A stretch of 64,000 nt of DNA from Actinokineospora sp. NBRC 105648. Lineage in GTDB: Bacteria; Actinomycetota; Actinomycetes; Mycobacteriales; Pseudonocardiaceae. The notes beneath the pieces were generated by a model. The model did not search any database and was not told where the DNA came from. It was given only the letters and a program-made list of their open reading frames with translations. Positions 1-64,000 of the stretch are shown here, one piece after another. The stretch spans positions 62,001-126,000 of the forward strand of contig NZ_BSTR01000012.1 in assembly GCF_030269645.1 (NCBI RefSeq), read 5' to 3'. Each line of letters opens with the position of its first letter. Position 1 is the stretch's first letter. The translations under genes were made by a program, and so were the position numbers.

Positions 1-645
1 ACGCCCGCGGTGGAGTTCGACGAGCTCGCCGACTGCGACCTGGTGATCGAGGCGGTCGCCGAGGAGCTGGCCATCAAGCAGGCCGTGTTCGGCGCCCTCG
101 ACGAGGTGGCCAAGCCCGGCGCGATCCTGGCGACCACGACCTCGTCGCTACCGGTCATCGAGTGCGCGGTGGCCACCTCGCGGCCCGCCGACGTGGTGGG
201 GCTGCACTTCTTCAACCCGGCGCCGGTGATGAAGCTGGTGGAGGTCGTCGAGACCATCGCGACCGGCGCGGACGTGGTGGCCACCGCGCACGCCATCTGC
301 ACCAAGGTCGGCAAGCACCCGGTGCACTGCGGCGACCGGGCGGGCTTCATCGTCAACGCGCTGCTGTTCCCGTACCTCAACGACGCGGTGAAGATGCTGG
401 AGGCGCACTACGCCGAGGCCGACGACATCGACACCGCGATGAAGGTCGGCTGCGGCCTGCCGATGGGCCCGTTCGAACTGCTCGACGTGGTCGGCTTGGA
501 CGTGTCCCTGGCCATCGAGCGCACCCTGTTCAACGAGTTCCACGAGTCCGGCTACGCACCCGCGCCGCTGCTGGAGCACCTGGTCACCGCCGGGCGGCTC
601 GGGCGCAAGACCGGCAAGGGCTTCCGCGACTACAGCCGGACCTAG
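1..645 (+). CDS. 3-hydroxyacyl-CoA dehydrogenase (5' end outside window)
   Basis: The reading frame is already open at base 1 (Thr-Pro-Ala before Val-Glu-Phe), so the Rossmann nucleotide-binding start lies upstream of the window. What remains matches 3-hydroxybutyryl-CoA dehydrogenases: the HFFNPAPVMKLVEVV stretch with the catalytic His and Glu region, the KHPVHCGDRAGFIVNALL linker, and the C-terminal helical domain with GLPMGPFELLDVVGLDV. The enzyme would oxidise 3-hydroxyacyl-CoA to 3-oxoacyl-CoA with NAD(P) in the cytoplasm, in beta-oxidation or butyrate-type metabolism. The C-terminal domain is complete and ends at a TAG. The precise paralogue (fadB2/hbd/paaH type) cannot be assigned without the N-terminus. 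Confidence 0.88.
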   Translation, partial: TPAVEFDELADCDLVIEAVAEELAIKQAVFGALDEVAKPGAILATTTSSLPVIECAVATSRPADVVGLHFFNPAPVMKLVEVVETIATGADVVATAHAICTKVGKHPVHCGDRAGFIVNALLFPYLNDAVKMLEAHYAEADDIDTAMKVGCGLPMGPFELLDVVGLDVSLAIERTLFNEFHESGYAPAPLLEHLVTAGRLGRKTGKGFRDYSRT

Positions 646-665
646 CCGGACTGACCGGACAGCGC

Positions 666-872
666 CTAACCGCAGCACCCGCCGCCGCAGCACCCGCCGC
701 CACCGCTGGGCGCGGGCGCCCCGGCCCGCCCGGCGAGCCCGGCCATCGACAGCAGCTTGACGGTGTCACCGTGGCCGTCCGGGCAGGTGGCCGGTTCGCT
801 GGAGGCACTCATGGCGCGTTGGACGTCGAAGGTCGACCCGCACTCGCGGCACCGGAACTCGTAGGTAGGCAC
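666..872 (-). CDS. FmdB-family zinc ribbon protein
   Basis: A 68-residue protein starting VPTYEFRCRECGSTF, the usual opening of FmdB family regulatory zinc ribbons. Cys-x2-Cys near the N-terminus is followed by a TCPDGH segment, so the second knuckle looks like Cys plus His rather than the common Cys-x2-Cys. The tail is Gly/Cys-rich, as in many family members. I chose the GTG at 872 because family members begin M-P-T-Y; an ATG at 881 would add three residues. Function in the family is poorly defined (small Zn-binding, possibly regulatory). It converges with the dehydrogenase gene to its left. Confidence 0.8.
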   Translation of the reverse strand: MPTYEFRCRECGSTFDVQRAMSASSEPATCPDGHGDTVKLLSMAGLAGRAGAPAPSGGGGCCGGGCCG

Positions 873-937
873 GCCCCCCATTGTGCACGCCGCTGTGCAC
901 GCCGCCCCGGTCGTCTCCGGGCGAGCGGGTGCCGGTC

Positions 938-1321
938 TCAGCGCGCGCGCCGCCGCAGGACCAGGCCGGCCACGGACTGGAAGCCGAGCCGCTGGTAGAA
1001 GCCGACCGTGTCGGCGTCGCAGCACACGTCGATCCCGTAGAGCGGGCCGATCTCGTCGAGCAGGCGGGTGACCAGCCCGGCGCCGATGCCGCGGCCCTGG
1101 TGCGCGGGGAGCACCTCGACCAGCGACACCGAGGCCATCAGCACCCCGTCGGACAGCGCGGTGGCGAAACCGACCAGGTCGGGGCCCTCGTGGGCCAGCA
1201 CGACGTGCGCCGCGCCGCGCAGGACCGCCAGCCGGTCCGGGGGCGGGGTCGGCCAGCCGACGAAGAACCCCGCGAGGTCGCCGGAGGCGACACCCGCGGG
1301 GCCGGTTCGGTACTCGATCAC
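938..1321 (-). CDS. GNAT-family N-acetyltransferase
   Basis: A 127-residue single-domain GNAT enzyme. The acetyl-CoA pyrophosphate-binding motif A is visible as VSLVEVLPAHQGRGIGAGLV, followed by the C-terminal DTVGFYQRLGF strand typical of the fold. It would transfer an acetyl group from acetyl-CoA to an amine; the substrate cannot be read from sequence. The GTG start (1321-1319) overlaps the TGA of the upstream aldo/keto reductase gene by four bases (GTGA), so the two are translationally coupled. Confidence 0.82.
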   Translation of the reverse strand: MIEYRTGPAGVASGDLAGFFVGWPTPPPDRLAVLRGAAHVVLAHEGPDLVGFATALSDGVLMASVSLVEVLPAHQGRGIGAGLVTRLLDEIGPLYGIDVCCDADTVGFYQRLGFQSVAGLVLRRRAR

Positions 1322-2307
1322 GGGGTGACGGTCAGCCGGGGGTCGGTCTCCACGACGCCCTCGAGCACCTCGTCGATCTTCTTCAGCAGGTCGCCGTCGA
1401 GCTTCTTGCCCGCCGCCGCGACGTTCTCGGTGACCTGCTCCGGGCGGGAGGCGCCGATGATCGCCGAGGCCACGTTCGGGTTCTGCAGCACCCAGGCCAC
1501 CGCCAGCTGCGCGAGCGAGAGGCCCGCCTCGTCGGCGAGCGGCTTGAGCCCCTGCACGGCGGTGAGCACGTCGTCGCGCAGCCAGCGCGAGATCATGTTC
1601 TTGCCGCCCGCCTCGTCAGTCGCGCGGGAGCCCGCGGGCGGCTCGGCGCCGGGCTGGTACTTGCCGGTCAGCACGCCCTGCGCGATCGGCGACCAGACGA
1701 TCTGCGAGATGCCCTCGCGCTCCGAGGCCGGGACGACCTGCTCCTCGATGATCCGCCAGAGCATCGAGTACTGCGGCTGGTTGGAGATCAGCGGCACGCC
1801 CAGCTCCCTGGCCAGCGCGGCACCGCGGGTGATCTGCTCGCCGGTCCACTCCGAGACCCCGACGTAGAGCACCTTGCCCTGGCGGACCAGGTCGGCGAAG
1901 GCGAGGAAGGTCTCCTCCAGCGGTACCGTCCGGTCGAACCGGTGCGCCTGGTAGAGGTCGACGTAGTCGGTGCCCAGCCGCTGGAGCGAGGCGTTGGCGG
2001 ACTCGATGATGTGCTTGCGGCCGAGGCCCTTGTCGTTGGGACCGCCGGGGCCGGTCGGCCAGAAGACCTTGGTGAAGATCTCCAGGCCCTCCCGCCGCTG
2101 CCCCTTGAGGGCGCGCCCCAGGACCGACTCCGCCTTGGTGTTGGCGTAGACGTCGGCGGTGTCGAAGGTGGTGATGCCCGCGTCGAGCGCCGCCCGCACG
2201 CAAGCGTGCGCGGCGTCCTCCTCGACCTGCGAGCCGTGGGTGAGCCAGTTGCCGTACGAGATCTCAGAGACGTTGAGGCCGCTGCGGCCCAGGCGACGAA
2301 ACTCCAT
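1318..2307 (-). CDS. aldo/keto reductase (potassium-channel beta-subunit-like)
   Basis: A 329-residue NADPH-dependent oxidoreductase of the AKR superfamily. The catalytic tetrad is visible: Asp and Tyr in FDTADVYANTKAE, Lys in EIFTKVFW, and His in YVDLYQAHRFD. The N-terminus MEFRRLGRSGLNVSEI and the NPNVASAIIGASRPEQV segment fit the Kv-beta/YhdN-like group, which reduces aldehydes and ketones in the cytoplasm. The upstream sequence has TAGATT exactly 6 nt before the ATG, so the mRNA is probably leaderless. It is the first gene of a two-gene unit with the GNAT gene. Confidence 0.9.
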   Translation of the reverse strand: MEFRRLGRSGLNVSEISYGNWLTHGSQVEEDAAHACVRAALDAGITTFDTADVYANTKAESVLGRALKGQRREGLEIFTKVFWPTGPGGPNDKGLGRKHIIESANASLQRLGTDYVDLYQAHRFDRTVPLEETFLAFADLVRQGKVLYVGVSEWTGEQITRGAALARELGVPLISNQPQYSMLWRIIEEQVVPASEREGISQIVWSPIAQGVLTGKYQPGAEPPAGSRATDEAGGKNMISRWLRDDVLTAVQGLKPLADEAGLSLAQLAVAWVLQNPNVASAIIGASRPEQVTENVAAAGKKLDGDLLKKIDEVLEGVVETDPRLTVTP

Positions 2308-2313
2308 GCCCGC

Positions 2314-2319
2314 AATCTA
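2314..2319 (-). promoter_or_regulatory. -10 box of a leaderless promoter for the aldo/keto reductase gene
   Basis: On the minus strand TAGATT is followed by 6 nt and then the ATG at 2307. This is the actinobacterial TANNNT-N6/7-start arrangement that gives mRNAs without a 5' UTR. No Shine-Dalgarno sequence is present. Confidence 0.6.
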
Positions 2320-2389
2320 CTTCGCGTGGCTAAGGATTAGCCACCGCAATCCACCGGTCGAGACGGTGAACCCGCGGGTGCCGGGCCGC

Positions 2390-3040
2390 TCAGACCTTGT
2401 CGCCGGGGGAGACCCGGGGCTTGGGGACGCGCAGCTTGCGCAGCTGGGTCGCGCGCACGAAGGCGTACCAGCCCACCGAGAAGCCGCGGACGGCCTCCTT
2501 CGGGAACTTCTGGCGCACCAGCCGGGCGATGCGGCGGCCGTTCAGGGTCGCCTCGATGATCATCGCGATCAGCATCAGCAGGCAGGCCAGGGTCGCGTAC
2601 TGCTGCACCACCAGCGAGCTCGACAGCAGCGAGACGAACACCAGCACCGCCAGCGGCATGAACAGGCCCAGCAGGTTGCGCTTGGCGTCGACCAGGTCGC
2701 GCACGTACGCCTTCACCGGGCCGCGGTCGCGCGGCATCAGGTAGCGGTCGTCGCCCTCGTTCATCCGCTTGCGCTGCTCGACGCGCTGCTCCTTGCGCTG
2801 CGCGGCGAGTGCCTTGCGGTCTTCCTTGTTGCCCCGCGCCCGGCGCATGGCCTCGCGGGTGGTCTTCGGCGGCGGCGGCACGGGGCCGCGCTTGCGGCCC
2901 TCGGCCTCGCGCCGTTTGGGGGTCGGCCTGCCCTTGCCGGGGGTGTGGCCGCGGGATCCGGCCTCGCCCACAATCACGGCAGCCTCCTCCACCTGGTCGG
3001 TGTCGGTGCTGTCGGCTGCGCTGCGGCGGAGGAACCTCAC
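2390..3040 (-). CDS. DUF3043 membrane protein
   Basis: A 216-residue protein of the actinobacterial DUF3043 family, which I place at the Rv2206 position of the M. tuberculosis order. The N-terminal half is basic and disordered (several Lys/Arg-rich stretches, PKRREAEGRKRG), followed by the conserved DRYLMPRDRGPVKAYVRDLVDAKRN block and two hydrophobic segments (LFMPLAVLVFVSLL and ATLACLLMLIAMII) near residues 130-180. The GTG at 3040 is chosen over a TTG at 3058 because VRFLRRS matches the family start and TACCCT lies exactly 6 nt upstream. Function is unknown. Confidence 0.85.
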   Translation of the reverse strand: MRFLRRSAADSTDTDQVEEAAVIVGEAGSRGHTPGKGRPTPKRREAEGRKRGPVPPPPKTTREAMRRARGNKEDRKALAAQRKEQRVEQRKRMNEGDDRYLMPRDRGPVKAYVRDLVDAKRNLLGLFMPLAVLVFVSLLSSSLVVQQYATLACLLMLIAMIIEATLNGRRIARLVRQKFPKEAVRGFSVGWYAFVRATQLRKLRVPKPRVSPGDKV

Positions 3041-3083
3041 CGCACCAGGGTAGGACAAGCCCGCTGGTCGCTACGCTGCGGCC
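3041..3083. promoter_or_regulatory. divergent leaderless promoter pair, DUF3043 / glycerate kinase
   Basis: Within 43 bp there are two -10 boxes pointing away from each other. On the minus strand TACCCT (plus-strand 3047-3052) is 6 nt before the GTG at 3040. On the plus strand TACGCT (3072-3077) is 6 nt before the GTG at 3084. Neither gene has a ribosome-binding site. Confidence 0.6.
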
Positions 3084-4103
3084 GTGCGAGTCGTCATCGC
3101 CCCCGACTGTTTCGGCGGCACCCTGACCGCCGCCGAGGCCGCCGACGCGATCGCGCGCGGCTGGGTGCGGGGCGCGCCGGGGCACGAGCCGCGCCGGTGC
3201 CCGCTCGCCGACGGTGGTCCCGGGTTCGTCGACGTCCTGCACGCCGCGCTCGGCGGGACCGTTCAGCACACCAGCGTCACCGGCCCGCTCGGCGAGCCCG
3301 TCGACGCACGTTGGCTGCTCCACGACGGCACCGCCTACCTGGAGTCCGCCGAGGCCATCGGCCTGCACCTGGTCCCCGCGGCCCTTCGCGCCAGCACCTG
3401 CGAGACCGCCACCAGCACCGGTGTCGGCGAGCTGATCATGGCCGCTCGCACCGCCCACACCATCGTCGTGGGCCTGGGCGGCTCGGCCACCACCGACGGT
3501 GGCCGCGGCGCGCTGACGGCCATCCACGGCCAGTTGCCCCGCCTGATCGCCGCCGCCGACGTGGAGAACCCGTTGCTCGGGCCGCACGGCGCCGCTGCCA
3601 CATTCGGCCCCCAGAAGGGCGCCGACCCGGCCGCGGTCCAACGCCTCGAAGCCGCCCTGACCCGCCACGCCGACGAGGTCGCTCAGGACCACCGGCTCGA
3701 CCCCCGCGACGAACCGGGCGCGGGCGCCGCGGGCGGCCTCGGGTTCGCGCTGCTCGCCCTCGGCGCCGAGATGGCCTCCGGCGCCCGGATCGTGCGCGAC
3801 GCGACCGGGCTCGACCAGGCCCTCGACGGCGCGGGCCTGGCCATCACCGGCGAGGGCAGCTTCGACTGGCAGTCGCTGCGCGGGAAGCTGGTGACCTCGG
3901 TCGCCGACGCGGCCGCCCGCCGGGGCATCCCGTGCCTGGTGCTCGCGGGCCAGGTGGACGTCGGACGCAGGCAGGCGGCCGCGGCGGGCGTCGAGGAGGC
4001 GCACTCGGTCGCCGAGCACGCCGGCTCGGTGGCCGCCGCGCTGGCCGACCCGGCCGGGACGCTGGCCGCGCTGGCCCAGCACGTCGCCCGGCAGTGGCGG
4101 TGA
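3084..4103 (+). CDS. glycerate kinase
   Basis: A 339-residue glycerate kinase of the GarK/GlxK family, in the Rv2205c position. It opens with VVIAPDCFGGTLTAAEAADAI and CPLADGGPGF, the family's N-terminal signature, and has the Gly-rich IVVGLGGSATTDGG loop near residue 130 and GPQKGAD. It would phosphorylate glycerate with ATP, feeding it to glycolysis. The GTG start directly follows a TACGCT box, so translation is probably leaderless. It diverges from the DUF3043 gene and leads toward the Fe-S protein gene, which has its own ribosome-binding site. Confidence 0.9.
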   Translation: MRVVIAPDCFGGTLTAAEAADAIARGWVRGAPGHEPRRCPLADGGPGFVDVLHAALGGTVQHTSVTGPLGEPVDARWLLHDGTAYLESAEAIGLHLVPAALRASTCETATSTGVGELIMAARTAHTIVVGLGGSATTDGGRGALTAIHGQLPRLIAAADVENPLLGPHGAAATFGPQKGADPAAVQRLEAALTRHADEVAQDHRLDPRDEPGAGAAGGLGFALLALGAEMASGARIVRDATGLDQALDGAGLAITGEGSFDWQSLRGKLVTSVADAAARRGIPCLVLAGQVDVGRRQAAAAGVEEAHSVAEHAGSVAAALADPAGTLAALAQHVARQWR

Positions 4104-4263
4104 GCGACCGGCGGTGCCCGCGGGGGCAGATCGGCGGAGTGGTCTGTCTCACCCGCACCCCGAGGGCATCGGACTGTGTCACCATGGCTGGGTACGGAAC
4201 AAAGTCCGGACCCGAACTGTTGTGCCGGGTGCGAGCCCGAGTAGGACCTTCCTAGGGAGAACG

Positions 4264-4626
4264 ATGACGACCGCTCAGGAGACCGGCGCCGAAGTGGCGA
4301 CCCACGGTGTGGAGCTGTCCGAGGCTGCCGCTGTCAAGGCCAAGGCCCTGCTCGAGCAGGAGGGCCGCGACGACATGCACCTGCGCATCGCCGTGCAGCC
4401 CGGTGGCTGTGCCGGCCTGCGCTACCAGCTGTTCTTCGACGAGCGCAGCCTCGACGGCGACCTGTTCCGCGACTTCGGCGGCCTCAAGGTCGCCGTGGAC
4501 CGGATGAGCGCCCCCTACGTGCAGGGCGCCACCATCGACTTCGTCGACACCATCGAGAAGCAGGGCTTCACCATCGACAACCCGAACGCGGGCGGCAGCT
4601 GCGCCTGCGGCGACTCGTTCCACTGA
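4264..4626 (+). CDS. erpA: A-type iron-sulfur cluster insertion protein
   Basis: A 120-residue HesB/IscA/ErpA family carrier (Rv2204c position). The three cluster-ligand cysteines are present: one in GGCAGLRY and two in the C-terminal SCACGDSFH. It hands Fe-S clusters to apoproteins, which suits the nearby Rieske subunit gene. ATG 4264 follows a GGGAGA ribosome-binding site. The symbol is by family; ErpA and IscA cannot be told apart with certainty here. A strong terminator hairpin follows at 4634-4676. Confidence 0.9.
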   Translation: MTTAQETGAEVATHGVELSEAAAVKAKALLEQEGRDDMHLRIAVQPGGCAGLRYQLFFDERSLDGDLFRDFGGLKVAVDRMSAPYVQGATIDFVDTIEKQGFTIDNPNAGGSCACGDSFH

Positions 4627-4633
4627 GCTGATC

Positions 4634-4676
4634 CGGCGAAAGGGCCGCGACCGCACCGGTCGCGGCCCTTTCGCCG
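4634..4676. terminator. 19-bp perfect hairpin after the Fe-S protein gene
   Basis: Arms 4634-4652 and 4658-4676 are perfectly complementary over 19 bp around a 5-nt GCACC loop. It lies 8 bp after the Fe-S carrier stop and before the end of the small minus-strand gene, so it can end transcripts from both sides. Confidence 0.8.
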
Positions 4677-4764
4677 TGCTCGACCAGTGCTCGAGGGGTC
4701 AGCCCCAGGCTGTGCGCAGGCAGTAGGAACCGGACTCGGGCGGAGCGGTATCAGCCGGACCGGC

Positions 4765-4935
4765 TCACACGTAGTCGTCGAGGTCGGCGACCTGCGCGTG
4801 GCAGGTGTCGTCGACGACCCACTCGGCCGCGACCCGGGGGGCGGGCAGGTCCGCGCGCCGCTCGGTCAGCGCGGCGGGGATGCCCGCGCAGTCGGCGATC
4901 AGCTCGTCGAGGGTGTCCGGTTCCAGTGCGCTCAT
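4765..4935 (-). CDS. small conserved-looking protein of unknown function
   Basis: A 56-residue acidic protein beginning MSALEPDTLDELIADCAG and ending in ADLDDYV. Its composition is protein-like and not arginine/proline-rich like shadow frames, and a CCGGGG stretch precedes the ATG at 4935. It has two cysteines and no membrane segment or recognisable domain. It sits between adenosine kinase (divergent) and the Fe-S carrier (convergent). I cannot assign a function; the call rests on composition and on filling an otherwise empty gap. Confidence 0.5.
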   Translation of the reverse strand: MSALEPDTLDELIADCAGIPAALTERRADLPAPRVAAEWVVDDTCHAQVADLDDYV

Positions 4936-5079
4936 CCCCGGCACGGTAAGCGCGGATGGCGGCAGTTCCCAGTGGTACCAAACGGTAGTGTTGAACGGTG
5001 ATCTGAGGCCACCCAGACGGGTGGCCGGAGTCTTCGTGCCCAGCCCCGAGAGCGGCGTCGCCCGGCGCCAACGACCTAG

Positions 5080-6076
<997 letters not shown>

Positions 6077-6080
<4 letters not shown>

Positions 6081-6859
6081 AGCGTCGACGCGCCCTGGAG
6101 CTCCGTCAGCACCACCGGGCCGTCGTCGGTGATCGCCACGCTGTGCTCGGCGTGCGCGGCCCGACGGCGGTCCGTCGTGTGCAGCGCCCACCCGTCCTCG
6201 CCCACGGCGTAGTCGTCACCCCCGTGGTGCAGCATCGGCTCGATCGCCAGCACCATGCCCGTGCGCAACCGCAGCCCCCGCCCCGGCCGCCCCGAATTGG
6301 GCACGAACGGCGCCTCGTGCATGGCCCGGCCGATCCCGTGGCCACCGAAATCGCCCTGCATCCCATACCCCGCACCCCGCGCGACCTGCGTGATCGCGTT
6401 GCTGAGGTCCCCCAGCCGCCCACCCGGGACGGCGAGGGAGATCGCCGTGCGCAGGGCCAGGTCGGTGGTCTCGATCAACGCCGTGTCGGCGGCCCTCGGG
6501 GCACCGACGGTGAACGAGATCGCGGAGTCCGCGTGCCACCCGTCGACGATCGCCGCGAAGTCCAGGCTGACCAAATCCCCATCCCGCAACCGCGTGCGGT
6601 CCGGAATCCCGTGCACGATCACCTCGTTGACCGACGCACAGATCACCGCCGGGAACGGAGTCGGCGCGAACGAGGGCAGATAGTCCAAGAACGACGACTT
6701 GGCCCGGTGCTCGACCAGCACATCCTGCGCGACGGCATCGAGGGCCAACAGCGACACACCCACCCCAGCCGCCTCCCGCATCGTCGCGAGAGCAGTGGCC
6801 ACCACCTGCCCGGCAGCCCGCATCGCCGCCAGTTCACCGGGAGTCTTCAGCTCGATCAT
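6077..6859 (-). CDS. map: type I methionine aminopeptidase
   Basis: A 260-residue type I MetAP with all metal ligands in place: Asp100, Asp111, His174, Glu207 and Glu238, plus the substrate His83. It removes the initiator Met from nascent proteins. There is no N-terminal zinc-finger extension. The ATG at 6859 lies 7 nt after a TATAGT -10 box and is probably leaderless. The gene diverges from a small XRE regulator across a double palindrome that overlaps its promoter, unlike a typical constitutive housekeeping map. It is an insertion relative to the mycobacterial adoK-asnB order, so it is probably a second map copy, but I cannot confirm that from one window. Confidence 0.92.
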
Positions 6860-6906
6860 GCTGATAACTATACCGGTATTTTCATACCGGTACTACTATC
6901 GGGTCC
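6860..6906. promoter_or_regulatory. operator and divergent promoters between map and the XRE gene
   Basis: A perfect palindrome ATACCGGTAT (6870-6879) and a near-copy ATACCGGTAC (6884-6893) lie with centres 14 bp apart. For map (minus strand) a TATAGT -10 box abuts the first palindrome and is 7 nt from the ATG. For the regulator (plus strand) TACTAT (6894-6899) is 7 nt from the ATG. A protein bound to the palindromes would block both promoters. Confidence 0.7.
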
Positions 6907-7173
6907 ATGGTCCGCCCACCCTTGAGCCAGGACGAGCGCGACCGAGGCGAACTCCTCGGCACCCTCCTGCGCACCGCCCGCGCCGACCGCAGCATGGTCG
7001 AGGTAGCCGCCGCCGCCGGCATCTCGGTCGAGACCCTGCGCAAGATCGAACGCGGCCGAGTCCCCACCCCCGCCTTCTTCACCGTCGCAGCGATCGCAGG
7101 CGCGGTAGGCCTCCCCCTGGACGAATTGCTAGCGCGCACCACGCCTGTGGAAACAGGCAAACTCACCGCTTAG
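6907..7173 (+). CDS. XRE-family helix-turn-helix regulator
   Basis: An 88-residue Cro/CI-type repressor with one helix-turn-helix: LLRTARADRSMVEVAAAAGI then SVETLRKIERGRVPTP, followed by a short dimerisation-like tail (VGLPLDELL). It is small enough to be only a DNA-binding domain. Its divergent placement with map and the two palindromes between them suggest autoregulation and control of map. A leaderless start is likely (TACTAT, 7 nt, ATG). Confidence 0.85.
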   Translation: MVRPPLSQDERDRGELLGTLLRTARADRSMVEVAAAAGISVETLRKIERGRVPTPAFFTVAAIAGAVGLPLDELLARTTPVETGKLTA

Positions 7174-7493
7174 CCGTTGTTTTCCTGCCCTGCGCCCAAC
7201 CGCCAGCCGGCCAGGTTTCGGGCGACCCTCCCGCCCCATCCCCACAACCGCCACCCGGGCAGCCCACCCAGGCACAAGCACCACTCCCCGCCCCACCACG
7301 CAACTGTCACCCGGACAGCTCACCCGAGCTCCGGCGACCACTCCCCGCCCTGCATCCCATACGCAGCCCAAAACACGGACTGGCTCGGGTTGTCAAGGCA
7401 TCTTTCCCGCCTTGACAACCCGAGCCAGTCCGTAGTGACAATTGTGCGTAGGGGAAGCAGGACCCAAGGAGCGGGACCCCAAGCGACCAAAAC
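7174..7493. other. intergenic region between convergent XRE and asnB genes
   Basis: These 320 bp hold a C-rich, proline-coding-like stretch (7200-7350) with loosely repeated CCACCCGG and CACTCCCCGCCC blocks, then a long perfect hairpin (7375-7433). I see no gene. Confidence 0.5.
7375..7433. terminator. 25-bp perfect hairpin between convergent genes
   Basis: Arms 7375-7399 and 7409-7433 match perfectly over 25 bp around a 9-nt loop (ATCTTTCCC). It lies between the ends of the XRE and asnB genes and probably terminates both. The stem is much longer than needed for a terminator. Confidence 0.75.
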
Positions 7494-9422
7494 TCAGAGC
7501 TTGACGGGATAATGCGGCTCAGGCACCACAGGCGTGATCCGCCGCTCGATGAAGATCCCGTGCCACAGCATGAACACCAGCAGCGCCCAGATCCGCCGAC
7601 TGTGGTCCAGCGTGCCTGCCTTGTGCTCCTCCAGCAGCCGCATCACGGCGTTCTTGTCGACCAGGGCGTCGGTCTGCGACTGCAGCACGATGTCCCGGGC
7701 CCACTCGTACATCTCCTCCCGCAGCCACAGCCGGATGGGCACCGGGAACCCGAGCTTGCGCCGGTTCAGCACGTGCGCGGGCACGATCCGGCGCAGGGCC
7801 TGCCGCAGCGCGTACTTGGTGGTCTCCTTGGTGATCTTCTGCTCCAGCGGCACCCCGGCCGCCACCCGGAACACCTCGGGGTCCAGGAACGGCACCCGCA
7901 GCTCCAGCGAGTTGGCCATGGTGACCTTGTCGGCCTTGACCAGGATGTCGCCGCGCAGCCAGGTGAACAGGTCGACGTGCTGCATCCGGGTGACCGGGTC
8001 CCAGGCCGCCGAGTCGCGGTAGTGGCCCGCGGTGATGTCGCGGTGCCCGACCGACGGGTCGAACGTGCGCAGCACCGGGCGCAGCTGGTCGTCCCGGAAG
8101 ATGCGCGCGTTGCCGTAGTAGCGCTCCTCCAGGCTCAGCGAGCCGCGGCGCAGCAGGTCCTTGCCGCGGGTGCCCTCGGGGATCTTGGTGGAGACCTTGC
8201 CCAGGATGCGCCGCAGCGACCCCGGCACCCGCTCGAACGGCGCCAGCGACAGCGGCTCGCGGTAGATCGTGTAGCCGCCGAACAGCTCGTCGGCGCCCTC
8301 GCCGGAGAGCACCACCTTGACGTGCTTGCGGGCCTCGCGGGCGATGAACCACAGCGGCACCAGCGCCGGGTCGGCCACCGGGTCGTCGAGGTACCAGACG
8401 ATCAGCGGCAGCGCGTCCATCATCTCGCGCGCGGAGACCGTGCGGACCACGTGCTTGACCCCGATCGCCGCCGCCGACTCGGCGGCCACGTCGACCTCGG
8501 AGTAGCCCTGCCGCTCGAAGCCGGTGGTGAAGGTCACCAGGTCCGGGTTGTGCTCGCGGGCCAGCGCGGCGATCGCGGTGGAGTCGATGCCGCCGGAGAG
8601 GAACGAGCCGACCGTGACGTCGGCGCGCATGTGCACCCGGACCGAGTCGCTCATGACCTCGGCGATCCGGGCGTAGAGCGCCTCGGCGTCGGCCGGGCCG
8701 CGCACCGGGGTGGGGGAGAACCGCGGCGACCAGTAGCGCTTGGTGACCGGCTCCTCGCCGGGGACCAGCGTGAACGAGGTGCCGGACTCGATCCGGTGCA
8801 CCGTCGAGTGCATGGTGGCGGGCTCCGGCACGTACTGCAGCGTCAGGTAGTGCTGCAGCGACTTGCGGTCCAGCTCGAGCTTGACGCCCAGCAGCGGAGC
8901 CAGCTCCAGGATCGACTTCTTCTCGCTGGAGAACGCCACGCCGCCCGGGCCCGCCGCGTAGAACAGCGGCTTGATGCCGAACGGGTCGCGCGCGCCGAAG
9001 AGGGTCTGCTTCTGCGAGTCCCAGATGAGGAACGCGAACATGCCGCGCAGCCGGGTGACCGCGGCCTCGCCCCAGTAGTGGTAGGCGGCCACGATGGTCT
9101 CGGAGTCGCCGTCGGTGGCGAACCGCGCCCCGAACCGCTCGCTGAGCTCGGCGCGCAGCTCCAGGTAGTTGTAGATCTCGCCGTTGAACAGCAGCGTGTA
9201 GCGCTGCGGTGCCTCGGGCGGGCCCCACGGCAGCGGCTGGTGGGAGTGCTCGATATCGATCATGGACAGCCGGTTGAAGCCGAAGACGACCTCACCGCCG
9301 GTCCAGGTCCCGCTCTCGTCGGGGCCGCGGTGGCGCTGACAGCGCATCGCCGCGCCGACGGCCGACCGCGCCGCCGCGGCGTCCATCTCGGAAGGGCAGA
9401 CCAGGCCAAGCAGACCGCACAC
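7494..9422 (-). CDS. asnB: asparagine synthetase (glutamine-hydrolysing)
   Basis: A 642-residue AsnB (Rv2201 position). The start is the GTG at 9422, because the next codon is Cys (VCGLLGLVC): class II glutamine amidotransferases need Cys as residue 2, exposed after Met removal. The glutaminase domain shows RHRGPDESG and NGEIYNY, and the synthetase domain has the PP-loop SGGIDST. It makes asparagine from aspartate, ATP and glutamine. In actinobacteria such AsnB homologues can also amidate cell-wall precursors. It diverges from ctaC; a GAGAGG ribosome-binding region precedes the start. Confidence 0.93.
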   Translation of the reverse strand: MCGLLGLVCPSEMDAAAARSAVGAAMRCQRHRGPDESGTWTGGEVVFGFNRLSMIDIEHSHQPLPWGPPEAPQRYTLLFNGEIYNYLELRAELSERFGARFATDGDSETIVAAYHYWGEAAVTRLRGMFAFLIWDSQKQTLFGARDPFGIKPLFYAAGPGGVAFSSEKKSILELAPLLGVKLELDRKSLQHYLTLQYVPEPATMHSTVHRIESGTSFTLVPGEEPVTKRYWSPRFSPTPVRGPADAEALYARIAEVMSDSVRVHMRADVTVGSFLSGGIDSTAIAALAREHNPDLVTFTTGFERQGYSEVDVAAESAAAIGVKHVVRTVSAREMMDALPLIVWYLDDPVADPALVPLWFIAREARKHVKVVLSGEGADELFGGYTIYREPLSLAPFERVPGSLRRILGKVSTKIPEGTRGKDLLRRGSLSLEERYYGNARIFRDDQLRPVLRTFDPSVGHRDITAGHYRDSAAWDPVTRMQHVDLFTWLRGDILVKADKVTMANSLELRVPFLDPEVFRVAAGVPLEQKITKETTKYALRQALRRIVPAHVLNRRKLGFPVPIRLWLREEMYEWARDIVLQSQTDALVDKNAVMRLLEEHKAGTLDHSRRIWALLVFMLWHGIFIERRITPVVPEPHYPVKL

Positions 9423-9684
9423 GCTTCTCGCGCACCTCTCGTGTCGAGCCGGGGTGTTCTCTAGCGGGGAAGACGCAAGTATGCCGGTCCGGGTTGTCCG
9501 CCCTCGCGGGCCTGTTGGTTTCACCCGGGATGTGACCGACATCCGCTCACCCCTCAGGGGGTGTGGTCCAGGTCGCTCGGCTAGGCTCCGCATTGCTCTA
9601 ACCGGCACCCATAGCCGCTGCCCAAGGGCGGCGCGCGGGAGCCGGATAGCGCGTGGAGATACCGCTTCGAGGAGGAGTCGCGCA

Positions 9685-10647
9685 GTGGGCACACCCAAGG
9701 CCTCCGGGAACCGCACGCCGGGGTCCCGGCTGACCAAGGTCGCAGGCCTGGTCGTGCTGGTCGCCCTCGGCGCCAGCGGCTGCTCGACCGACGAGGTCCT
9801 GCGGTTCGGCTGGCCGGAGGGCGTGACCCCGCAGGCCGACCGGATGCGCGAGTTCTGGACCTGGTCCGTGGTCGCCGCGCTGGTCATCGGTGTGATCACC
9901 TGGGCGCTCATCCTGTGGCCGGTGCTGGCCCACCGCAAGCGCGGGGACACCCTACCCAAGCAGTTCCAGTACAACCACTTCCTGGAGTGGATCTACACCG
10001 GCATCCCGGTCGTGATCGTGGTCGTGCTGTTCTACTTCACCGCCACCACGCAGAACTACGTGCAGGCCGAGTCCGACGACCCGGACGTCACCGTGGACGT
10101 GCTGGCCTTCCAGTGGAACTGGCAGTTCGAGTACAAGTCCTACAAGAACACCAAGGGCGCGCTGGAGATCCCGATGTCCCCGGAGGGCGCCCAGAACGTC
10201 GCCACCGTGGGCAGTTCGGCCGAGGTCCCGCTGCTGGTGCTGCCGACCAACCGCAAGATCCACTACAAGCTGCACTCGCGCGACGTCATCCACTCGTTCT
10301 TCGTGCCGGAGTTCCTGTTCAAGCGGGACGTCTTCCCGAAGCCGGAGCGCAACAACCAGGACTCGACGTTCGAGAACACCATCGACCGCACCGGGTCCTT
10401 CGTCGGCCGCTGCGCCGAGCTGTGCGGCACCTACCACGCGGTGATGAACTTCGAGGTCCGCGCGCTGACGCCGGAGCTGTTCGACCAGTACATGGGGCTG
10501 CGGGCAAAGGTGAACCCGAAGACCGGCAAGGGCTACACCGCGGCCGAGGCGCTCACCCAGATGAACTGCGGCGAGCTGTGCACGCCCACCTCGGTGACCA
10601 CTAAGCCGTTCAACACCGACCGCACCCTGCGCACGGCGTCCAACTGA
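9685..10647 (+). CDS. ctaC: cytochrome c oxidase subunit II
   Basis: A 320-residue aa3 oxidase subunit II. It has a lipoprotein-type signal peptide (LVALGASGC lipobox), two transmembrane helices (residues roughly 55-80 and 105-125) and a periplasmic cupredoxin domain. The CuA ligands are visible: His in RDVIHSFF, then GRCAELCGTYHAVM with two Cys, His and Met. It accepts electrons from the bcc complex. GTG 9685 has GGAGGAG nine bases upstream. ctaF follows after 47 bp, so the pair is an operon, as Rv2200c-Rv2199c. Confidence 0.95.
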   Translation: MGTPKASGNRTPGSRLTKVAGLVVLVALGASGCSTDEVLRFGWPEGVTPQADRMREFWTWSVVAALVIGVITWALILWPVLAHRKRGDTLPKQFQYNHFLEWIYTGIPVVIVVVLFYFTATTQNYVQAESDDPDVTVDVLAFQWNWQFEYKSYKNTKGALEIPMSPEGAQNVATVGSSAEVPLLVLPTNRKIHYKLHSRDVIHSFFVPEFLFKRDVFPKPERNNQDSTFENTIDRTGSFVGRCAELCGTYHAVMNFEVRALTPELFDQYMGLRAKVNPKTGKGYTAAEALTQMNCGELCTPTSVTTKPFNTDRTLRTASN

Positions 10648-10694
10648 GACGTCCACAGCGGACTTGAGAGCCTTCTGGTGAATGTGAGGACAGC

Positions 10695-11096
10695 ATGAAG
10701 GTCGAAGCCAGGCTCTTCGATATCACGACCGGCTTCTTCTTTCTCTCGGCCATCGTCTACGGGCTGTGGGCCAAGGAGCCGGTGGGCACCGTCGGCCTGA
10801 TCCTGACCGGCGGGCTCTCGCTGATCGTCGGGTCGTACTTCCACTTCGTCGCCCGGCGGCTGGAGCAGCGCCCGGAGGACAACCCGGACGCTGAGGTCAG
10901 CGACGGCGCGGGCGAGCTGGGCTTCTTCAGCCCGGGCAGCTACTGGCCGGTGGCGCTGGCCGCCTCGGCCGCCACGGCGGGCTTCGCGATGGCGTTCTGG
11001 CAGATCTGGCTGCTGGTCATCGCCATCGTGCTGGTGCTGATCACCGTGGGCGGCCTGGTCTTCGAGTACCACACCCGGCCCAACAGCACGGACTAG
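10695..11096 (+). CDS. ctaF: actinobacterial cytochrome c oxidase subunit IV
   Basis: A 133-residue membrane protein matching the actinobacterial subunit IV (Rv2199c-like). It has two N-terminal helices (FDITTGFFFLSAIVYGLW and VGLILTGGLSLIVGSYF) and two C-terminal ones (WPVALAASAATAGFAMAF, IWLLVIAIVLVLITVGG), linked by an acidic loop. It is a structural subunit of the bcc-aa3 supercomplex. A terminator hairpin follows at 11150-11180. Confidence 0.92.
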   Translation: MKVEARLFDITTGFFFLSAIVYGLWAKEPVGTVGLILTGGLSLIVGSYFHFVARRLEQRPEDNPDAEVSDGAGELGFFSPGSYWPVALAASAATAGFAMAFWQIWLLVIAIVLVLITVGGLVFEYHTRPNSTD

Positions 11097-11149
11097 TCGA
11101 CCGGCTCGGTGAACGCGACCTGAGCCGCGAGACGACGCCGCGAGACGAC

Positions 11150-11180
11150 AAGGCCCCCTCCGCGACGCGGAGGGGGCCTT
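11150..11180. terminator. 15-bp hairpin between ctaF and trpD ends
   Basis: Arms 11150-11164 and 11166-11180 form a 15-bp inverted repeat followed by TTCGTCT. It lies between convergent genes and can act in both directions. Confidence 0.75.
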
Positions 11181-11194
11181 CGTCTGTCGTGGAC

Positions 11195-12229
11195 TCAGAG
11201 TTCCTGGGTGCGGGCGATCCAGCGGTCCAGCACCGCCGAGGCGGTGCCGGAGTCGATGGCGGCGCCCGCCTGGTCCAGCCCGGCCGCCAGGTCGCCGTGC
11301 AGGTCCCCGGTGAGGCCGCGGTAGGCCGCGATGGCGCCCGCGGCGTTGAGCACGACCGCGTCGCGCACCGGGCCCGCCTTGCCCGCCACCAGGTCGCGCA
11401 CGACCTGGGCGTTGAAGTCCGCGTCGCCGCCGGTGAGGTCGGCGGGCTGGGCAGGGGACACCCCCAGGCGGGCCGGGTCGACCTGGTCGACCCGCACGGT
11501 GCCGCCGGTGACCACCCAGGCCGTCGTGGTAGTCGTGGTGGTGATCTCGTCGAGGTTGTCGTCGCCGCGCACCACCAGCACGCTCGCGCCGCGTTCGGCG
11601 AAGACCTCGGCCACGATCGGCGCCATCCGCGCGTTCGCGCAGCCCACCAGCCCCGCCTTGGGCTGGGCCGGGTTGGTCAGCGGGCCGAGCACGTTGAACG
11701 CGGTGGGCACGCCCAGCTCGCGCCGGGGCGGGCCGGTGTAGCGGAACGCCGGGTGGAACGCGGGCGCGAAGCAGAACCCGATGCCCACCTCGCGCACCGT
11801 GGTGGCCACCCCGTCCGGGGTGAGCTCGATCTTGACGCCGAGCCGCTCCAGCACGTCGGCGGTGCCGCACTGCGAGGAGGCGGCCCGGTTGCCGTGCTTG
11901 ACCACCGGCACCCCCGCGGCCGCGGTGACCAGCGCCGCCATCGTGGAGATGTTGACCGTGTGGGCCTGGTCGCCGCCGGTGCCGACCACGTCGACGGCGT
12001 GCCCGTCGATGGGCACCAGCCGGGCGTGCGCGAGCATGCCCCTGGCCATGCCCGCGACCTCGGCCGCGGTCTCGCCCTTGGCCCGCAGGGCGACCGCGAA
12101 GCCCGCGATCTGCGCCGGGGTCGCGGCGCCGGACATGATCTGGTCCATCGCCCACGCGGTCTCGTCCGCGGTCAGGTCGACGCGCTCGATGAGCTGGTTG
12201 AGCAGGGCCTTCCAGGATGGCTGCGCCAT
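11195..12229 (-). CDS. trpD: anthranilate phosphoribosyltransferase
   Basis: A 344-residue TrpD (Rv2192c position). It shows the PRPP-binding [22 protein letters not shown], the anthranilate-site [18 protein letters not shown], and NVLGPLTNP. It makes phosphoribosyl-anthranilate, the second committed step of tryptophan synthesis. A run of seven threonines ([11 protein letters not shown], near residue 225) replaces the usual short TTT/TT motif of the family. It is the third gene of an operon with the receiver-like and 148-residue genes (7-bp gap to the former). Confidence 0.94.
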
Positions 12230-12236
12230 GCCAGGC

Positions 12237-12647
12237 TCAGCCCCGCACCAGCGGCAGCCGCTTCGCGCGCAGCACGTCGGCGACGGTCTCGGCCGCGGTC
12301 AGCGGGTCGAGCGGGTGCACCAGCACCGCGTCGGCCTGCGACCAGGTGGCCAGCCAGCGGTCGTCCTTGCGGCGCACCGCGATGACGATCGGCGGGCAGT
12401 CGGTGATCTCGTTCTTGAGCTGGCGGGACAGGCCGATGCCCCCGGTCGGCTGCGCCTCGCCGTCGAGGATGGCGAGATCGATGTCACCGGCGTCCATCGC
12501 CATCAGCACCTCGGACACCGTGCCCACCTCCAGGTAGGCGACCCGACCGACGTCGGCGGCCGGGCGGCGCCCGACGGCTGTGACGATGGTCTCCCGCACC
12601 TCGGGCCGGTGGCTGAACACGAGGATCTTCAGCGGTGTGGTGCTCAT
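12237..12647 (-). CDS. receiver-like protein with degenerate phosphorylation site
   Basis: A 136-residue protein with the alternating beta/alpha pattern of a response-regulator receiver domain and no output domain. Asp62 (AILDGE) sits at the phospho-acceptor position. The acidic pair after strand 1 is replaced by Ser-His ([10 protein letters not shown]), and the conserved Lys before the last cis-Pro is His111 (VLVHPLDP). It may therefore act as a pseudo-receiver that binds partners without normal phosphorylation. It sits between a hypothetical gene and trpD in one operon; GAAGGA precedes the ATG. Confidence 0.72.
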
Positions 12648-12661
12648 GCAAGCGTCCTTCG

Positions 12662-13108
12662 CTAGGCCAGGTCGGGTGCGTCGATGTTATCGGTCTCACG
12701 TCCGCTGGTCTGCAAGACGTCCCAGCCGAGGGCGGTGCCGCCGAGCCGCTGGGCCAGGCTCGCCATCCTGGACCGCTCCTGCGCGCAGTGCAGGGCGTCC
12801 ACCAGTTGCACGCGAAGCGCCGCGACCGGGCTGAGATCACCTTCCGGCGGACCGTTCTCCCGCAGTACGTAGCCGTCTTGAGCGATCAACCGGGCCGCCT
12901 CGTCGACCCGGTCGGCGGGCAGGCGCAAGTGGTGCCGCAGCACCGCCTGGTCACCGGCCCGCAGCGCCGTCGCGCGGGCCAGCGCGGCCGAGGGCGCCTC
13001 GGCGTCGTCGAAGGACGCCGCGACGACCGCCAGACCCGGGTCGTCGGTGGTCAACTCGGGGGTTCGCGACCCGGTGAACAGGGCCCGAACCCGGGCGAGA
13101 AACCCCAT
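12662..13108 (-). CDS. hypothetical protein, first gene of the trpD operon
   Basis: A 148-residue soluble, mostly helical protein with no recognised domain. The N-terminus is amphipathic and basic ([15 protein letters not shown]); conserved-looking segments include [32 protein letters not shown] cut by short loops. ATG 13108 follows GGAAAGG. Only 14 bp separate it from the receiver-like gene and it diverges from ctaE. I do not recognise a function. Confidence 0.7.
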
Positions 13109-13187
13109 GTAGCCGCCTTTCCGGACGTATCGAAGGTGTGACGCGGTCTACTCACGACCCGACCGGGCAGGCCCGGTACTCGCAAGA

Positions 13188-13193
13188 CATAAT
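13188..13193 (+). promoter_or_regulatory. -10 box of the ctaE-qcrCAB promoter
   Basis: CATAAT at 13188-13193 is followed by 7 nt and the GTG at 13201, giving a leaderless ctaE transcript. The in-frame ATG at 13192 overlaps this box and is not favoured as the start. Confidence 0.55.
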
Positions 13194-13200
13194 GCGACGC

Positions 13201-13836
13201 GTGACTGCAGCAGCGCCCTCCATTGGCCAGCGTGTGCACTCGCTGAACCGGCCGAACATGGTCAGCGTCGGCACCATCGTGTGGCTCTCCAGCGAGCTGA
13301 TGTTCTTCGCCGGGCTCTTCGCCATGTTCTTCACCGTCAAGGCGCAGAACGTCGGCCCCAACGGCGAGGCGCTGTCCTGGCCGCCGCCGCTGGAGATCGG
13401 CGGCGAGGCCATTCACCTGAACGTGCCGTACGCGCTGCCGTTCACCATCATCCTGGTGGCCTCGTCGTTCACCTGCCAGCTCGGCGTGTTCGCCGCCGAG
13501 AAGGGCGACGTGTTCGGCCTGCGCCGCTGGTACCTGGCGACGCTGGTGCTGGGCGCGATCTTCGTCGGCGGCCAGGCCATCGAGTACCACAACCTGGTCA
13601 GCGAGGGCGTGACCATCCCGTCCGGGGCGTTCGGGACGGTCTTCTACCTCACCACCGGCTTCCACGGCCTGCACGTCATCGGCGGTCTGATCGCCTTCGG
13701 GTACCTGCTCATCCGCACCCGGCTGAGCAAGTTCACCCCGGCGCAGGCCACCTCGGCGATCGTGGTCTCGTACTACTGGCACTTCGTCGACGTCGTCTGG
13801 ATCGGCCTCTTCGCCGTCATCTACCTCGTGCCATGA
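13201..13836 (+). CDS. ctaE: cytochrome c oxidase subunit III
   Basis: A 211-residue heme-copper oxidase subunit III with five transmembrane helices (actinobacterial short form). The [17 protein letters not shown] opening and the Glu-bearing [19 protein letters not shown] segments fit the family (Rv2193). GTG 13201 is preferred because [10 protein letters not shown] is the usual start and a CATAAT box is 7 nt upstream. It heads the ctaE-qcrC-qcrA-qcrB operon. Confidence 0.94.
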
Positions 13837-13894
13837 GGCAGGCCCACCACCACAGCTTCGCTGAGCCCGAACCGACAGCAAGGGTTGCCGTTCA

Positions 13895-14695
13895 ATGATC
13901 AAGAAACTACGGAGCCGCGGCAGCAAGCTGCGCAGGCGGGTGGCCGGACTGCTGGCCCTCGGGTTCGCGCTGATGTCGGTCGGCGTCCTGTACTCCGCCT
14001 TCGCCCCGCAGGCGCCGGTGGCCCAGGCCCAGGGCGACTCGGCCCAGGTCCGCCAGGGCGAGCTGGTCTACAACAAGACCTGCATCAGCTGCCACGGCGC
14101 CAACCTCGAGGGCGTCACCGACCGCGGTCCCAGCCTGATCGGCATCGGCGAGGCCTCGGTCTACTTCCAGACCGCCACCGGGCGGATGCCCGCGGTGCGC
14201 CAGGAAGCCCAGGCCGAGCGCAAGCCCCCGAAGCTGAGCCCGGAGGAGATCGACCAGGTCAGCGCGTTCGTCCAGGCCCACGGCGGCGGCACCACGCTGC
14301 CCAAGGAGTCCGGCAGCCAGCTGGTCGGCGACAACCCGGCGCGCGGCGGCGAGCTGTTCCGGCTCAACTGCGCCTCCTGCCACAACTTCACCGGCCGCGG
14401 CGGAGCGCTGTCCTCGGGCAAGTACGCCCCCGCGCTCGACGGCGTCACCGAGACCGAGATCTACGCCGCGATGCTCACCGGCCCGCAGAACATGCCGAAG
14501 TTCTCCGACCGGCAGCTCACGCCGGAGGAGAAGAAGGACATCGTCGCCTACGTCAAGTCGGTGACCGACGGCAACAACAACCCCGGCGGCAACCCGATCG
14601 GCGGACTCGGGCCGCAGTCCGAGGGCCTGATCGCATTCATCGTGGGGATCGCCGCGCTGGTCGGCATCACCCTCTGGATTGGGGCGAAAGCATGA
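13895..14695 (+). CDS. qcrC: cytochrome bcc complex diheme cytochrome c subunit
   Basis: A 266-residue membrane-anchored diheme cytochrome c. Two heme-binding CXXCH motifs are present (CISCH and CASCH), each with a later Met ligand candidate (ATGRMPA, PQNMPKF). It has an N-terminal transmembrane segment and a C-terminal helix (LIAFIVGIAALVGITLW). It passes electrons straight to subunit II in the actinobacterial supercomplex, replacing a soluble cytochrome c. Its stop overlaps the qcrA start (ATGA). Confidence 0.95.
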   Translation: MIKKLRSRGSKLRRRVAGLLALGFALMSVGVLYSAFAPQAPVAQAQGDSAQVRQGELVYNKTCISCHGANLEGVTDRGPSLIGIGEASVYFQTATGRMPAVRQEAQAERKPPKLSPEEIDQVSAFVQAHGGGTTLPKESGSQLVGDNPARGGELFRLNCASCHNFTGRGGALSSGKYAPALDGVTETEIYAAMLTGPQNMPKFSDRQLTPEEKKDIVAYVKSVTDGNNNPGGNPIGGLGPQSEGLIAFIVGIAALVGITLWIGAKA

Positions 14696-15825
14696 GTTCC
14701 ACCAACCCCCCGGAGCTGCCGAGCGAGGAGGAGCTCGCCGCGATGTCCCGCGAGGACCTCGTCCGGCTGGGCGCCAAGCTCGACGGTGTCGAGTTCATCG
14801 AGTACCCGGACCCGTGGCCGGTCAAGGGCACCCGCGCGGAGAAGCGCGCCGAGCGCCTGGTGGCGCTGTGGTTCCTGATCGCCGCCGCCGCGGGCCTGGC
14901 GTTCGTCGGGATCTTCCTGTTCTGGCCGTCGGCCTACACCGCGCCGGGCACCGACGGGTACACCCTGTACTCGCTCTACACCCCGCTGATCGGCGCCACG
15001 CTCGGCCTGTCCGTGCTGGCGGTCGGCGTGGGCGCGCTGCTCTACACCAAGAAGTTCATCCCGCACGAGGTCGCGGTGCAGGACCGGCACGACGGCGGCT
15101 CGTCCGAACTGGACAAGGCCACGATCGTCGCCGAGCTGTCCGACGCGGGCAACCGCAGCACCATCGCCCGCCGGTCGCTGATCAAGCGCACCGCGGGCCT
15201 GGGCGCCGGCGCGATGGGCCTGGGCGTGGGCGTGTTCGCCCTCGGCGGCCTGGTGCGCGACCCGTGGGCGCAGACCGACTCCGAGAACTCGCTGTGGCAC
15301 ACCGGCTGGAAGTCCGACAACGGCGAGCGGGTCTACCTGCGCCGCGCGACCGGCGACCCCGAGGAGGTCGCGCTGGTCAAGCCGTCCGACTTGGACGCCG
15401 GTGGCATGGAGACGGTCTTCCCGTTCCGCGAGTCCGAGCGCAAGGACCACGAGGCACTGTCCAAGGCGCTCAAGCGCTCGGACAACCCGGTCATGCTGAT
15501 CCGGCTGCGCCCGGAGGACGGCCGCAAGGTCATCAAGCACCAGGGCCAAGAGGACTTCAACTACGGCGACTACTACGCGTACACGAAGATCTGCAGCCAC
15601 CTCGGCTGCCCGACCTCGCTCTACGAGCAGCGGACCAACCGGATCCTGTGCCCGTGCCACCAGTCGCAGTTCAACGCGCTGGAGTACTGCAAGCCCATCT
15701 TCGGCCCGGCGACGCGCAAGCTGGCCCAGCTTCCCATCGCGGTTGACGAGGAAACTGGTTACCTTTATGCAAGGAGCGATTTCACCGAGCCGGTGGGGCC
15801 GGCATTTTGGGAGCGTAAGTCATGA
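14692..15825 (+). CDS. qcrA: Rieske iron-sulfur subunit of the bcc complex
   Basis: A 377-residue actinobacterial Rieske subunit. Three hydrophobic segments (about residues 60-85, 100-120 and 165-190) precede the soluble domain; the third follows twin arginines (ARRSLIKRT), fitting Tat-dependent insertion. The 2Fe-2S ligands are Cys and His in CSHLGC and CPCHQSQF. The ATG at 14692 overlaps the qcrC stop, and the TGA at 15823-15825 overlaps the qcrB start. Confidence 0.95.
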
Positions 15826-17504
15826 GCGCCATCACATCTCCCACGAAGCCCGACAACCTCGCCTCCCGCGCTGCGGGCGGCGCGGCTAAGTGGGCGGACG
15901 ACCGGTACCACCTGGCCGGTGGCATGCGCCGCCAGCTCAACAAGGTCTTCCCGACGCACTGGTCGTTCCTGCTCGGTGAGATCGCGCTCTACAGCTTCAT
16001 CGTGCTGCTGCTCACGGGCACCTACCTGGCGCTGTTCTTCGACCCCTCCATGCAGGAGGTCGTCTACCAGGGGTCGTTCAACAACCTGCGCGGCCTGGAG
16101 ATGTCCCGGGCCTACGAGTCCACGCTGATCATCAGCTTCGACGTGCGCGGCGGCCTGTTCGCCCGGCAGATGCACCACTGGGCGGCGCTGCTGTTCATGG
16201 CCGCGATCGTCACGCACATGTTCCGGGTGTTCTTCACCGGCGCGTTCCGGCGCCCGCGTGAGGTCAACTGGGTCATCGGCGTGCTGCTGTTCCTGCTCGG
16301 CGCCACCGAGGGCTTCGCCGGCTATTCGCTGCCCGACGACCTGCTCTCCGGCGCGGGCCTGCGGATCATGTCCGGTCTGATCCTGTCGATCCCGGTGCTG
16401 GGCACCTGGGTGCACTGGCTGCTCTTCGGCAGCGAGTTCCCCGGCGAGGACATCGTGCCGCGGCTCTACACCGCGCACATCGTGCTCATCCCGGGCATCC
16501 TGCTGGCGCTGATCGGCATCCACCTCGCGCTGGTCTGGTACCAGAAGCACACCCAGTTCCCGGGCGTGCGGCGCAAGGAGACCAACGTCGTCGGCGTGCG
16601 GATCATGCCGGTGTTCGCGGTCAAGGGCGGCGCGTTCATGGCCGTCGTGGTCGGCGTCACCGCCGCGATGGGCGGGCTCTTCCAGATCAACCCGATCTGG
16701 AACTTCGGGCCGTTCAACGCCTCGCACATCTCCGCGGGCACGGTGCCCGACTGGTACATGGGCTGGACCGACGGGCTGATCCGGCTCTGGCCCGCCTGGG
16801 AGGTCTACCTCGGGAACTACACGATCCCGGCGGCCTTCTTCCCGTTCATGCTGGGCCTGCCGCTGCTCGGCGGCATCGCGGCGGCCTACCCGTGGATCGA
16901 GCGCAAGTTCACCAAGGACTACGCCCACCACAACCTGCTGCAGCGACCGCGCGACGTCCCGGTCCGCACCAGCCTGGGCATCATGGCGATCACCTACTTC
17001 ATGGTCTCGCTGCTCTCGGCGGCCAACGACGTGCTCGCCGACAAGTTCGACATCTCGCTGAACGCGACCACCTGGATGGGCCGGATCGGCCTGCTGGTGC
17101 TGCCGCCGCTGGCGTACTTCATCACCTACCGGCTCTGCATCGGCCTGCAGCGCTCCGACCGCGAGGTGCTCGAGCACGGCGTGGAGACCGGCATCATCAA
17201 GCGGCTGCCGCACGGTGAGTTCATCGAGGTCCACCAGCCGCTGGGCCCGGTGGACGACCACGGCCACCCGATCGCGCTGGAGTACCAGGGCGCGCCGGTG
17301 CCGAAGAAGATGAACAAGCTCGGCTCGGCCGGTGCGCCGGTGCAGGGCTCGTGGCTGACGCCGGACCCGCCGGAGGAGACCGCGGCCCTGGCCAGGGCGC
17401 GCGCCGCCCAGCACGTCGGGCACGCCTCGCCCGCCGAGCTGGAGGCGGGGCCGAACGAGACCGGTCAGCACGTCGCGACCGACGACTCGACGAACAAGAT
17501 CTAG
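15822..17504 (+). CDS. qcrB: cytochrome b subunit of the bcc complex
   Basis: A 560-residue cytochrome b with about eight transmembrane helices. The heme ligands lie in [24 protein letters not shown] (first His pair) and in the fourth helix ([30 protein letters not shown]). The quinol-site PEWY is replaced by PDWYMGW, as in actinobacteria. The C-terminal extension is charged and cytoplasmic. It is the target family of Q203-type drugs. A terminator hairpin follows. Confidence 0.96.
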
Positions 17505-17519
17505 CAGGTCACCAGCGTG

Positions 17520-17556
17520 GGGGCGGCACCCGATCGAGTGGGGTGCCGCCCCTTCG
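17520..17556 (+). terminator. terminator of the ctaE-qcrCAB operon
   Basis: GGGGCGGCACCC (17520-17531) pairs with GGGTGCCGCCCC (17541-17552) around a 9-nt loop, followed by TTCG. It lies 16 bp after the qcrB stop. Confidence 0.8.
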
Positions 17557-17595
17557 CGTTGGCGCAGCTCACTGCCCCGTGACGGGATTTCGCGA

Positions 17596-17601
17596 TAGCC
17601 T
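17596..17601 (+). promoter_or_regulatory. -10 box of a leaderless promoter for the beta-lactamase-like lipoprotein gene
   Basis: TAGCCT is followed by 6 nt and the GTG at 17608, with no Shine-Dalgarno sequence. Confidence 0.6.
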
Positions 17602-17607
17602 GCCGCG

Positions 17608-18603
17608 GTGATCCAGCCGGGCCTGCGCCGAGCGCGCGCGTACGCGGTGGCGGCGGGGCTGCTGCTCGCCGCCGGGTGCGGCTCGGCCGAGCCGTCGGCC
17701 GCCGCCCCGGCCCCGCCCAGCGCCGTCGCGACCAGCGTGCCTGTTCCGACCACCACGACCACGGCCCCGGCGGCCTCCGACGCCCCGGCGCCCGGCACCC
17801 AGGCGGCCCCTGTGACCACCACCTCGCCGACCCGGCCGGAGTGCGCGGGCCAGCCGTACCCGCGCTCGGGCTTCGACTGCGACTTCCAGCACCGGTTCGC
17901 CGCCGCCGAGGCCTACGTGGCCCGCAGGCCGGGCACGGTCGGCATCGTCGTGCGCGACCGGCAGACCGGGGCGGTCTGGCGCAACGGGCACGCGGGCGAC
18001 CTCACCTGGACCGCCTCGACGATCAAGCTGGCCATGGTGGTCGACCTGCTGCTGCGCGACCACGCGGGCAAGGTCTCGCTCACCGCCGCCGACCGCACCC
18101 AGCTCGACGCCATGCTGCACAGCTCCGACGACGACGCGGCCACCGCGCTGTGGGCCCGCTACGGCGGTGCCGACCACACGGCGTTCAACCAGGCCTTCCC
18201 CCGCTACGGGCTCACCTCGCTGCAGCCGCAGCGCGGGTACAGCAAGGTCTACCCGTACTGGGGCTTCCAGAAGTGCACCGCGGACGACCTGGACCGACTG
18301 ATCAACTACGTGCTGGACGAGCTGCCCGCCGCGGACCGCTCCTACATCCTCGACCACCTGCGCGCCGTCGCCCCGAACCAGCAGTGGGGCGTCTGGGGCG
18401 CGGGCCCGTCGGCCCGACCGGGCAACAAGGACGGCTGGTCCGAAGAGGACGGCGGCTGGGTGATGAACTCCGTCGGCTTCCTCGGCCCGGGCGAGCGCTA
18501 CACGCTCTCGATCATGAACAACCTGCGCGGCAAGGGCGGCTACGACGAGGGCAAGCAGACCGACACCGAGGTGGCCCGGCTGATCTTCGCCGGCCGGTTC
18601 TGA
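17608..18603 (+). CDS. lipoprotein with class A beta-lactamase-like fold
   Basis: A 331-residue predicted lipoprotein: signal peptide ending LLAAGC (Cys24), a Thr/Pro/Ala-rich spacer to about residue 75, then a serine-hydrolase domain. The motifs of class A beta-lactamases and PBP-like proteins are recognisable: Ser137-x-x-Lys140 (TASTIK), Ser173-Asp-Asp (SDN-like) and Lys274-Asp-Gly (KTG-like). M. tuberculosis LppW is a similar lipoprotein. Whether it hydrolyses beta-lactams, binds peptidoglycan or is inactive cannot be told. Start is the leaderless GTG 17608. Confidence 0.75.
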   Translation: MIQPGLRRARAYAVAAGLLLAAGCGSAEPSAAAPAPPSAVATSVPVPTTTTTAPAASDAPAPGTQAAPVTTTSPTRPECAGQPYPRSGFDCDFQHRFAAAEAYVARRPGTVGIVVRDRQTGAVWRNGHAGDLTWTASTIKLAMVVDLLLRDHAGKVSLTAADRTQLDAMLHSSDDDAATALWARYGGADHTAFNQAFPRYGLTSLQPQRGYSKVYPYWGFQKCTADDLDRLINYVLDELPAADRSYILDHLRAVAPNQQWGVWGAGPSARPGNKDGWSEEDGGWVMNSVGFLGPGERYTLSIMNNLRGKGGYDEGKQTDTEVARLIFAGRF

Positions 18604-18622
18604 CCGCTGGTCCGCTAGTCCG

Positions 18623-18901
18623 CTAGTCCTCACCCAGGTCGAACGCGGCATCGGTGTCGCGGCGCGAGTACGAGCGGAACGCGATGTGGGTGTCGGTGTC
18701 GAGCACGCCCGCCACCTTGCTGATCCGCCCCGGCACCAGCGTGGCCAGCTCCTCGTGCCCCTCCACCCGCACCACCGCGACCAGGTCGACGTCCCCGGCG
18801 CAGGAGTACACCTCGGCGACCCCCTCGATGTCGGCGATCGCTTGCGCGGTCTCGGGAATCCTGTCCGTCGCGGCGCTGATCAGCACGATCGCGGTGACCA
18901 T
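18623..18901 (-). CDS. stand-alone Lrp/AsnC effector-binding (RAM) domain protein
   Basis: A 92-residue protein with only the Lrp/AsnC ligand-binding ferredoxin-like domain (AIVLISAATDRIPETAQA, then VYSCAGDVDLVAVVRVEG and VLDTDTHIAF) and no DNA-binding part. Such proteins form ring oligomers that bind amino acids and can modulate full-length Lrp proteins. ATG 18901 follows GGAAGGA. It converges with the lipoprotein gene. Confidence 0.82.
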   Translation of the reverse strand: MVTAIVLISAATDRIPETAQAIADIEGVAEVYSCAGDVDLVAVVRVEGHEELATLVPGRISKVAGVLDTDTHIAFRSYSRRDTDAAFDLGED

Positions 18902-19001
18902 CCCAGCGGGTCCTTCCGGTCGAGTTGCCTCGTCCGGCCCAGCCTAGAGCAGCCCCGCCGCTAGGCTCGTGCCGCCGCGACCAGAGCGAGAGGACACCGG
19001 G

Positions 19002-19436
19002 GTGCAGACACCTGACGAGTGGCTGGCCGACTTCGAGACCAAGGTCGCCGACCTGCAGCGCAAGGCCACCGACTTCAAACAGGCCGTCGACTCCTCGGCC
19101 ACCACCGAGCAGTCCGAAGACGGCGCCGTGACGGTGTCGGTAGCCCCCAGCGGCGCACTGACCGACCTCCGGCTGACCGACGCCGCCATGACCAAGTCCG
19201 CGGACGAGCTGGCGGCGGAGATCCTGGCCCTGACCCGCCAGGCCCGCCAAACCGCAGCCCAGTCCGTGGCGACAGCGTTCGTACCACTCGGTGGCGACAG
19301 CGGCGTGGTGCAGCGGATCCCGGTGCCGGCGGAAGAGGCACCGAGCACGCCGGAACCCACCCGACCGCGCGCTGTCGACGAGGACGACTACTCGGAGAGC
19401 AACGCCGTCTACCGCGACGACAACCGCAGCTGGTAG
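19002..19436 (+). CDS. YbaB/EbfC-like protein
   Basis: A 144-residue protein with an N-terminal helix (TPDEWLADFETKVADLQRKA), a short beta region (GAVTVSVAPSGALTDLRLT) and a second helix (ADELAAEILALTRQARQTA), the YbaB/EbfC arrangement known from nucleoid-associated proteins. The C-terminal 45 residues are acidic and Pro-rich. Actinomycetes have many such proteins, often beside WXG100-type genes. A TAGGCT box lies at 18962-18967; the GTG at 19002 is chosen over an upstream GTG at 18969 because AGAGG precedes it. Confidence 0.75.
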   Translation: MQTPDEWLADFETKVADLQRKATDFKQAVDSSATTEQSEDGAVTVSVAPSGALTDLRLTDAAMTKSADELAAEILALTRQARQTAAQSVATAFVPLGGDSGVVQRIPVPAEEAPSTPEPTRPRAVDEDDYSESNAVYRDDNRSW

Positions 19437-19864
19437 CCGGACAGACCAGAACCCAAGGCGCCCTGCCCGAGCCCTCGCTCAGCCCACCGCCCAAGGTGAT
19501 CAACGCTCCAAGATCTCTGGTCTCCCCACGCATCCGCACTCGCACGCCCCACGTGCCGGATCGCAAGAGACGCGCCGATCGAAAACCCGCCGACAACGCG
19601 CCCGCATCCTCACAGCTCACCTGCTGGATTGGGTGGAGTGGCTTTGTCTGGGGGGAGGGGCGATCGTAAACTTGCTGTGGTCGTGGGATGCCCTTCCCCA
19701 CCCGCTTTTCCCACGACGATCGCCCCTAGGGGCCCCGGGCAAAGCCACTCCACCCAATCCAGCACACCACCCGAGCAAACCCCGACGCGGCAACCCCAAA
19801 CAAGCCCCGAGGCAGCACCCTCATACAAGCCCCGGGGCGCAGCCAACCCCCAAAGCAAGCCCCC
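19437..19864. other. intergenic region with a hairpin repeat element
   Basis: These 428 bp lie between convergent genes. They hold one copy of the roughly 140-bp hairpin element (19622-19764) and C-rich flanks with repeated AACCCC and AAGCCCC runs. I see no gene. Confidence 0.5.
19622..19764 (+). repeat. hairpin repeat element, copy 1
   Basis: The ends are inverted repeats: TGCTGGATTGGGTGGAG at the left pairs with the complementary CTCCACCCAATCCAGCA at the right, and pairing continues through GGCTTTG. The inner part has a GGGGGGAGGGGCG block, TAAACTTGC, GGGATGCCCTT and, on the other side, CCCCTAGGGGCCCC. The same ordered blocks recur in three other copies in the window. It lies between two convergent genes. 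Confidence 0.8.
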
Positions 19865-21586
19865 TCAGTCCCGAGGCAACGCACTAACCCGCGCATGATC
19901 AGCGCGATCCAACCAAGGCCGCCACCGAGCCGCCGAATACGCCGGCTCAGCCCACGGCGTGCTGCACCGCACCATCCGCGTCCCCGGCTTGTCCAACCAG
20001 CGCAGGACCACCGACACCTCCTCCGCAGGCGACCCCAGCAGCGGCCCCTCCCCGGCGATCACCGTCTCCGCCGCGGCCACCAGGCTCTCCACCACCGGCA
20101 TCGGCGGAACCCCCCGACGGGCCACGCCCGCTGAGGCGAGGCGGCCGTGGCGGACCACCGCGAACTCCCAGCCGCCCAGGGAGTCGGGGCGGGCGGCGAC
20201 CAGTTCGGCCACCGCGGCCAGGGCGGCGAGGCGTTGGCCGCGGTCCAGGCCGCGGATCAGGGTGCGCATCCGGTCGCGGTCGGCGCCCGCCTGTTCGAAG
20301 CGCTCGGCGGCCGCCAGCTCCGCCAGCCTGCGCTCCAGGGTGCCCAGCGGGTCGAGCGCGCGGCCCGCGACCAGCGAGTCGACCGCGCGCACGGCGGGCC
20401 GGTACTCCTCGACCGTCTGCCTGCCCGCGCACGGGGCGCCGCAGCGGTCGAGTTCGGCCAGGGCGCACGGGCGGGTGTCGCCGGTGGCCTGGGCCGGGAT
20501 GCGCAGCGTGCACGGCCGGATCCCGGTGGCCTCCTGCAGCGCCAGCATCGCCTCCTCGGCGTGCCCGCGGCTGCGGAACGGGCCCAGCGCGCTCTCCCGT
20601 GGGCGGCGGACCAGGGAGAGCCGGGGGAACGGCTCATCGGTGAGCACGACCCACCAGGCGTTGCGGGGGTTCTTCGAGCGGCGGTTGTAGGCCGGTTTGT
20701 GCGCCGAGAGCAGCCGCAGTTCGCGGACCTCGGCCTCCAGCGGGTGCGCGCAGGTGATCGTGTCGACCCGGACCGCCAGCGCCACCATCTCGCGCAGCCT
20801 GCGCCGGGTCTCGCTCGCGGTGAAGTACTGGCGGACCCGCCTGCGCAGGTCGGAGGCGGTGCCGACGTAGAGCACCTCATCGGAGGGGCCGCGGAAGAGG
20901 TACACCCCCGGCTCGTTGGGCACGTCCTCGGCCAGGGTGCGCTTGCGCCGCTGGGCCGCGGTGACCTCGGGGATGTAGTCGAGCAGCTCCTCCAGCGACT
21001 GCACGCCCAACGACCCGACCCGCTCCAGCAGGCCGTGCAGCACGTCCACGGTGGCGCGCGCGTCGGCCAGGGCGCGGTGGACCGGCTTGGTGGTGGCCTG
21101 GAACAGCTCGGCCAGCGCCGACAGCCTGCAGCTGGGCGCCTCCTCGCGGCTGAGCACCCGCCTGCCCAGCCGCACGGTGCACACCACCGCGGGCTTGCGC
21201 CACGGGTAGCCCAGCCGCCCGCACGCCGCCTTGATGAACCCGACGTCGAAGCCCGCGTTGTGCGCGACCAGGACCGAGCCCGCGGCGAACTCCAGGAACG
21301 CGGGCAGCACCTCGGCCAACCGGGGCGCGGTGTAGACCATCGTGTCGGTGATCCCGGTGAGCGCGACGATCTCCGGCGGGATGCCCCGGCCCGGGTCGAC
21401 CAGGGTGGCGAACTCGCCGACCACCTCGCCGCCGCGGACCTTCACCGCGCCGAACTCGGTGATCGCGTCGTCGTCCGGGCTGCCGCCGGTGGTCTCCAGG
21501 TCGAACACCACGAACGTGGTGTCGCGCAGCGGGGTGCCCAGCTCGTCGAAGGCGAGCTGCCTGCGGGTTTGGGCTGGGGTGCTCAT
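19865..21586 (-). CDS. DEDDh exonuclease fused to a GIY-YIG/UvrC-like domain
   Basis: A 573-residue two-part protein in the Rv2191 position. Residues about 20-190 are a DnaQ-type 3'-5' exonuclease (VVFDLETTGGSPDDDAITE, VAHNAGFDVGF, HRALADARATVDV: the DEDDh acidic residues and His). Residues about 225-310 are a GIY-YIG nuclease (GVYLFRGPSDEVLYVGTASDLRRRVRQYF cut at loops), followed by a UvrC-like region with PCALAELDRCGAPC. It is a DNA-processing or repair enzyme; the exact role is unknown. It diverges from the NYN gene. Confidence 0.88.
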   Translation of the reverse strand: MSTPAQTRRQLAFDELGTPLRDTTFVVFDLETTGGSPDDDAITEFGAVKVRGGEVVGEFATLVDPGRGIPPEIVALTGITDTMVYTAPRLAEVLPAFLEFAAGSVLVAHNAGFDVGFIKAACGRLGYPWRKPAVVCTVRLGRRVLSREEAPSCRLSALAELFQATTKPVHRALADARATVDVLHGLLERVGSLGVQSLEELLDYIPEVTAAQRRKRTLAEDVPNEPGVYLFRGPSDEVLYVGTASDLRRRVRQYFTASETRRRLREMVALAVRVDTITCAHPLEAEVRELRLLSAHKPAYNRRSKNPRNAWWVVLTDEPFPRLSLVRRPRESALGPFRSRGHAEEAMLALQEATGIRPCTLRIPAQATGDTRPCALAELDRCGAPCAGRQTVEEYRPAVRAVDSLVAGRALDPLGTLERRLAELAAAERFEQAGADRDRMRTLIRGLDRGQRLAALAAVAELVAARPDSLGGWEFAVVRHGRLASAGVARRGVPPMPVVESLVAAAETVIAGEGPLLGSPAEEVSVVLRWLDKPGTRMVRCSTPWAEPAYSAARWRPWLDRADHARVSALPRD

Positions 21587-21646
21587 CGGCGCCGAAGCTA
21601 GATCACCCCACCGACAGTTCCCCGCTGCGGTTCCGGGGGGCGCGGC

Positions 21647-21652
21647 TAGCCT
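21647..21652 (+). promoter_or_regulatory. -10 box of a leaderless promoter for the NYN-domain gene
   Basis: TAGCCT at 21647-21652 is followed by 6 nt and the ATG at 21659. Confidence 0.6.
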
Positions 21653-21658
21653 TATGGG

Positions 21659-23011
21659 ATGGCGCTGTCGTCCCTGCCCTCCGAGCCGGATGGTCCCGAG
21701 CCGTCCACATCGGACGGTTCAGGTCCGGTCGTGGAGTGGTCCGGGCTGCCCGAGCCGGTCCGCGCCCGGCTCGCCGAGCTCGGCGCGGCGGCGGTCGGCG
21801 CGCTGCCCAAGGTCGACGTGCCGCAGCAGTTGCGCAACGTCGCGCGCTTCGCGCCCGCCAAGCGGGCCCGGCTCGGCGGGGCGGCCATCATCGCCGGTCT
21901 GCGCGACGTGGTGGGGTTCCGCACCGCCGTCGTGGAGTGGTGCCGCGAGCACAAGCCCGCCGCGCTCGACCTCGGCGGCGACGACCCGGTGTCGGTCGCC
22001 GCGGCGGCGGTGCTGCTGGGCGAGGAGTCGGCGGTGCACTACCTGGAGCTGGTGACCAGGCGGGCCTCGGACAGCTCGCTGCGCGCCGAGCGCGACGTGG
22101 CCGTGGCCAGGCTGCGCAAGGCCGACGCCGAGCTGGAGCGGCTCCGCGAGCTGCTGGCCGAGTCCACCGGCGCGGCCGACCGGGTCCGCGCCGAGGGCGA
22201 GGCCGAGCTGGAGCGGCTGCGCAAGCGGCTGCGCGAGCAGGGCGCCCGGCTGCGCGAGGCCAAGGACGCCGCCGCCGCGGCCCAGGCGGCGGCCGAGCAG
22301 GCGCAGGCCAGGGTGGGCGCCGAGCTGGCCGCCCTAGTCGAGCAGCGCGACCGGGAACGCGACCGGGCCGAGACCGAGCGGAACCGGGCCGCGCGCGCCG
22401 AGGCCGACGCCGAGATCGCGCGCCAGTCCGCGCGGGAGGCCCGCCAGGCCGACGAGGTCCGGCTCGCCCTGCTGGTGGACACCCTCGACGGCGCCGTCAC
22501 CGGCCTGCGCCGCGAGCTGGCGCTGGGCGGCGGCGGACCGCGCCCGGCGGACCTGGTGCGCGGCGCGACCGCGGCCCAGGGCGTCGTGGGGCGGGTGGAG
22601 GACCCGGCCGCGCTCGACCGGCTGCTGGCGCTGCCCGCCGTGCACCTGGTCGTCGACGGCTACAACGTCACCAAGACCGGCTACCCCGACCTGCCGCTGG
22701 CCGACCAGCGCGACCGGCTCATCCGTCAGCTCGCCTCGCTCGCCGCGCGCACCTCGGCCGAGGTCACGCTGGTGTTCGACGGCGCGGGGGTGGTGGCCGT
22801 GCCGATCGCCGCCCCGCGCGGGGTGCGGGTGCTCTTCAGCGACCCCGGGGTGCTGGCCGATGACGTGATCAAGGCCCTGGTCACCGCGGAACCCGAGGGG
22901 CGGCCGGTCGTGGTGGTCACCTCCGACCGCGCGGTCGCCGACGCGGTCCGCAGGCGCGGTGCCCACCCGGTGCCCTCGGCGGTCCTGCTGGCCAGGTTGG
23001 GTCGCGTCTGA
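21659..23011 (+). CDS. NYN/YacP-like RNase domain protein with coiled coil
   Basis: A 450-residue protein. The N-terminal 130 residues form a helical domain, residues about 135-290 are a long Glu/Arg/Ala coiled coil (repeated LERLRELL and LRKRLREQ heptads), and residues about 315-450 are an NYN (PIN-like) nuclease domain: VHLVVDGYNVTKTGYP, EVTLVFDGAG, and VVVTSDRAVADAVRRRGA carry the acidic residues. Relatives such as Rae1/YacP cleave RNA. It diverges from the exonuclease/GIY-YIG gene and its stop lies close to the next start, suggesting an operon with the cell-wall gene. Confidence 0.83.
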   Translation: MALSSLPSEPDGPEPSTSDGSGPVVEWSGLPEPVRARLAELGAAAVGALPKVDVPQQLRNVARFAPAKRARLGGAAIIAGLRDVVGFRTAVVEWCREHKPAALDLGGDDPVSVAAAAVLLGEESAVHYLELVTRRASDSSLRAERDVAVARLRKADAELERLRELLAESTGAADRVRAEGEAELERLRKRLREQGARLREAKDAAAAAQAAAEQAQARVGAELAALVEQRDRERDRAETERNRAARAEADAEIARQSAREARQADEVRLALLVDTLDGAVTGLRRELALGGGGPRPADLVRGATAAQGVVGRVEDPAALDRLLALPAVHLVVDGYNVTKTGYPDLPLADQRDRLIRQLASLAARTSAEVTLVFDGAGVVAVPIAAPRGVRVLFSDPGVLADDVIKALVTAEPEGRPVVVVTSDRAVADAVRRRGAHPVPSAVLLARLGRV

Positions 23012-23015
23012 CGGG

Positions 23016-24818
23016 GTGGTCGTGCGAGGTCAGCGGAAGATCCGAGGTCAGCGGAAGATCACAGCGGCGGCACTGGCCCTGGCGGCCGTGCTGACCGGGC
23101 TCCCCGCCGCCGCCCAGCCGACCCAGCCCGCCCCGACCCAGGGTGACCCGCCGCAGATCGAGGCCGGGGTGGGACCGGGCGCGCCGGTGCCGGACACCCG
23201 GCCGGGCGAGGCGTTCGCCGACCCGAAGGTCGCCGAGCTGCAGCGCACCGCCACCGACGTGCAGCGGGAGCTCGCCGACCTGTCCGACCGGGTCCGCGCC
23301 GCCGAGGACGACCTGCGCTCGGCGACCGGCACGGCGACGCGGGCCAAGACCGACCGGGCGGCCGCAGACCGGGTGGTGGCCGCCCAGCAGGGCGAGGTCG
23401 ACGCCTACTCCTCGGCCATCTACTCCGCGCTGGCCCGCCCGAGCGACCTTCAGGTCCTGTTCACCGCGGGCAGCGCGGAGGACTTCCTGGCGGGCAGCGA
23501 GCTGGTGGCGCGGTTGCGCGCCGACCAGGACGACCGGCTCAGCGCGGCGGTCAGCAGGCAGCGGGCCGCGATCGAGGCCGAGGACACGGCGGTGGGCGCC
23601 GAGCGCTCGGCCGCCGAGCGGAAGGCCGATCTGGACCGGCGCACCGGCGACGCGTCGAACCGGGCGGCCGCGGTGTCCTCCGAGCTGCGCGGCAAGGTCG
23701 ACGACACCAACACCGCGGTCGTCGCGCAGCAGAAGGCCCAGCAGGAGCGCAACGGGAAGACCGCGGCGAACTGGAAGGCTTACACCGACAAGCTGGCCGC
23801 CGCCAAGATCACCCCGCCGAGTGCCGCCGCGCTGCGGGACCCCGCGCGGTTCCCCGCCTGGCTGCTCCCGCTCCTGGGCAAGACCGGGGTGCCGCAGGCC
23901 GGGGTCGCGCAGGTCGACGTCGCCGGGGAGCGGTTGCTCGTGCTGCCCGCTGAGACGGTCAAGGCGGTCGACGCGGCCGTGGCCGCGTTGGGCAAGCCGT
24001 TCGTGCCCGGTAAGGGCGGTGAGGGGCCCACGGCGTACTCCTGTGATGGCCTGGTGCGCGCCGCCTACGCCGTCGGGGGGATCGGCCTGCCCGCGGCGGC
24101 CGGTGAGCAGATGGCGGTGCTCACGCCGGTCTCCGACGCCCGGCCGGGCGACGTCGTGTTCCTCGGCCCGGCCCGGCTCGGCGTGCAGGGCGTGGGCATC
24201 GTGCTCGACGAGCGGACCATGCTCGCGGCCGACGCCCGGCTCGCCGGGGTTGTGGTGGCCGACCTGCCCGCGGGCGAGACGGTGCTGGGCTTCGGCAGGC
24301 CCGCGCTGGCCCAGCGGCCCGCCCAGCCGGTGCCCGCGGCCGCCGACGGGGGCCTGCCGTGGCGCTGCGGTGGCGTCCAGCTGCCCGCCCGCGGCGCCGG
24401 CGAGGCCGCCGGGGCGTGGGGCGGCTACCCCAACGGTCTGATCCCGCTGACGGCCCTGTGCCCGCTCGGCCAGGGTTCGCACGTGCTGCGCTGCGACGCG
24501 GCCGAGGCGTTCCGCGCGATGTCCGCGGCGTACGCGGCCGTGTTCGGCGCGCCGATCTGCCTGACCGACTCGTACCGGACATTCGCCGCGCAAGTCCGCC
24601 TCTACGCCGTGAAACCGGCGTTGGCGGCCGTTCCGGGGACGAGCAACCACGGTTGGGGGCTCGCGGTCGACCTTTGTGGTGGCGTTCAGTCATTCGGTTC
24701 CGCCGAATACGCGTGGATGATCTCCAACGCTGCGCTGTTCGGGTGGTCGAATCCGCCGTGGGCGCGACCGGGGCGCGGGCGTGAGGAACCCTGGCACTGG
24801 GAATTCACCGGGGCCTGA
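23016..24818 (+). CDS. secreted coiled-coil, NlpC/P60-like and VanY-like fusion
   Basis: A 600-residue exported protein: basic N-terminus, signal peptide (ALALAAVLTGLPAAAQ), coiled coil at about 65-250, an NlpC/P60-like domain around Cys343 (AYSCDGLVRAAYAVGGI), and a C-terminal M15/VanY peptidase domain. The VanY zinc motif is intact: Ser543-Asn-His545 ... Asp552 and Trp593-His594-Trp. In the NlpC domain the usual His of the HVGIYLG strand is Gly (GVQGVGIVLD), so the first peptidase may be dead while the second looks active. It would act on peptidoglycan stem peptides. Start GTG 23016 or 23022; an 18-bp tandem duplication follows the start. Confidence 0.82.
   Translation: MVVRGQRKIRGQRKITAAALALAAVLTGLPAAAQPTQPAPTQGDPPQIEAGVGPGAPVPDTRPGEAFADPKVAELQRTATDVQRELADLSDRVRAAEDDLRSATGTATRAKTDRAAADRVVAAQQGEVDAYSSAIYSALARPSDLQVLFTAGSAEDFLAGSELVARLRADQDDRLSAAVSRQRAAIEAEDTAVGAERSAAERKADLDRRTGDASNRAAAVSSELRGKVDDTNTAVVAQQKAQQERNGKTAANWKAYTDKLAAAKITPPSAAALRDPARFPAWLLPLLGKTGVPQAGVAQVDVAGERLLVLPAETVKAVDAAVAALGKPFVPGKGGEGPTAYSCDGLVRAAYAVGGIGLPAAAGEQMAVLTPVSDARPGDVVFLGPARLGVQGVGIVLDERTMLAADARLAGVVVADLPAGETVLGFGRPALAQRPAQPVPAAADGGLPWRCGGVQLPARGAGEAAGAWGGYPNGLIPLTALCPLGQGSHVLRCDAAEAFRAMSAAYAAVFGAPICLTDSYRTFAAQVRLYAVKPALAAVPGTSNHGWGLAVDLCGGVQSFGSAEYAWMISNAALFGWSNPPWARPGRGREEPWHWEFTGA
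23025..23060 (+). repeat. 18-bp perfect tandem duplication at the signal peptide start
   Basis: The 18-bp unit 23025-23042 is repeated exactly at 23043-23060 and encodes Arg-Gly-Gln-Arg-Lys-Ile twice, doubling the positive N-region of the signal peptide. Confidence 0.95.
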
Positions 24819-24920
24819 CCAGCGGGTGCGCGACCGGTGGTCGAACACCTGAGCGAAATTGTCGGTGCCCTCTCCTAATGTGTGGATCACGAGATCGGCC
24901 GCACGGAAAGGAGCCGGGCA

Positions 24921-25106
24921 ATGATCATCGACTGCGACAGCTGTGAGGTCCGCGGCGACGCGTGCAAGGAGTGCGTGATCACCGTTCTGCTGGGCGCGCC
25001 GCCCACCGTGGAGTTCGACGCCTCCGAGCAGCGGGCCATCGACGTGCTCGCCGGGGCGGGTCTGGTGCCCCGGTTGCGGCTGCTCCCGATCGAGAAGACC
25101 GCCTGA
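24921..25106 (+). CDS. small zinc-knuckle-like protein
   Basis: A 61-residue protein with four cysteines in a Cys5-x2-Cys8-x6-Cys15-x2-Cys18 pattern, fitting a metal knuckle, then a helix (ASEQRAIDVLAGAGLV). AAAGGAG lies 8 bp before the ATG at 24921, a clear ribosome-binding site. It stands between two secreted cell-wall hydrolase genes. I do not recognise a function. Confidence 0.75.
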   Translation: MIIDCDSCEVRGDACKECVITVLLGAPPTVEFDASEQRAIDVLAGAGLVPRLRLLPIEKTA

Positions 25107-25545
25107 TCGGGGGTGACACGCCCGGGTGAAACCATTCGGGCGACGAGTGGTCGCTTCGGTCGCTAAACGGTTCACCACCCGGGTGAACAGTGCTGTTGTC
25201 GTCATCACAGACGGGAGTCGCGACTGCTCCGTTGGTGTTTTCCAGCGTCCGGCAAGCCTTTTTCGCCGGTGCCGGTGGACGGCGGGGCTCACTTTTCGTA
25301 ACCTGTCCGAGATCTCGCGGCCCGCAGCCGCCCGCCCCGAGGGTGGCTACGCGAGATCGCCGCCGAACCGGCCCCGCTCCCCAGGGTCGAACCGGAATCC
25401 CCCACGGTGGGGCCGTCCTTGATCGGGCACGTAGCGGTTCACCCGCACGCGCCGGACCGGGGCCCGGGCACCGCACTGGTGTCCGAGTGCGCTGGACACC
25501 AGGACGGCCGTCGGCGGTAAGACGGACGAAGGAGTACGCGCGACC
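25107..25545 (+). other. long upstream region of the NlpC/P60 gene
   Basis: These 439 bp have no gene I can support. They contain an imperfect stem around 25118-25190 (CCCGGGTGAAACC against GGTTCACCACCCGGG), a 9-bp stem GATCTCGCG (25311-25319) with CGCGAGATC (25350-25358), and GAAGGAG at 25528-25534 upstream of the GTG at 25546. The length suggests a long 5' leader or a distant promoter. Confidence 0.5.
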
Positions 25546-26604
25546 GTGTCGTCGCATCGACTCAAACGTGCAAAGCGCGGTGCCCTGAGCGTGGCGGCCG
25601 TCATCGCGGTGGTGGCGTTCTCGCCCACCCCCGCGTTCGCCCAGCCCCCGGCGACGCCCCCCACCACCGCGTCCGAGGCCCTGCAGAAGTACCAGGAGCT
25701 GAGCAAGCAGGCGGAGAAGGTCAACGAGGACCTGCTCAAGGCCCAGACCGACCTCGACGCGAAGAAGGCCGAGTACGACAAGGCCACCAACGACGTCACC
25801 GTCGCCGCGGCCAACGAGAAGCAGGCCCAGGCGCTCGAGGAGCAGTTCCGCGGCCAGGTCGACCTGCTGGCCAACGCCTCGTTCCAGGGTGTCCGGTTCA
25901 ACAAGATCTCCGCGCTGCTGACCGGTTCCTCGGCCGACGACTTCCTCGAGCGCGCCACCGCGCTCAACGTCCTCGCCGCCGACAACCAGGAGGCGCTGGA
26001 GAAGTACACCGGCGCCGTGGCCACCGCCGCGGACTCGCGCAAGCTCGCCGAGGACGGCCAGCGCCGCGCGGCCGAGGCCAAGGCCGCCGCCGAGAAGCTG
26101 ACCGCGGACATCACCAAGACCCGCGACGACCTGCGGACGCAGATCAAGACCGTCGAAGAGGCCAAGACCCGGCTGTCGAAGAAGGACACCGAGGTGCTCA
26201 AGGGCACCCCGGACGACGGCGTCTACCTCGCGCCCGCCGGTTCGGCCGGCCGGGCCATGGAGGTCGCGCTGGCCCAGCGCGGCAAGCCCTACGTGTGGGG
26301 TGCCGACGGCCCGGGCAGCTTCGACTGCTCCGGTCTGACCATGTACGCCTACGCGGCGGCGGGCGTGAGCCTGCCGCACTCCAGCCGGGCCCAGTTCGGC
26401 TACGGCAAGTCGGTCTCGCGCAGCGAGCTGCTGCCCGGTGACCTGCTGTTCTACGGCAGCAGCGCGGGCTCGATCCACCACGTCGCGATGTACATCGGCG
26501 ACGGCCGGATCGTGCACGCCTCCACCTCGGGCGTGCCGGTGAAGACCGACTCGCTCGACGGCGGTGGCCGCGACTTCTTCGGCGCGCGCCGCATCGTCGG
26601 CTAG
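25546..26604 (+). CDS. NlpC/P60 peptidoglycan endopeptidase with coiled coil
   Basis: A 352-residue secreted protein in the Rv2190c (RipC-like) position. Signal peptide MSSHRLKRAKRGALSVAAVI to about residue 33, coiled-coil region about 45-215, and a C-terminal NlpC/P60 domain with Cys (FDCSGLTMYAYAAAG), His (SIHHVAMYIGDG) and a further His (IVHAST). It would cut the D-Glu/meso-Dap bond of stem peptides during division; the coiled coil may bind an FtsX-like partner. GTG 25546 follows GAAGGAG. A perfect terminator hairpin follows. Confidence 0.9.
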   Translation: MSSHRLKRAKRGALSVAAVIAVVAFSPTPAFAQPPATPPTTASEALQKYQELSKQAEKVNEDLLKAQTDLDAKKAEYDKATNDVTVAAANEKQAQALEEQFRGQVDLLANASFQGVRFNKISALLTGSSADDFLERATALNVLAADNQEALEKYTGAVATAADSRKLAEDGQRRAAEAKAAAEKLTADITKTRDDLRTQIKTVEEAKTRLSKKDTEVLKGTPDDGVYLAPAGSAGRAMEVALAQRGKPYVWGADGPGSFDCSGLTMYAYAAAGVSLPHSSRAQFGYGKSVSRSELLPGDLLFYGSSAGSIHHVAMYIGDGRIVHASTSGVPVKTDSLDGGGRDFFGARRIVG

Positions 26605-26619
26605 TCGACGAGCACGTCC

Positions 26620-26653
26620 AGCGGGACCGGGGCCGGTTGGCCCCGGTCCCGCT
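26620..26653 (+). terminator. 15-bp perfect hairpin after the NlpC/P60 gene
   Basis: Arms 26620-26634 and 26639-26653 are perfectly complementary with a GGTT loop, followed by CGCGTTTTCC. It fits a rho-independent terminator. Confidence 0.85.
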
Positions 26654-26736
26654 CGCGTTTTCCGGTGCTGATCACGCGAACAGGCGGTTTCCCCGGCGCT
26701 GTGGACAACGCCCCCGTGAATCCGGGCAGCCTCCCC

Positions 26737-26742
26737 TAAGAT
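26737..26742 (+). promoter_or_regulatory. -10 box of a leaderless promoter for the HEITH metallopeptidase gene
   Basis: TAAGAT is followed by 6 nt and the GTG at 26749. This supports GTG 26749 over the TTG at 26743. Confidence 0.6.
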
Positions 26743-26748
26743 TTGCCG

Positions 26749-28098
26749 GTGGCCACGAGGGCGAGGGTGCGGGCACTGCTGAGCGCGGCGGTGGCCGTGC
26801 TCGCGCTGTCCGGGGTCACCGTCGCCTCGCTGCCCAGCCGCCCGGTCGAGGCGCCCGCCCAGCTCGGGCAGGGGCAGCCGATGGGGGCGGTGCCGCCGCC
26901 CACCCAGCCGGAGGACACCGAGCGGGCCGCGGCCATCACCGAGCTGCTGCGCCGCCGGGCCGACGCCCTGCTGGTCCGCGACGAGGCCGCGTTCGTGGCG
27001 ACCCTGGACCCGCAGGCGGAGCCGGTGTTCCTCGACGAGCAGCGCGCGCTGTTCGCGAACCTGGGCGACATCCCGCTCGACTCCTGGTCCTACGGCGTGC
27101 GCCCGGACGACACCCTCGACCTGTCCACGCTGCCCGCGCCCGCCACCGACCCGACGGCCGCCGAGCTGTGGGCGCCCGCGGTGGAGCTGCGCTACGCGCT
27201 GCGCGGGATCGATCAGGTGCCGACCAGCAGGCCGATGGGCTACCTGTTCGCCAAGCGCGCCGGTGCCTGGTACCTGCGGTCCGACAGCGCGCTCACCGAC
27301 CTGGGCAGGCGCAGCTGGCGCGGGCCGTGGGACTTCGGCCCCTGCCAGGTCACCCCCACCGCGCACGGGCTGGTCCTGGCCCACCGCGGCAGCCAGCCGA
27401 TGGTCGACCGGCTGGTCCGCGAGCTGGACTCCTCGGTGCAGGCGGTCAGCCAGGTCTGGGGCGACGACTGGCCCAAGCGGGTGGCGCTGTTCCTGCCGGA
27501 CAGCCCCACCGAGATGCGCGCCCTGGTCGGGCCGGACTTCCCGGTGGAGTCGGTGGTCGCGGTCGCCATCGCCGACCGGGTGGACACCGCCAAGCACACC
27601 GCCACCGGCCAGCGGGTGGTGCTCAGCCCCACCGGGTCGCGGGCGCTGTCGATGTCCTCGCTGCGGGTGGTGCTGCGGCACGAGATCACCCACGTCGCGG
27701 CCCGCGCGGCCACCGTCGACGGCTCGCCGATGTGGCTGCTGGAGGGCTTCGCCGACTACGTCGGCTACCGCGACAGCGGCATCGCGCTGGCCCAGGGCGC
27801 GCCCGACCTGGCCCGTCGGGTGCGCGAGTCCGGCCCGCCGACCGCGCTGCCCGAGGACCGCGATTTCCGCACCCGCGACCGCAGCCTCGACCTGGCCTAC
27901 CAGCAGGCCTGGTCGCTGGCCCGGTTCGTCGCCGACCGGTTCGGCGAGCCCCGGCTGGTCGCGCTCTACCGGGAGCTGGCGGGTGCCGGGCCGATCTCGG
28001 CCAGCGACACCGACGACCTGCTCCGCCAGGCGATCGGCATGGACCGCGGTGGGCTGCTGCGCGAGTGGCAGGCCTACCTGCGCGGGGCGCTGCGCTGA
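26749..28098 (+). CDS. secreted or anchored gluzincin metallopeptidase
   Basis: A 449-residue protein with an N-terminal signal or anchor segment (LLSAAVAVLALSGVTVASL), a central NTF2-like region, and a zinc peptidase domain: His311-Glu312-x-x-His315 (HEITH) with the third ligand Glu332 in WLLEGFADY. This is the gluzincin (peptidase MA/M1-like) arrangement. The substrate is unknown; the exported location and neighbouring wall hydrolases suggest work outside the membrane. Confidence 0.8.
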   Translation: MATRARVRALLSAAVAVLALSGVTVASLPSRPVEAPAQLGQGQPMGAVPPPTQPEDTERAAAITELLRRRADALLVRDEAAFVATLDPQAEPVFLDEQRALFANLGDIPLDSWSYGVRPDDTLDLSTLPAPATDPTAAELWAPAVELRYALRGIDQVPTSRPMGYLFAKRAGAWYLRSDSALTDLGRRSWRGPWDFGPCQVTPTAHGLVLAHRGSQPMVDRLVRELDSSVQAVSQVWGDDWPKRVALFLPDSPTEMRALVGPDFPVESVVAVAIADRVDTAKHTATGQRVVLSPTGSRALSMSSLRVVLRHEITHVAARAATVDGSPMWLLEGFADYVGYRDSGIALAQGAPDLARRVRESGPPTALPEDRDFRTRDRSLDLAYQQAWSLARFVADRFGEPRLVALYRELAGAGPISASDTDDLLRQAIGMDRGGLLREWQAYLRGALR

Positions 28099-28464
28099 CG
28101 CGCGGTTGCCCGAGTCGCGCTGCCGGCGTGGACCCTGGCGGGGTGGGTTTCTTGCCGTGCCTGACCAGCCCGAAGTCGGACTAGTGGCGCCGGTGCGGTC
28201 CGGATGTCGACCACGCACGGTGTTGGAGGGGACGCTCTAGCTGGTCGCGGCTCTTCAGCTTGTCTGGCAGTTCCTCGCCGAGGTCACCGCGGGCCTGCTG
28301 GCCGCTTGCGGGCCGATGTCGACGGCCTCGGTGCCGAACAGCGCCATGCCACCGCTGACCGTCCCGCTGCTATCCGCCCGGACCTGACCTGGGCGAGCGG
28401 TGCCGGGCTGGACGCGAGTTCCACCCGGGAGAACCCCGGCGCTGACCAGGGCTAGGTTGGACCG
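28099..28464. other. intergenic region before pimB
   Basis: These 366 bp have no gene I can support. A plus-strand frame near 28240-28370 reads with a hydrophobic, protein-like stretch (LQLVWQFLAEVTAGLL) but lacks a convincing start or family match, so it may be a gene relic or chance. A TAGGTT -10 box for pimB lies at the right end. Confidence 0.4.
28453..28458 (+). promoter_or_regulatory. -10 box of a leaderless pimB promoter
   Basis: TAGGTT is followed by 6 nt (GGACCG) and the GTG at 28465. Confidence 0.6.
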
Positions 28465-29616
28465 GTGCGCAAGACCCTCCTCGTGACCAACGACTTCCCG
28501 CCGCGGCCCGGGGGGATCCAGACCTACCTGCACTCGTTCGCCCGGTGGCTGCCGGGTCAGGAGATCGTGGTCTACGCACCGGACTGGGCGGGCGCGCGGG
28601 AGTTCGACGCGGCGCAGCCGTTCACCGTGGTCCGCCACCCGGGCAAGCTGATGCTGCCGGTCCCCGGTGTCGCCCGGCGGGCCCGGGAGATCCTCAAGGC
28701 CGAGGGCTGCGACTCGGTGTGGTTCGGCGCAGCGGCCCCGCTGGCGCTGCTCGCCCCGACGCTGCGCGAGGCCGGGGCGCGGCGGGTGGTCGCCAGCACG
28801 CACGGGCACGAGGTCGGGTGGTCGATGCTGCCCGGCGCCCGGCAGGCCGTCCGCCGGATCGGGCGCACCACCGACGTGGTGACCTACGTCAGCCGCTACA
28901 CCCGGACCCGGTTCGCCGCCGCGTTCGGGCCGCGGGCCGCACTCGAGCTGCTGCCCTCCGGCGTGGACACCGACCTCTACCGCCCTGATCCCGCCGCGCG
29001 CGAGGACATCCGGGCTCGGCACCGGCTCGGCGACCGGCCGGTGGTGGTGTGCGTGTCCCGGTTGATGCCGCGCAAGGGGCAGGACATGCTCATCCGCGCG
29101 TTGCCCGCCGTGCGCGAGCGGGTGCCCGGGGCGGCGCTGCTGCTCGTCGGCGGCGGCCCGTACCGGGCTCGGCTGGAGGCGCTGGCCGCGCAGGCAGGGG
29201 TGTCCGAGCACGTCGTGTTCACCGGGGCGGTGCCCTGGGAGGAACTGCCCGCGCACTACGCGGCCGGTGACGTCTTCGCCATGCCCTGCCGCACGCACGG
29301 CAAGGGCCTCGACGTGGAGGCGTTGGGCATCGTGTTCCTGGAGGCCGCGGCCACTGGGCTGCCGGTGCTCGTCGGCGACTCCGGTGGCGCACCGGAGACC
29401 GTGCGCGACGGTGAGACCGGGCACGTGGTCGGCGGCCGGGACCTCGCGGTGATCACCGACCGCCTGGTCGAGTTGCTGTCCGACCGGGACGCCGCCGCCG
29501 CGATGGGTGCCCTGGGGCGGCGGTGGATGCAGTCCGCCTGGCAGTGGTCCGACCGCGCGGCCCGGCTGCGGCACCTGCTCGACGGCGAGACGGTCTACCG
29601 GTTCAGCAACAACTGA
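28465..29616 (+). CDS. pimB: GDP-mannose-dependent phosphatidylinositol mannosyltransferase
   Basis: A 383-residue GT-B glycosyltransferase in the Rv2188c (PimB') position. Visible features are FPPRPGGIQTYLHSF (acceptor-side glycine loop), STHGHEVGWSML, VVVCVSRLMPRKGQD at the start of the second Rossmann domain, and the EX7E motif in VEALGIVFLEA. It adds the second mannose to PIM1 at the inner membrane face, building the anchor of lipomannan. It lies immediately before the type VII-like island, which is absent at this point in the mycobacterial order. Confidence 0.9.
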   Translation: MRKTLLVTNDFPPRPGGIQTYLHSFARWLPGQEIVVYAPDWAGAREFDAAQPFTVVRHPGKLMLPVPGVARRAREILKAEGCDSVWFGAAAPLALLAPTLREAGARRVVASTHGHEVGWSMLPGARQAVRRIGRTTDVVTYVSRYTRTRFAAAFGPRAALELLPSGVDTDLYRPDPAAREDIRARHRLGDRPVVVCVSRLMPRKGQDMLIRALPAVRERVPGAALLLVGGGPYRARLEALAAQAGVSEHVVFTGAVPWEELPAHYAAGDVFAMPCRTHGKGLDVEALGIVFLEAAATGLPVLVGDSGGAPETVRDGETGHVVGGRDLAVITDRLVELLSDRDAAAAMGALGRRWMQSAWQWSDRAARLRHLLDGETVYRFSNN

Positions 29617-29618
29617 CC

Positions 29619-29990
29619 TCAGTCGGCGAGCCGCCAGGTCTGGGTGGCGAAGTCGTCCTCGGGGTCCTCGGCTGTGCTGTCTTGGGTCTCGGCCAGGAGT
29701 TCCGCGGCGGCGAACGGTGCCAGGATGTCCACGCCGTCCGAGAGCGCCGCGACGGACGCGCGGTGGACCAAGGCCTGGATCTCGGCGGCGAGCGCGTGGC
29801 CGGACATCGACCGGGCGGCCCGACCGAGGTCGAGACCGGTCAGCATCCCCTCCAGGTTCACCGTCACGGTGATCCCGTGCCTGCCGCGCGCCGACGCGGT
29901 GACCGCGCCCAGCCGGTCGACGATGCCGCGGCTGCGCGCGTCCAGGTCGTCGGCGGCGGCCAGCAGGTCCGCCATGGACAGTTCGGTCAT
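29619..29990 (-). CDS. YbaB/EbfC-like protein, last gene of the type VII-type operon
   Basis: A 123-residue protein with the YbaB-like order helix (MADLLAAADDLDARSRGIVDRL), strands (ITVTVNLEGMLTGLDLG) and helix (GHALAAEIQALVHRASVAAL), then an acidic tail. GGAGGCAGGA precedes the ATG at 29990, which overlaps the upstream stop by four bases. It is the fourth gene of an operon with the EspC-like and CHAP genes. It may be a nucleoid-type protein, but in this setting a partner or chaperone role for secreted proteins is equally possible. Confidence 0.72.
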   Translation of the reverse strand: MTELSMADLLAAADDLDARSRGIVDRLGAVTASARGRHGITVTVNLEGMLTGLDLGRAARSMSGHALAAEIQALVHRASVAALSDGVDILAPFAAAELLAETQDSTAEDPEDDFATQTWRLAD

Positions 29991-30244
29991 TCCTGCCTCC
30001 ACGTGCGCGGGGTGGTCTCGTCGGCGGCGGCTCCCAGACCGAGGGCGGTCGGGTCGACGCCCGCGAGCAGGTGGTGGGCGCGTGAGTTCGCCTCGGCGGT
30101 GGCCTCGCGGACCAGCCGCAGGATCGTCTCGGCGAGCGCGGGCGACCGGGTGGCGGACTCGCTGACGCGCAGCGCGGACAAGGCGCCACCGGCGAAGACC
30201 TCGACCTCGACACCGGCGTCGCGGGCGGTTGCGGTGGTGGTCAT
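29987..30244 (-). CDS. small YbaB/EbfC-like protein
   Basis: An 85-residue protein with the strand-then-helix pattern VEVEVFAGGALSALRVSESA and LAETILRLVREATAEANSRA. It looks like a YbaB-type core without a long first helix. It overlaps both neighbours by four bases, so it is tightly coupled between the CHAP gene and the other YbaB-like gene. Confidence 0.62.
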   Translation of the reverse strand: MTTTATARDAGVEVEVFAGGALSALRVSESATRSPALAETILRLVREATAEANSRAHHLLAGVDPTALGLGAAADETTPRTWRQE

Positions 30245-31284
30245 GAGGGGTGCACACCACCGTAGAAGATGCTGCTGGACAAGGGATGCGTGCGGCGGAC
30301 GACGGAGTCGGTGTGCGGGCCGGAGTTGCCCTCGATGAGGGTGACGGTGCCGCCGTCGACCTTCTCGACGATGCCGATGTGGGTGCTAGTCCGGGTGTTC
30401 TGCGGGCCGGTGCCAAACAGCAGGACGTCGCCGGGGCGGGCGGCCTTGAGGCTGGTGTAGGCGAGGCCCTTGCCGCGGCCCCAGGTGAAGACGTCGCCGG
30501 TGAACGGGTAGAGCGGGATGTTGACGCCGCCGCGGCGCCAGACCCAGGTGGCGAACGACGAGCACCAGGCGGCCTGCGGGCCGTACTTGTTGGCGTTGTT
30601 CGCGCCCTCGCGGTAGCCCAGTTGGGTGGCCGCGATCTGGGTGATCTCCTTGTGCTTGCCGGGTTTCGGCATGTCGGGCTTGCTTGGCTTGTGCGACTCG
30701 GCGGGCTTGGTGCCGGCGTGCTGCCGTCGGGGGTCGGCGTAACCGTCGTGCTCGACGGACTTCTCCAGCGCGCGCAGTTCCTTCGCGGCGTCTTCGAGTC
30801 GCGTGTGGACAGTGGCGACCTGCTTGGCGGTCTCGTTGGTGTAGTCGCGAACCAGCTCCACCACCTGGCCAACGGCACGCAGGAGCGCCGCCCGCTGCCC
30901 CACGGCGATCCCCGCGTCCAGGACCTTCGCGGCGGCGGTGGTGTACTCGTCGATGAGCTTCACGACTGCGGTGTGGCCGCCGTCGAGGGTTTCCGCGGTG
31001 CCCTTGACGATCGTCGCCCCCTTGGCAGCGGCGGCGGCGGTCGTGCTCAACGCCGAGTCGACCTTCTTGGCCCGCCTGGCGAACCCGTCGGCACTGCGGC
31101 CGGACCACTCCGCGGTGGTCGCCTTGGTGGCCTTCTCGTGAGCGTCGCGGTGTTCGAGGACCTTCTTGTGCGCGTCGGCGAAGGCGTGCTGGGCGGCCCG
31201 GGCGTCCTCGGCCTTGCCCGCCAGCCGGTTGCGGTGCTCGACCATCTGCTCGGCGAACAACCGGGCGATCCGCATCGTGTCCAC
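30241..31284 (-). CDS. WXG-type helical domain fused to a CHAP amidase/peptidase
   Basis: A 347-residue two-domain protein. Residues 1-180 are long helices with Trp60-Ser-Gly (WXG-like turn), as in type VII secretion substrates; residues 180-210 are a Lys/Pro linker; residues 211-347 are a CHAP domain with Cys241 (AWCSSFATWVW), His302 (STHIGIVEKV) and Asn320 (EGNSG). There is no Sec signal peptide, so export by a type VII (ESX-like) system is likely. It may cut peptidoglycan or act as an antibacterial effector. The GTG start overlaps the upstream TAG by one base. Confidence 0.8.
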   Translation of the reverse strand: MDTMRIARLFAEQMVEHRNRLAGKAEDARAAQHAFADAHKKVLEHRDAHEKATKATTAEWSGRSADGFARRAKKVDSALSTTAAAAAKGATIVKGTAETLDGGHTAVVKLIDEYTTAAAKVLDAGIAVGQRAALLRAVGQVVELVRDYTNETAKQVATVHTRLEDAAKELRALEKSVEHDGYADPRRQHAGTKPAESHKPSKPDMPKPGKHKEITQIAATQLGYREGANNANKYGPQAAWCSSFATWVWRRGGVNIPLYPFTGDVFTWGRGKGLAYTSLKAARPGDVLLFGTGPQNTRTSTHIGIVEKVDGGTVTLIEGNSGPHTDSVVRRTHPLSSSIFYGGVHPS

Positions 31285-31697
31285 TATGGACGCACCTTGC
31301 CCAGGTCGGCGGCGATCTCGGCATCCTCACGCCGATACGCGTCGGCGGTGCGCCCGACTGCCCGCCCCAACCGGTCGGCGTTGTCGGCGGTACCGACGAT
31401 CTGGCGGGTGAGGGAGTCGGCGAACCCCTTGAGCGCCTTGGCGAACCCGGAATCCCGCCCCACCCACCCAAACCCCTCGCCGGTAACGGAGGCGACACCG
31501 TTGCGTCCGACCGTGCGCAGCTCGTCGGCCATCCCCTCGACCTCCCGGGCGTACCCGGTGAGCGCTTCGACATCCACACCGAAGGACCTGTCGGAGGGGT
31601 TTCTCCCTTCGGACCGTCCACCGGACTGAGACCTGCCCTCGTCCGGCTTCGTCCCCAGCCGTGCGCTGATCAAGTCGACCAGCTCCCGCTCGTCCAT
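31284..31697 (-). CDS. EspC-like type VII secretion-associated protein
   Basis: A 137-residue mostly helical protein. Residues about 41-125 form the helix-turn-helix hairpin of EspC/WXG100-like proteins with a Gly-Trp-Val-Gly turn (GFGWVG, 76-80), and the C-terminal end carries Tyr121-x-x-x-Asp125 (YRRED), the YxxxD/E type VII export signal. ATG 31697 is chosen over a GTG at 31709 because GGAGGCGGGG lies just upstream. It is the first gene of a four-gene operon and diverges from the SEFIR gene. Confidence 0.78.
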   Translation of the reverse strand: MDERELVDLISARLGTKPDEGRSQSGGRSEGRNPSDRSFGVDVEALTGYAREVEGMADELRTVGRNGVASVTGEGFGWVGRDSGFAKALKGFADSLTRQIVGTADNADRLGRAVGRTADAYRREDAEIAADLGKVRP

Positions 31698-31827
31698 CCC
31701 CGCCTCCACTCACCCGGTACGGGGAAACGATCACGCGGACGGGTGGTGCGCGACCACTACCGCTACACGGGCGGTCACACACGCTGCACACCAGAGCTAA
31801 TGCGTAACCGTTGTCGGTGGCTGGGTC

Positions 31828-31833
31828 TACCGT
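31828..31833 (+). promoter_or_regulatory. putative -10 box of the SEFIR gene
   Basis: TACCGT at 31828-31833 would start a transcript near 31840, with TGGAGG at 31849-31854 serving the ATG at 31860. The 162 bp between the divergent starts (31697 and 31860) hold the promoters of both units. Confidence 0.4.
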
Positions 31834-31859
31834 AGTTGGATCACTTCCTGGAGGTTCCG

Positions 31860-33095
31860 ATGTTGGTTCAAGATGAGGTCGTTCGCACTGGGACGCCCAG
31901 GGTGTTCGTGTCGTACGCACACGACACACCCGAACACAAGCGCACAGTGCGGGCGCTCGCGGAGTTCCTCGTCCAGCGCGGCATGGACGTGGATCTGGAC
32001 CAATGGGCGGACGTGGCTCGGATCGACTGGGGCTCCTGGGCCGTCGAAGGCATGTCGAAGGCGGACTTCGTCCTGGTTGTCGCCTCCCCCGACTACCAGC
32101 GCGTCGGTGACGGCGTCGGCCCGACCCTGGCCAACCGCGGTGTGCAGGCCGAGACCGCCGTCCTGCGTGATCTTCTCCACGGCGACCGGCAGACTTGGCT
32201 GAGCAAGCTGTTGCCCGTTCTCCTGCCTGGACACGATGTCGAGGAGATTCCGCTGTTCCTGCAGCCACGGGACGCGACCCACTACCGCGTGACCTCGATC
32301 GACGACCGCGGAGCGGAGGATCTCCTGCGGGTGCTCACCGGACAGCCTGCCCGGGTTCGACCCGACCTGGGTACGCGTCCGGTGCTGCCCCCGGAGCCGC
32401 CCGCTGCCTACGTCGCTCCTGTCGTGTCGCCTGACTTGGTGCAGTGGCGGCCTTTGAAGTCTCCGCTGGAGGTCGTGTCCCGCGCAGTGCTGCTACGGCA
32501 GCGGCACAGGGCGGTCGCGCCGACGGTTGAGGTCCACCTTGTCCCGGTCGGGGGCTACGAGCGGCTGCAGATGCGGCGGTTGAACCGCTTTGGGGACGAG
32601 TTGGCGGTGTTGGGTAGGCAGGAGGGGCTCTTCTCCGCCGTCCAGGGGCTCACTGTGGGCTCGACGGAACAAGCGTCCTGGGCCGCCACCGATGATGTGC
32701 GTGGTGGACCGGTCACCGGACTGGCCGTGTTCCGCGATGGGCAGCGGTCGTGCTGGACCGGCTTCCCGAAGGCGACCGTTGGGACCGTGCTCGTGTACGA
32801 CGACCTGGTGCGTCGGATCGCTGACGCGCTCGCGCTGCTTACCTCGATCGCACTCCCCGAGCCCGCGGCCGTCGCGCTCTCCGTCGCGATCGAGCCGATC
32901 AGCGGGCTGCGTGAGGGCACCATGGCGGATCTGGCCAGCAACTCGGGGTCAATGTCCTACACGCAACTACCGGAGATCCGGCTCCCGGCTGAGGACTCGG
33001 TCGCCTACGCCGACGTCGTGCGGCACGGTGGTGAGATCGCCGATGAGCTGGCGGCCCGCCTGGTGATGGCACTCCGGGGCACGCGGCCGTTCTAG
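31860..33095 (+). CDS. SEFIR-domain protein with unknown C-terminal domain
   Basis: A 411-residue cytoplasmic protein. Residues about 10-150 are a SEFIR (TIR-like) domain: RVFVSYAHDTPEHKRTVRALAEFL, DVDLDQW, and SKADFVLVVASPDYQR followed by RDLLHGDRQTWLSKLLPVLL. Residues 195-411 form a separate domain that I do not recognise. SEFIR and TIR domains in bacteria mostly belong to conflict and immunity genes. The start is ATG 31860 after TGGAGG. Its stop overlaps the fadD15 stop by three bases, tail to tail. No membrane segment is seen. Confidence 0.82.
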   Translation: MLVQDEVVRTGTPRVFVSYAHDTPEHKRTVRALAEFLVQRGMDVDLDQWADVARIDWGSWAVEGMSKADFVLVVASPDYQRVGDGVGPTLANRGVQAETAVLRDLLHGDRQTWLSKLLPVLLPGHDVEEIPLFLQPRDATHYRVTSIDDRGAEDLLRVLTGQPARVRPDLGTRPVLPPEPPAAYVAPVVSPDLVQWRPLKSPLEVVSRAVLLRQRHRAVAPTVEVHLVPVGGYERLQMRRLNRFGDELAVLGRQEGLFSAVQGLTVGSTEQASWAATDDVRGGPVTGLAVFRDGQRSCWTGFPKATVGTVLVYDDLVRRIADALALLTSIALPEPAAVALSVAIEPISGLREGTMADLASNSGSMSYTQLPEIRLPAEDSVAYADVVRHGGEIADELAARLVMALRGTRPF

Positions 33096-34858
33096 TTCGC
33101 GTAGATCGAGGCGACTTCGGCGGCGTGGGTCTTGAGGATGGCGTCGCGGCGGAGTTTCAGGCTCGGTGTCAGTTCGCCCGCTGCCTCGGTGAAGTCCCTG
33201 GGCAGCACCACGAACTCGCGGATCGCCTCTGCCCGGGACACCTGTTCGTTCGCCTCGTCCACCGCCGTCTGGATCTCCGCGCGCAGGTCCGGGTCTTCGA
33301 ACACCTCACTGCCCGCTTTGCCGTGGCGGGCCGTCCAGGCAGGCAGGAAGTCCTCGTCCAGGGTGATCAGGGCGGCGATGAAGGGTTGGCGGTCGCCGAT
33401 GACCAGGCACTGGCTGACCAGGGGGTGTCTGCGGACCGCGTCCTCCAGTACCGCCGGGGCCACGTTCTTGCCCCCCGCCGTCACGATGATCTCCTTCTTG
33501 CGGCCGGTGATCCGCAGGTAGCCGTCCTCGTCGAGCTCGCCCAGGTCACCCGTGCGCAGCCAGCCGTCCACCAGTGCGTCCGCGGTGGCGTCAGGGTTCT
33601 TCCAGTAGCCGGTGAACACCATGTCGCCGTGGAGTTCGATCTCGCCGTCGTCGGCTACGCGCACCGACGCGCCCGCGACCGGGCGGCCGACCGTGCCCAC
33701 CCGGAAGTGGGCCTGGGTGTTCACGCAGATCGCCGCTGAGGTCTCGGTCAGCCCGTAGCCCTCGTACACCGGGATCCCGACGCCGCGGAAGAAGTGGGCC
33801 AGGTGTTCGCCGAGGGGGGCGCTGCCGGAGATCGCGGCCACGCACCGGCCGCCCAGGGCCGCGCGGAGCTTGGCGTAGACGAGCCTGCTCGCCACCGCGT
33901 GCTTGGCGCGCAGGACAAGGGAACCGGGGGACTGGCTGTAGGCGACCGCCACCTCTTCGGCGGCGTCGAAGATCCCGCCGTTGCCGGAGGCGTGGGCGCG
34001 CTGCTTCGCGGAGTTGTAGACCTTCTCGAACACCCGCGGGACCGCCACCACGAACGTCGGGCGGTAGGTGGCCAGGTCCGATTGCAAGGTCTTGACGTCC
34101 GGCAGGTGTCCCAGCGTTGTGCGCGTGTACACGCAGCACAGCGAGATCGCGCGGGCGAACACGTGCGCCAGCGGCAGGAACACCAGCATGGAGTTGCCCG
34201 CGCGCATCAGTTCCGGGAAGGCGGCGAGGTCGGCGCGGACCTCGGCGAGCAGGTTGCGGTGGGTCAGCACCACGCCCTTGGGGCGGCCGGTCGTGCCGGA
34301 GGTGTACACCAGGGTGGCCACGTCCGCGGACCGCACCGCCAGCCTGCGCTCGTGGGCGGTGGCGTCCGGCACGCCCGCGCCCAGCGCGGTGAGCTCGTCG
34401 ACGGCGGGGCCGTCGAGCTGCCACACCTTCACCACCTCGCCGAGCCGGTCGACGACGCTCTCCACGGTGTGCCGGTGCGCGTCGGTCTCGACCACCACGG
34501 CCCGGGCCCCGGAGTCGGCCAGCACCCAGGCGACCTGCTCGGCCGAGGACGTCTCGTACACCGGCACCGTCACCCCGCCCGCCGCCCAGACGGCGAAGTC
34601 GAACAGCGTCCACTCGTAGCGGGTGCGCGAGAGCAGCGCCACCCGGTCGCCGGGTTCCAGGCCGCTGGCGACCAGGCCCTTGGCCACGGCCAGCACGTGC
34701 GCGGCGAAGTCCGCGGTGGTCACGTCCAGCCAGCTGCCCTCGACCCGCCTGCGGAAGGCGATCGCGTCGGCGAACCGCTCGGCGTTGGCCCACACCATGT
34801 CGGTGAGGCTCTCCTGCTCGGCAACCGGCGCGCCCGTGGTCACGCTGAACTCCCGCAC
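33092..34858 (-). CDS. fadD15: long-chain fatty-acyl-CoA synthetase
   Basis: A 588-residue AMP-binding enzyme (Rv2187 position). The ATP loop YTSGTTGRPKGVVLTH, the acyl/AMP motif YGLTETSA, GWLRTGDLGELDEDGYL, and the C-terminal GRKKEIIVTAGGKNVAP are all present. It activates long-chain fatty acids to acyl-CoA through an acyl-adenylate. GTG 34858 is chosen because CGGGAGGTCGGA is directly upstream; translation from farther upstream would read through unrelated sequence. Confidence 0.93.
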   Translation of the reverse strand: MREFSVTTGAPVAEQESLTDMVWANAERFADAIAFRRRVEGSWLDVTTADFAAHVLAVAKGLVASGLEPGDRVALLSRTRYEWTLFDFAVWAAGGVTVPVYETSSAEQVAWVLADSGARAVVVETDAHRHTVESVVDRLGEVVKVWQLDGPAVDELTALGAGVPDATAHERRLAVRSADVATLVYTSGTTGRPKGVVLTHRNLLAEVRADLAAFPELMRAGNSMLVFLPLAHVFARAISLCCVYTRTTLGHLPDVKTLQSDLATYRPTFVVAVPRVFEKVYNSAKQRAHASGNGGIFDAAEEVAVAYSQSPGSLVLRAKHAVASRLVYAKLRAALGGRCVAAISGSAPLGEHLAHFFRGVGIPVYEGYGLTETSAAICVNTQAHFRVGTVGRPVAGASVRVADDGEIELHGDMVFTGYWKNPDATADALVDGWLRTGDLGELDEDGYLRITGRKKEIIVTAGGKNVAPAVLEDAVRRHPLVSQCLVIGDRQPFIAALITLDEDFLPAWTARHGKAGSEVFEDPDLRAEIQTAVDEANEQVSRAEAIREFVVLPRDFTEAAGELTPSLKLRRDAILKTHAAEVASIYAN

Positions 34859-34955
34859 TCCGACCTCCCGCTCGCCACCGGCGTCCGGCTCCGAAACTAG
34901 CCCTGCGCCGACCCGGCGCGCGCACGGCCCCGGACCACCGTGACATGCTCCGGGC

Positions 34956-35336
34956 ATGGCGCAAGTCGACGTCGTGGACGAGACGTTCATCGTGGTGCCG
35001 CCCGCGGTGGTGGCCACCGCGTTCGGCGATCCGGCCGCCTGGCGCCGGTTCTGGCCCGACCTGGTGCTCGAGGTCTACGCCGACCGCGGCGCCGAGGGCC
35101 TGCGGTGGACCGTGCGCGGCGCGCTGGTGGGCACGATGGAGGTCTGGCTGGAGGCCGTGCTCGACGGCACCGTCGTGCACTACTTCCTGCGCGCCGACCT
35201 GCCGGGCGCGCCGGACGCCAAGGCCGCCGCCCGGGAGCGCACCCGCCGCCAGCTCGCCGCCAAGGCGGTCGCGCTCGGGCTCAAGACCGTCTTGGAGGAC
35301 GGGAGAGCCCCGGGAGTGGGACCGGCCCCCGCGTAG
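34956..35336 (+). CDS. SRPBCC-like small protein (Rv2186c-type)
   Basis: A 126-residue protein with a START/polyketide-cyclase-like pattern: a strand-helix opening (VDVVDETFIVVPPAVVATAFGDPAAW cut here), then alternating strands (LRWTVRGALVGTMEVWLEAVLDG). It occupies the Rv2186c position. These small proteins bind hydrophobic ligands; the ligand is unknown. CATGCT lies 6 nt before the ATG, a weak leaderless -10 box. Confidence 0.7.
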   Translation: MAQVDVVDETFIVVPPAVVATAFGDPAAWRRFWPDLVLEVYADRGAEGLRWTVRGALVGTMEVWLEAVLDGTVVHYFLRADLPGAPDAKAAARERTRRQLAAKAVALGLKTVLEDGRAPGVGPAPA

Positions 35337-35339
35337 TGT
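35334..35339 (+). promoter_or_regulatory. -10 box of a leaderless promoter for the metallophosphoesterase gene
   Basis: TAGTGT overlaps the TAG stop of the previous gene and is 7 nt before the GTG at 35347. The alternative GTG at 35338 overlaps the box itself. Confidence 0.5.
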
Positions 35340-35346
35340 GGAACGG

Positions 35347-36135
35347 GTGCGGGTCCACGTCGTCTCCGATGTGCATGGCAACGCCGAGGCGCTGGCCCGC
35401 GCGGGTGAGGGGGCCGACGCCCTGGTGGTCCTCGGCGACCTCATCGACTTCGTGGACTACCACGACCACGCGGGCGGGATCATGGGCGCGGTCTTCGGCC
35501 CGGAGCGGGTCGGGGTGTTCGCGGGCCTGCGCCGCGAGCGCAAGCACGGCGCGGCGGCGGCGTACGCCCGCGAGCTGTGGACCGAGCTCGAGGACGCCGC
35601 CGACGTGGTCACCGAAGCCGTGCGCGCGCAGTACAAGGAGCTCTTCGCGGCGATGACCGCGCCCACCTACGCGACCCCGGGCAACGTCGACCAGCCCGCG
35701 CTGTGGCCGGAGTTCGCCGGTGCGGGCGTGCGCGTGCTCGACGGCGAGACCACCGAGATCGGCGGCCTGCGGTTCGGCTTCGTCGGCGGCGCGCTGCTGC
35801 CCCCGGACGCCCGGCCGCGCGCGGGCGGGGTGTTCCGGCCGTACCTGCGCACCACCGAGGACTTCGACGCCGGCGTGGCCGCGCTCGGGCCGGTGGACGT
35901 GCTGTGCAGCCACGTCCCGCCGGACGTGCCCGAGCTCACCTACGACGTGCTGGCCCGCCGCGCGGAGATCGGGTCGGGCGCGCTGCTCTCGGCGATCCGC
36001 GCGCACCGGCCGCGGTGGGCGGTGTTCGGGCACGTGCACCAGCCGCTGGCGGCGCGGCTGCGGGTGGGGGTGACCGAGTGCGCCAACGTGGGCCACTTCC
36101 AGCGCACCCGCCGCCCATACGTGCTGCGCTGGTGA
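35347..36135 (+). CDS. calcineurin-like metallophosphoesterase
   Basis: A 262-residue metallophosphoesterase with all signature blocks: Asp8-x-His10 (VVSDVHGN), GD in VVLGDLID, GN in TPGNVDQ, His in CSHVPP and GHVHQP. It would hydrolyse phosphomono- or diesters with two metal ions; the substrate is unknown. It sits between two SRPBCC-type genes in a run of short co-directional genes. Confidence 0.87.
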   Translation: MRVHVVSDVHGNAEALARAGEGADALVVLGDLIDFVDYHDHAGGIMGAVFGPERVGVFAGLRRERKHGAAAAYARELWTELEDAADVVTEAVRAQYKELFAAMTAPTYATPGNVDQPALWPEFAGAGVRVLDGETTEIGGLRFGFVGGALLPPDARPRAGGVFRPYLRTTEDFDAGVAALGPVDVLCSHVPPDVPELTYDVLARRAEIGSGALLSAIRAHRPRWAVFGHVHQPLAARLRVGVTECANVGHFQRTRRPYVLRW

Positions 36136-36139
36136 CGGG

Positions 36140-36145
36140 TAGCCT
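36140..36145 (+). promoter_or_regulatory. -10 box of a leaderless promoter for the SRPBCC gene
   Basis: TAGCCT at 36140-36145 is followed by 7 nt and the ATG at 36153. Confidence 0.55.
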
Positions 36146-36152
36146 GCCGACC

Positions 36153-36590
36153 ATGGCCGACGAGTCCACCCAGTCCATCGTCGTCGACGCGCCCGCCGAG
36201 CGGATCATGGCGGTGATCGCGGACTTCCCGGCGTACCCCGAGTGGGCGACGGCGTTCAAGCAGGCCGAGGTGGTCTCCCGGGCCGCCGACGGCAAGGCCG
36301 AGCAGGTTGCGTTCACCATCGAGAGCGGCCCGTTCAAGGACTCCTACACACTGGCCTACCAGTGGGCCGACGACGGCCTGACCGTCGACTGGTCGCTGGT
36401 GAAGGGGACCATGCAGCGCTCGCAGAACGGCCGCTACGCGCTGGCCCCGGACGGCGCGCGCACCACGGTCACCTACACCCTCTCGGTGCAGCTGGCGGTG
36501 CCGATGATCGGGCTGTTCCGGCGCAAGGCCGAGAAGATGATCATGGACACCGCGCTCAAGGAGCTCAAGCGCCGGGTCGAGAAGGGCTGA
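36153..36590 (+). CDS. SRPBCC/coenzyme Q-binding-like protein (Rv2185c-type)
   Basis: A 145-residue START-like protein: STQSIVVDAPAERIMAVIAD and FPAYPEWATAFKQAEVV are the usual opening of polyketide cyclase/COQ10-like proteins, and the last helix (AEKMIMDTALKELKRRVEK) closes the cavity. It matches the TB16.3 (Rv2185c) position. The family binds lipids or quinone-like ligands. It directly precedes the ArsA-like ATPase gene (7-bp gap), so the two are probably co-transcribed. Confidence 0.83.
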   Translation: MADESTQSIVVDAPAERIMAVIADFPAYPEWATAFKQAEVVSRAADGKAEQVAFTIESGPFKDSYTLAYQWADDGLTVDWSLVKGTMQRSQNGRYALAPDGARTTVTYTLSVQLAVPMIGLFRRKAEKMIMDTALKELKRRVEKG

Positions 36591-36597
36591 CCCCGGG

Positions 36598-37740
36598 TTG
36601 CGCGTCCTGCTCTTCACCGGCAAGGGCGGGGTGGGCAAGACCACCCTCGCCGCGGCGACGGCCGCGCGGGTGGCCGCGGCCGGGCGCAGGGTGCTGGTGG
36701 TCTCCACCGACCCGGCGCACTCGCTGGCCGACGCGTTCGGCGTCCGGCTGGGCGCTGACCCGTCCGAAGTGGACACCGCGCTGCACGCCGCGCACGTCGA
36801 CGCGCGCGGGCTGGTCGACCGGTACTGGCCCACGCTGCGCACGCACCTGCGCGGGCTGGCCGCCGGGGCCGGGCTCGACGCGCTCGACGCCGAGGAGCTG
36901 ACCGTGCTGCCCGGCGTGGACGAGCTGCTCGCCCTCACCGAGGTGGCCCGGTTCGCCGAGTCCGGGACGTGGGACGCGCTCGTCGTCGACTGCGGTCCGA
37001 CCGCGGAGACGCTGCGGCTGCTCGCCCTGCCCGAGGCCGTCGCGGGCTACCTCGACCGCGTGCGCGGCACCCGGCTGATCCCCGACCTGCGCGCCACCGC
37101 CGCCGCGGTCAGCACGCTGGCCGACCACCTGTCCGGTCTGCGCGCACTGCTCACCGATGCCGGGACCACGGGGGTGCGCCTGGTGCTCACCCCGGAGCGG
37201 CTCGTGGTCGCCGAGACCCGTCGGACGCTCTCCGCCCTCGCGCTGCGCGGTGTCCACGTCGACGCGCTGATCGCCAACCGGCTGGTGCCCCGGGCTCGTC
37301 GCTGGCAAGGCCCCGCCGCGGCCTGGCTGCGCACCCGGCGGTCCGAACAGGACGCCGTGCTGTCCGAACTGGACTCCTCCACCGCCTTGCCCGTGCACCG
37401 GGTGGAGCACCGCGCGCACGAACCCGTCGGGGCGGTCGCGTTGCGCGCGGTGGCCCAGGAGCTCTACGGCGACACGGATCCGCTAGCCGCCCGCGCGCCC
37501 GGCGCGCCGCTGCTGTCGGTAACCGCGGACGGCGCGGACTACCTGCTCGCCATCGCGCTGCCGCTGGGCGCGGGTAGTGATCTCGACTTGGCCCGGGTCG
37601 GTGACGACCTGGTTGTCACCGTCGACGGCGTGCGCAGGCTCATCGCGCTGCCGCTTGTGCTGCGCCGCTATACCGTCACCGACGCCGAGGCCGACGACGC
37701 GGGGCTCCACCTGCGACTCGCGCCCGGGCGGGAGGACTGA
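36598..37740 (+). CDS. ArsA/GET3-like ATPase
   Basis: A 380-residue deviant-Walker ATPase in the Rv2184c position. The P-loop GKGGVGKTTLAAATA (residues 8-22) and the switch STDPAHSLADAF are typical of ArsA/GET3. I do not see the paired cysteines of arsenite-binding ArsA, so arsenic export is unlikely. The start is TTG 36598, seven bases after the SRPBCC stop. The stop is directly followed by the GTG of the next gene. The client or substrate in actinobacteria is not known. Confidence 0.87.
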   Translation: MRVLLFTGKGGVGKTTLAAATAARVAAAGRRVLVVSTDPAHSLADAFGVRLGADPSEVDTALHAAHVDARGLVDRYWPTLRTHLRGLAAGAGLDALDAEELTVLPGVDELLALTEVARFAESGTWDALVVDCGPTAETLRLLALPEAVAGYLDRVRGTRLIPDLRATAAAVSTLADHLSGLRALLTDAGTTGVRLVLTPERLVVAETRRTLSALALRGVHVDALIANRLVPRARRWQGPAAAWLRTRRSEQDAVLSELDSSTALPVHRVEHRAHEPVGAVALRAVAQELYGDTDPLAARAPGAPLLSVTADGADYLLAIALPLGAGSDLDLARVGDDLVVTVDGVRRLIALPLVLRRYTVTDAEADDAGLHLRLAPGRED

Positions 37741-38094
37741 GTGAGCGAGCGCGAACCGGGCAGCAGACTGGCCGACGAGCTGGTGCTGCTGCTGGCCGCC
37801 GTGGCCGAGCGCGCCGCGCCGTGGCTGGACCGGGTCGCGGCGAGCAGCCACGACGAGCACGGCCCGACGCCGTCGCCGTGCGGCTCGTGCGTGGTGTGCG
37901 CGCTGATCGCGCTGGTGCGCGGCGAGCCGAATGAGTTGGCCGCCAGCAGCATCGACCGGCTCGCCGACGTCGTCGCCCTGCTGCGCGCGGTGCTCGCCGA
38001 CCGCTGGCAGCCCGGCGAGCCGCACATGCCCGGCTTCCGGCCCGAGCCGCCGCCCTCGGGGCGGGTGCAGCGCATCCCGGTGCGGCGCCGGTGA
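37741..38094 (+). CDS. conserved hypothetical with CxxCxxC motif (Rv2183c-type)
   Basis: A 117-residue helical protein with Cys47, Cys50 and Cys53 (CGSCVVC), a likely metal site, and a basic Pro-rich tail. The GTG start follows the ArsA-like stop with no gap, and its own stop overlaps the glucokinase start (GTGA). It matches the Rv2183c position. Function is unknown. Confidence 0.75.
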   Translation: MSEREPGSRLADELVLLLAAVAERAAPWLDRVAASSHDEHGPTPSPCGSCVVCALIALVRGEPNELAASSIDRLADVVALLRAVLADRWQPGEPHMPGFRPEPPPSGRVQRIPVRRR

Positions 38095-39029
38095 TCGCCA
38101 TCGGCGTCGACGTCGGCGGCACCAGCGTCCGCGCGGGCGTGGTCGACCGGCACGGCACGGTCCTGGACACCGCGCGCGGGTCCACGCCGCCTGGGGAAGG
38201 CGAGTTGGAGGACGTGATCTGCGCGGTGGTCGGCGAACTGCGCGCCCGGCACACCGTCGGCGCGATCGGGCTCGCCGTGGCTGGGTTCGTCGCGGCCGAC
38301 CGGCGGACCGTGTTGTTCGCCCCGCACCTGCCCTGGCGCGCCGCCCCGGTGGCCGACCGGATCGCCGAGCGCCTCGGGCTCCCGGTGGTCCTCGAGCACG
38401 ACGCCAACGCCGCCGGGATCGCCGAGCACCGCTTCGGCGCGCTGCGCGGCGCCCGGGTGGGGCTGCTGGTGGCGCTGGGCACCGGGATCGGCGCGGCGCT
38501 GCTGGTGGACGGCGAGGTCTACCGGGGCGCGTTCGGCGTCGCCCCGGAGCTGGGGCACCTGCGGCTCGTGCCCGGCGGGCGGCCGTGCCCGTGCGGGAAG
38601 TCGGGCTGCTGGGAGCGCTACTGCAGCGGCACCGCGCTGGCCGCCACCGCGCTCGGTCTGCTCGGCAGGCACCCGGGCCGCTCGACCGTGCTGGCCCGGG
38701 AGGCCGAGCGCGACCCGGGGAAGGTGACCGGTCGGTTGGTGGCCGCCGCCGCCCGCGAGGGCGACCCGGTGGCCGCGCTGGCGGTGGCGGACCTGGCCAA
38801 GTGGCTCGCCGAGGGCCTGGCCCTGGCGGCGGACGTCTACGACCCGGAGCTGATCGTCATCGGCGGCGGTGTCTCGGAGTCCGCGCCGCTGTTCCTCGAC
38901 GCCGCCCGCGACCACTACCAGACCCTGATCACCGGCGCGGGCCACCGCCCGCTGGCCCGCCTGCGCACCGCCCACCGCGGCGACGACGCTGGTCTGGTGG
39001 GCGCGGCCACCCTCGCGGCGGGGCTATAG
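38091..39029 (+). CDS. ROK-family glucokinase
   Basis: A 312-residue ROK kinase. The ATP phosphate-binding DVGGTSVRAG opens the protein, the sugar-binding and catalytic Asp lie in EHDANAAGIAEH, and the ROK zinc site is CPCGKSGCWERYCSG with ELGH upstream. It would phosphorylate glucose or a related sugar with ATP. It is the last gene of the run from the SRPBCC gene and overlaps the previous gene by four bases. Confidence 0.88.
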   Translation: MIAIGVDVGGTSVRAGVVDRHGTVLDTARGSTPPGEGELEDVICAVVGELRARHTVGAIGLAVAGFVAADRRTVLFAPHLPWRAAPVADRIAERLGLPVVLEHDANAAGIAEHRFGALRGARVGLLVALGTGIGAALLVDGEVYRGAFGVAPELGHLRLVPGGRPCPCGKSGCWERYCSGTALAATALGLLGRHPGRSTVLAREAERDPGKVTGRLVAAAAREGDPVAALAVADLAKWLAEGLALAADVYDPELIVIGGGVSESAPLFLDAARDHYQTLITGAGHRPLARLRTAHRGDDAGLVGAATLAAGL

Positions 39030-39151
39030 GAATTCTATAAGCCGCTATAAGAATGCGGTGCAGATCTTCTATAGGGGACCTCTAGGCGTTGTTGGAAGTG
39101 TTTGAACTGTTCGAGGGAAACAGTTCGAATCACTTGCCAAAGGGGTTGTAG
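39030..39151 (+). promoter_or_regulatory. AT-rich promoter region of the secreted hydrolase gene
   Basis: This 122-bp stretch is unusually AT-rich. CTATA occurs at 39024, 39035, 39045 and 39069, the first three about one helical turn apart. An inverted repeat GAACTGTT (39104-39111) / AACAGTTC (39119-39126) and AAAGGGG before the ATG at 39152 follow. It looks like a regulated promoter. Confidence 0.5.
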
Positions 39152-40498
39152 ATGTTTCGGAAGATAGCTCTCACCGGTGCTGTCGCCATTTCCCTGCTCA
39201 CCACCGCGGGTATCGCCTCCGCCGCTCCTGACCAGGGGACTCCCGGCCCGGCCGGGATGGACCGGGTGCTCTTCGACTGCGCGACCACCGGGGTCTCGTC
39301 GATGAACCGCCAGCAGATGTTGGTCAGATCGCAGCAGTGGATCGACGCGCACGTCATGTACGACCAGGCTTCCTGCTATACGAACTCCAACGGGAGTTGG
39401 CGCCAAGACTGCTCCGGCTTCGTGTCCATGGCCTGGGGGCTGGGCACGTCCGCGACCACCGACACGCTGCCCAACTACTCCAACGTCATCGCCCGCGCAG
39501 ACCTGCGCCCCGGTGACATCCTCCTGCGCCGCGACGCCTCGATCCAGCACGTCGCCCTCTTCGTGCGGTGGGCCGACGCGGGTAAGACCTCGCCGGTCGT
39601 CCGCGAGGAGTACACCACCGGGCAGCCCGCCGTCGAGCGCTCGTGGTCGGCCTCCTACGCGAACACGTTCACCCCGCGCCGGTACAAGAACGTCGTCGAG
39701 TCCGCGCAGGCGAACACCCACGACTTCAACGGCGATGGCCGTGCGGACATCGTGGCGTGGGACCCGTATTCGAACCTCACTCTGTTCCCCGGTGATGGTG
39801 CGGGGCACGTGTCATGGGGCGGTGCGATGTGGCCGGGTGCCGGTGAGTGGACCGGCTACAAGGAACTCACCGCGGGTGATTTCAACAGCGACGGACGCAC
39901 CGACATCGTGGCGCTGGACCCGTATTCGAACCTGACTTTCTTCCCGGGTGACGGTGCGGGGCATGTGAGCTGGGGTGGCGCAATGTGGCCGGGTGCTGGT
40001 GAGTGGACCGGCTACAAGGAGCTCACGGCGGGTGATTTCAATGGGGATGGCCGTACGGACATCGCGGCGTGGGACCCGTATTCGAACCTCACCTTGTTCC
40101 CCGGTGATGGTGCGGGGCATGTGAGCTGGGGCGGTGCGATGTGGCCGGGTGCTGGCGAGTGGGCGGGGTACAAGGAGCTCACCGCAGGTGATTTCAATGG
40201 GGATGGCCGTACGGACATCGCGGCGTGGGACCCGTACTCGAACCTGACTCTCTTCCCGGGTGATGGTGCCGGGCACGTGTCATGGGGCGGTGCGATGTGG
40301 CCGGGTGCCGGTGAGTGGACCGGGTACAAGACCCTCACCGCAGGTGACTACAACGGCGATGGCCGTACGGACATCGCGGCGATCGACCCGGGTTCGAACC
40401 TGATCTTGTTCCCCGGTGACGGTGCCGGACACGTCGGTTGGGGCGGCGGCATGTGGCCGGGCACCGGCGAGTGGACCGGTTACAAGGCGATCGCGTAG
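39152..40498 (+). CDS. secreted NlpC/P60-like hydrolase with five FG-GAP repeats
   Basis: A 448-residue Sec-secreted protein (signal MFRKIALTGAVAISLLTTAG, cleaved after about ASA). The N-terminal domain has Cys in RQDCSGFVSMAWGLG and His in SIQHVALFVRW, an NlpC/P60-type pair. Residues 191-448 are five 52-residue repeats starting DFNGDGR (Ca-binding FG-GAP/VCBS type) with DPYSNLTLFPGDGAGHV and WPGAGEWTGYK. Such repeats usually form a beta-propeller or binding module. The repeats are nearly identical to those in the next gene. Confidence 0.85.
   Translation: MFRKIALTGAVAISLLTTAGIASAAPDQGTPGPAGMDRVLFDCATTGVSSMNRQQMLVRSQQWIDAHVMYDQASCYTNSNGSWRQDCSGFVSMAWGLGTSATTDTLPNYSNVIARADLRPGDILLRRDASIQHVALFVRWADAGKTSPVVREEYTTGQPAVERSWSASYANTFTPRRYKNVVESAQANTHDFNGDGRADIVAWDPYSNLTLFPGDGAGHVSWGGAMWPGAGEWTGYKELTAGDFNSDGRTDIVALDPYSNLTFFPGDGAGHVSWGGAMWPGAGEWTGYKELTAGDFNGDGRTDIAAWDPYSNLTLFPGDGAGHVSWGGAMWPGAGEWAGYKELTAGDFNGDGRTDIAAWDPYSNLTLFPGDGAGHVSWGGAMWPGAGEWTGYKTLTAGDYNGDGRTDIAAIDPGSNLILFPGDGAGHVGWGGGMWPGTGEWTGYKAIA
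39722..40498 (+). repeat. five 156-bp coding repeats, array 1
   Basis: Units start at 39722, 39878, 40034, 40190 and 40346 with no spacers. Units 1-4 differ at few positions; the last is more diverged and starts DYNGDGR. The same array, in the same order, occurs at 41129-41900. Confidence 0.95.
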
Positions 40499-40526
40499 CA
40501 GCGCACCCCGACCCGAGAGGCTGATC

Positions 40527-41900
40527 ATGAAGAAGACCGCCTGCGCGAGCGCCACCGCCCTGGTGTCCCTCGCCCTGCTCACCAGCGCCGCGACCGCCTC
40601 GGCGACAGTCGAGACGACCGACGCCCGGGCGCTCACCGCGAGCGTCGCCCCCTGCGGCCCGGGCGTCACCGGCGCCGACACCGCCATCGCCAACCAGCTG
40701 CACGGCCAGCTGACCTGGCTCACCGCCACGCACGTCTCCTGCGCCAGGGCGGTGGTCAACCAGGTCCGGGCCCGCGGTCTCACCGAGCGGGCCGCCGACA
40801 TCGCGATCACCACGGTGATCACCGAGACCCACCTCAACAACTACAACGTCGCCCTCGACCACGACAGCCTGGGGCTGTTCCAACAGCGCCCGAGCCAGGG
40901 CTGGGGTACCCCGGCCCAGTTGGTCGACCCGGTCTACGCCACCAACGCGTTCCTCAACTCGATGCAGTCGTTCTACCCCAACGGTTCTTGGGGCAGCGGG
41001 GACATCGCCGACATCTGCCAGCGGGTGCAGCGCTCGGCCTTCCCGGACGGCTCCAACTACCGGGTCAACGTCGGTGCGGCGTCGCTGGTCGTCGACGCGG
41101 TGTGGCGGGGCACCGGAGGCCACGACTTCAACGGCGACGGCCGTGCGGACATCGTGGCGTGGGACCCGTACTCGAACCTCACTCTGTTCCCGGGCGATGG
41201 TGCGGGGCATGTGAGCTGGGGCGGTGCGATGTGGCCGGGTGCTGGTGAGTGGACCGGCTACAAGGAGCTCACCGCGGGTGATTTCAACAGCGACGGACGC
41301 GCGGACATCGTGGCGCTGGACCCGTATTCCAACCTGACCTTCTTCCCCGGTGATGGTGCGGGGCACGTGTCATGGGGTGGTGCGATGTGGCCGGGTGCTG
41401 GTGAGTGGACCGGCTACAAGGAGCTCACGGCAGGCGATTTCAACGGCGACGGACGTACGGACATCGCGGCGTGGGACCCGTATTCGAACCTCACTCTGTT
41501 CCCCGGTGATGGTGCGGGGCACGTGAGCTGGGGCGGTGCGATGTGGCCCGGTGCTGGTGAGTGGACCGGCTACAAGGAACTCACGGCAGGCGATTTCAAC
41601 GGCGACGGACGTACCGACGTCGCGGCGTGGGACCCGTATTCGAACCTGACTTTCTTCCCCGGTGACGGTGCCGGGCACGTGAGCTGGGGCGGTGCCATGT
41701 GGCCGGGTGCCGGTGAGTGGACCGGGTACAAGAAGCTCACCGCCGCTGACTACAACAACGACGGGCGCACGGACATCGCGGCGATCGACCCGGGTTCGAA
41801 CCTGATTCTGTTCCCCGGTGACGGTGCCGGACACGTGGGCTGGGGCGGCGGCATGTGGCCGGGCACCGGCGAGTGGACCGGCTACAAGGCCATCACCTGA
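40527..41900 (+). CDS. secreted lysozyme-like protein with five FG-GAP repeats
   Basis: A 457-residue Sec-secreted protein (MKKTACASATALVSLALL signal). The N-terminal domain resembles bacterial lysozyme/transglycosylase-like folds: Glu in TTVITETHLNNYN and the SLGLFQQRPSQGWG block. Five FG-GAP repeats fill the C-terminus, matching those of the gene before it. GAGAGG lies 6 bp before the ATG at 40527. Together the pair could cut both peptide and glycan parts of peptidoglycan using the same targeting domain. A 29-bp hairpin ends the unit. Confidence 0.82.
   Translation: MKKTACASATALVSLALLTSAATASATVETTDARALTASVAPCGPGVTGADTAIANQLHGQLTWLTATHVSCARAVVNQVRARGLTERAADIAITTVITETHLNNYNVALDHDSLGLFQQRPSQGWGTPAQLVDPVYATNAFLNSMQSFYPNGSWGSGDIADICQRVQRSAFPDGSNYRVNVGAASLVVDAVWRGTGGHDFNGDGRADIVAWDPYSNLTLFPGDGAGHVSWGGAMWPGAGEWTGYKELTAGDFNSDGRADIVALDPYSNLTFFPGDGAGHVSWGGAMWPGAGEWTGYKELTAGDFNGDGRTDIAAWDPYSNLTLFPGDGAGHVSWGGAMWPGAGEWTGYKELTAGDFNGDGRTDVAAWDPYSNLTFFPGDGAGHVSWGGAMWPGAGEWTGYKKLTAADYNNDGRTDIAAIDPGSNLILFPGDGAGHVGWGGGMWPGTGEWTGYKAIT
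41129..41900 (+). repeat. five 156-bp coding repeats, array 2
   Basis: Units start about every 156 bp from 41129 (DFNGDGRADIVAWDPYSNL first). Silent and coding differences from array 1 are few, and matching variants such as NSDGR in unit 2 appear in both arrays. Confidence 0.93.
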
Positions 41901-41912
41901 GTCGCTCGGCGC

Positions 41913-41976
41913 GCCCGAACAGCGCCACTGCCCGGGACGACCTCCCCGTCGTCCCGGGCAGTGGCGCTGTTCGGGC
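41913..41976. terminator. 29-bp perfect hairpin between convergent genes
   Basis: Arms 41913-41941 and 41948-41976 are perfectly complementary over 29 bp around a 6-nt CTCCCC loop. It stands between the secreted lysozyme-like gene and the convergent membrane-protein gene and would end both transcripts. Confidence 0.85.
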
Positions 41977-41991
41977 GGTCGTACCGGACTC

Positions 41992-42468
41992 CTAGACCTG
42001 GGCGCCGTCGTCGCCGTCGGGGTAGTCGTGCGGGTGCTTGCGGGCCCGCAGCAGCAGGAGCCCGATGCCGGAGGCCAGCGCGACCAGGGCGATCGGGGTG
42101 GCGATCCGGGCGTCCAGGCCGATCAGGCTGGGCAGCACCAGCAGCAGCACCCCGGCGACCAGCAGCACGATCGCCACGATGGTGGCCGGGCGCAGCCGGG
42201 GCAGCGGGGGTGGCTCCGGCGGCTCGTAGTGCTCGTCGGCGTTCTCGTCGGTCCAGTCGAACTCGGTGTCGTGCGCGCGCCAGGACGAGGCGGGCGCGGG
42301 CGGCCGCGGCGGGTCGACGGGCTGGTCGGGCTCCTGCTCCCGCAGCTCGCGGCGCAGCTCGGCCTCCGACGGGACGTCGCGGCCGACGCCCTCGCGCTCC
42401 AGGTCGGCGACGATCTCGGCGAAGGCGGCGTCCACGTCCTCGGGACCGTCGCCTGGGCGGCCTTTCAC
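41992..42468 (-). CDS. two-helix membrane protein of unknown function
   Basis: A 158-residue protein with an acidic, Pro-rich cytoplasmic part (residues 1-85) and two transmembrane helices (ATIVAIVLLVAGVLLLVLPSL and ATPIALVALASGIGLLLL, about residues 95-140), ending in a charged tail. The GTG at 42468 overlaps the stop of the alpha/beta hydrolase gene and follows AGGAGA. I do not recognise a function. Confidence 0.7.
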   Translation of the reverse strand: MKGRPGDGPEDVDAAFAEIVADLEREGVGRDVPSEAELRRELREQEPDQPVDPPRPPAPASSWRAHDTEFDWTDENADEHYEPPEPPPLPRLRPATIVAIVLLVAGVLLLVLPSLIGLDARIATPIALVALASGIGLLLLRARKHPHDYPDGDDGAQV

Positions 42469-43235
42469 ACCCGATCTCCTGCCCGCTCGGCACGCACCCG
42501 CCGGACGAACTCGACGCTCCGGTCGAAGATCACCGGCGCGTCGTGGTCCAGGGTGGCCACGTGGTAGCTGTTCTCCAGCACGACCTCGGTGACATCGGTG
42601 CTGGAGACCCCGCCCAGCACCAGCGCGGAGTTCTCCGGTTCCACGACGTGGTCCACCGCCGAGTGCAGCACCAGCACCGGCTGGTCCACCCTGGGCAGGT
42701 CCCGGCGCACGGTCGCCCACAGCTTCGCCAGGCTCGCCAGCGCGCGCAGCGGGGTCCGCTGGTAGGCGTGCTCGCTGACCCCGGGCTTGGCGATGTCGTT
42801 GCTGATCGGCGCCACCGACGCGACCACCCTCGAGAGCACCGGCAGCAGCCGGGCCTGCTTGCGCAGCGTCATCACCGACGGGTTGACCAGGACCAGGCCC
42901 GCCACCTGCGCGCCGCGCTCCTGGGCCAGCCGCAGGCACAGTGCCCCGCCCATGGACAGGCCGAAGGCGAACACCACCTCGCACGAGGCCCGCAGCTCGT
43001 CGAAGGCCCGCTCGACCTCGCCGTACCACTGCGGCCAGGTCGTCGCGTTCATCTCCTGCCAGCTCGTCCCGTGCCCGGGCAGCAGCGGCAACCGCACGCT
43101 GTGCCCCTCGGCGACCAGCCGGTCGGCCCACGGCCGGAGGCTGACCGGTGAGCCGGTGAAGCCGTGGCTGAGCAGCACGCCGACCCCGGTGGAGCCGTCG
43201 TGCGCGTAGGCTTGCGCGCCTGAGATCGCTGGCAC
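42465..43235 (-). CDS. alpha/beta-hydrolase, carboxylesterase/monoacylglycerol lipase type
   Basis: A 256-residue hydrolase of the Est30/monoacylglycerol lipase group. It shows VGVLLSHGFTGSP (oxyanion loop), the nucleophile Ser94 in GLSMGG, Asp in LHSAVDHVV and His in NSYHVATLDHD. It would cleave short-chain esters or monoacylglycerols. GTG 43235 is chosen because AGGAGG lies just upstream. It diverges from the acyltransferase gene, suggesting a lipid-related context. Confidence 0.87.
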   Translation of the reverse strand: MPAISGAQAYAHDGSTGVGVLLSHGFTGSPVSLRPWADRLVAEGHSVRLPLLPGHGTSWQEMNATTWPQWYGEVERAFDELRASCEVVFAFGLSMGGALCLRLAQERGAQVAGLVLVNPSVMTLRKQARLLPVLSRVVASVAPISNDIAKPGVSEHAYQRTPLRALASLAKLWATVRRDLPRVDQPVLVLHSAVDHVVEPENSALVLGGVSSTDVTEVVLENSYHVATLDHDAPVIFDRSVEFVRRVRAERAGDRV

Positions 43236-43463
43236 CCCGCCCCTCCTATGATCATCACCGGTGAGCCTGGGCTGTGGCCATCGTCGCACGAACCCGGCCG
43301 GTCGCGCCCGGATCGATCCCACCGGTCTCGTCGTTGGACCCACACCTGTCTGCGGCATCTCCTCCGGTGGCCGCGGTGTTACGCCGCCGGGCGCGGCGTT
43401 GTGCCAGGTGGTGGCGGTTCGTAGGCTCGGTGGCGACGCGGTGGAGACGGGAGTGCTGGTCGA

Positions 43464-44219
43464 GTGCTGTACTGGTTGATGAAGAGGGTCCTGCTCGGTC
43501 CGATCCTGCACGTGTTCTTCCGGCCCCGGATCGAGGGGCTGGAGAACATCCCGGCCGAGGGCGGCGCGCTGCTGGCCAGCAACCACCTGGCGGTGTCCGA
43601 CTCGTTCTTCCTGCCGCTCAAGGTCCGCAGGCGGGTCACCTTCCCGGCGAAGCTGGAGTACTTCACCGCGCCCGGGGTCAAGGGCAGGCTCAAGAAGTGG
43701 TTCTTCACCGGCGTCGGCCAGATCCCGATCGACCGCTCCAGCGGCTCGGCCGCCCAGGCCGCGCTGGACACCGGCGTGCGGCTGCTGCGCGAGGGGAACC
43801 TGATGGGGATCTACCCCGAGGGCACCCGCTCGCCGGACGGGCGGCTCTACAAGGGCAAGACCGGGGTCGCCAGGATCGCGCTGGAGGCGGGGGTTCCGGT
43901 GGTCCCGGTGGCGATGTTCGGCACCGACAAGGCCAACCCGATCGGCTCCAAGATGTGGCGGCCGTACCCGATCCGGATCAAGGTCGGCAAGCCGCTGGAC
44001 TTCTCCCGGTACGAGGGGCTCGCGGGCGACCGGTTCGTCGAGCGCTCGATCACCGACGAGATCATGTACGCGCTGATGGAGCTCTCCGGCCAGGAGTACG
44101 TCGACATGTACGCCGCGAAGGCCAAGGAGCTGCAGGCCGAGCCCGCGGTGGTGGTGCCCGCGCAGCAGCAGCGCGCCGCCCGCGAGTTCGACCGGGTCCC
44201 GGAGACCGAGGCGGGCTGA
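43464..44219 (+). CDS. plsC: 1-acyl-glycerol-3-phosphate acyltransferase family protein
   Basis: A 251-residue PlsC-type acyltransferase in the Rv2182c position. It shows the catalytic His-x4-Asp (SNHLAVSDSFF), the acceptor motif YPEGTRSPDGRLYKG and VPVVPVAM. The N-terminus is hydrophobic (WLMKRVLLGPILHVFF), fitting membrane association. It would acylate lysophosphatidate, though acceptor use varies in the family. The GTG at 43464 is the likely start; ribosome-binding signals are weak. A hairpin follows at 44229-44252. Confidence 0.88.
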   Translation: MLYWLMKRVLLGPILHVFFRPRIEGLENIPAEGGALLASNHLAVSDSFFLPLKVRRRVTFPAKLEYFTAPGVKGRLKKWFFTGVGQIPIDRSSGSAAQAALDTGVRLLREGNLMGIYPEGTRSPDGRLYKGKTGVARIALEAGVPVVPVAMFGTDKANPIGSKMWRPYPIRIKVGKPLDFSRYEGLAGDRFVERSITDEIMYALMELSGQEYVDMYAAKAKELQAEPAVVVPAQQQRAAREFDRVPETEAG

Positions 44220-44228
44220 CCGGGCGCA

Positions 44229-44252
44229 GGCCACTTCCTTTGCCAGGTGGCC
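44229..44252 (+). terminator. hairpin after plsC
   Basis: GGCCAC (44229-44234) pairs with GTGGCC (44247-44252), followed by GTTTCCC. It lies 10 bp after the stop. Confidence 0.65.
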
Positions 44253-44433
44253 GTTTCCCGCTCTCGTGCGGGTCACCCAATGCCGTTGACGGGATTGTCG
44301 GTGGGCCCGAATACTCTGCGACGGCATTCACGTTGCCGGCCGCTCGCCGGGTCGCCGAACGGGTTGGGGAGACGTTGCTCCGATCGGCGTACCGCGCTGG
44401 GTGGCCACATCCACTGGGGAGAGGTATTCACAG

Positions 44434-46725
44434 GTGAGATCTCGCAGAGCCGTCCCGGTTTTGCTCGCGGCAGCACTGCTGCCGCTGACCGGTGTCGCGG
44501 CCCAGGCCGCGCCCGCCGCGCCCGCGGCCCCGCAGGCCGTCCCGCAGGCGCCCACGCCCGCCAAGCCGTCGACCAAGAGCAAGGCCGAGCAGACCAAGAG
44601 CGCCCTTGAGGCGATCAAGCGCGACCTCAAGCTCAACGACCAGCAGGTCACCCTGCGGTTGGCCCGCGAGGGCGACGCGACCAAGGTCGAGCGCGCACTG
44701 CGCGAGCAGCTGGGCGGCGCGTACGCGGGCTCCTGGCTGAACGACGACGCCAGCCAGCTCGTCGTCGCGGTCACCGACGACGCCGCGGCGGTCAAGGTGC
44801 GGGCCGCGGGGGCGCGCCCGCAGGTCGTGCGCAACAGCGCGGCGCGGCTCGACGCGGCCAAGGCCAAGCTCGACGCCGCGGCCAAGCTGGTCCCGGCCTC
44901 GGTGCCCGGCTGGCGGGTGGACTTCGCGTCCAACAGCGTCGTGGTCCTGGCCGCCGACCCCGAGGCCGCCGAGGTCAAGCGCTTCGCGGCCGCGGCGGGC
45001 GAGTCCGCCCTGGTCAAGGTCGTGCGCTCGGCCGACAAGCCGCGCAAGTACGCCACCGACCTGCGCGGCGGCGAGCCGTACTCCACCCCGGCGGGCGGCT
45101 GCTCGGTGGGCTTCGCCGTGCAGGGCGGCTACGTCAGCGCGGGCCACTGCGGTCCGGCCAGCACGCCGACCACCGGCTGGAACGGCGTGGCTCAGGGCAC
45201 CATCGAGCAGTCCGCGTTCCCGACCGACGACTTCTCCTTCGTCCGGACCACCAGCGACTGGACCCCGCGCCCCGACGTCAACCCCTACACCGGCCCGTAC
45301 GTCTCCGTGCGCGGCTCGCAGGAGGCGCCGGTCGGTGCCGCGGTCTGCCGCTCCGGCCAGACCACCGGTTACTGGTGCGGCAAGATCCTGTCCAAGAACG
45401 AGACCGTCAACTACGGCGTCGGCACCCCCGAGCTCGTCTACGGCCTCACCCGCACCGACGTGTGCGCCGAGCCGGGCGACTCCGGCGGCTCGTTCATCAG
45501 CGGCGACCAGGCGCAGGGCGTCACCTCCGGCGGCAGCGGCAACTGCTCCGTCGGCGGCACCACGTTCTTCCAGCCGGTCAACGAGATCCTCTCCCGCTAC
45601 GGCCTGACCCTGCTCACCGACGTGCCCGCCCCGGTGGGCGGCACCGACGAGAGCGGCACCATCACCGGCGACTTCAACGGTGACGGCCGCGCCGACGTGC
45701 TCGCCATGTACGACCACGGCAACGCGCGCACCGGGCTCTGGGTCTTCCCCGGCACCGCCATCGATGGCCGCGCGACCTACCCGTACCGGGTGTGGGACAG
45801 CGGTTTCGGCGCGTGGAACTGGTCCAGGGTCAACCAGATCGCCGCGGCCGACTTCAACGGCGACGGCAAGACCGACGTGCTCGCGCAGTACGACTACGGC
45901 AACAACACCGCCGCGATCTTCGTGTTCCCGGGCACCGCGGGGGAGACCACCACGCCGTACCGGGTGTGGGCCAGCGGCGCGGGCGACTGGGCCGTGGGCA
46001 AGACGAAGTTCCACGCCGGCGACTTCAACGGCGACGGCAAGGGCGACGTCGTCGCGATCTACTACTACGGCAACGCCAACACCGGCCTCTACGTCTTCCC
46101 CGGCACCGCGGCCACCGGCCCCGGCAACGTGACCACGCCGTACCCGGCGTGGCAGACCGGGGTGGGCAACTGGGAGTCGAGCAAGGCCAAGTACGCCGTC
46201 GGCGACTTCACCGGCGACGGCAAGGTCGACGTGACCGCCCTCTACAACTACGGCGGCGCGAACACCGGCCTGTTCGTCGTGCCCGGCACCGCGGCCTCCG
46301 GCCCGGCGGCCACCGGCGCGTACCAGACCTGGGCCAGCGGCTTCGGCAACTTCGACTGGAACCAGGCGAAGGTCTCGATCACCGACATGGACGGCGACCG
46401 CAAGGCCGACGTCGCCCTGCTCTACAACTACAACCAGGCCCGCACCGCCCTGTTCATCGCACCCGGCACCACCGGGCGCGGCTCCTCGGCCACGGTGCCG
46501 TTCAGCCTCTGGGACAGCGGCTTCAATTCCTGGGACTGGAGCAAGACCAAGATCACCGCGGGCGACTTCAACGGTGACGGCCACGGTGACGTGCTGGCCT
46601 TCTACAACTACTTCAACCTCGACACCGGCCTGTTCGTCTTCTCGGGCTGGCACACCCCGCTCCCGTACGTGGAGTGGCGCAGCGGCCCCGGCGTGTGGGA
46701 CTGGCGCCTGGCTCGACTGAGCTAG
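44434..46725 (+). CDS. secreted S1E-type serine protease with FG-GAP repeats
   Basis: A 763-residue exported protease. Signal VRSRRAVPVLLAAALLPLTG, a propeptide (about 60-200, alpha-lytic protease type), then a chymotrypsin-fold domain with His238 (SAGHCG), Asp265/266 (TDDFSFV) and Ser350 (GDSGGS). Residues about 410-763 are six FG-GAP-like repeats of about 58 residues with DFNGDGK, alternating with PYRVWDSGFG-type aromatic segments; they are a different subtype from the neighbouring pair. GTG 44434 is preferred over GTG 44401 because GGGAGAGG precedes it and the signal peptide starts there. Confidence 0.88.
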   Translation: MRSRRAVPVLLAAALLPLTGVAAQAAPAAPAAPQAVPQAPTPAKPSTKSKAEQTKSALEAIKRDLKLNDQQVTLRLAREGDATKVERALREQLGGAYAGSWLNDDASQLVVAVTDDAAAVKVRAAGARPQVVRNSAARLDAAKAKLDAAAKLVPASVPGWRVDFASNSVVVLAADPEAAEVKRFAAAAGESALVKVVRSADKPRKYATDLRGGEPYSTPAGGCSVGFAVQGGYVSAGHCGPASTPTTGWNGVAQGTIEQSAFPTDDFSFVRTTSDWTPRPDVNPYTGPYVSVRGSQEAPVGAAVCRSGQTTGYWCGKILSKNETVNYGVGTPELVYGLTRTDVCAEPGDSGGSFISGDQAQGVTSGGSGNCSVGGTTFFQPVNEILSRYGLTLLTDVPAPVGGTDESGTITGDFNGDGRADVLAMYDHGNARTGLWVFPGTAIDGRATYPYRVWDSGFGAWNWSRVNQIAAADFNGDGKTDVLAQYDYGNNTAAIFVFPGTAGETTTPYRVWASGAGDWAVGKTKFHAGDFNGDGKGDVVAIYYYGNANTGLYVFPGTAATGPGNVTTPYPAWQTGVGNWESSKAKYAVGDFTGDGKVDVTALYNYGGANTGLFVVPGTAASGPAATGAYQTWASGFGNFDWNQAKVSITDMDGDRKADVALLYNYNQARTALFIAPGTTGRGSSATVPFSLWDSGFNSWDWSKTKITAGDFNGDGHGDVLAFYNYFNLDTGLFVFSGWHTPLPYVEWRSGPGVWDWRLARLS

Positions 46726-46746
46726 TAGGCACCTGAAGGAGTGATC

Positions 46747-46781
46747 GAGCGGCCCGTGCGCACCTCGCGCACGGGCCGCTC
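46747..46781 (+). terminator. 15-bp perfect hairpin after the protease gene
   Basis: Arms 46747-46761 and 46767-46781 are perfectly complementary with a 5-nt loop. It lies 21 bp after the stop. Confidence 0.85.
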
Positions 46782-46831
46782 GCGTCCCCGGCCACGGTGT
46801 GACCCACCGGCCTGGGCGACACCCACCCGGC

Positions 46832-47110
46832 CGAGAGAATCCCGACTCCGCCGGTACCGCAGCGGACAAGCCGACCCTGCTGCACCGAAGTGAATCCGCC
46901 CCCAGCAAACCGCAGCGGATAGGCCGACCCCGCTGGCAAGTAACAAGATCCCGCCCCCGCTGTTACCGCAGCGGATAAGCCGACCCTGCTGCACCGAAGT
47001 GAATCCCGCCCCCACCCATCAAACGGCAGCGGATAGGCCGACCCCACCAGCACCAAGAGAATCCCGTCCCCCACTAAACCGCAGCGGTGAGGCCGACCCC
47101 GCTGGTACGC
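46832..47110. repeat. 56-bp imperfect tandem array
   Basis: CCGCAGCGG(A/T)-type unit starts occur at 46857, 46910, 46966, 47023 and 47079, spaced 53-57 bp. Each unit continues GGCCGACCC(C/T)GCTG and ends ATCCCGCCCCC. A partial unit precedes the first. There are no unique spacers between units. Confidence 0.85.
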
Positions 47111-47126
47111 AAGTCCCGTTACGGAT

Positions 47127-47264
47127 GCTCGATCTGGTGGACTTGCTTCGTGTGGGGGGAGAGTGCCGCTAAACTTGCCGTGGGTGGGGATGCCCTTACC
47201 TGCCCTTTTCTCTCCACCGCGGTGCTCTAGGGGCCCCGCGCGAAGCGAGTTCACTAGATCGAGC
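47127..47264 (+). repeat. hairpin repeat element, copy 2
   Basis: Ends GCTCGATCTGGTGGACTTGC and its near-complement at the right (mismatched at a few places). Internal blocks are GGGGGGAGAGTGCCGC, TAAACTTGCC, GGGGATGCCCTT and CTAGGGGCCCC, in the same order as copy 1. Confidence 0.8.
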
Positions 47265-47363
47265 CCATGCTTTTACTCGGGCAACCCCAGCGATGAGCCA
47301 CCATGCAGGTCGACCGTAGGTCGGCGTGCGGCACACCCCACGAGCTGCCCGAGTAAAGCGGAG

Positions 47364-47503
47364 GCTCGATTGGCTGGACTGCCTTCGCGTGGGGCCCCTA
47401 GGCGACCGCGTGGGGAAAAAGCGTGGGGAGAAGGGCATCCCCACTACCAGGTCAAGTTTAGCGGTCGCCTCCCCCCACACGAAGGCAGTCCACCCAATCG
47501 AGC
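47364..47503 (-). repeat. hairpin repeat element, copy 3
   Basis: Inverted relative to copies 1 and 2: GGGGCCCCTAGG is at the left and CAAGTTTAGCGG, GGGGGGAGG complement at the right. The end arms GCTCGATTGGCTGGACTGCC and complement differ from copy 2 but pair with each other. Confidence 0.8.
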
Positions 47504-47815
47504 ACAAACGTAACGGGTGTTGCGTACCAGCAGGCTCGGCATTTAGAGATTGAAGAGATTGAAAGAGCAAAGAAGGATGGGGTGGGGCGGCAAAGGGTGG
47601 AAGGTGAGAGGTGGGTGCCAAGGGTGGCAACAAGAGATGGATGGGAGTCAAGGGCGGCAAGAGGTGGGTGTGTCTGGGGCAAGGGAGCGGTGGTGCTTGG
47701 AGTTCCTGCGCTTTGGGACGTTGTCCCGGGCTGGTGGGGATGGATTTCACTCGGTTGAGGGGTTCCGGGCGCTCGGTTCGGCGTTTCGTTGGTGTGGTGG
47801 GTAGACACTTGGGCC

Positions 47816-48313
47816 ATGAGTAGCCCTGAACGTTCTACCGCAAGTTCTGCTTCACCTCCGACCGCCCTGCGTCTGGCCGTCCTGGTGGCCTGCACCGTCA
47901 TCGGTGTCGCGGGTATCGCGACTCCGGCCTCGGCTGGGGGTGCGCAGTACTACCAGGTCGTTTCCGCGTTGACCGGGACCTGTCTTGCCGCTGATACCGA
48001 GCTGCCGAGTCTGCGGGACTGTGCCGGGGATGGGCTTGAGTGGCGGATCTCGCCCGCTCCCGCTGATGGTGGTTGGACGATCAGCGTCGGTACCTGGTGC
48101 CTCACATCGGCGCCGGTGCCCTCGGTTGGTCCGTGTGATGGGGGTGCTGGGCAGGCGTGGGGTTTTCAGCCCACCTACACCGGCTACCGGATCACTGCCT
48201 GGGAGTTGGAGCTCGCGGTGATCGACGGAGTCGAGCCCGCCGTGGTGAGTCTTGATGCTACTGAGGAACCGGCCAATCGGTGGTACCTGGTCCCGGCGTT
48301 CTCAGTCGCGTAG
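47816..48313 (+). CDS. small secreted ricin-type lectin-like protein
   Basis: A 165-residue protein with a Sec signal peptide (about residues 25-45, LAVLVACTVIGVAGIATPASA) and a single domain with beta-trefoil traits: YYQVVSALTGTCLAAD, a WRI segment, GTWCLTSAP and GQAWGFQPT, with paired cysteines. This resembles RICIN/CBM13 carbohydrate-binding domains in reduced form. Its end overlaps the convergent MmyB-type gene by 12 bp. The long G-rich upstream stretch holds no obvious ribosome-binding site. Confidence 0.65.
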   Translation: MSSPERSTASSASPPTALRLAVLVACTVIGVAGIATPASAGGAQYYQVVSALTGTCLAADTELPSLRDCAGDGLEWRISPAPADGGWTISVGTWCLTSAPVPSVGPCDGGAGQAWGFQPTYTGYRITAWELELAVIDGVEPAVVSLDATEEPANRWYLVPAFSVA

Positions 48314-49084
48314 GTAGTCCACAGTGGACTGGTCGGCCGGGAGGAAGGTCTCGATGGCCAGTTCCGAGACAGTGATATCCAGTGGGCTGTTGAACGTCGC
48401 CACCGTGGTGATGAAGGAGAGCACCCGGTCGTCCACCGCCAGTTGGAAGGGCAGGGCGACCGCGACCGTTGGTCCTGGGCCGGTGCCGGGTAGGCCGTCG
48501 ACGATCGGGTAGGCGGTCACTTCGTCGTACACCGCTTGCAGGGTGGGGGACGGGCGTGCGGTGAGGCTGCGCTCCACCCGTTCCAGCAGGTGTTCCCGCC
48601 AGGCCGGGAAGTCGACGACCCGTCTTGCCAGGCCGTCTGGATGGAGTCCGACGCGCAGGAGGTTGATGCCGTTGGCTGTCACCGCGGGGGACACCCCGTC
48701 GAGGAAGATCCGCTGTACCGCGGAGTTGGCCGCGACCACCTCGTAGGTGCCGTCGAAGACCAGGGCCGGGAACGGCGCGTAGGCATCGAGCAAGCGCTCG
48801 ATGCCTACGCGCACAGTGGTCATCTCCGGTGAGGAGAGCGGGAGTTGGGAGTACAGCGGGGCGTAGCCCGCGGCCAGCAGCAGGGCGTTGCGGTCGCGGA
48901 CCGGGACGTCGAGGTGCTCGGCCAGCTTGAGCACCATCGACTGGCTCGGCTTGCTGCGCCCGTTCTCCACGAAGCTCAGGTGCCGGGTGGAGCTGTCGGC
49001 GGCCAGCGCCAGCTCCAGCTGGCTCATCCGCCGCCGTTCCCGCCACTGCCGCAGCAGCGGCCCCACACCCGCCTCCGACCCCAT
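48302..49084 (-). CDS. XRE regulator with MmyB-like ligand-binding domain
   Basis: A 260-residue regulator. Residues about 8-65 are an XRE helix-turn-helix (LLRQWRERRRMSQLELALAA, SSTRHLSFVENGRSKPS), and the rest is the PAS-like MmyB domain (PFPALVFDGTYEVVAANSAVQRIF, HLLERVERS, VALPFQLAVDD). Actinomycetes have many such regulators, several beside oxidoreductase or transporter genes; some MmyB domains bind fatty acids. The ATG follows TAGCCT and 6 nt. The MFS gene ends 14 bp upstream of this start. Confidence 0.87.
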   Translation of the reverse strand: MGSEAGVGPLLRQWRERRRMSQLELALAADSSTRHLSFVENGRSKPSQSMVLKLAEHLDVPVRDRNALLLAAGYAPLYSQLPLSSPEMTTVRVGIERLLDAYAPFPALVFDGTYEVVAANSAVQRIFLDGVSPAVTANGINLLRVGLHPDGLARRVVDFPAWREHLLERVERSLTARPSPTLQAVYDEVTAYPIVDGLPGTGPGPTVAVALPFQLAVDDRVLSFITTVATFNSPLDITVSELAIETFLPADQSTVDYLRD

Positions 49085-49090
49085 GACCGG

Positions 49091-49096
49091 AGGCTA
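49091..49096 (-). promoter_or_regulatory. -10 box of a leaderless promoter for the MmyB-type regulator gene
   Basis: On the minus strand TAGCCT is followed by 6 nt and the ATG at 49084. The box lies just before the end of the MFS gene. Confidence 0.5.
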
Positions 49097-49098
49097 CC

Positions 49099-50457
49099 TC
49101 AGGATCGGACGTACTGCTCCACCTCGACACCGGTCGTCCGGTCGCCCAGGCCCAGCAGCACCACGACCATCAGCGCGATGCACCCGGTGATCACCCCGAA
49201 CAGCGCGCCCGGCCCGCTCGCCTGCAGGACCGGGAACAGCACGAACGGGATGGCGGCGGCGCTGAGCCGGGAGAACGAGTACGCCATGCCCGCGGCCGTG
49301 GTGCGGATCTGGGTGGGGTACTGCTCGCCGAGGAAGACGTGCGAGGCGTTGGCGAAGACGTTGCTCACCAGCGTGTACCCGATCCCGCAGGCCACCAGCA
49401 TCGGCACCGACGCGGCGTAGCCGAAGCCCAGCCCGAAGCCCGCCATCGCCACCGCCGACCCGGCCAGCAGCGTCTTGCGCTCGAACCGGTCCATCAGCGG
49501 CACCGAGAGCAGCGAGCCGATCGGGTAGCCGAGGAAGGAGATCGCCACGTACCCGAGGCTGGCCACGACGCCGAACCCCTTGGCCGCCATGACCTGCGGC
49601 GCGAGCGTGCCGAAGCCGTAGTACGCGGTCACCGACAGGATGCTGAACGTCCAGAGCACCAGGGTCCGCTTGCGGTACTCCCGGCTCAGCAGCGCGCCGA
49701 TCCCCGGTCGCTTGCCCTGCGGCGGCGTCGGCGCGGACACCGCGCTCGGGATCCCGGCCTCGGCCTCCATCTTCCGGACCAGCACGTCGGCCTCGGCGTC
49801 GCGGCCCTGCACGGCCAGCCACCGCGGCGACTCGATCAGCTTGCGCCGCAACACCCACACGACAGCGGAACCGAGCGCGCCCAGGACGAACAGGACCCGC
49901 CAGCCCGCGATCCCGAACACGGTCTGCGGCGCCAGCCAGAGCGCGGCGAACCCGACCGCGGGGACACCGCAGAACCCGACGGTGTAGGCCCAGGCGATGT
50001 AGCGGCCGCGCTTCTTGGCGGGCAGCATCTCGGCGAGGTAGGAGTCGGAGAGCGCGTTCTCCGCACCGATCCCGACACCGGCGAGGAACCGGGTGGCGAT
50101 CAGCCAGATGGCGGTGGGGGAGAAGGCGCCGAGCAGGGTGAAGAACGAGTAGATGCCCAGGTTGAGCATGAACGCGGCCCGGCGCCCGTACCGGTCGGCG
50201 AACCGGCCCAGCACGATCGAGCCGACGAACTGGCCGACGAACGCCGAGGCCAGGACCAGCTTGAGCTCGGTGGTGCCGAACCCGAAGCTGGTCTGCATGA
50301 CCTTGGCGATGGTGCCGGAGAGGTTGCTGTCGAAGAAGTCGAAGAACAGGCCGATGCCGACGACGAGGGTGAGGTGCCGGTGCGTGCGCCCGAGCGGCAG
50401 GCGCTCCAGGCGGTCGCTGATCGAGGCTCTTGTTGGCGGGGCGAGGGTTGTGGACAT
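49099..50457 (-). CDS. MFS transporter, aromatic acid/sugar porter type
   Basis: A 452-residue 12-helix major facilitator. The loop 2-3 motif GRFADRYGRRAAF and the mid-protein RKLIESPRWLAVQGR (sugar porter-like PESPRWL) place it among the metabolite:H+ symporters. The N-terminus begins with FFDFFDSNLSGTIAKVM in helix 1. It would import or export an organic acid or sugar. ATG 50457 is preceded by GGAGATGAG. The MmyB-type regulator gene follows it downstream and may be its partner. Confidence 0.87.
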   Translation of the reverse strand: MSTTLAPPTRASISDRLERLPLGRTHRHLTLVVGIGLFFDFFDSNLSGTIAKVMQTSFGFGTTELKLVLASAFVGQFVGSIVLGRFADRYGRRAAFMLNLGIYSFFTLLGAFSPTAIWLIATRFLAGVGIGAENALSDSYLAEMLPAKKRGRYIAWAYTVGFCGVPAVGFAALWLAPQTVFGIAGWRVLFVLGALGSAVVWVLRRKLIESPRWLAVQGRDAEADVLVRKMEAEAGIPSAVSAPTPPQGKRPGIGALLSREYRKRTLVLWTFSILSVTAYYGFGTLAPQVMAAKGFGVVASLGYVAISFLGYPIGSLLSVPLMDRFERKTLLAGSAVAMAGFGLGFGYAASVPMLVACGIGYTLVSNVFANASHVFLGEQYPTQIRTTAAGMAYSFSRLSAAAIPFVLFPVLQASGPGALFGVITGCIALMVVVLLGLGDRTTGVEVEQYVRS

Positions 50458-50653
50458 CTCATCTCCGGGGGAGTTTTTGTGTCCACTGTGTCCTGATCGG
50501 CTGATGCTGTGCTGATGCTCGGCTGATCTGTTGCCCTGCGCCGGTTTCGAGGTGTGTCGCGGTGGGTATCGCTGTGCTCGGTGCTGCCTCGATGGGTGTT
50601 GGTGGGTGCCCGGGGACGCTGGGCGATTGGTGGGTGCCCGGGACCGTGGGTGG

Positions 50654-50795
50654 GCTCGATCTGGTGGACCTGCTTTGTCTGGGGCCCCTAAGAAAAGAGG
50701 CGCCGTGGGTAGAGCGGGTGGGAAAGGGATACCCACCGCCGAACCAGGCTAGCGCCTCTTTTCTCCCCAGACAAAGCAGGTCCACCAGATCGAGC
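50654..50795 (-). repeat. hairpin repeat element, copy 4
   Basis: End arms GCTCGATCTGGTGGACCTGC and complement match over about 30 bp without mismatch, through TTTGTCTGGGG. It has the orientation of copy 3 (GGGGCCCCTAAG left). The inner ATGCCC and TAAACTTG blocks are more diverged than in other copies, while the long stem AGAAAAGAGGCGC pairs with GCGCCTCTTTTCT. Confidence 0.8.
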
Positions 50796-50859
50796 AGTGT
50801 GTTGTGGGGCTTGCGTTCCAGCTGGGTTGGGCAGGACTGGCCCGGCTGGGGTGGGTGTG

Positions 50860-50945
50860 GCCGGGTTGGCCTGGCTCGGTTGGGGGTGACCAGGCTGGCC
50901 TGGCTGGGTTGGGGGTGACCGGGAGAGCCTGGCTGGGTTGGGCGT
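50860..50945 (+). repeat. G-rich 29-bp imperfect tandem repeat
   Basis: Three units with GGCT(C/G)GGTTGGG(G/C)GTG about 29 bp apart. It lies upstream of nothing obvious and looks like slipped low-complexity DNA. Confidence 0.65.
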
Positions 50946-51030
50946 GGCCTGGTGGGCTGGCTCGCGCCGGGGCGGGCTGTGTGTGGGTGTGGCTCTGCCG
51001 CCTGCGCGATGCCTCGGGTGCGGTGTGGGG

Positions 51031-52248
51031 CTAGTTGGTGATGTTGTCGAAGCGGACGAACATCCGCTCCGGGCCCCGGAGGTTCACGTGCGGGCGGTAG
51101 GTCAGCAGGCTCTCGTCCAGCTCCGGTGCCTGCACCCGCCGGGCGAACTCGGACAGGGCGATGGAGGTTTCCAGCTTGGCCAGGCTCGAGCCGATGCAGA
51201 AGTGCGGTCCGGCCGCGAAGGCCAGGTGGTGGTTGGCGCCGCGGCGGAGGTCGAAGCGGTCGGGGTCGGAGAAGACGGCCGGGTCGCGGTTGGCGGCGGC
51301 CAGCAGGAGCATGATCACGCCGTTGTTGGGGACCGTCACACCCTCCACCGACATCTCCCGGCGGGCCACTCGGGTGACCATCTGGGCCGGGGTGTCGTAG
51401 CGCAGGACCTCGTCGACCGCCGCCGAGGCCAGGCCCGGGTTCTCGCGCAGCGCCTGGAGCTGGTCCGGGTGGCGGAGCAGGGCCAGCACGCCGTTCGCGA
51501 TCAGGTTGGCCGTCGACTCGTACCCGCCGACCAGCAGAAGGGCGCAGGTCGCCAGCAGCTCGGCCTCGGTGAGCACCTCGCCGTCCTGCTCGATCCGCAC
51601 CAGGTGCGAGAGCAGGTCGTCGGCGGGCTTCTCGCGGCGGAAGGCGACCAGGTCGGCGAAGTAGAGCCGGAAACCCTCCTTGGCCAGCTCGATGTCGGCC
51701 AGCACGACCGGGTCGCCCAGGTCGGTCGCCGGGTCCAGGCCGCGCACCAGGCGGTGCGACCAGTCCTGGAGGATGTCGTGGTCGCGGGCCGGGACGCCGA
51801 GCAGGTCGTTGATGATGGTGACCGGCAGGATGTTCGCCAGCTGGGAGACCACCTCGATCGCGTTCGCCTCGCCCGCCTTGGTCAGCTGGTCGGCGACGAT
51901 CTCGCGGATGCGCGGCTCCAGGTTCGCGATCACCCGGGGGGTGAACGCCTTGGACACCAGCCCGCGCAGGCGGGTGTGGTCCGGGGCGTCCATCGACAGG
52001 AACGAGTCGAACGGGACCTCGTCGGGGGTGTCGCCGAAGGTGGCGCCCAGCAGCGAGTTCCGCCGGTCCGCGCTGACCGTCGGGTCGCGCAGGATGGTGG
52101 CGCAGTTCCGGTAGTCCCCCACCACGACCAGGGCACCGTCGAGCTCGGTGCGCGGCGCGGACCGCAGACCTGCGAGAACCGGGTACGGGTCGGCGCGGTT
52201 GGCGGGGTCGAACAGGGTCGCCAGGGAGGGTTCGGCTGTCACAGTCAT
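51031..52248 (-). CDS. cytochrome P450
   Basis: A 405-residue soluble bacterial P450 (CYP105/107-like size). The heme ligand is Cys351 in FAAGPHFCIGSSLA, the I-helix oxygen-activation site is GGYESTAN, and the ExxR Glu/Arg pair is in DEVLRYD. It would hydroxylate or epoxidise a small molecule with electrons from a ferredoxin; no ferredoxin gene is adjacent. GGAAGAGA lies 7 nt before the ATG. Its upstream region has a 24-bp palindrome shared with the second marR promoter. Confidence 0.93.
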   Translation of the reverse strand: MTVTAEPSLATLFDPANRADPYPVLAGLRSAPRTELDGALVVVGDYRNCATILRDPTVSADRRNSLLGATFGDTPDEVPFDSFLSMDAPDHTRLRGLVSKAFTPRVIANLEPRIREIVADQLTKAGEANAIEVVSQLANILPVTIINDLLGVPARDHDILQDWSHRLVRGLDPATDLGDPVVLADIELAKEGFRLYFADLVAFRREKPADDLLSHLVRIEQDGEVLTEAELLATCALLLVGGYESTANLIANGVLALLRHPDQLQALRENPGLASAAVDEVLRYDTPAQMVTRVARREMSVEGVTVPNNGVIMLLLAAANRDPAVFSDPDRFDLRRGANHHLAFAAGPHFCIGSSLAKLETSIALSEFARRVQAPELDESLLTYRPHVNLRGPERMFVRFDNITN

Positions 52249-52324
52249 GGCTGTCTCTTCCGTAGCTGTTTCAGGTCAAGCGATCCCGGCCTGAGCACCC
52301 GGGTGCTGTAGCAGTCCACGCCAC

Positions 52325-52348
52325 GATATCAGTGCCCTGTGACATATC
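52325..52348 (-). promoter_or_regulatory. palindromic operator candidate upstream of the P450 gene
   Basis: Minus strand GATATGTC-N10-GATATC type palindrome in 24 bp. The same half-sites GATATGTC and CTGATATC/GGATATC occur at 57821-57845 upstream of the second marR gene, with one base more in the middle. Confidence 0.6.
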
Positions 52349-52504
52349 AAGCAGCTGAATGGAGTCCGATAACTGCGAGCACGGCGGACCCCGGACACGG
52401 CGGCGCCGGACTGCGACCGCGTGGTCCCAGCCCGGCGCCCGCGGGGTGCCGCGGGTGTTCCGCAGACGGTGGCAGCACCGGCTGACCAGGTGCTGACGCC
52501 GCGC

Positions 52505-53524
52505 TCACCAGCCGGTCGGCCCGACGATCCGCAGCACGGTGGCGGCGAAGTTGAAGCCGACCCCGACGCCGAACACCAGCACGTGGTCACCCTCGGTGAC
52601 CAGCCCGTTCGACAGCAGGTGGTCGAGCCCGGCGAACTGGTCGCCCGCGCCGAGGTGGCCCACCCCGGAGCCGAAGCCCCAGAGCGACTGGGCCTCGGTG
52701 AAGCCGAGCGCGTCGAAGTTCTCCGCCTGCCCCTGGCCGCGGTGGATGAACGGCAGCACCGCGCGGACGACCTGGTCCTGCTCGATGCCCGCGTCGGCGA
52801 GCACCTGGTCGCGGGTCTTGAACATGGCGGCCTCGATGCGGTCCCAGCCGTTGGCCGCGGCCGGGGTGGCCATGTGCTGGGCGAGCCTGCGCAGCACCGG
52901 CACCGGGGCCTCGGTGCCGGGGGCGAACCGGAACGGCTCGGTGCCCCGGCCGAAGCCCTCGAGCGAGTTGTCGGCGAAGGCCGCGGTGGACAGCACCTGG
53001 GCGACCCCGCCCCGGGTGGACAGCGCCAGCGCGGTGCCGCCGTCGCCGAAGACGGTGTACATCTGCGAGTTCCAGCGGTCGAACGCGGGGGCGGCGAAGT
53101 TGTCCCCGGTGGTCAGCAGCGCGGTGTCGGCCAGCCCGCCGAGCAGGTAGGCGGTCGCGGTGTGGAACGCGGCCATGCCGCCGTTGGAGCGCTGCTGCAG
53201 GTCCATCGACACCGCCTGCGGCCCCACCGTCTGGTTGGCCACGAAGCTCGCCGTGCCCCACATGTCCAGGCCCTGGAACCACAGGCTGCTGTGCAGCAGC
53301 AGGTCGTACTCGCCCGCCGGGACGCCCGCGCGGGCCACCGCGGCCCGGCCCGCCTCGATCGCCAGCTCCGGGCCGGTCACCCCGTCGGACACCGCGATCC
53401 GCTCGTAGCCCAGTCCGGTGTGCCCCTCCCCGACCAGCCCGGCCGCCTCGGCCTCGGCGACCGACACCGTCGGCGGCAGTGCGGTGGCGGTGCCCGCGAC
53501 GAAGATCTCTCTCGTGCAGCGCAC
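52505..53524 (-). CDS. ketosynthase III-like acyltransferase with Ser at the active site
   Basis: A 339-residue thiolase-fold protein related to 3-oxoacyl-ACP synthase III. The usual catalytic Cys is Ser113 (LQQRSNGGM). His261 is kept (LPFIHRGQG), and the normal Asn motif is replaced by GHLGAGD (Asp295). Such Ser- or C/H/D-variants (DpsC- and CerJ-like) act as acyl transferases rather than condensing enzymes. It probably transfers an acyl group in a specialised pathway. GTG 53524 follows GAGAGGAG. It is divergent from the DHA2 exporter gene. Confidence 0.83.
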   Translation of the reverse strand: MRCTREIFVAGTATALPPTVSVAEAEAAGLVGEGHTGLGYERIAVSDGVTGPELAIEAGRAAVARAGVPAGEYDLLLHSSLWFQGLDMWGTASFVANQTVGPQAVSMDLQQRSNGGMAAFHTATAYLLGGLADTALLTTGDNFAAPAFDRWNSQMYTVFGDGGTALALSTRGGVAQVLSTAAFADNSLEGFGRGTEPFRFAPGTEAPVPVLRRLAQHMATPAAANGWDRIEAAMFKTRDQVLADAGIEQDQVVRAVLPFIHRGQGQAENFDALGFTEAQSLWGFGSGVGHLGAGDQFAGLDHLLSNGLVTEGDHVLVFGVGVGFNFAATVLRIVGPTGW

Positions 53525-53577
53525 GTCAAACTCCTCTCATGTGGACAGTCGAGACGCGCACAATCTCTTCCGCGCGA

Positions 53578-53585
53578 CTGATATC
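53578..53585. promoter_or_regulatory. operator half-site between ketosynthase-like and exporter genes
   Basis: CTGATATC here equals one half of the palindrome upstream of the P450 gene. No clear second half is seen, so binding by the same repressor is uncertain. Confidence 0.35.
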
Positions 53586-53686
53586 CCGATGACCCAGGGC
53601 TGATCACCGTCCAGTCAGGACCGGGTCAGCGACTCGTCAGCGCCGCGGGCTCCACTTTCGGCACTGTCGGGGGAAAGGGGTAGGAC

Positions 53687-55051
53687 GTGGTGGACCAGGC
53701 TGTCCGGCGACCGGTGACCAACCGGGGCGCGCTGGCCGTGTTGCTCTCCTGTGACTTCATGATCACACTGGACTTCTTCGTGTCCAACGTGGCCATTCCG
53801 GCCATCCGCCGCGACCTGCACGCCAGTGCCGCGCAGGTGCAGCTGATCGTGGTCGGCTACGCGCTCGCCTACGCCGCGGGCCTGATCACCTGGGGTAGGC
53901 TGGGCGACATCCACGGTCGCAGGCGGCTGTTCGCGATCGGACTGGGCGTGTTCACCGCCGCGTCTGTCGCTTGTGGACTCGCGGGGAACGCCGACATGCT
54001 CATCTTGGCCCGCGTCGCGCAGGGCTTGGCCGCGGGTGTGATGGCCCCGCAGGTGCTGGCGATCCTCGGCACCACCTACACCGGTGCCCAGCGGGCCAAG
54101 GTGTTCGCCATCTCCGGGCTGTCCAAGGGCGTCGCCGGGGTGTTCGGCCAGCTCATCGGCGGCCTGCTGATCGCGGCGGACTCCGGTGGCCTGGGCTGGC
54201 GGCTCTGCTTCCTGGTCAACCTGCCGATCGGCCTGGTCGCCCTGGCGTTCACCCGCCGCGCGGTGCCCGAGTCGCGCGCCGGTGGCGACACCCGGCTCGA
54301 CGGCTGGAGCTCGGTGCTGGCCGCGGTCGCCCTGATCGCCCTGGTGCTGCCGCTGGTCGAGGGCCGCGAGCACGGCTGGCCGCTGTGGACCTGGGTGAGC
54401 CTGGCGGTCGCCGTGGTGCTGCTGACCGCGTTCGTCGCCCGCCAGCGCACCGCGAGCACCCCGCTGGTCGACCCGGCCCTCTTCCGCGACCGCGCCTTCG
54501 CCGTCGGCGTGGCCTCGACCGCGCTCTACTTCGCCGCGATGGGCGCGTTCCTGCTGGTCCTGGCCGTCTACCTGCAGGACGAGCGCGGCATGAGCCCGGT
54601 CGGCTCCGGCGTGCTCTACACCGCCATCGGGGTCGGCTTCTTCGTGATGACCATCCGCGGCGCCGCGCTGGCCGGCCGGATCGGTGTCCGGATGGTGTCG
54701 GTCGGGGCGCTGGTCCTCACCGCGGGCTGGGCGCTGCTGACCCTGCTCACCGACCTGCCGGTGGTCTGGCTGGCGCCCGCGCTGCTGGTCTGCGGGCTCG
54801 GCATGGGCCTGATCATGAGCCAGCTGACCGCGCGCACCCTGGCGGGCGTCCCGGCCCGGCTGGCGGGCGCGGGCTCCGGCGTGCTGAACACCGCGGTGCA
54901 GATCGGCAGCGCCCTGGGGGTCGCGCTGATCGGCATCGTCTTCTACGGCGCGCGCTCCGGCTTCGTCCCCGCCCTGGTGACCCTGGTGGTCGTCGGCCTC
55001 GTCCTCGCCGCGCTGCTGCGGCGACTGCCCCAAACCAGATCCGAACAGTGA
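53687..55051 (+). CDS. MFS exporter, DHA2 (drug:H+ antiporter) family
   Basis: A 454-residue major facilitator with an estimated 12-14 helices. The MFS motif A is GRLGDIHGRRRLF in loop 2-3, and the opening LLSCDFMITLDFFVSNVAIPAI is typical of the EmrB/QacA group. It probably exports the product of the surrounding cluster or gives resistance. GTG 53687 follows GGGGTAGGAC. The ligase gene starts 13 bp downstream, so they form an operon. Confidence 0.9.
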   Translation: MVDQAVRRPVTNRGALAVLLSCDFMITLDFFVSNVAIPAIRRDLHASAAQVQLIVVGYALAYAAGLITWGRLGDIHGRRRLFAIGLGVFTAASVACGLAGNADMLILARVAQGLAAGVMAPQVLAILGTTYTGAQRAKVFAISGLSKGVAGVFGQLIGGLLIAADSGGLGWRLCFLVNLPIGLVALAFTRRAVPESRAGGDTRLDGWSSVLAAVALIALVLPLVEGREHGWPLWTWVSLAVAVVLLTAFVARQRTASTPLVDPALFRDRAFAVGVASTALYFAAMGAFLLVLAVYLQDERGMSPVGSGVLYTAIGVGFFVMTIRGAALAGRIGVRMVSVGALVLTAGWALLTLLTDLPVVWLAPALLVCGLGMGLIMSQLTARTLAGVPARLAGAGSGVLNTAVQIGSALGVALIGIVFYGARSGFVPALVTLVVVGLVLAALLRRLPQTRSEQ

Positions 55052-55064
55052 GGTCGCGAACCCG

Positions 55065-56447
55065 ATGGCGAGAACCTACGACGAGGCCCGGCAGCCGCAC
55101 CTGAGAGCCGTGCTCGGCCAGATGAGCGCCGAGGCCGAGAAGCTGACCTGGCCGCTGGCCCGCCTGCACCACCTGCGCGACGAGCGGCTGCGCGCGATGG
55201 TGCGCCACGCCAAGGAGAACTCGCCGTGGCACCGGGAGCGGCTGCGCGACGTCGACCCCGATGGCCTGACCGGCGACGACATCCGGCACCTGCCGACGAT
55301 GAACAAGGCCGACGTGATGGCCAACTGGGACCACATCGTCACCGACCCCCGGTTGAACCTGGAGATCGCCCAGGCGCACCTGGACAAGGTCACCGAGAAC
55401 GGGCCGGAGTACCTGTTCGACGAGTTCCACATCGTGACCACCGGCGGCTCCTCCGGCCTCACCGGGCTCTTCCCGTGGGACTACGAGGGCTGGCTGCAGG
55501 CCGGTCTGGGCGCCTGGCGGCTGATGCCGTGGGTGATCAAGGACCTGGAGCTCTCGCCGCCGCGCGGGGCGTTCGTCGGCGCGGCGCACGCCTCGCACAT
55601 GTCCGACGCCATCCGGGCCACCTTCGACACCGGCGAGGACAGCTGCAAGGTGCCGGTGACCCGCCCACTGGATGAGATCGTCGAGGCGCTCAACCGCTTC
55701 CAGCCCAACCAGATCCTGGCCTACCCGTCGATCCTCTGGCGGCTGGCGCTCGAGCAGCAGGAGGGCAGGCTCGACATCAAGCCCGAGGTCATGCTCGGCG
55801 GCGCGGAGCCGCTGTTCCCGCACATGCGCGAGACCATCGAGAACGCCTTCGGTGCGCCGGTGATCGACTTCTACGGCACCTCCGAGACCTGGATGCTGGC
55901 CTGCTCGATGCCCGGGCGCACCGAGCTGCACCTGGGCGAGGACCTGGCGGTCTACGAGCCGGTCGACGCCGCGCACGAGCCGGTCCCGGCGGGCACCCGG
56001 GCGGCCAAGCTGCTGGTCACCAACGTGATCAACAAGGTCTTCCCGCTGATCCGCTACGAGATCGCCGACGAGGTGCTCGTCCTCGACGACCACACCGGCG
56101 GCGACAACCCCGGACCGTGGACCGGTCGCCGGATCGCCCCGGTGGCGGGCAGGCACGACGACGTCTTCGAGTACCCGGGTGGGGTCTACGTGCACCCGTA
56201 CGTGTTCTGGACCCCGCTGTGGGACTCGCGGATCGCCCAGTACCAGGTTCGCCAGACCGCCGCGGGCGCCGACGTGGTGGTGGAGCTGCGCGCGGCCTGC
56301 GACCTCGGTCCGGTGCGCGCGGCGCTGGTCTCGGCGATGCGCGAGGCCGGGCTGGCCGATCCGGTGGTCTCGATCGCCGCGGTGGAGCGGATCCCGCGCA
56401 ACCGGATCTCCGGCAAGATCAAGTCCTTCATCTCGCTGCCCGGGTAG
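55065..56447 (+). CDS. PaaK-like acyl-adenylate/CoA ligase
   Basis: A 460-residue ANL-superfamily ligase of the phenylacetate-CoA ligase branch. Motifs are TTGGSSGLTGLFPWDYEGW (ATP loop, replacing the FadD-type SGTTG), DFYGTSETWM, and RYEIADEVLVLDD; the last domain ends RIPRNRISGKIKSF. It would activate a carboxylic acid, perhaps aromatic, as acyl-AMP and pass it to CoA or a carrier. It follows the exporter gene with a 13-bp gap and is followed by a 15-bp terminator hairpin. Confidence 0.87.
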   Translation: MARTYDEARQPHLRAVLGQMSAEAEKLTWPLARLHHLRDERLRAMVRHAKENSPWHRERLRDVDPDGLTGDDIRHLPTMNKADVMANWDHIVTDPRLNLEIAQAHLDKVTENGPEYLFDEFHIVTTGGSSGLTGLFPWDYEGWLQAGLGAWRLMPWVIKDLELSPPRGAFVGAAHASHMSDAIRATFDTGEDSCKVPVTRPLDEIVEALNRFQPNQILAYPSILWRLALEQQEGRLDIKPEVMLGGAEPLFPHMRETIENAFGAPVIDFYGTSETWMLACSMPGRTELHLGEDLAVYEPVDAAHEPVPAGTRAAKLLVTNVINKVFPLIRYEIADEVLVLDDHTGGDNPGPWTGRRIAPVAGRHDDVFEYPGGVYVHPYVFWTPLWDSRIAQYQVRQTAAGADVVVELRAACDLGPVRAALVSAMREAGLADPVVSIAAVERIPRNRISGKIKSFISLPG

Positions 56448-56455
56448 CGGGCGCG

Positions 56456-56492
56456 GCGGCCGGCTCGCGGTGCCCACCCGCGAGCCGGCCGC
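56456..56492. terminator. 15-bp perfect hairpin after the ligase gene
   Basis: Arms 56456-56470 and 56478-56492 are perfectly complementary around a 7-nt loop. It lies between convergent genes. Confidence 0.8.
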
Positions 56493-56649
56493 GGCGGGCG
56501 GGCCGGGGACGGGCGCGGGCCCGTCATCCGTCGGCGGCCGTTCGGGTCCGTGGACCGAAGTGGACTGGAGTCCACCCGCGGTCGGTCACCTGTCCCATGA
56601 CTGCCAGGGTAATCGGTCACTGACCAATTCGGACTTTTCGACCATTGGA

Positions 56650-57126
56650 CTAGGAACCGGTGTCGGCGAAGGCATCCACGATGCGCCGCAGGAAGTCCTG
56701 CAACTGCTTGCGCTCGTCCGGGTGCAGGGTGTCGGCCAGCTTCTCGTCGGCGGACTTGATCAGCGTCTCGGCCTTGCGCAGCAGCGCCCAGCCCTCGCCG
56801 CTCAGCTTGGCGAGCAGCACTCGTTCGTGCACCTGCGAGGGTTCGCGCTCGATCAGGTTGCGGGCGCTGAGCTTGGCCAGGATCGCGGCCATGCTCTGCG
56901 GGGTGACCAGGCACAACCGCGCCAGGTGCGCGCCGGAGAGCCCGGGTGAGTTGGCCAGCACGAGCAGGGTGGAGTACTGGCGCACGGTCAGGTCGATCTC
57001 CCGCAGCAGCGCGGCGGTCTCGCCGGAGAGGGCGTGGTCGGCGCTGCGGATCGTGGCGCCGAGCTCCTGGATACCGGGATCCGGGCGCTGACTGGGGAAT
57101 CCGGTCTTCAATGTCCCCCCTAGCAT
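56650..57126 (-). CDS. MarR-family regulator 1
   Basis: A 158-residue MarR protein: dimer helices at both ends and a winged helix in the middle (LSGAHLARLCLVTPQSMAAILAKLSARNLIERE, with PSQVHERVLLAKLSGEG as the wing; written in parts). ATG 57126 is the start I list, but AGGGGGGA lies after it and a TTG at 57111 would use it. It converges with the ligase gene. The AT-rich upstream sequence (57210-57245) holds its promoter. Sister of the second MarR gene, 207 bp away. Confidence 0.85.
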   Translation of the reverse strand: MLGGTLKTGFPSQRPDPGIQELGATIRSADHALSGETAALLREIDLTVRQYSTLLVLANSPGLSGAHLARLCLVTPQSMAAILAKLSARNLIEREPSQVHERVLLAKLSGEGWALLRKAETLIKSADEKLADTLHPDERKQLQDFLRRIVDAFADTGS

Positions 57127-57281
57127 GACGTCGGGTGGCGGGGTGGCGCGGCGATCGGCACGGCGCGACCAGACCGGCGGCGCCGGTTCGGTGAGCCGTC
57201 CCCATCGTAACAGAGTTCTTGTAGTTATCAGTACTCGTATACAGCTGTGCGGCTGCCGGGGACCACCGCTGGCCCAACGAG

Positions 57282-57315
57282 AACCGGCCGCACCCCCATG
57301 AGGGTACGGCCGGTT
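57282..57315 (-). terminator. hairpin between the two marR genes
   Basis: AACCGGCCG (57282-57290) pairs with CGGCCGGTT (57307-57315), with further ACCC/GGGT pairing inside. It lies directly after the stop of the second marR gene. Confidence 0.7.
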
Positions 57316-57332
57316 GTGCTGGCGGGTACGGG

Positions 57333-57791
57333 CTACTCGTCGTGGAGCACCTTGATCGCCCGTTCGAGGAGCGTGGTGAGCGTGCGGCGCTCATCGTCGG
57401 TGAACTCGGCGGAGAGCCGTTCCTCGACCGCGTGCGCCTTGACGTCGGCCCGCTTGAGCAGCGCGCCGCCCACGCGGGTGAGCTTGGTGACGAACACCTT
57501 CTGGTGCACCGCGGAGGGAGTGCGGGTGATCAGGCCCTTGGCTTCGAGGTTCGACAGCACGGTCGCCATCGTCTGCGGGGTCACCGCGAGGATGCGCGCC
57601 AGCTGCGCCCCGGAGGCGCCGGGCAGGTAGGAGAGCACGAGCAGACCGCCGTACTGCGGGACGGTCAGGTCGAACTCGCGGAGTACGCCGCTCTTGGCCG
57701 ACATGAGGGCCTGCTCGGCGCGCTTGATCACGTGGCCCGGACGGCGGGCGATCTCCGCCTCCAGCCCTGCCATACCAGAACGTGTACTCAA
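57333..57791 (-). CDS. MarR-family regulator 2
   Basis: A 152-residue MarR protein with the same plan as MarR 1 (about 40% alike by eye): ASGAQLARILAVTPQTMATV as the recognition helix region and HQKVFVTKLTRVGGALL as the wing. TTG 57791 is chosen because AGGAGG lies 5 nt upstream; an ATG at 57773 has no ribosome-binding site. A 25-bp palindrome (57821-57845) overlaps the presumed promoter, so it is probably autorepressed and may also control the P450 gene, which has the same site. Confidence 0.87.
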   Translation of the reverse strand: MSTRSGMAGLEAEIARRPGHVIKRAEQALMSAKSGVLREFDLTVPQYGGLLVLSYLPGASGAQLARILAVTPQTMATVLSNLEAKGLITRTPSAVHQKVFVTKLTRVGGALLKRADVKAHAVEERLSAEFTDDERRTLTTLLERAIKVLHDE

Positions 57792-57820
57792 GTCAGCCTC
57801 CTGTTTTGCAATCGACCCAT

Positions 57821-57845
57821 GATATGTCCACCGGTGCTGGATATC
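57821..57845 (-). promoter_or_regulatory. palindromic operator candidate upstream of marR 2
   Basis: GATATGTCCACCGGTGCTGG plus ATATC forms an imperfect palindrome of 25 bp. A minus-strand TATCAT -10 box lies at its edge. The half-sites match the palindrome upstream of the P450 gene (52325-52348). Confidence 0.65.
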
Positions 57846-58010
57846 AAACGAGTGCTGACAGTGTCGGGGCGCCGCCCAGCGTAGTCGCCCCGGCCGCCGC
57901 GGGAGCGGTTCCCATGATCTCCTGAGACGTGTAAGGTTCCTCACCTGAGGCAGGAAACTGATGCCGCTCCGCTGGTGCACAGTCGTTGTCGGGCAACGCG
58001 AAGGACGCTC

Positions 58011-59603
58011 ATGACGGATCAGTCGGAGTCGGGGGCGACCCCCCGCCAGCTGCCGGTACTGGTGGTCGGGGCCGGTCCGGTCGGGCTCGCCGCCGCGGCC
58101 GACCTGCTCGACAAGGGGGTCGCGGTCCACTGCGTGGACGCGGCTGCGGGGCAGTACCCGTTCACCCGCTCGCTGGCCGCCTGGCCGCGGATGATGGAGA
58201 TCCTGCGCGGGCTCGGCGTCGAGCTGCGCGACCCGGCGCTGGGGCACCCGCTCGGCGCCCTGCACTACTTCTCCGGCAACCGCCCGATCCTCACCCTGGG
58301 CCTGCGCGCGCACACCCGGCCGATGGTCGTGGGCCAGCCCGCGATCGAGCGGCTGCTGCTCGATGGCCTGCACGCCCGAGGCGGCGCCGTGCGCTGGCGG
58401 ACCAGGCTGGTCGAGCTGGAGCGGCGCCCGGACGCGGTCCGCGCGCGGTTCGAGCTCGCCGACGGCGGCACCGAGTGGGCCGAGTACTCCTACGTCATCG
58501 GTGCCGACGGCGCGAGCAGCACGGTCCGCAAGCTGCTCGGCGTGCCGTTCGAGGGCAGCACCTACCCGGTCGGGTTCGTGCTCGCCGACGTCCGGCTGCA
58601 CGGCGGGCTCGCCCCGGACCAGGCCTACTACTACGTCAGCGACAAGGGGATGCTCGCGCTCGTCGGCATGCCGCACGGCCGCTACCGGGTGTTCACCTCC
58701 GCGCCGCCGGGGCTCGACCGGGACAACGTCACCCTCGACGACGTCCAGCGGCTGCTCGACGACCGCGGCCCCGGCGGGCTCACCATGTCGGACCCGCTGT
58801 GGCTGACCGCGTTCGCCGTGCACGCCCGGCACGCCGAGCGGATGCGCGACGGGCGGGTCTTCCTGATGGGCGACGCCGCGCACATCCACAGCCCGGCGGG
58901 CGGGCAGGGGCTCAACACCGGTATCGGCGACGCGCACAACCTCGCCTGGAAGCTGGCCATGGTCTGGCACGGCCGGGCCGCGGCCGACCTGCTGGCGAGC
59001 TACCAGCCGGAGCGGATGGCCGCGGTGGCCGCCGTGGTGCGCGACGCCGACCTGCAGACCAAGGCGTGGCTGGTGCGCAAGCGCTGGCACCGGGTGGTCC
59101 GCGACCTGGCCGCGCGGGTGGTCTCGGCCACCCGGCTGGCCGACCTGGACTACGTGCCCCGGCTGGCGGGCCTGCGCGTCCGCTACGCCGCCGAGCCCGG
59201 CGCGGGGGGCTCCCGGCTGTCCCCGTACCGCCCCGGCGCCCTGGTGCCCAACTGGCCGGTCCTGGTGGACGGTGTCCGCACGCCGCTGCGCGCGGCGCTG
59301 TGCAGGCACCGGTTCACCGTCCTGGTGGACGGTCCCGCCCGCGGGGCGCAGCTGCGCGCGCTGCTCGACCGGGTCGCGCGCCAGTGGTCCGACGAGGTCG
59401 ACATGCGCGCGCTGCACGGCCGGGTCCTCCGATCCGGACTGTCCTCTGTGGAGGGTCGAACCGCGCGCGGCACCCGGGTCGTGCTGGTCCGTCCGGACCA
59501 GCACGTGCTGGCGCACGCCCCGGCCGCACGTGCGTACGACGTACTGTCCCGACTGGAATCACTGTTGCCACAACGTGATTCGGTCTCGCCCGAGCGCGAA
59601 TAG
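58011..59603 (+). CDS. FAD-dependent aromatic hydroxylase-type monooxygenase
   Basis: A 530-residue class A flavoprotein monooxygenase with C-terminal thioredoxin-like domain. The dinucleotide fold is VLVVGAGPVGLAAAADL, the FAD/NADPH DG motif is VIGADGASSTVRK, and the second FAD motif is FLMGDAAHIHSPAGGQGLNTG. Related enzymes (PgaE, MhpA, TfdB types) hydroxylate polyketide or phenolic rings. GAAGGA lies 6 nt before the ATG at 58011. It stands divergent from marR 2, so that regulator may also affect it. Confidence 0.92.
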   Translation: MTDQSESGATPRQLPVLVVGAGPVGLAAAADLLDKGVAVHCVDAAAGQYPFTRSLAAWPRMMEILRGLGVELRDPALGHPLGALHYFSGNRPILTLGLRAHTRPMVVGQPAIERLLLDGLHARGGAVRWRTRLVELERRPDAVRARFELADGGTEWAEYSYVIGADGASSTVRKLLGVPFEGSTYPVGFVLADVRLHGGLAPDQAYYYVSDKGMLALVGMPHGRYRVFTSAPPGLDRDNVTLDDVQRLLDDRGPGGLTMSDPLWLTAFAVHARHAERMRDGRVFLMGDAAHIHSPAGGQGLNTGIGDAHNLAWKLAMVWHGRAAADLLASYQPERMAAVAAVVRDADLQTKAWLVRKRWHRVVRDLAARVVSATRLADLDYVPRLAGLRVRYAAEPGAGGSRLSPYRPGALVPNWPVLVDGVRTPLRAALCRHRFTVLVDGPARGAQLRALLDRVARQWSDEVDMRALHGRVLRSGLSSVEGRTARGTRVVLVRPDQHVLAHAPAARAYDVLSRLESLLPQRDSVSPERE

Positions 59604-59933
59604 TCTTCGTGTCACCGCGCCATCAGGCGTAGGTCAGTCCTTCCCGCACTGTTATCCCAGTGTCCCGCGCCGCCGTGACGGTTTCGCCGAAAATGCGGCC
59701 GAACGGTCCAACAACCGTCGCCCATTGGTCGGATGGTCCCCGTCGGCGTGCCCGGGAAACCGTTGTGCGGACACACATTGCCCGTCAGGGCAGATCCTTG
59801 ACTTCGAGCACAGGCAGTCGACATCATGCTGATGAGCATCAATTACCCGTAGATAGCTTCGAACACTGATACAGGTCAGGATGCTGAGAAGGTGACCTGG
59901 TCAGACCAGACCGCTGTGACGAGGGGACGAACA
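59604..59933 (+). promoter_or_regulatory. upstream region of the afsA-like gene
   Basis: This 330-bp stretch has lower GC than its surroundings. TTGACT near 59799 and CATCAT 17 nt later form a promoter-like pair. GTCAGG occurs at 59784 and 59875, GTCAGA at 59900 inside the palindrome CTGGTC-A-GACCAG, and ATGCTGATGAGCAT forms a stem near 59826. GAGGGG precedes the ATG at 59934. No gene is seen. Confidence 0.45.
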
Positions 59934-60767
59934 ATGGACGCACAGCTCTTGCCCACCACCTACCTCGTGGGCGACCGGTTCGAGACGTTCGCGCGCAAGG
60001 ACCGGGTCGAGACGGTCAACCGGTTCGTGGGGAACGTGCGCAGCGGGTTATTCGACCGCCTCGTCGACCCGATGAGACTGGTGGCGGGCCAAGGGGTCGA
60101 CGCCTCCGACTGGGACACCGTCCGCACCGAGCTGTCCCGGCGCGGCCTGCTGGACCGCTTCGTCCTCCCGGCCCGCCTGCCCGCTGCCGTGCCCGCCGCC
60201 GACGTGCACAAGCAGCAGGAGGAGAACGTGCTGCTCGCCGACGTGGCGGCCAGCGGCCCGCTCGCGCTGACCGCCCGGCTGCGGCTCTCCGACCGCAACG
60301 AGCTGGTGACCGACCACGTCACCGGCCAGCACCTGTCCGGCATGGTGCTCATCGAGGCCGGTCGGCAGATGATCCTGGCGGGCACGCACGAGTTCGTGCT
60401 CACCCCGGACACCGAGCCGGACTTCTCCTTCGTGCTCGGCTCGCTCAGCGTCGCCTTCGAGCGCTACGTCTTCCCGATCGGCGCCGAGCTGGCCCTGCGG
60501 CTGACCAAGCTGCCCAGCTCCAAGCCCGCGAGGCTGGAGTTCACCGCCGAGGTGGAGGTCACCCAGTCCGGCGAGGTCGCCGCGCGGATCAGCGCGGAGT
60601 TCCAGGTGGTCCGCACCCGCGGCCTGGCCCGCCAGGAGGAGATGCTGGCGACCAAGGCCATCGAGGCCTGCGGGTTCACCGCCGAGCAGCCCGTGGGCGC
60701 CCCCGCGCGGCAGTGCTCCTCGGCCCCGGCCCGCCGCGCCGCCGCGCGCGTTCCCCAGGGCGCCTGA
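59934..60767 (+). CDS. AfsA-like hotdog domain protein
   Basis: A 277-residue protein. Residues about 91-230 match the A-factor biosynthesis hotdog domain: VHKQQEENVLLAD and DHVTGQHLSGMVLIEAGRQM, with Glu141, Arg144 and Gln145 at the family positions. Only one such domain is clear, whereas AfsA has two; the first 85 residues are unlike it. In AfsA the reaction joins a beta-ketoacyl chain to dihydroxyacetone phosphate. It could make a butenolide-type signal or a cluster product. Codon 39 is TTA (60048-60050). The HAD phosphatase gene starts 4 bp after its stop. Confidence 0.77.
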   Translation: MDAQLLPTTYLVGDRFETFARKDRVETVNRFVGNVRSGLFDRLVDPMRLVAGQGVDASDWDTVRTELSRRGLLDRFVLPARLPAAVPAADVHKQQEENVLLADVAASGPLALTARLRLSDRNELVTDHVTGQHLSGMVLIEAGRQMILAGTHEFVLTPDTEPDFSFVLGSLSVAFERYVFPIGAELALRLTKLPSSKPARLEFTAEVEVTQSGEVAARISAEFQVVRTRGLARQEEMLATKAIEACGFTAEQPVGAPARQCSSAPARRAAARVPQGA

Positions 60768-60771
60768 CCCG

Positions 60772-61473
60772 ATGGCGGCCCAGGCGGCGTTCTTCGACGT
60801 CGACGAGACCCTGATCACCGTCAGCAGCGCGGTCGACTTCCTGGACTACCGGATGGGCCGGTCGCGCGACCCGCGCACCAGCGCCTGGCGGTTGCTGGCC
60901 CCTGCCGCCCGGCTGGAGCGCACCGCGGCCAACCGCGCGTACTTCGCCCTCTACGCGGGCGTTTCCGTCGCTGACGCCACCGCGCAGGGTCGGGCCTGGT
61001 TCGCCGAGCTGGCGGCCGCCGGGGGCCTGTTCCACCCGCCGGTGCTGGCCGAGCTGCGCGCGCACGCCGAGCGCGGCACCCGCGTCGTGCTGGTGTCCGG
61101 CTCGTTCGCCCCGTGCCTGGACCCGATCGCCGAGGCGGTCGGCGCCGACACCGTGCTGTGCACCGAACCCGAGGCGGTGTGCGGTGTCTACACCGGCGCC
61201 ACCGCCCGCTCGATGATCGGCCCCACCAAGGTCCTGGCGGTCCGGGCGTACCTGCGCGCGCACGGGATCTCCGCCGCCGACTGCCACGCCTACGGCGACC
61301 ACGCCTCCGACCTACCCCTACTGAGCGAGGTCGGGACCCCTGTTGTCGTCGGTGCCGACCCGGTGCTGACCCTGCTCGCCCGCCGCCGCGGCTGGCGCAC
61401 CGTGCCGGGTACGGCGCCCTACCGCGAGACCGTGTCCCGGTTCCTGACCACCGCGGGCGTGCCGTCGCTGTGA
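60772..61473 (+). CDS. HAD-IB phosphatase
   Basis: A 233-residue haloacid dehalogenase-type phosphatase (SerB-like subclass IB). Motif I is FFDVDETL (Asp9, Asp11), motif II LVSGSF, motif III Lys in GPTK, and motif IV GDHASDLPLL. It removes phosphate from a small metabolite. The 4-bp gap from the AfsA-like gene suggests a shared pathway; A-factor type synthesis needs removal of a phosphate after the AfsA step. Confidence 0.87.
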   Translation: MAAQAAFFDVDETLITVSSAVDFLDYRMGRSRDPRTSAWRLLAPAARLERTAANRAYFALYAGVSVADATAQGRAWFAELAAAGGLFHPPVLAELRAHAERGTRVVLVSGSFAPCLDPIAEAVGADTVLCTEPEAVCGVYTGATARSMIGPTKVLAVRAYLRAHGISAADCHAYGDHASDLPLLSEVGTPVVVGADPVLTLLARRRGWRTVPGTAPYRETVSRFLTTAGVPSL

Positions 61474-61777
61474 GCCCGTGCCCCTGCGCCTGACGGCTGG
61501 AGCGCGCGAGCCACGATGGGGCTGGTGAACCCCGGCCGGGGCCGACTACCCGGGCCGGGGCAATGGCCCCGAATGGCGCGCGCACTCGCCGAGTTCACCT
61601 GCACGGGCATCGTCATGCTTGTCCGACATGCTTATCCGACAAAGGAAATGCGGACACCGGGAGCGGCATTGGCCGTACCCGGTGTTTTCACTTTCTTGAG
61701 CGGGTATTTACCCTGCGGTCAAAGCAAAACCGGCGCCACCCCGCATCGGGGTGGCGCCGGTCTCGTGTTTCGGGGAC
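61474..61777. other. intergenic region between convergent HAD and SARP genes
   Basis: These 304 bp hold repeated GGCCGGGGCC blocks (61530-61560), repeated TTGTCCGACA/TATCCGACA motifs near 61620-61640, and a 14-bp terminator hairpin at 61729-61761. No gene is seen. Confidence 0.5.
61729..61761. terminator. 14-bp perfect hairpin at the SARP gene end
   Basis: Arms 61729-61742 and 61748-61761 are perfectly complementary with a 5-nt loop. On the plus strand it is preceded by AAAGCAAA and followed by CTCGTGTTT. Confidence 0.82.
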
Positions 61778-62563
61778 CTACAGGTGCGCGGGCACCGGCC
61801 GCGGCTGCAGGACCGGGTCGTGCGCCAGGATCGCCATCTGGCACTTCTGCAGCACCGGGGACGGCTCGACGCCCAGCTCGTCCATCAGCCGGGCGCGCAT
61901 CCGCTGGTAGACCGCCAGCGCGTCGCGCTGCCGACCGCAGCGGTAGAGCGCCACCATCAGCTGCTGGCAGAGCCGCTCGTTGAGCGACTCGGACTCCACC
62001 AGCTCGGAGAGCTCGGCGACGATCTCGTTGTGCCGCCCGATGACCAGCTCGGCCTCGAACAGCCGCTCCAGCGCCGCCGCCCGGTACTCCTTGTAGCGCA
62101 CCGCCGCGGCCTGGCAGATGAAGCCGCCCAGGTTGCCGCCGAAGGTCGGGCCGCGCCACAGGGTGAGCGCGTCGCGCAGCTTGTCGATCATCTCCAGCGG
62201 GGTGTGCGACTGGTTGGCCCGCACCTCGAGCAGGGCGTGGGTGAAGATGTCGGCGTCGAAGTCGTCGGTGCCCAGGCAGAGCCGGTAGCCCGAGGGCATG
62301 CTCAGGAAGCGCCCGCCGCGCTGCTCCGGGTCGACCGAGCGTAACCGCCTGCGGAGCCTGCTTATGTGTGCCTGTAAGGCGTTCTCGGCGTTGCGCGGCG
62401 GGTTGTGCTCCCACAGCTCGCCGATCAACGACTCGGTCAGCACCAGGCGGTCGTGGTTGACCAGCAGGGCGGCCAACAGGGTTCGCTGGAAGGTCCCGTT
62501 GATCTCCACCGGCTCACCCGCCGCCTGGATCTCGATCGGACCGAGTATTCGATAGGTCAGCAT
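61778..62563 (-). CDS. SARP-family transcriptional activator
   Basis: A 261-residue SARP: residues about 1-95 are an OmpR-type winged helix (YRILGPIEIQAAGEPVEING, QRTLLAALLVNHDRLVLTESL, ALQAHISRLRRRLRS) and residues 100-250 the bacterial transcriptional activation domain. SARPs bind direct repeats and switch on antibiotic clusters. GGGGAG lies 5 nt before the ATG at 62563. Codon 74 is TTA (62344-62342), which makes translation depend on the bldA tRNA in streptomycete-like organisms. It is divergent from the reductase gene across three GTCAGG repeats. Confidence 0.92.
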   Translation of the reverse strand: MLTYRILGPIEIQAAGEPVEINGTFQRTLLAALLVNHDRLVLTESLIGELWEHNPPRNAENALQAHISRLRRRLRSVDPEQRGGRFLSMPSGYRLCLGTDDFDADIFTHALLEVRANQSHTPLEMIDKLRDALTLWRGPTFGGNLGGFICQAAAVRYKEYRAAALERLFEAELVIGRHNEIVAELSELVESESLNERLCQQLMVALYRCGRQRDALAVYQRMRARLMDELGVEPSPVLQKCQMAILAHDPVLQPRPVPAHL

Positions 62564-62770
62564 GCGCGCTCCCCGGCTGGCTGTGTCTGACAAGCAGGAT
62601 GCTTCCATGAATCAGAAGTCTGATGCAAGTACGAGCACCGATGATAAGCAGAATCCTGCCTCAATGCGGCCGAACGGCGCAGATGGTCAGGCGGCCATCA
62701 ACCCGCTGTCAGGCGCAGGGGTGAGCATCGTCAGGGCCTGCAGCCGAACCGTCTACGCGATGAGGTAGCG
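62564..62770. promoter_or_regulatory. divergent control region with SARP-type direct repeats
   Basis: GTCAGG occurs at 62687-62692, 62709-62714 and 62731-62736, exactly 22 bp apart (two helical turns), in front of a TACGCG -10 candidate (62755-62760) for the reductase gene. This spacing is the known SARP operator pattern. The rest of the 207 bp is lower in GC. Confidence 0.7.
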
Positions 62771-63592
62771 ATGCTCCTTGAACGAAAGCGACTGCTCGTC
62801 ACCGGCGTGGTGTCGACCAAGTCGATCGCCCACGCCGCCGCCCGCCTCGCGCTCGCCGAGGGCGCCGAGGTGGTGCTCACCGGCTTCGGCCGCGGCCTGC
62901 GGATCACCGAACGGCTCGGCGAGTCGCTGGGCTGCGAGGTGCTCGAGATGGACGTCACCGCGCCCGAGCAGGTCAGCGCCGTGGTCACCCACCTCGGTGC
63001 CAAGTGGGGTGCGCTCGACGGCCTCCTGCACGCCGTCGCCTACGCCCCGGCCAACGCCCTCGACGGCGGGTTCCTGACCGCGCCGTGGGAGGACGTGGCC
63101 ACCGCCCTGCACGTGTCCACCTACTCCTTCGCCGCCCTGGGCCGCGAGTTCGCCCCGCTGCTGGCCGCGGCCGGTGGCGGCTCGATCGTCGGCCTGGACT
63201 TCGACGCCGAGGTCGTCTGGCCCGGCTACGATTGGATGGGCGTGGCCAAGGCGGGCCTGGAGAGCTGCGCCCGCTACCTCGCGCACGCCCTGGGCCCGGC
63301 GGGCACCCGGGTCAACCTGATCGCCGCCGGTCCGCTGCGCACGGTGGCCGCGGGCGCGATCAAGAGCTTCGAGGTGTTCGAGTCGGTCTGGCAGGAGCGC
63401 GCGCCGCTGGGCTGGGACGACCGCGACGCCACCGCCGTCGGCCGCGCGATCTGCGCGCTGTGGTCGGAGTGGCTGCCCGGGGTGACCGGTGAGGTCATCC
63501 ACGTCGACGGCGGCGTGCACGCCATCGGCGGCACGGTGCCCAAGCCCGCCCCGGCCGCCGAGGCCGAACCCGAGCTGGCGGCCGTCCGATGA
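62771..63592 (+). CDS. InhA/FabI-type enoyl-ACP reductase
   Basis: A 273-residue short-chain dehydrogenase of the enoyl-ACP reductase group. The opening LLVTGVVSTKSIAHAAARLA, catalytic Tyr153-x6-Lys160 (YDWMGVAKAG), NLIAAGPLRTVAA and the DGGVHAIG end match InhA. It reduces trans-2-enoyl-ACP with NAD(P)H. The location beside a SARP and MaoC gene suggests a role in a specialised acyl chain; a housekeeping inhA is expected elsewhere. A resistance copy for an inhibitor of fatty acid synthesis is another option. A weak GAGG lies before the ATG. Confidence 0.9.
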   Translation: MLLERKRLLVTGVVSTKSIAHAAARLALAEGAEVVLTGFGRGLRITERLGESLGCEVLEMDVTAPEQVSAVVTHLGAKWGALDGLLHAVAYAPANALDGGFLTAPWEDVATALHVSTYSFAALGREFAPLLAAAGGGSIVGLDFDAEVVWPGYDWMGVAKAGLESCARYLAHALGPAGTRVNLIAAGPLRTVAAGAIKSFEVFESVWQERAPLGWDDRDATAVGRAICALWSEWLPGVTGEVIHVDGGVHAIGGTVPKPAPAAEAEPELAAVR

Positions 63593-64000
63593 GCCGCACC
63601 GTGCGCGTCGACGAGCTCGACGGACTGGTCGGCGAGGTGCTCGGGGTCAGCAGCTGGCACCGGGTGACCCAGGCGACGGTGAACCAGTTCGCCGCCGCCA
63701 CCGGCGACTACCAGTGGATCCACACCGACCCGGTGCGCGCCGCCGCCGAGGGCCCGTGGGGCGCGCCGGTCGCGCACGGCCTGCTGACCCTGGCGCTGCT
63801 GCCGTCGATGATCACCGAGGCGTTCTCCGTCGAGGGCGCGGACGTGATCGTCAACAAGGGCTTCGACAAGGTCCGGCTGGCCAACCCGGTCAAGGTCGGC
63901 AGCCGGGTCCGCGGCACCGTCAAGCTGGGCTCGGCCACCCCCCGGCCGCGCTCGTTCCACGAGGTCCGGCTGCAGGTCACCGTCGAGGTCGAGGACCAGG
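63589..64000 (+). CDS. MaoC-like hydratase/dehydratase (3' end outside window)
   Basis: The ATG at 63589 overlaps the reductase stop by four bases (ATGA) and the frame stays open to the window end (137 codons). The hotdog motif of R-specific enoyl hydratases is complete: FAAATGDYQWIHTDP with the catalytic Asp and His, then GAPVAHGLLTLALLP. It hydrates or dehydrates acyl-CoA or acyl-ACP. Together with the enoyl reductase it supplies the last two steps of a fatty-acid-type cycle. The family is usually about 150 residues, so only the last few codons should be missing. Confidence 0.9.
   Translation, partial: MSRTVRVDELDGLVGEVLGVSSWHRVTQATVNQFAAATGDYQWIHTDPVRAAAEGPWGAPVAHGLLTLALLPSMITEAFSVEGADVIVNKGFDKVRLANPVKVGSRVRGTVKLGSATPRPRSFHEVRLQVTVEVEDQ

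Follow-up and report, generated by a model that had tools for sequence, protein, structure and literature searches.

The window, a stretch of 64,000 nucleotides from Actinokineospora sp. NBRC 105648, carries at 47092-47540 an imperfect palindrome that probably (at a rough estimate, 60%) represents an inverted dimer formed by a mobile, non-autonomous hairpin repeat that acts or moves as a folded single strand and is homogenised by gene conversion. As a non-autonomous repeat, the element would be moved by an enzyme encoded elsewhere, which may recognise one folded single strand, either ssDNA or RNA. Gene conversion would homogenise the copies within a species, so that each species comes to possess its own version, and selection would remove copies from genes and promoters while leaving those near gene 3' ends.

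The palindrome is formed by two hairpins of about 139 bp in opposite orientation (Table 1). Folded as DNA, it reaches -179.4 kcal/mol, against a mean of -88.8 for shuffled sequences (z -20.2; 0 of 100 shuffles as good), and its halves fold independently as RNA on their better strands, with z-scores of -8.0 for hairpin A and -10.1 for hairpin B. An earlier note on this DNA had described a symmetry about 47317 and two elements of about 140 bp in opposite orientation, each itself a hairpin, and all of this is borne out: the motif CGACC-GTA-GGTCG at 47311-47323 has its midpoint at 47317, with larger arm pairs centred at 47314-47316, and a covariance model matches both elements. The same note gave the palindrome outer flanks of 23 bp with two mismatches; inverted flanks do exist, but the actual arms are somewhat longer. 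Nested inverted-repeat arms pair 47126-47183 with 47447-47504 (83% complementary) and 47184-47273 with 47355-47444 (71%), and internal arms are found within hairpin A (31 nt; 47127-47157 and 47234-47264, 84%) and hairpin B (47364-47394 and 47473-47503, 94%). Folding of both strands, as the note had proposed, places the better fold of A on the forward and that of B on the reverse strand. The covariance model finds four hairpins in the window, each of 137-141 nt. The pattern of the roughly 55-bp unit has one weak match in the window outside the array that precedes the element; exact matches to the unit occur in 25 of 102 loci, all 25 from the own genome. Units resembling the array precede many own-genome copies, and in other species the unit has a sequence specific to them.

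Table 1. Family hairpins of the window and features surrounding the palindrome (window positions; folds in kcal/mol).
Feature	Position	Strand	Basis
Terminator-like ordinary stem-loop, not part of the element	46747..46782	+	Seen in the sequence; directly 3' of the upstream gene, which ends at 46725
Tandem array of five C-rich units of about 55 bp, preceding the element	46846..47112	+	Repeat family, 5 copies
Left outer arm, flanking hairpin A upstream	47092..47123	+	32 nt, 88% complementary to 47509-47540
Hairpin A, folding strand +	47127..47263	+	Covariance model 131.1 bits, E 3e-29; RNA fold -85.5 (+) vs -54.1 (-)
Apical stem-loop, then T-rich tract, within hairpin A (terminator-like)	47180..47203	+	Scan for stem-loop and T-tract; family-wide strand test
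Centre: downstream flanks of both hairpins, tail to tail	47264..47364	.	Inner arms 47272-47299 and 47330-47357 (75%)
Hairpin B, folding strand -	47365..47503	-	Covariance model 136.3 bits, E 1.7e-30; RNA fold -96.5 (-) vs -88.8 (+)
Apical stem-loop, then T-rich tract, within hairpin B	47423..47444	-	Scan for stem-loop and T-tract
Right outer arm, flanking hairpin B upstream	47509..47540	-	Inverted repeat with 47092-47123
Right flank: GGCTCGGCATTTAGAGATT-like segment, then purine-rich low-complexity tail	47532..47690	+	Segment found in the majority of the 40 copies
Solo hairpin of the same family, predicted convergent gap	19623..19762	+	120.4 bits, E 1e-26; fold -100.1 (+) vs -89.2 (-)
Solo hairpin of the same family, predicted tandem gap	50655..50795	-	109.7 bits (-), E 3.6e-24; 67.6 bits (+); fold -107.9 (-) vs -106.9 (+)

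The hairpin core, of about 140 nt, consists of a 30-bp outer stem, a purine-rich asymmetric internal loop, an inner stem of 9-10 bp and, at the top, an apical stem-loop with a U-rich segment, and is flanked by strand-asymmetric C/A-rich sequence. In an alignment of 39 sequences, 45 pairs are formed in 97.4% of cells. Double changes are seen in 33 of these pairs, a number that none of 500 shuffles reached (mean 19.9) and that compares with 7-13 in slid controls; the covariation score of 0.50 likewise exceeds that of shuffled (0.22; 0 of 500) and slid (about 0.1) alignments. Single-step changes produced 163 G-U cells versus 7 A-C cells, and 16 pairs contain G-U only, four contain both and none contains A-C only. 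Since a double-stranded site would be blind to the difference between G-U and A-C, what is conserved is one folded strand, RNA or ssDNA, and the suggestion in the earlier note of a structured RNA is sustained to the extent that the conserved fold is that of a single strand. The sequences behind all these counts are related, and the structure comes from the very alignment in which the changes were counted, so that the counts do not represent independent events. Of 37 own-genome hairpins (those of 80 halves that fitted a strict pattern), 36 fold better on this strand, as do 52 of 53 hairpins from the genus; the effect is not universal, as the window hairpin at 50655-50795 has nearly equal fold energies on both strands. 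Another sign of strand polarity is found in the hairpin-strand flanks of solo copies, which are rich in C over G, with a C/G ratio of 1.19-1.84 versus 0.98-1.04 after other genes.

The earlier note had proposed a search for the 431-bp unit in the genome and in relatives, and the unit proved to be repeated genome-wide. In the own genome (G000; 8.43 Mb in 149 contigs), scoring of 40 candidates out of 352 yielded 40 copies, that of the window included, with 89-100% identity; 39 of them span the whole unit and one starts at base 7. Further 431-bp dimers lie outside these 40, for example on contigs 44 and 55. An arm pattern gave 215 forward and 206 reverse matches, with 0 and 0 in the control, and at least 100 exact places; as each hairpin can yield two such matches, around 200 hairpins would be present. 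The hairpin element occupies well over a hundred intergenic places in this genome. Not all copies are dimers: solo hairpins preceded by the same units also occur, as do dimers that have lost one of their hairpins and other mixtures, and a further set of 62 clusters, from loci chosen mostly for not being among the 40 dimers, comprises 49 solo hairpins, 10 tail-to-tail pairs and three head-to-head pairs. The 431-bp unit is called an inverted dimer because solo hairpins carry downstream sequence similar to the dimer centre, and the identical two-hairpin layout of the 40 scored copies suggests amplification of the dimer as such. No two of the 40 are more than 97% identical, which gives no sign of very recent spread.

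A covariance model (R1) built from 39 single hairpins matches all 16 Actinokineospora genomes at E up to 0.001, from one match (G006, which like G015 is poor in hairpins) to at least 150 (G000, G003 and G005) with 150 candidates scored per genome, and BLAST detects parts of the 431-bp unit in eight of the 16, the own genome included. An exact core pattern recovers 41 stretches among public species genomes (a set that may not include the own genome), all from four Actinokineospora species. Among 120 genomes drawn from the family, R1 has matches in 15, ten of which belong to six other genera. Loci from seven of these ten genomes are of three kinds: L142, L143 and L146 contain the core pattern exactly (GGGGGGA, AAGCU, UAGGGGCCCC); L145 and L148 have the flanking stem altered on both sides together; and L147 and L149 show a weaker resemblance to the hairpin. 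The core pattern, which fits 33 of 149 loci, has no match in 394 genomes of the class; this result carries little weight, as just three of the genomes listed are of the same family and the own variant lies outside the pattern. BLAST matches in two genomes of other genera (G129 and G195) were taken as chance, being 34 bp long and seemingly within coding sequence. Searches of 72,556 plasmid and 50,697 phage records gave no match, the core pattern hit no viral contig, and six viral contigs with a 15-base piece had no R1 match at E up to 1; a phage or plasmid origin was therefore rejected. Among the matches listed from the open-licence literature, titles and opening lines of abstracts describe no comparable repeat for Actinokineospora, Pseudonocardia, Pseudonocardiaceae or Pseudonocardiales. 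With a family that spans genera, and arms just 71-88% complementary around a spacer, the argument of the earlier note that survival of such a repeat implies a function or a recent event is left without support.

The comparison with empty sites, also proposed in that note, covered 173 pairs of orthologous gaps, in sequence partly chosen for holding hairpins and with hairpins flagged by a crude pattern. The 16 flagged rows correspond to 12 distinct gaps, and in all 12 the hairpin is present in one species and absent from the partner (checked with R1 where covered); one crude flag (G000 316031) was contradicted by R1 and counted as empty. The hairpin-free partner gaps measure 18, 36, 53, 62, 91 and 102 bp, and also 203, 263, 457, 494, 672 and 1586 bp. 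In addition, the gap between mnmA and an oxidoreductase gene, about 560 bp in the own genome, is empty in G004 (65 bp) and G013 (50 bp), and that between ung and recG, about 650 bp, is empty in G008 (66 bp), G003, G004 and G014; R1 finds no hairpin in the gap pieces from these five genomes. With 40 own-genome copies, spread through the genus and presence or absence at orthologous gaps, the repeat behaves like a non-autonomous dispersed element, in line with one of the suggestions of the earlier note. In G005 the ung-recG gap likewise contains a hairpin, in the version peculiar to that species, and one site (L121/L092) is occupied in both the own genome and A. auranticolor; such doubly occupied gaps are explained by ancient common insertions or by hot spots just as well as by mobility. 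In the same ung-recG gap the 3' end of ung is repeated, with one extra copy in G003 (L124) and two in G014 (L129). Inserted segments replace most of a gap rather than add a clean unit, and no target-site duplication was seen at the occupied and empty junctions read, between relatives too distant for exact ends. One 'empty' own-genome site retains a 14-bp remnant of a hairpin arm, the sole such match outside hairpins in 400 kb, which indicates that loss occurs too and that presence and absence could partly reflect loss. For the window copy, the flanks lie at different places in relatives among the matches listed.

The sites that vary among the 40 copies are shuffled as by gene conversion: all four allele combinations occur at 1429 of 1953 site pairs, with 82 of 172 pairs less than 20 bp apart and 898 of 1134 pairs more than 100 bp apart. 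Gene conversion among copies could explain species-specific versions at shared sites.

Placement relative to genes was assessed in 1.6 Mb, formed by four contiguous 400-kb pieces from three genomes, in which 52 strong hairpins were kept and grouped into 41 clusters, and four weaker or partial hairpins (in L169, L175, L190 and L207) were dropped. Gene positions came from a codon-usage gene finder trained on the window, which misses some genes. None of the 41 clusters overlaps a predicted gene; 25 lie in convergent, 13 in tandem and three in divergent gaps, compared with 227, 820 and 227 of the 1274 gaps overall (18% convergent), which corresponds to p 2e-9 for the convergent enrichment and p 0.09 for divergent gaps. 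Convergent gaps also hold 26 of the 40 own dimers, 25 of 45 hairpins at genus loci (counted as single hairpins rather than clusters, eight of 53 at locus edges having been dropped) and 24 of 52 further own-genome clusters, mostly solo, of which 23 are tandem and five divergent (the set of 62 after 10 were dropped). The window copy counts as convergent because the finder misses a small forward ORF at about 47818-48313, and should this ORF be a gene, the copy would have to be classed as tandem. In tandem gaps the clusters lie nearer the 3' end of the upstream gene in 11 of 13 cases in the 1.6 Mb and in 20 of 23 among the further own-genome clusters (one cluster being in both sets). The hairpins of G003 show no clear replication-strand skew by eye.

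Such intergenic and convergent placement would be expected from a purged parasite and from a terminator alike. The main rival explanation is that the hairpins are transcription terminators useful to the host, with the inverted dimer serving two convergent genes, each transcript meeting its own sense hairpin; this we regard as unlikely, albeit with a real share of the probability. Besides convergent placement and proximity to upstream 3' ends, it draws on a stem-loop followed by at least five T in eight positions, present on the folding strand in 54 of 135 hairpins, on the other strand in none and in two of 135 letter-shuffled sequences (with at least four T, 94, 0 and 36, respectively). Moreover, genes adjoining the element have hairpins of their own below -25 kcal/mol at 44% of 59 3' ends, versus 62% of 170 others (p 0.012, or p 0.058 against convergent gaps longer than 250 bp). 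The 3'-end placement, the terminator-like motif and these weaker neighbouring hairpins would also fit a host function. Against termination, however, the folding strand in tandem gaps does not clearly follow gene direction, with 27 cases along it versus 19 opposed (p 0.30), a count pooled from 13:6 in the further own-genome clusters, where there is a lean towards gene direction, 7:3 in the 1.6 Mb, less one shared locus, and 8:10 at genus loci. The U-tract stem-loop, nested inside the larger conserved stem, is uneven between species and no family constant: 36 of the 54 hairpins with five T come from the own genome, and none from those sampled in G002, G005 and G008. A terminator acting at the inner U-tract would have no need of covariation in the outer stem. 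In the window, and at two sites in G003, the element has an ordinary terminator hairpin still standing next to it, and there are orthologous gene pairs that lack the element altogether. Finally, section 6 of PMC3049150 describes IS elements and the parasitic repeats BOX, RUP and SPRITE as likewise over-represented between convergent genes in pneumococcus.

The strong single-strand conservation described above could instead belong to independent small structured RNA genes multiplied in the genome, whose products would act as sRNA or as protein-binding RNA. Covariation, G-U conservation on one strand, and conserved internal-loop and U-rich motifs all suit this explanation, which we nevertheless consider improbable. 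A simple scan found no sigma-70-like promoter in 46600-47900, and the window has no Rfam match over gathering score (up to E 5 the sole matches are a pair of miRNA precursor families and M23 RNA, each scoring well under its own threshold), so that a known Rfam RNA was rejected. Dispersal and dimer formation are, to our knowledge, atypical of sRNA genes.

Slightly more improbable still is an element acting at the DNA level, one that binds a nucleoid protein, gyrase or DnaA and is retained at points where supercoils accumulate from converging transcription. Convergent placement is in accordance with it, and so are DnaA-box-like sites. The actinobacterial DnaA box consensus is TTGTCCACA, and downstream of many relatives' hairpins lies a further conserved segment that holds one or more sites resembling it. 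At about 110-480 bp downstream, 34 hairpins have such sites on the hairpin strand versus one on the opposite strand; upstream, the figures are six and four. Hairpins with downstream boxes number 11 of 33 in G003, nine of 14 in G005, three of six in G008, three of 10 in G014, seven of 24 in G002 and one of four in inagensis, with 0 of 2 in both G010 and G012. In G003 and G005 the boxes often come as pairs separated by 19 bp, and 13 of 14 pairs in a G005 piece (G005:C1:1-400000, L190-L209) and five of nine in two G003 pieces (L150-L189) lie within 800 bp of a hairpin. Nevertheless, no such sites were found at 11 sampled own-genome hairpins or near the window hairpins, most hairpins lack them even in G002 and G003, and recognition of double-stranded DNA would not keep pairing on one strand only. 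The replication or recombination site considered in the earlier note is thus hinted at by box pairs beside relatives' hairpins, and finds no counterpart in the own-genome sample.

An artefact of assembly or sequencing, like a one-off recent inverted duplication, is virtually eliminated by the 40 copies, which have different flanks and are scattered over many contigs, and by the same hairpin in the single-contig genome of the congener G003, so that the artefact by which the earlier note thought its reading could fall is excluded, and the five draft contigs that begin or end within family hairpins (L109, L110, L113, L259 and L265), which might have favoured it, indicate that these repeats limit assembly.

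No mobilising enzyme was found, which counts against the preferred reading of a mobile repeat. The Y1 transposase (PF01797) has no match in the own genome, and 5 of 14 control genomes do have one. Reverse transcriptase (PF00078) occurs in three of 16 genus genomes (own, G012 and G014) and is absent from 13, including G003 and G005 with at least 150 hairpin matches each; spread driven by reverse transcriptase was therefore rejected as a general mechanism, although the own genome does hold three RVT_1-like frames (G000:C67:22314, C3:154256 and C5:187246). An IS3-like two-frame transposase, named by eye, lies between the hairpins of one array in G003 (L158, about 17950-19290; G003:C1, about 1178000), and this IS3-like element does not have the hairpin as its ends. 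On the reverse strand of L092 (A. auranticolor), a transposase-like frame, again judged by eye, seems to lie beyond the downstream flank of the hairpin at 1002-1141.

Several families of small repeats offer comparisons. EFAR elements of Enterococcus faecalis, variable assemblies of stem-loop modules that replace terminator-like stem-loops, would be similar in these respects. REPs occur in inverted pairs. According to PMC8266576, they are high-copy, intergenic and palindromic sequences of 20-50 nt following a GTAG tetranucleotide, one strand of which is recognised as folded ssDNA. In copy number, intergenic position, palindromic form, strand-specific fold and inverted pairing the present element resembles these REP/BIME systems with TnpA-REP (RAYT) of enterobacteria and pseudomonads; membership was rejected, since the hairpin is about 140 nt long, its conserved core differs and the own genome has no match to the Y1 transposase. 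GTAG does appear in the hairpin versions of some species, and the own-genome alignment rows (11) read CTAG. With BOX, RUP and SPRITE of Streptococcus pneumoniae, as described in PMC3049150 (tandem modules in BOX, a terminator-like SPRITE), the element shares a modular or structured small-repeat form and enrichment in convergent gaps; it is set apart from those descriptions by one hairpin core across genera, by tail-to-tail dimers and by lineage. Like prokaryotic MITEs, in the portions of PMC10969869 and PMC3049150 that treat them, it is non-coding, short and intergenic with inverted-repeat ends, but unlike them it is not AT-rich (hairpin G+C 0.59-0.70); no target-site duplication was seen at the junctions read.

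A broader and more tentative proposal, which we hold to be doubtful, is that these hairpins constitute a family-wide class in which the folded single strand is itself mobile, moved by an enzyme that is neither Y1/RAYT nor a reverse transcriptase and that recognises the purine loop, with a link to DnaA boxes. If this were true, the paired DnaA-box-like sites in several Actinokineospora would tie the spread or the effect of the element to replication. More generally, a high-copy, strand-polar palindromic repeat fills intergenic space in these organisms, with at least 150 matches in each of three genomes, and no RAYT-type transposase was found in the one genome tested, which suggests that its maintenance is due either to a mobilising enzyme not yet recognised or to strong selection by the host. 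The occupied and empty orthologous sites represent a natural experiment for both questions, the mobilising enzyme and host selection.
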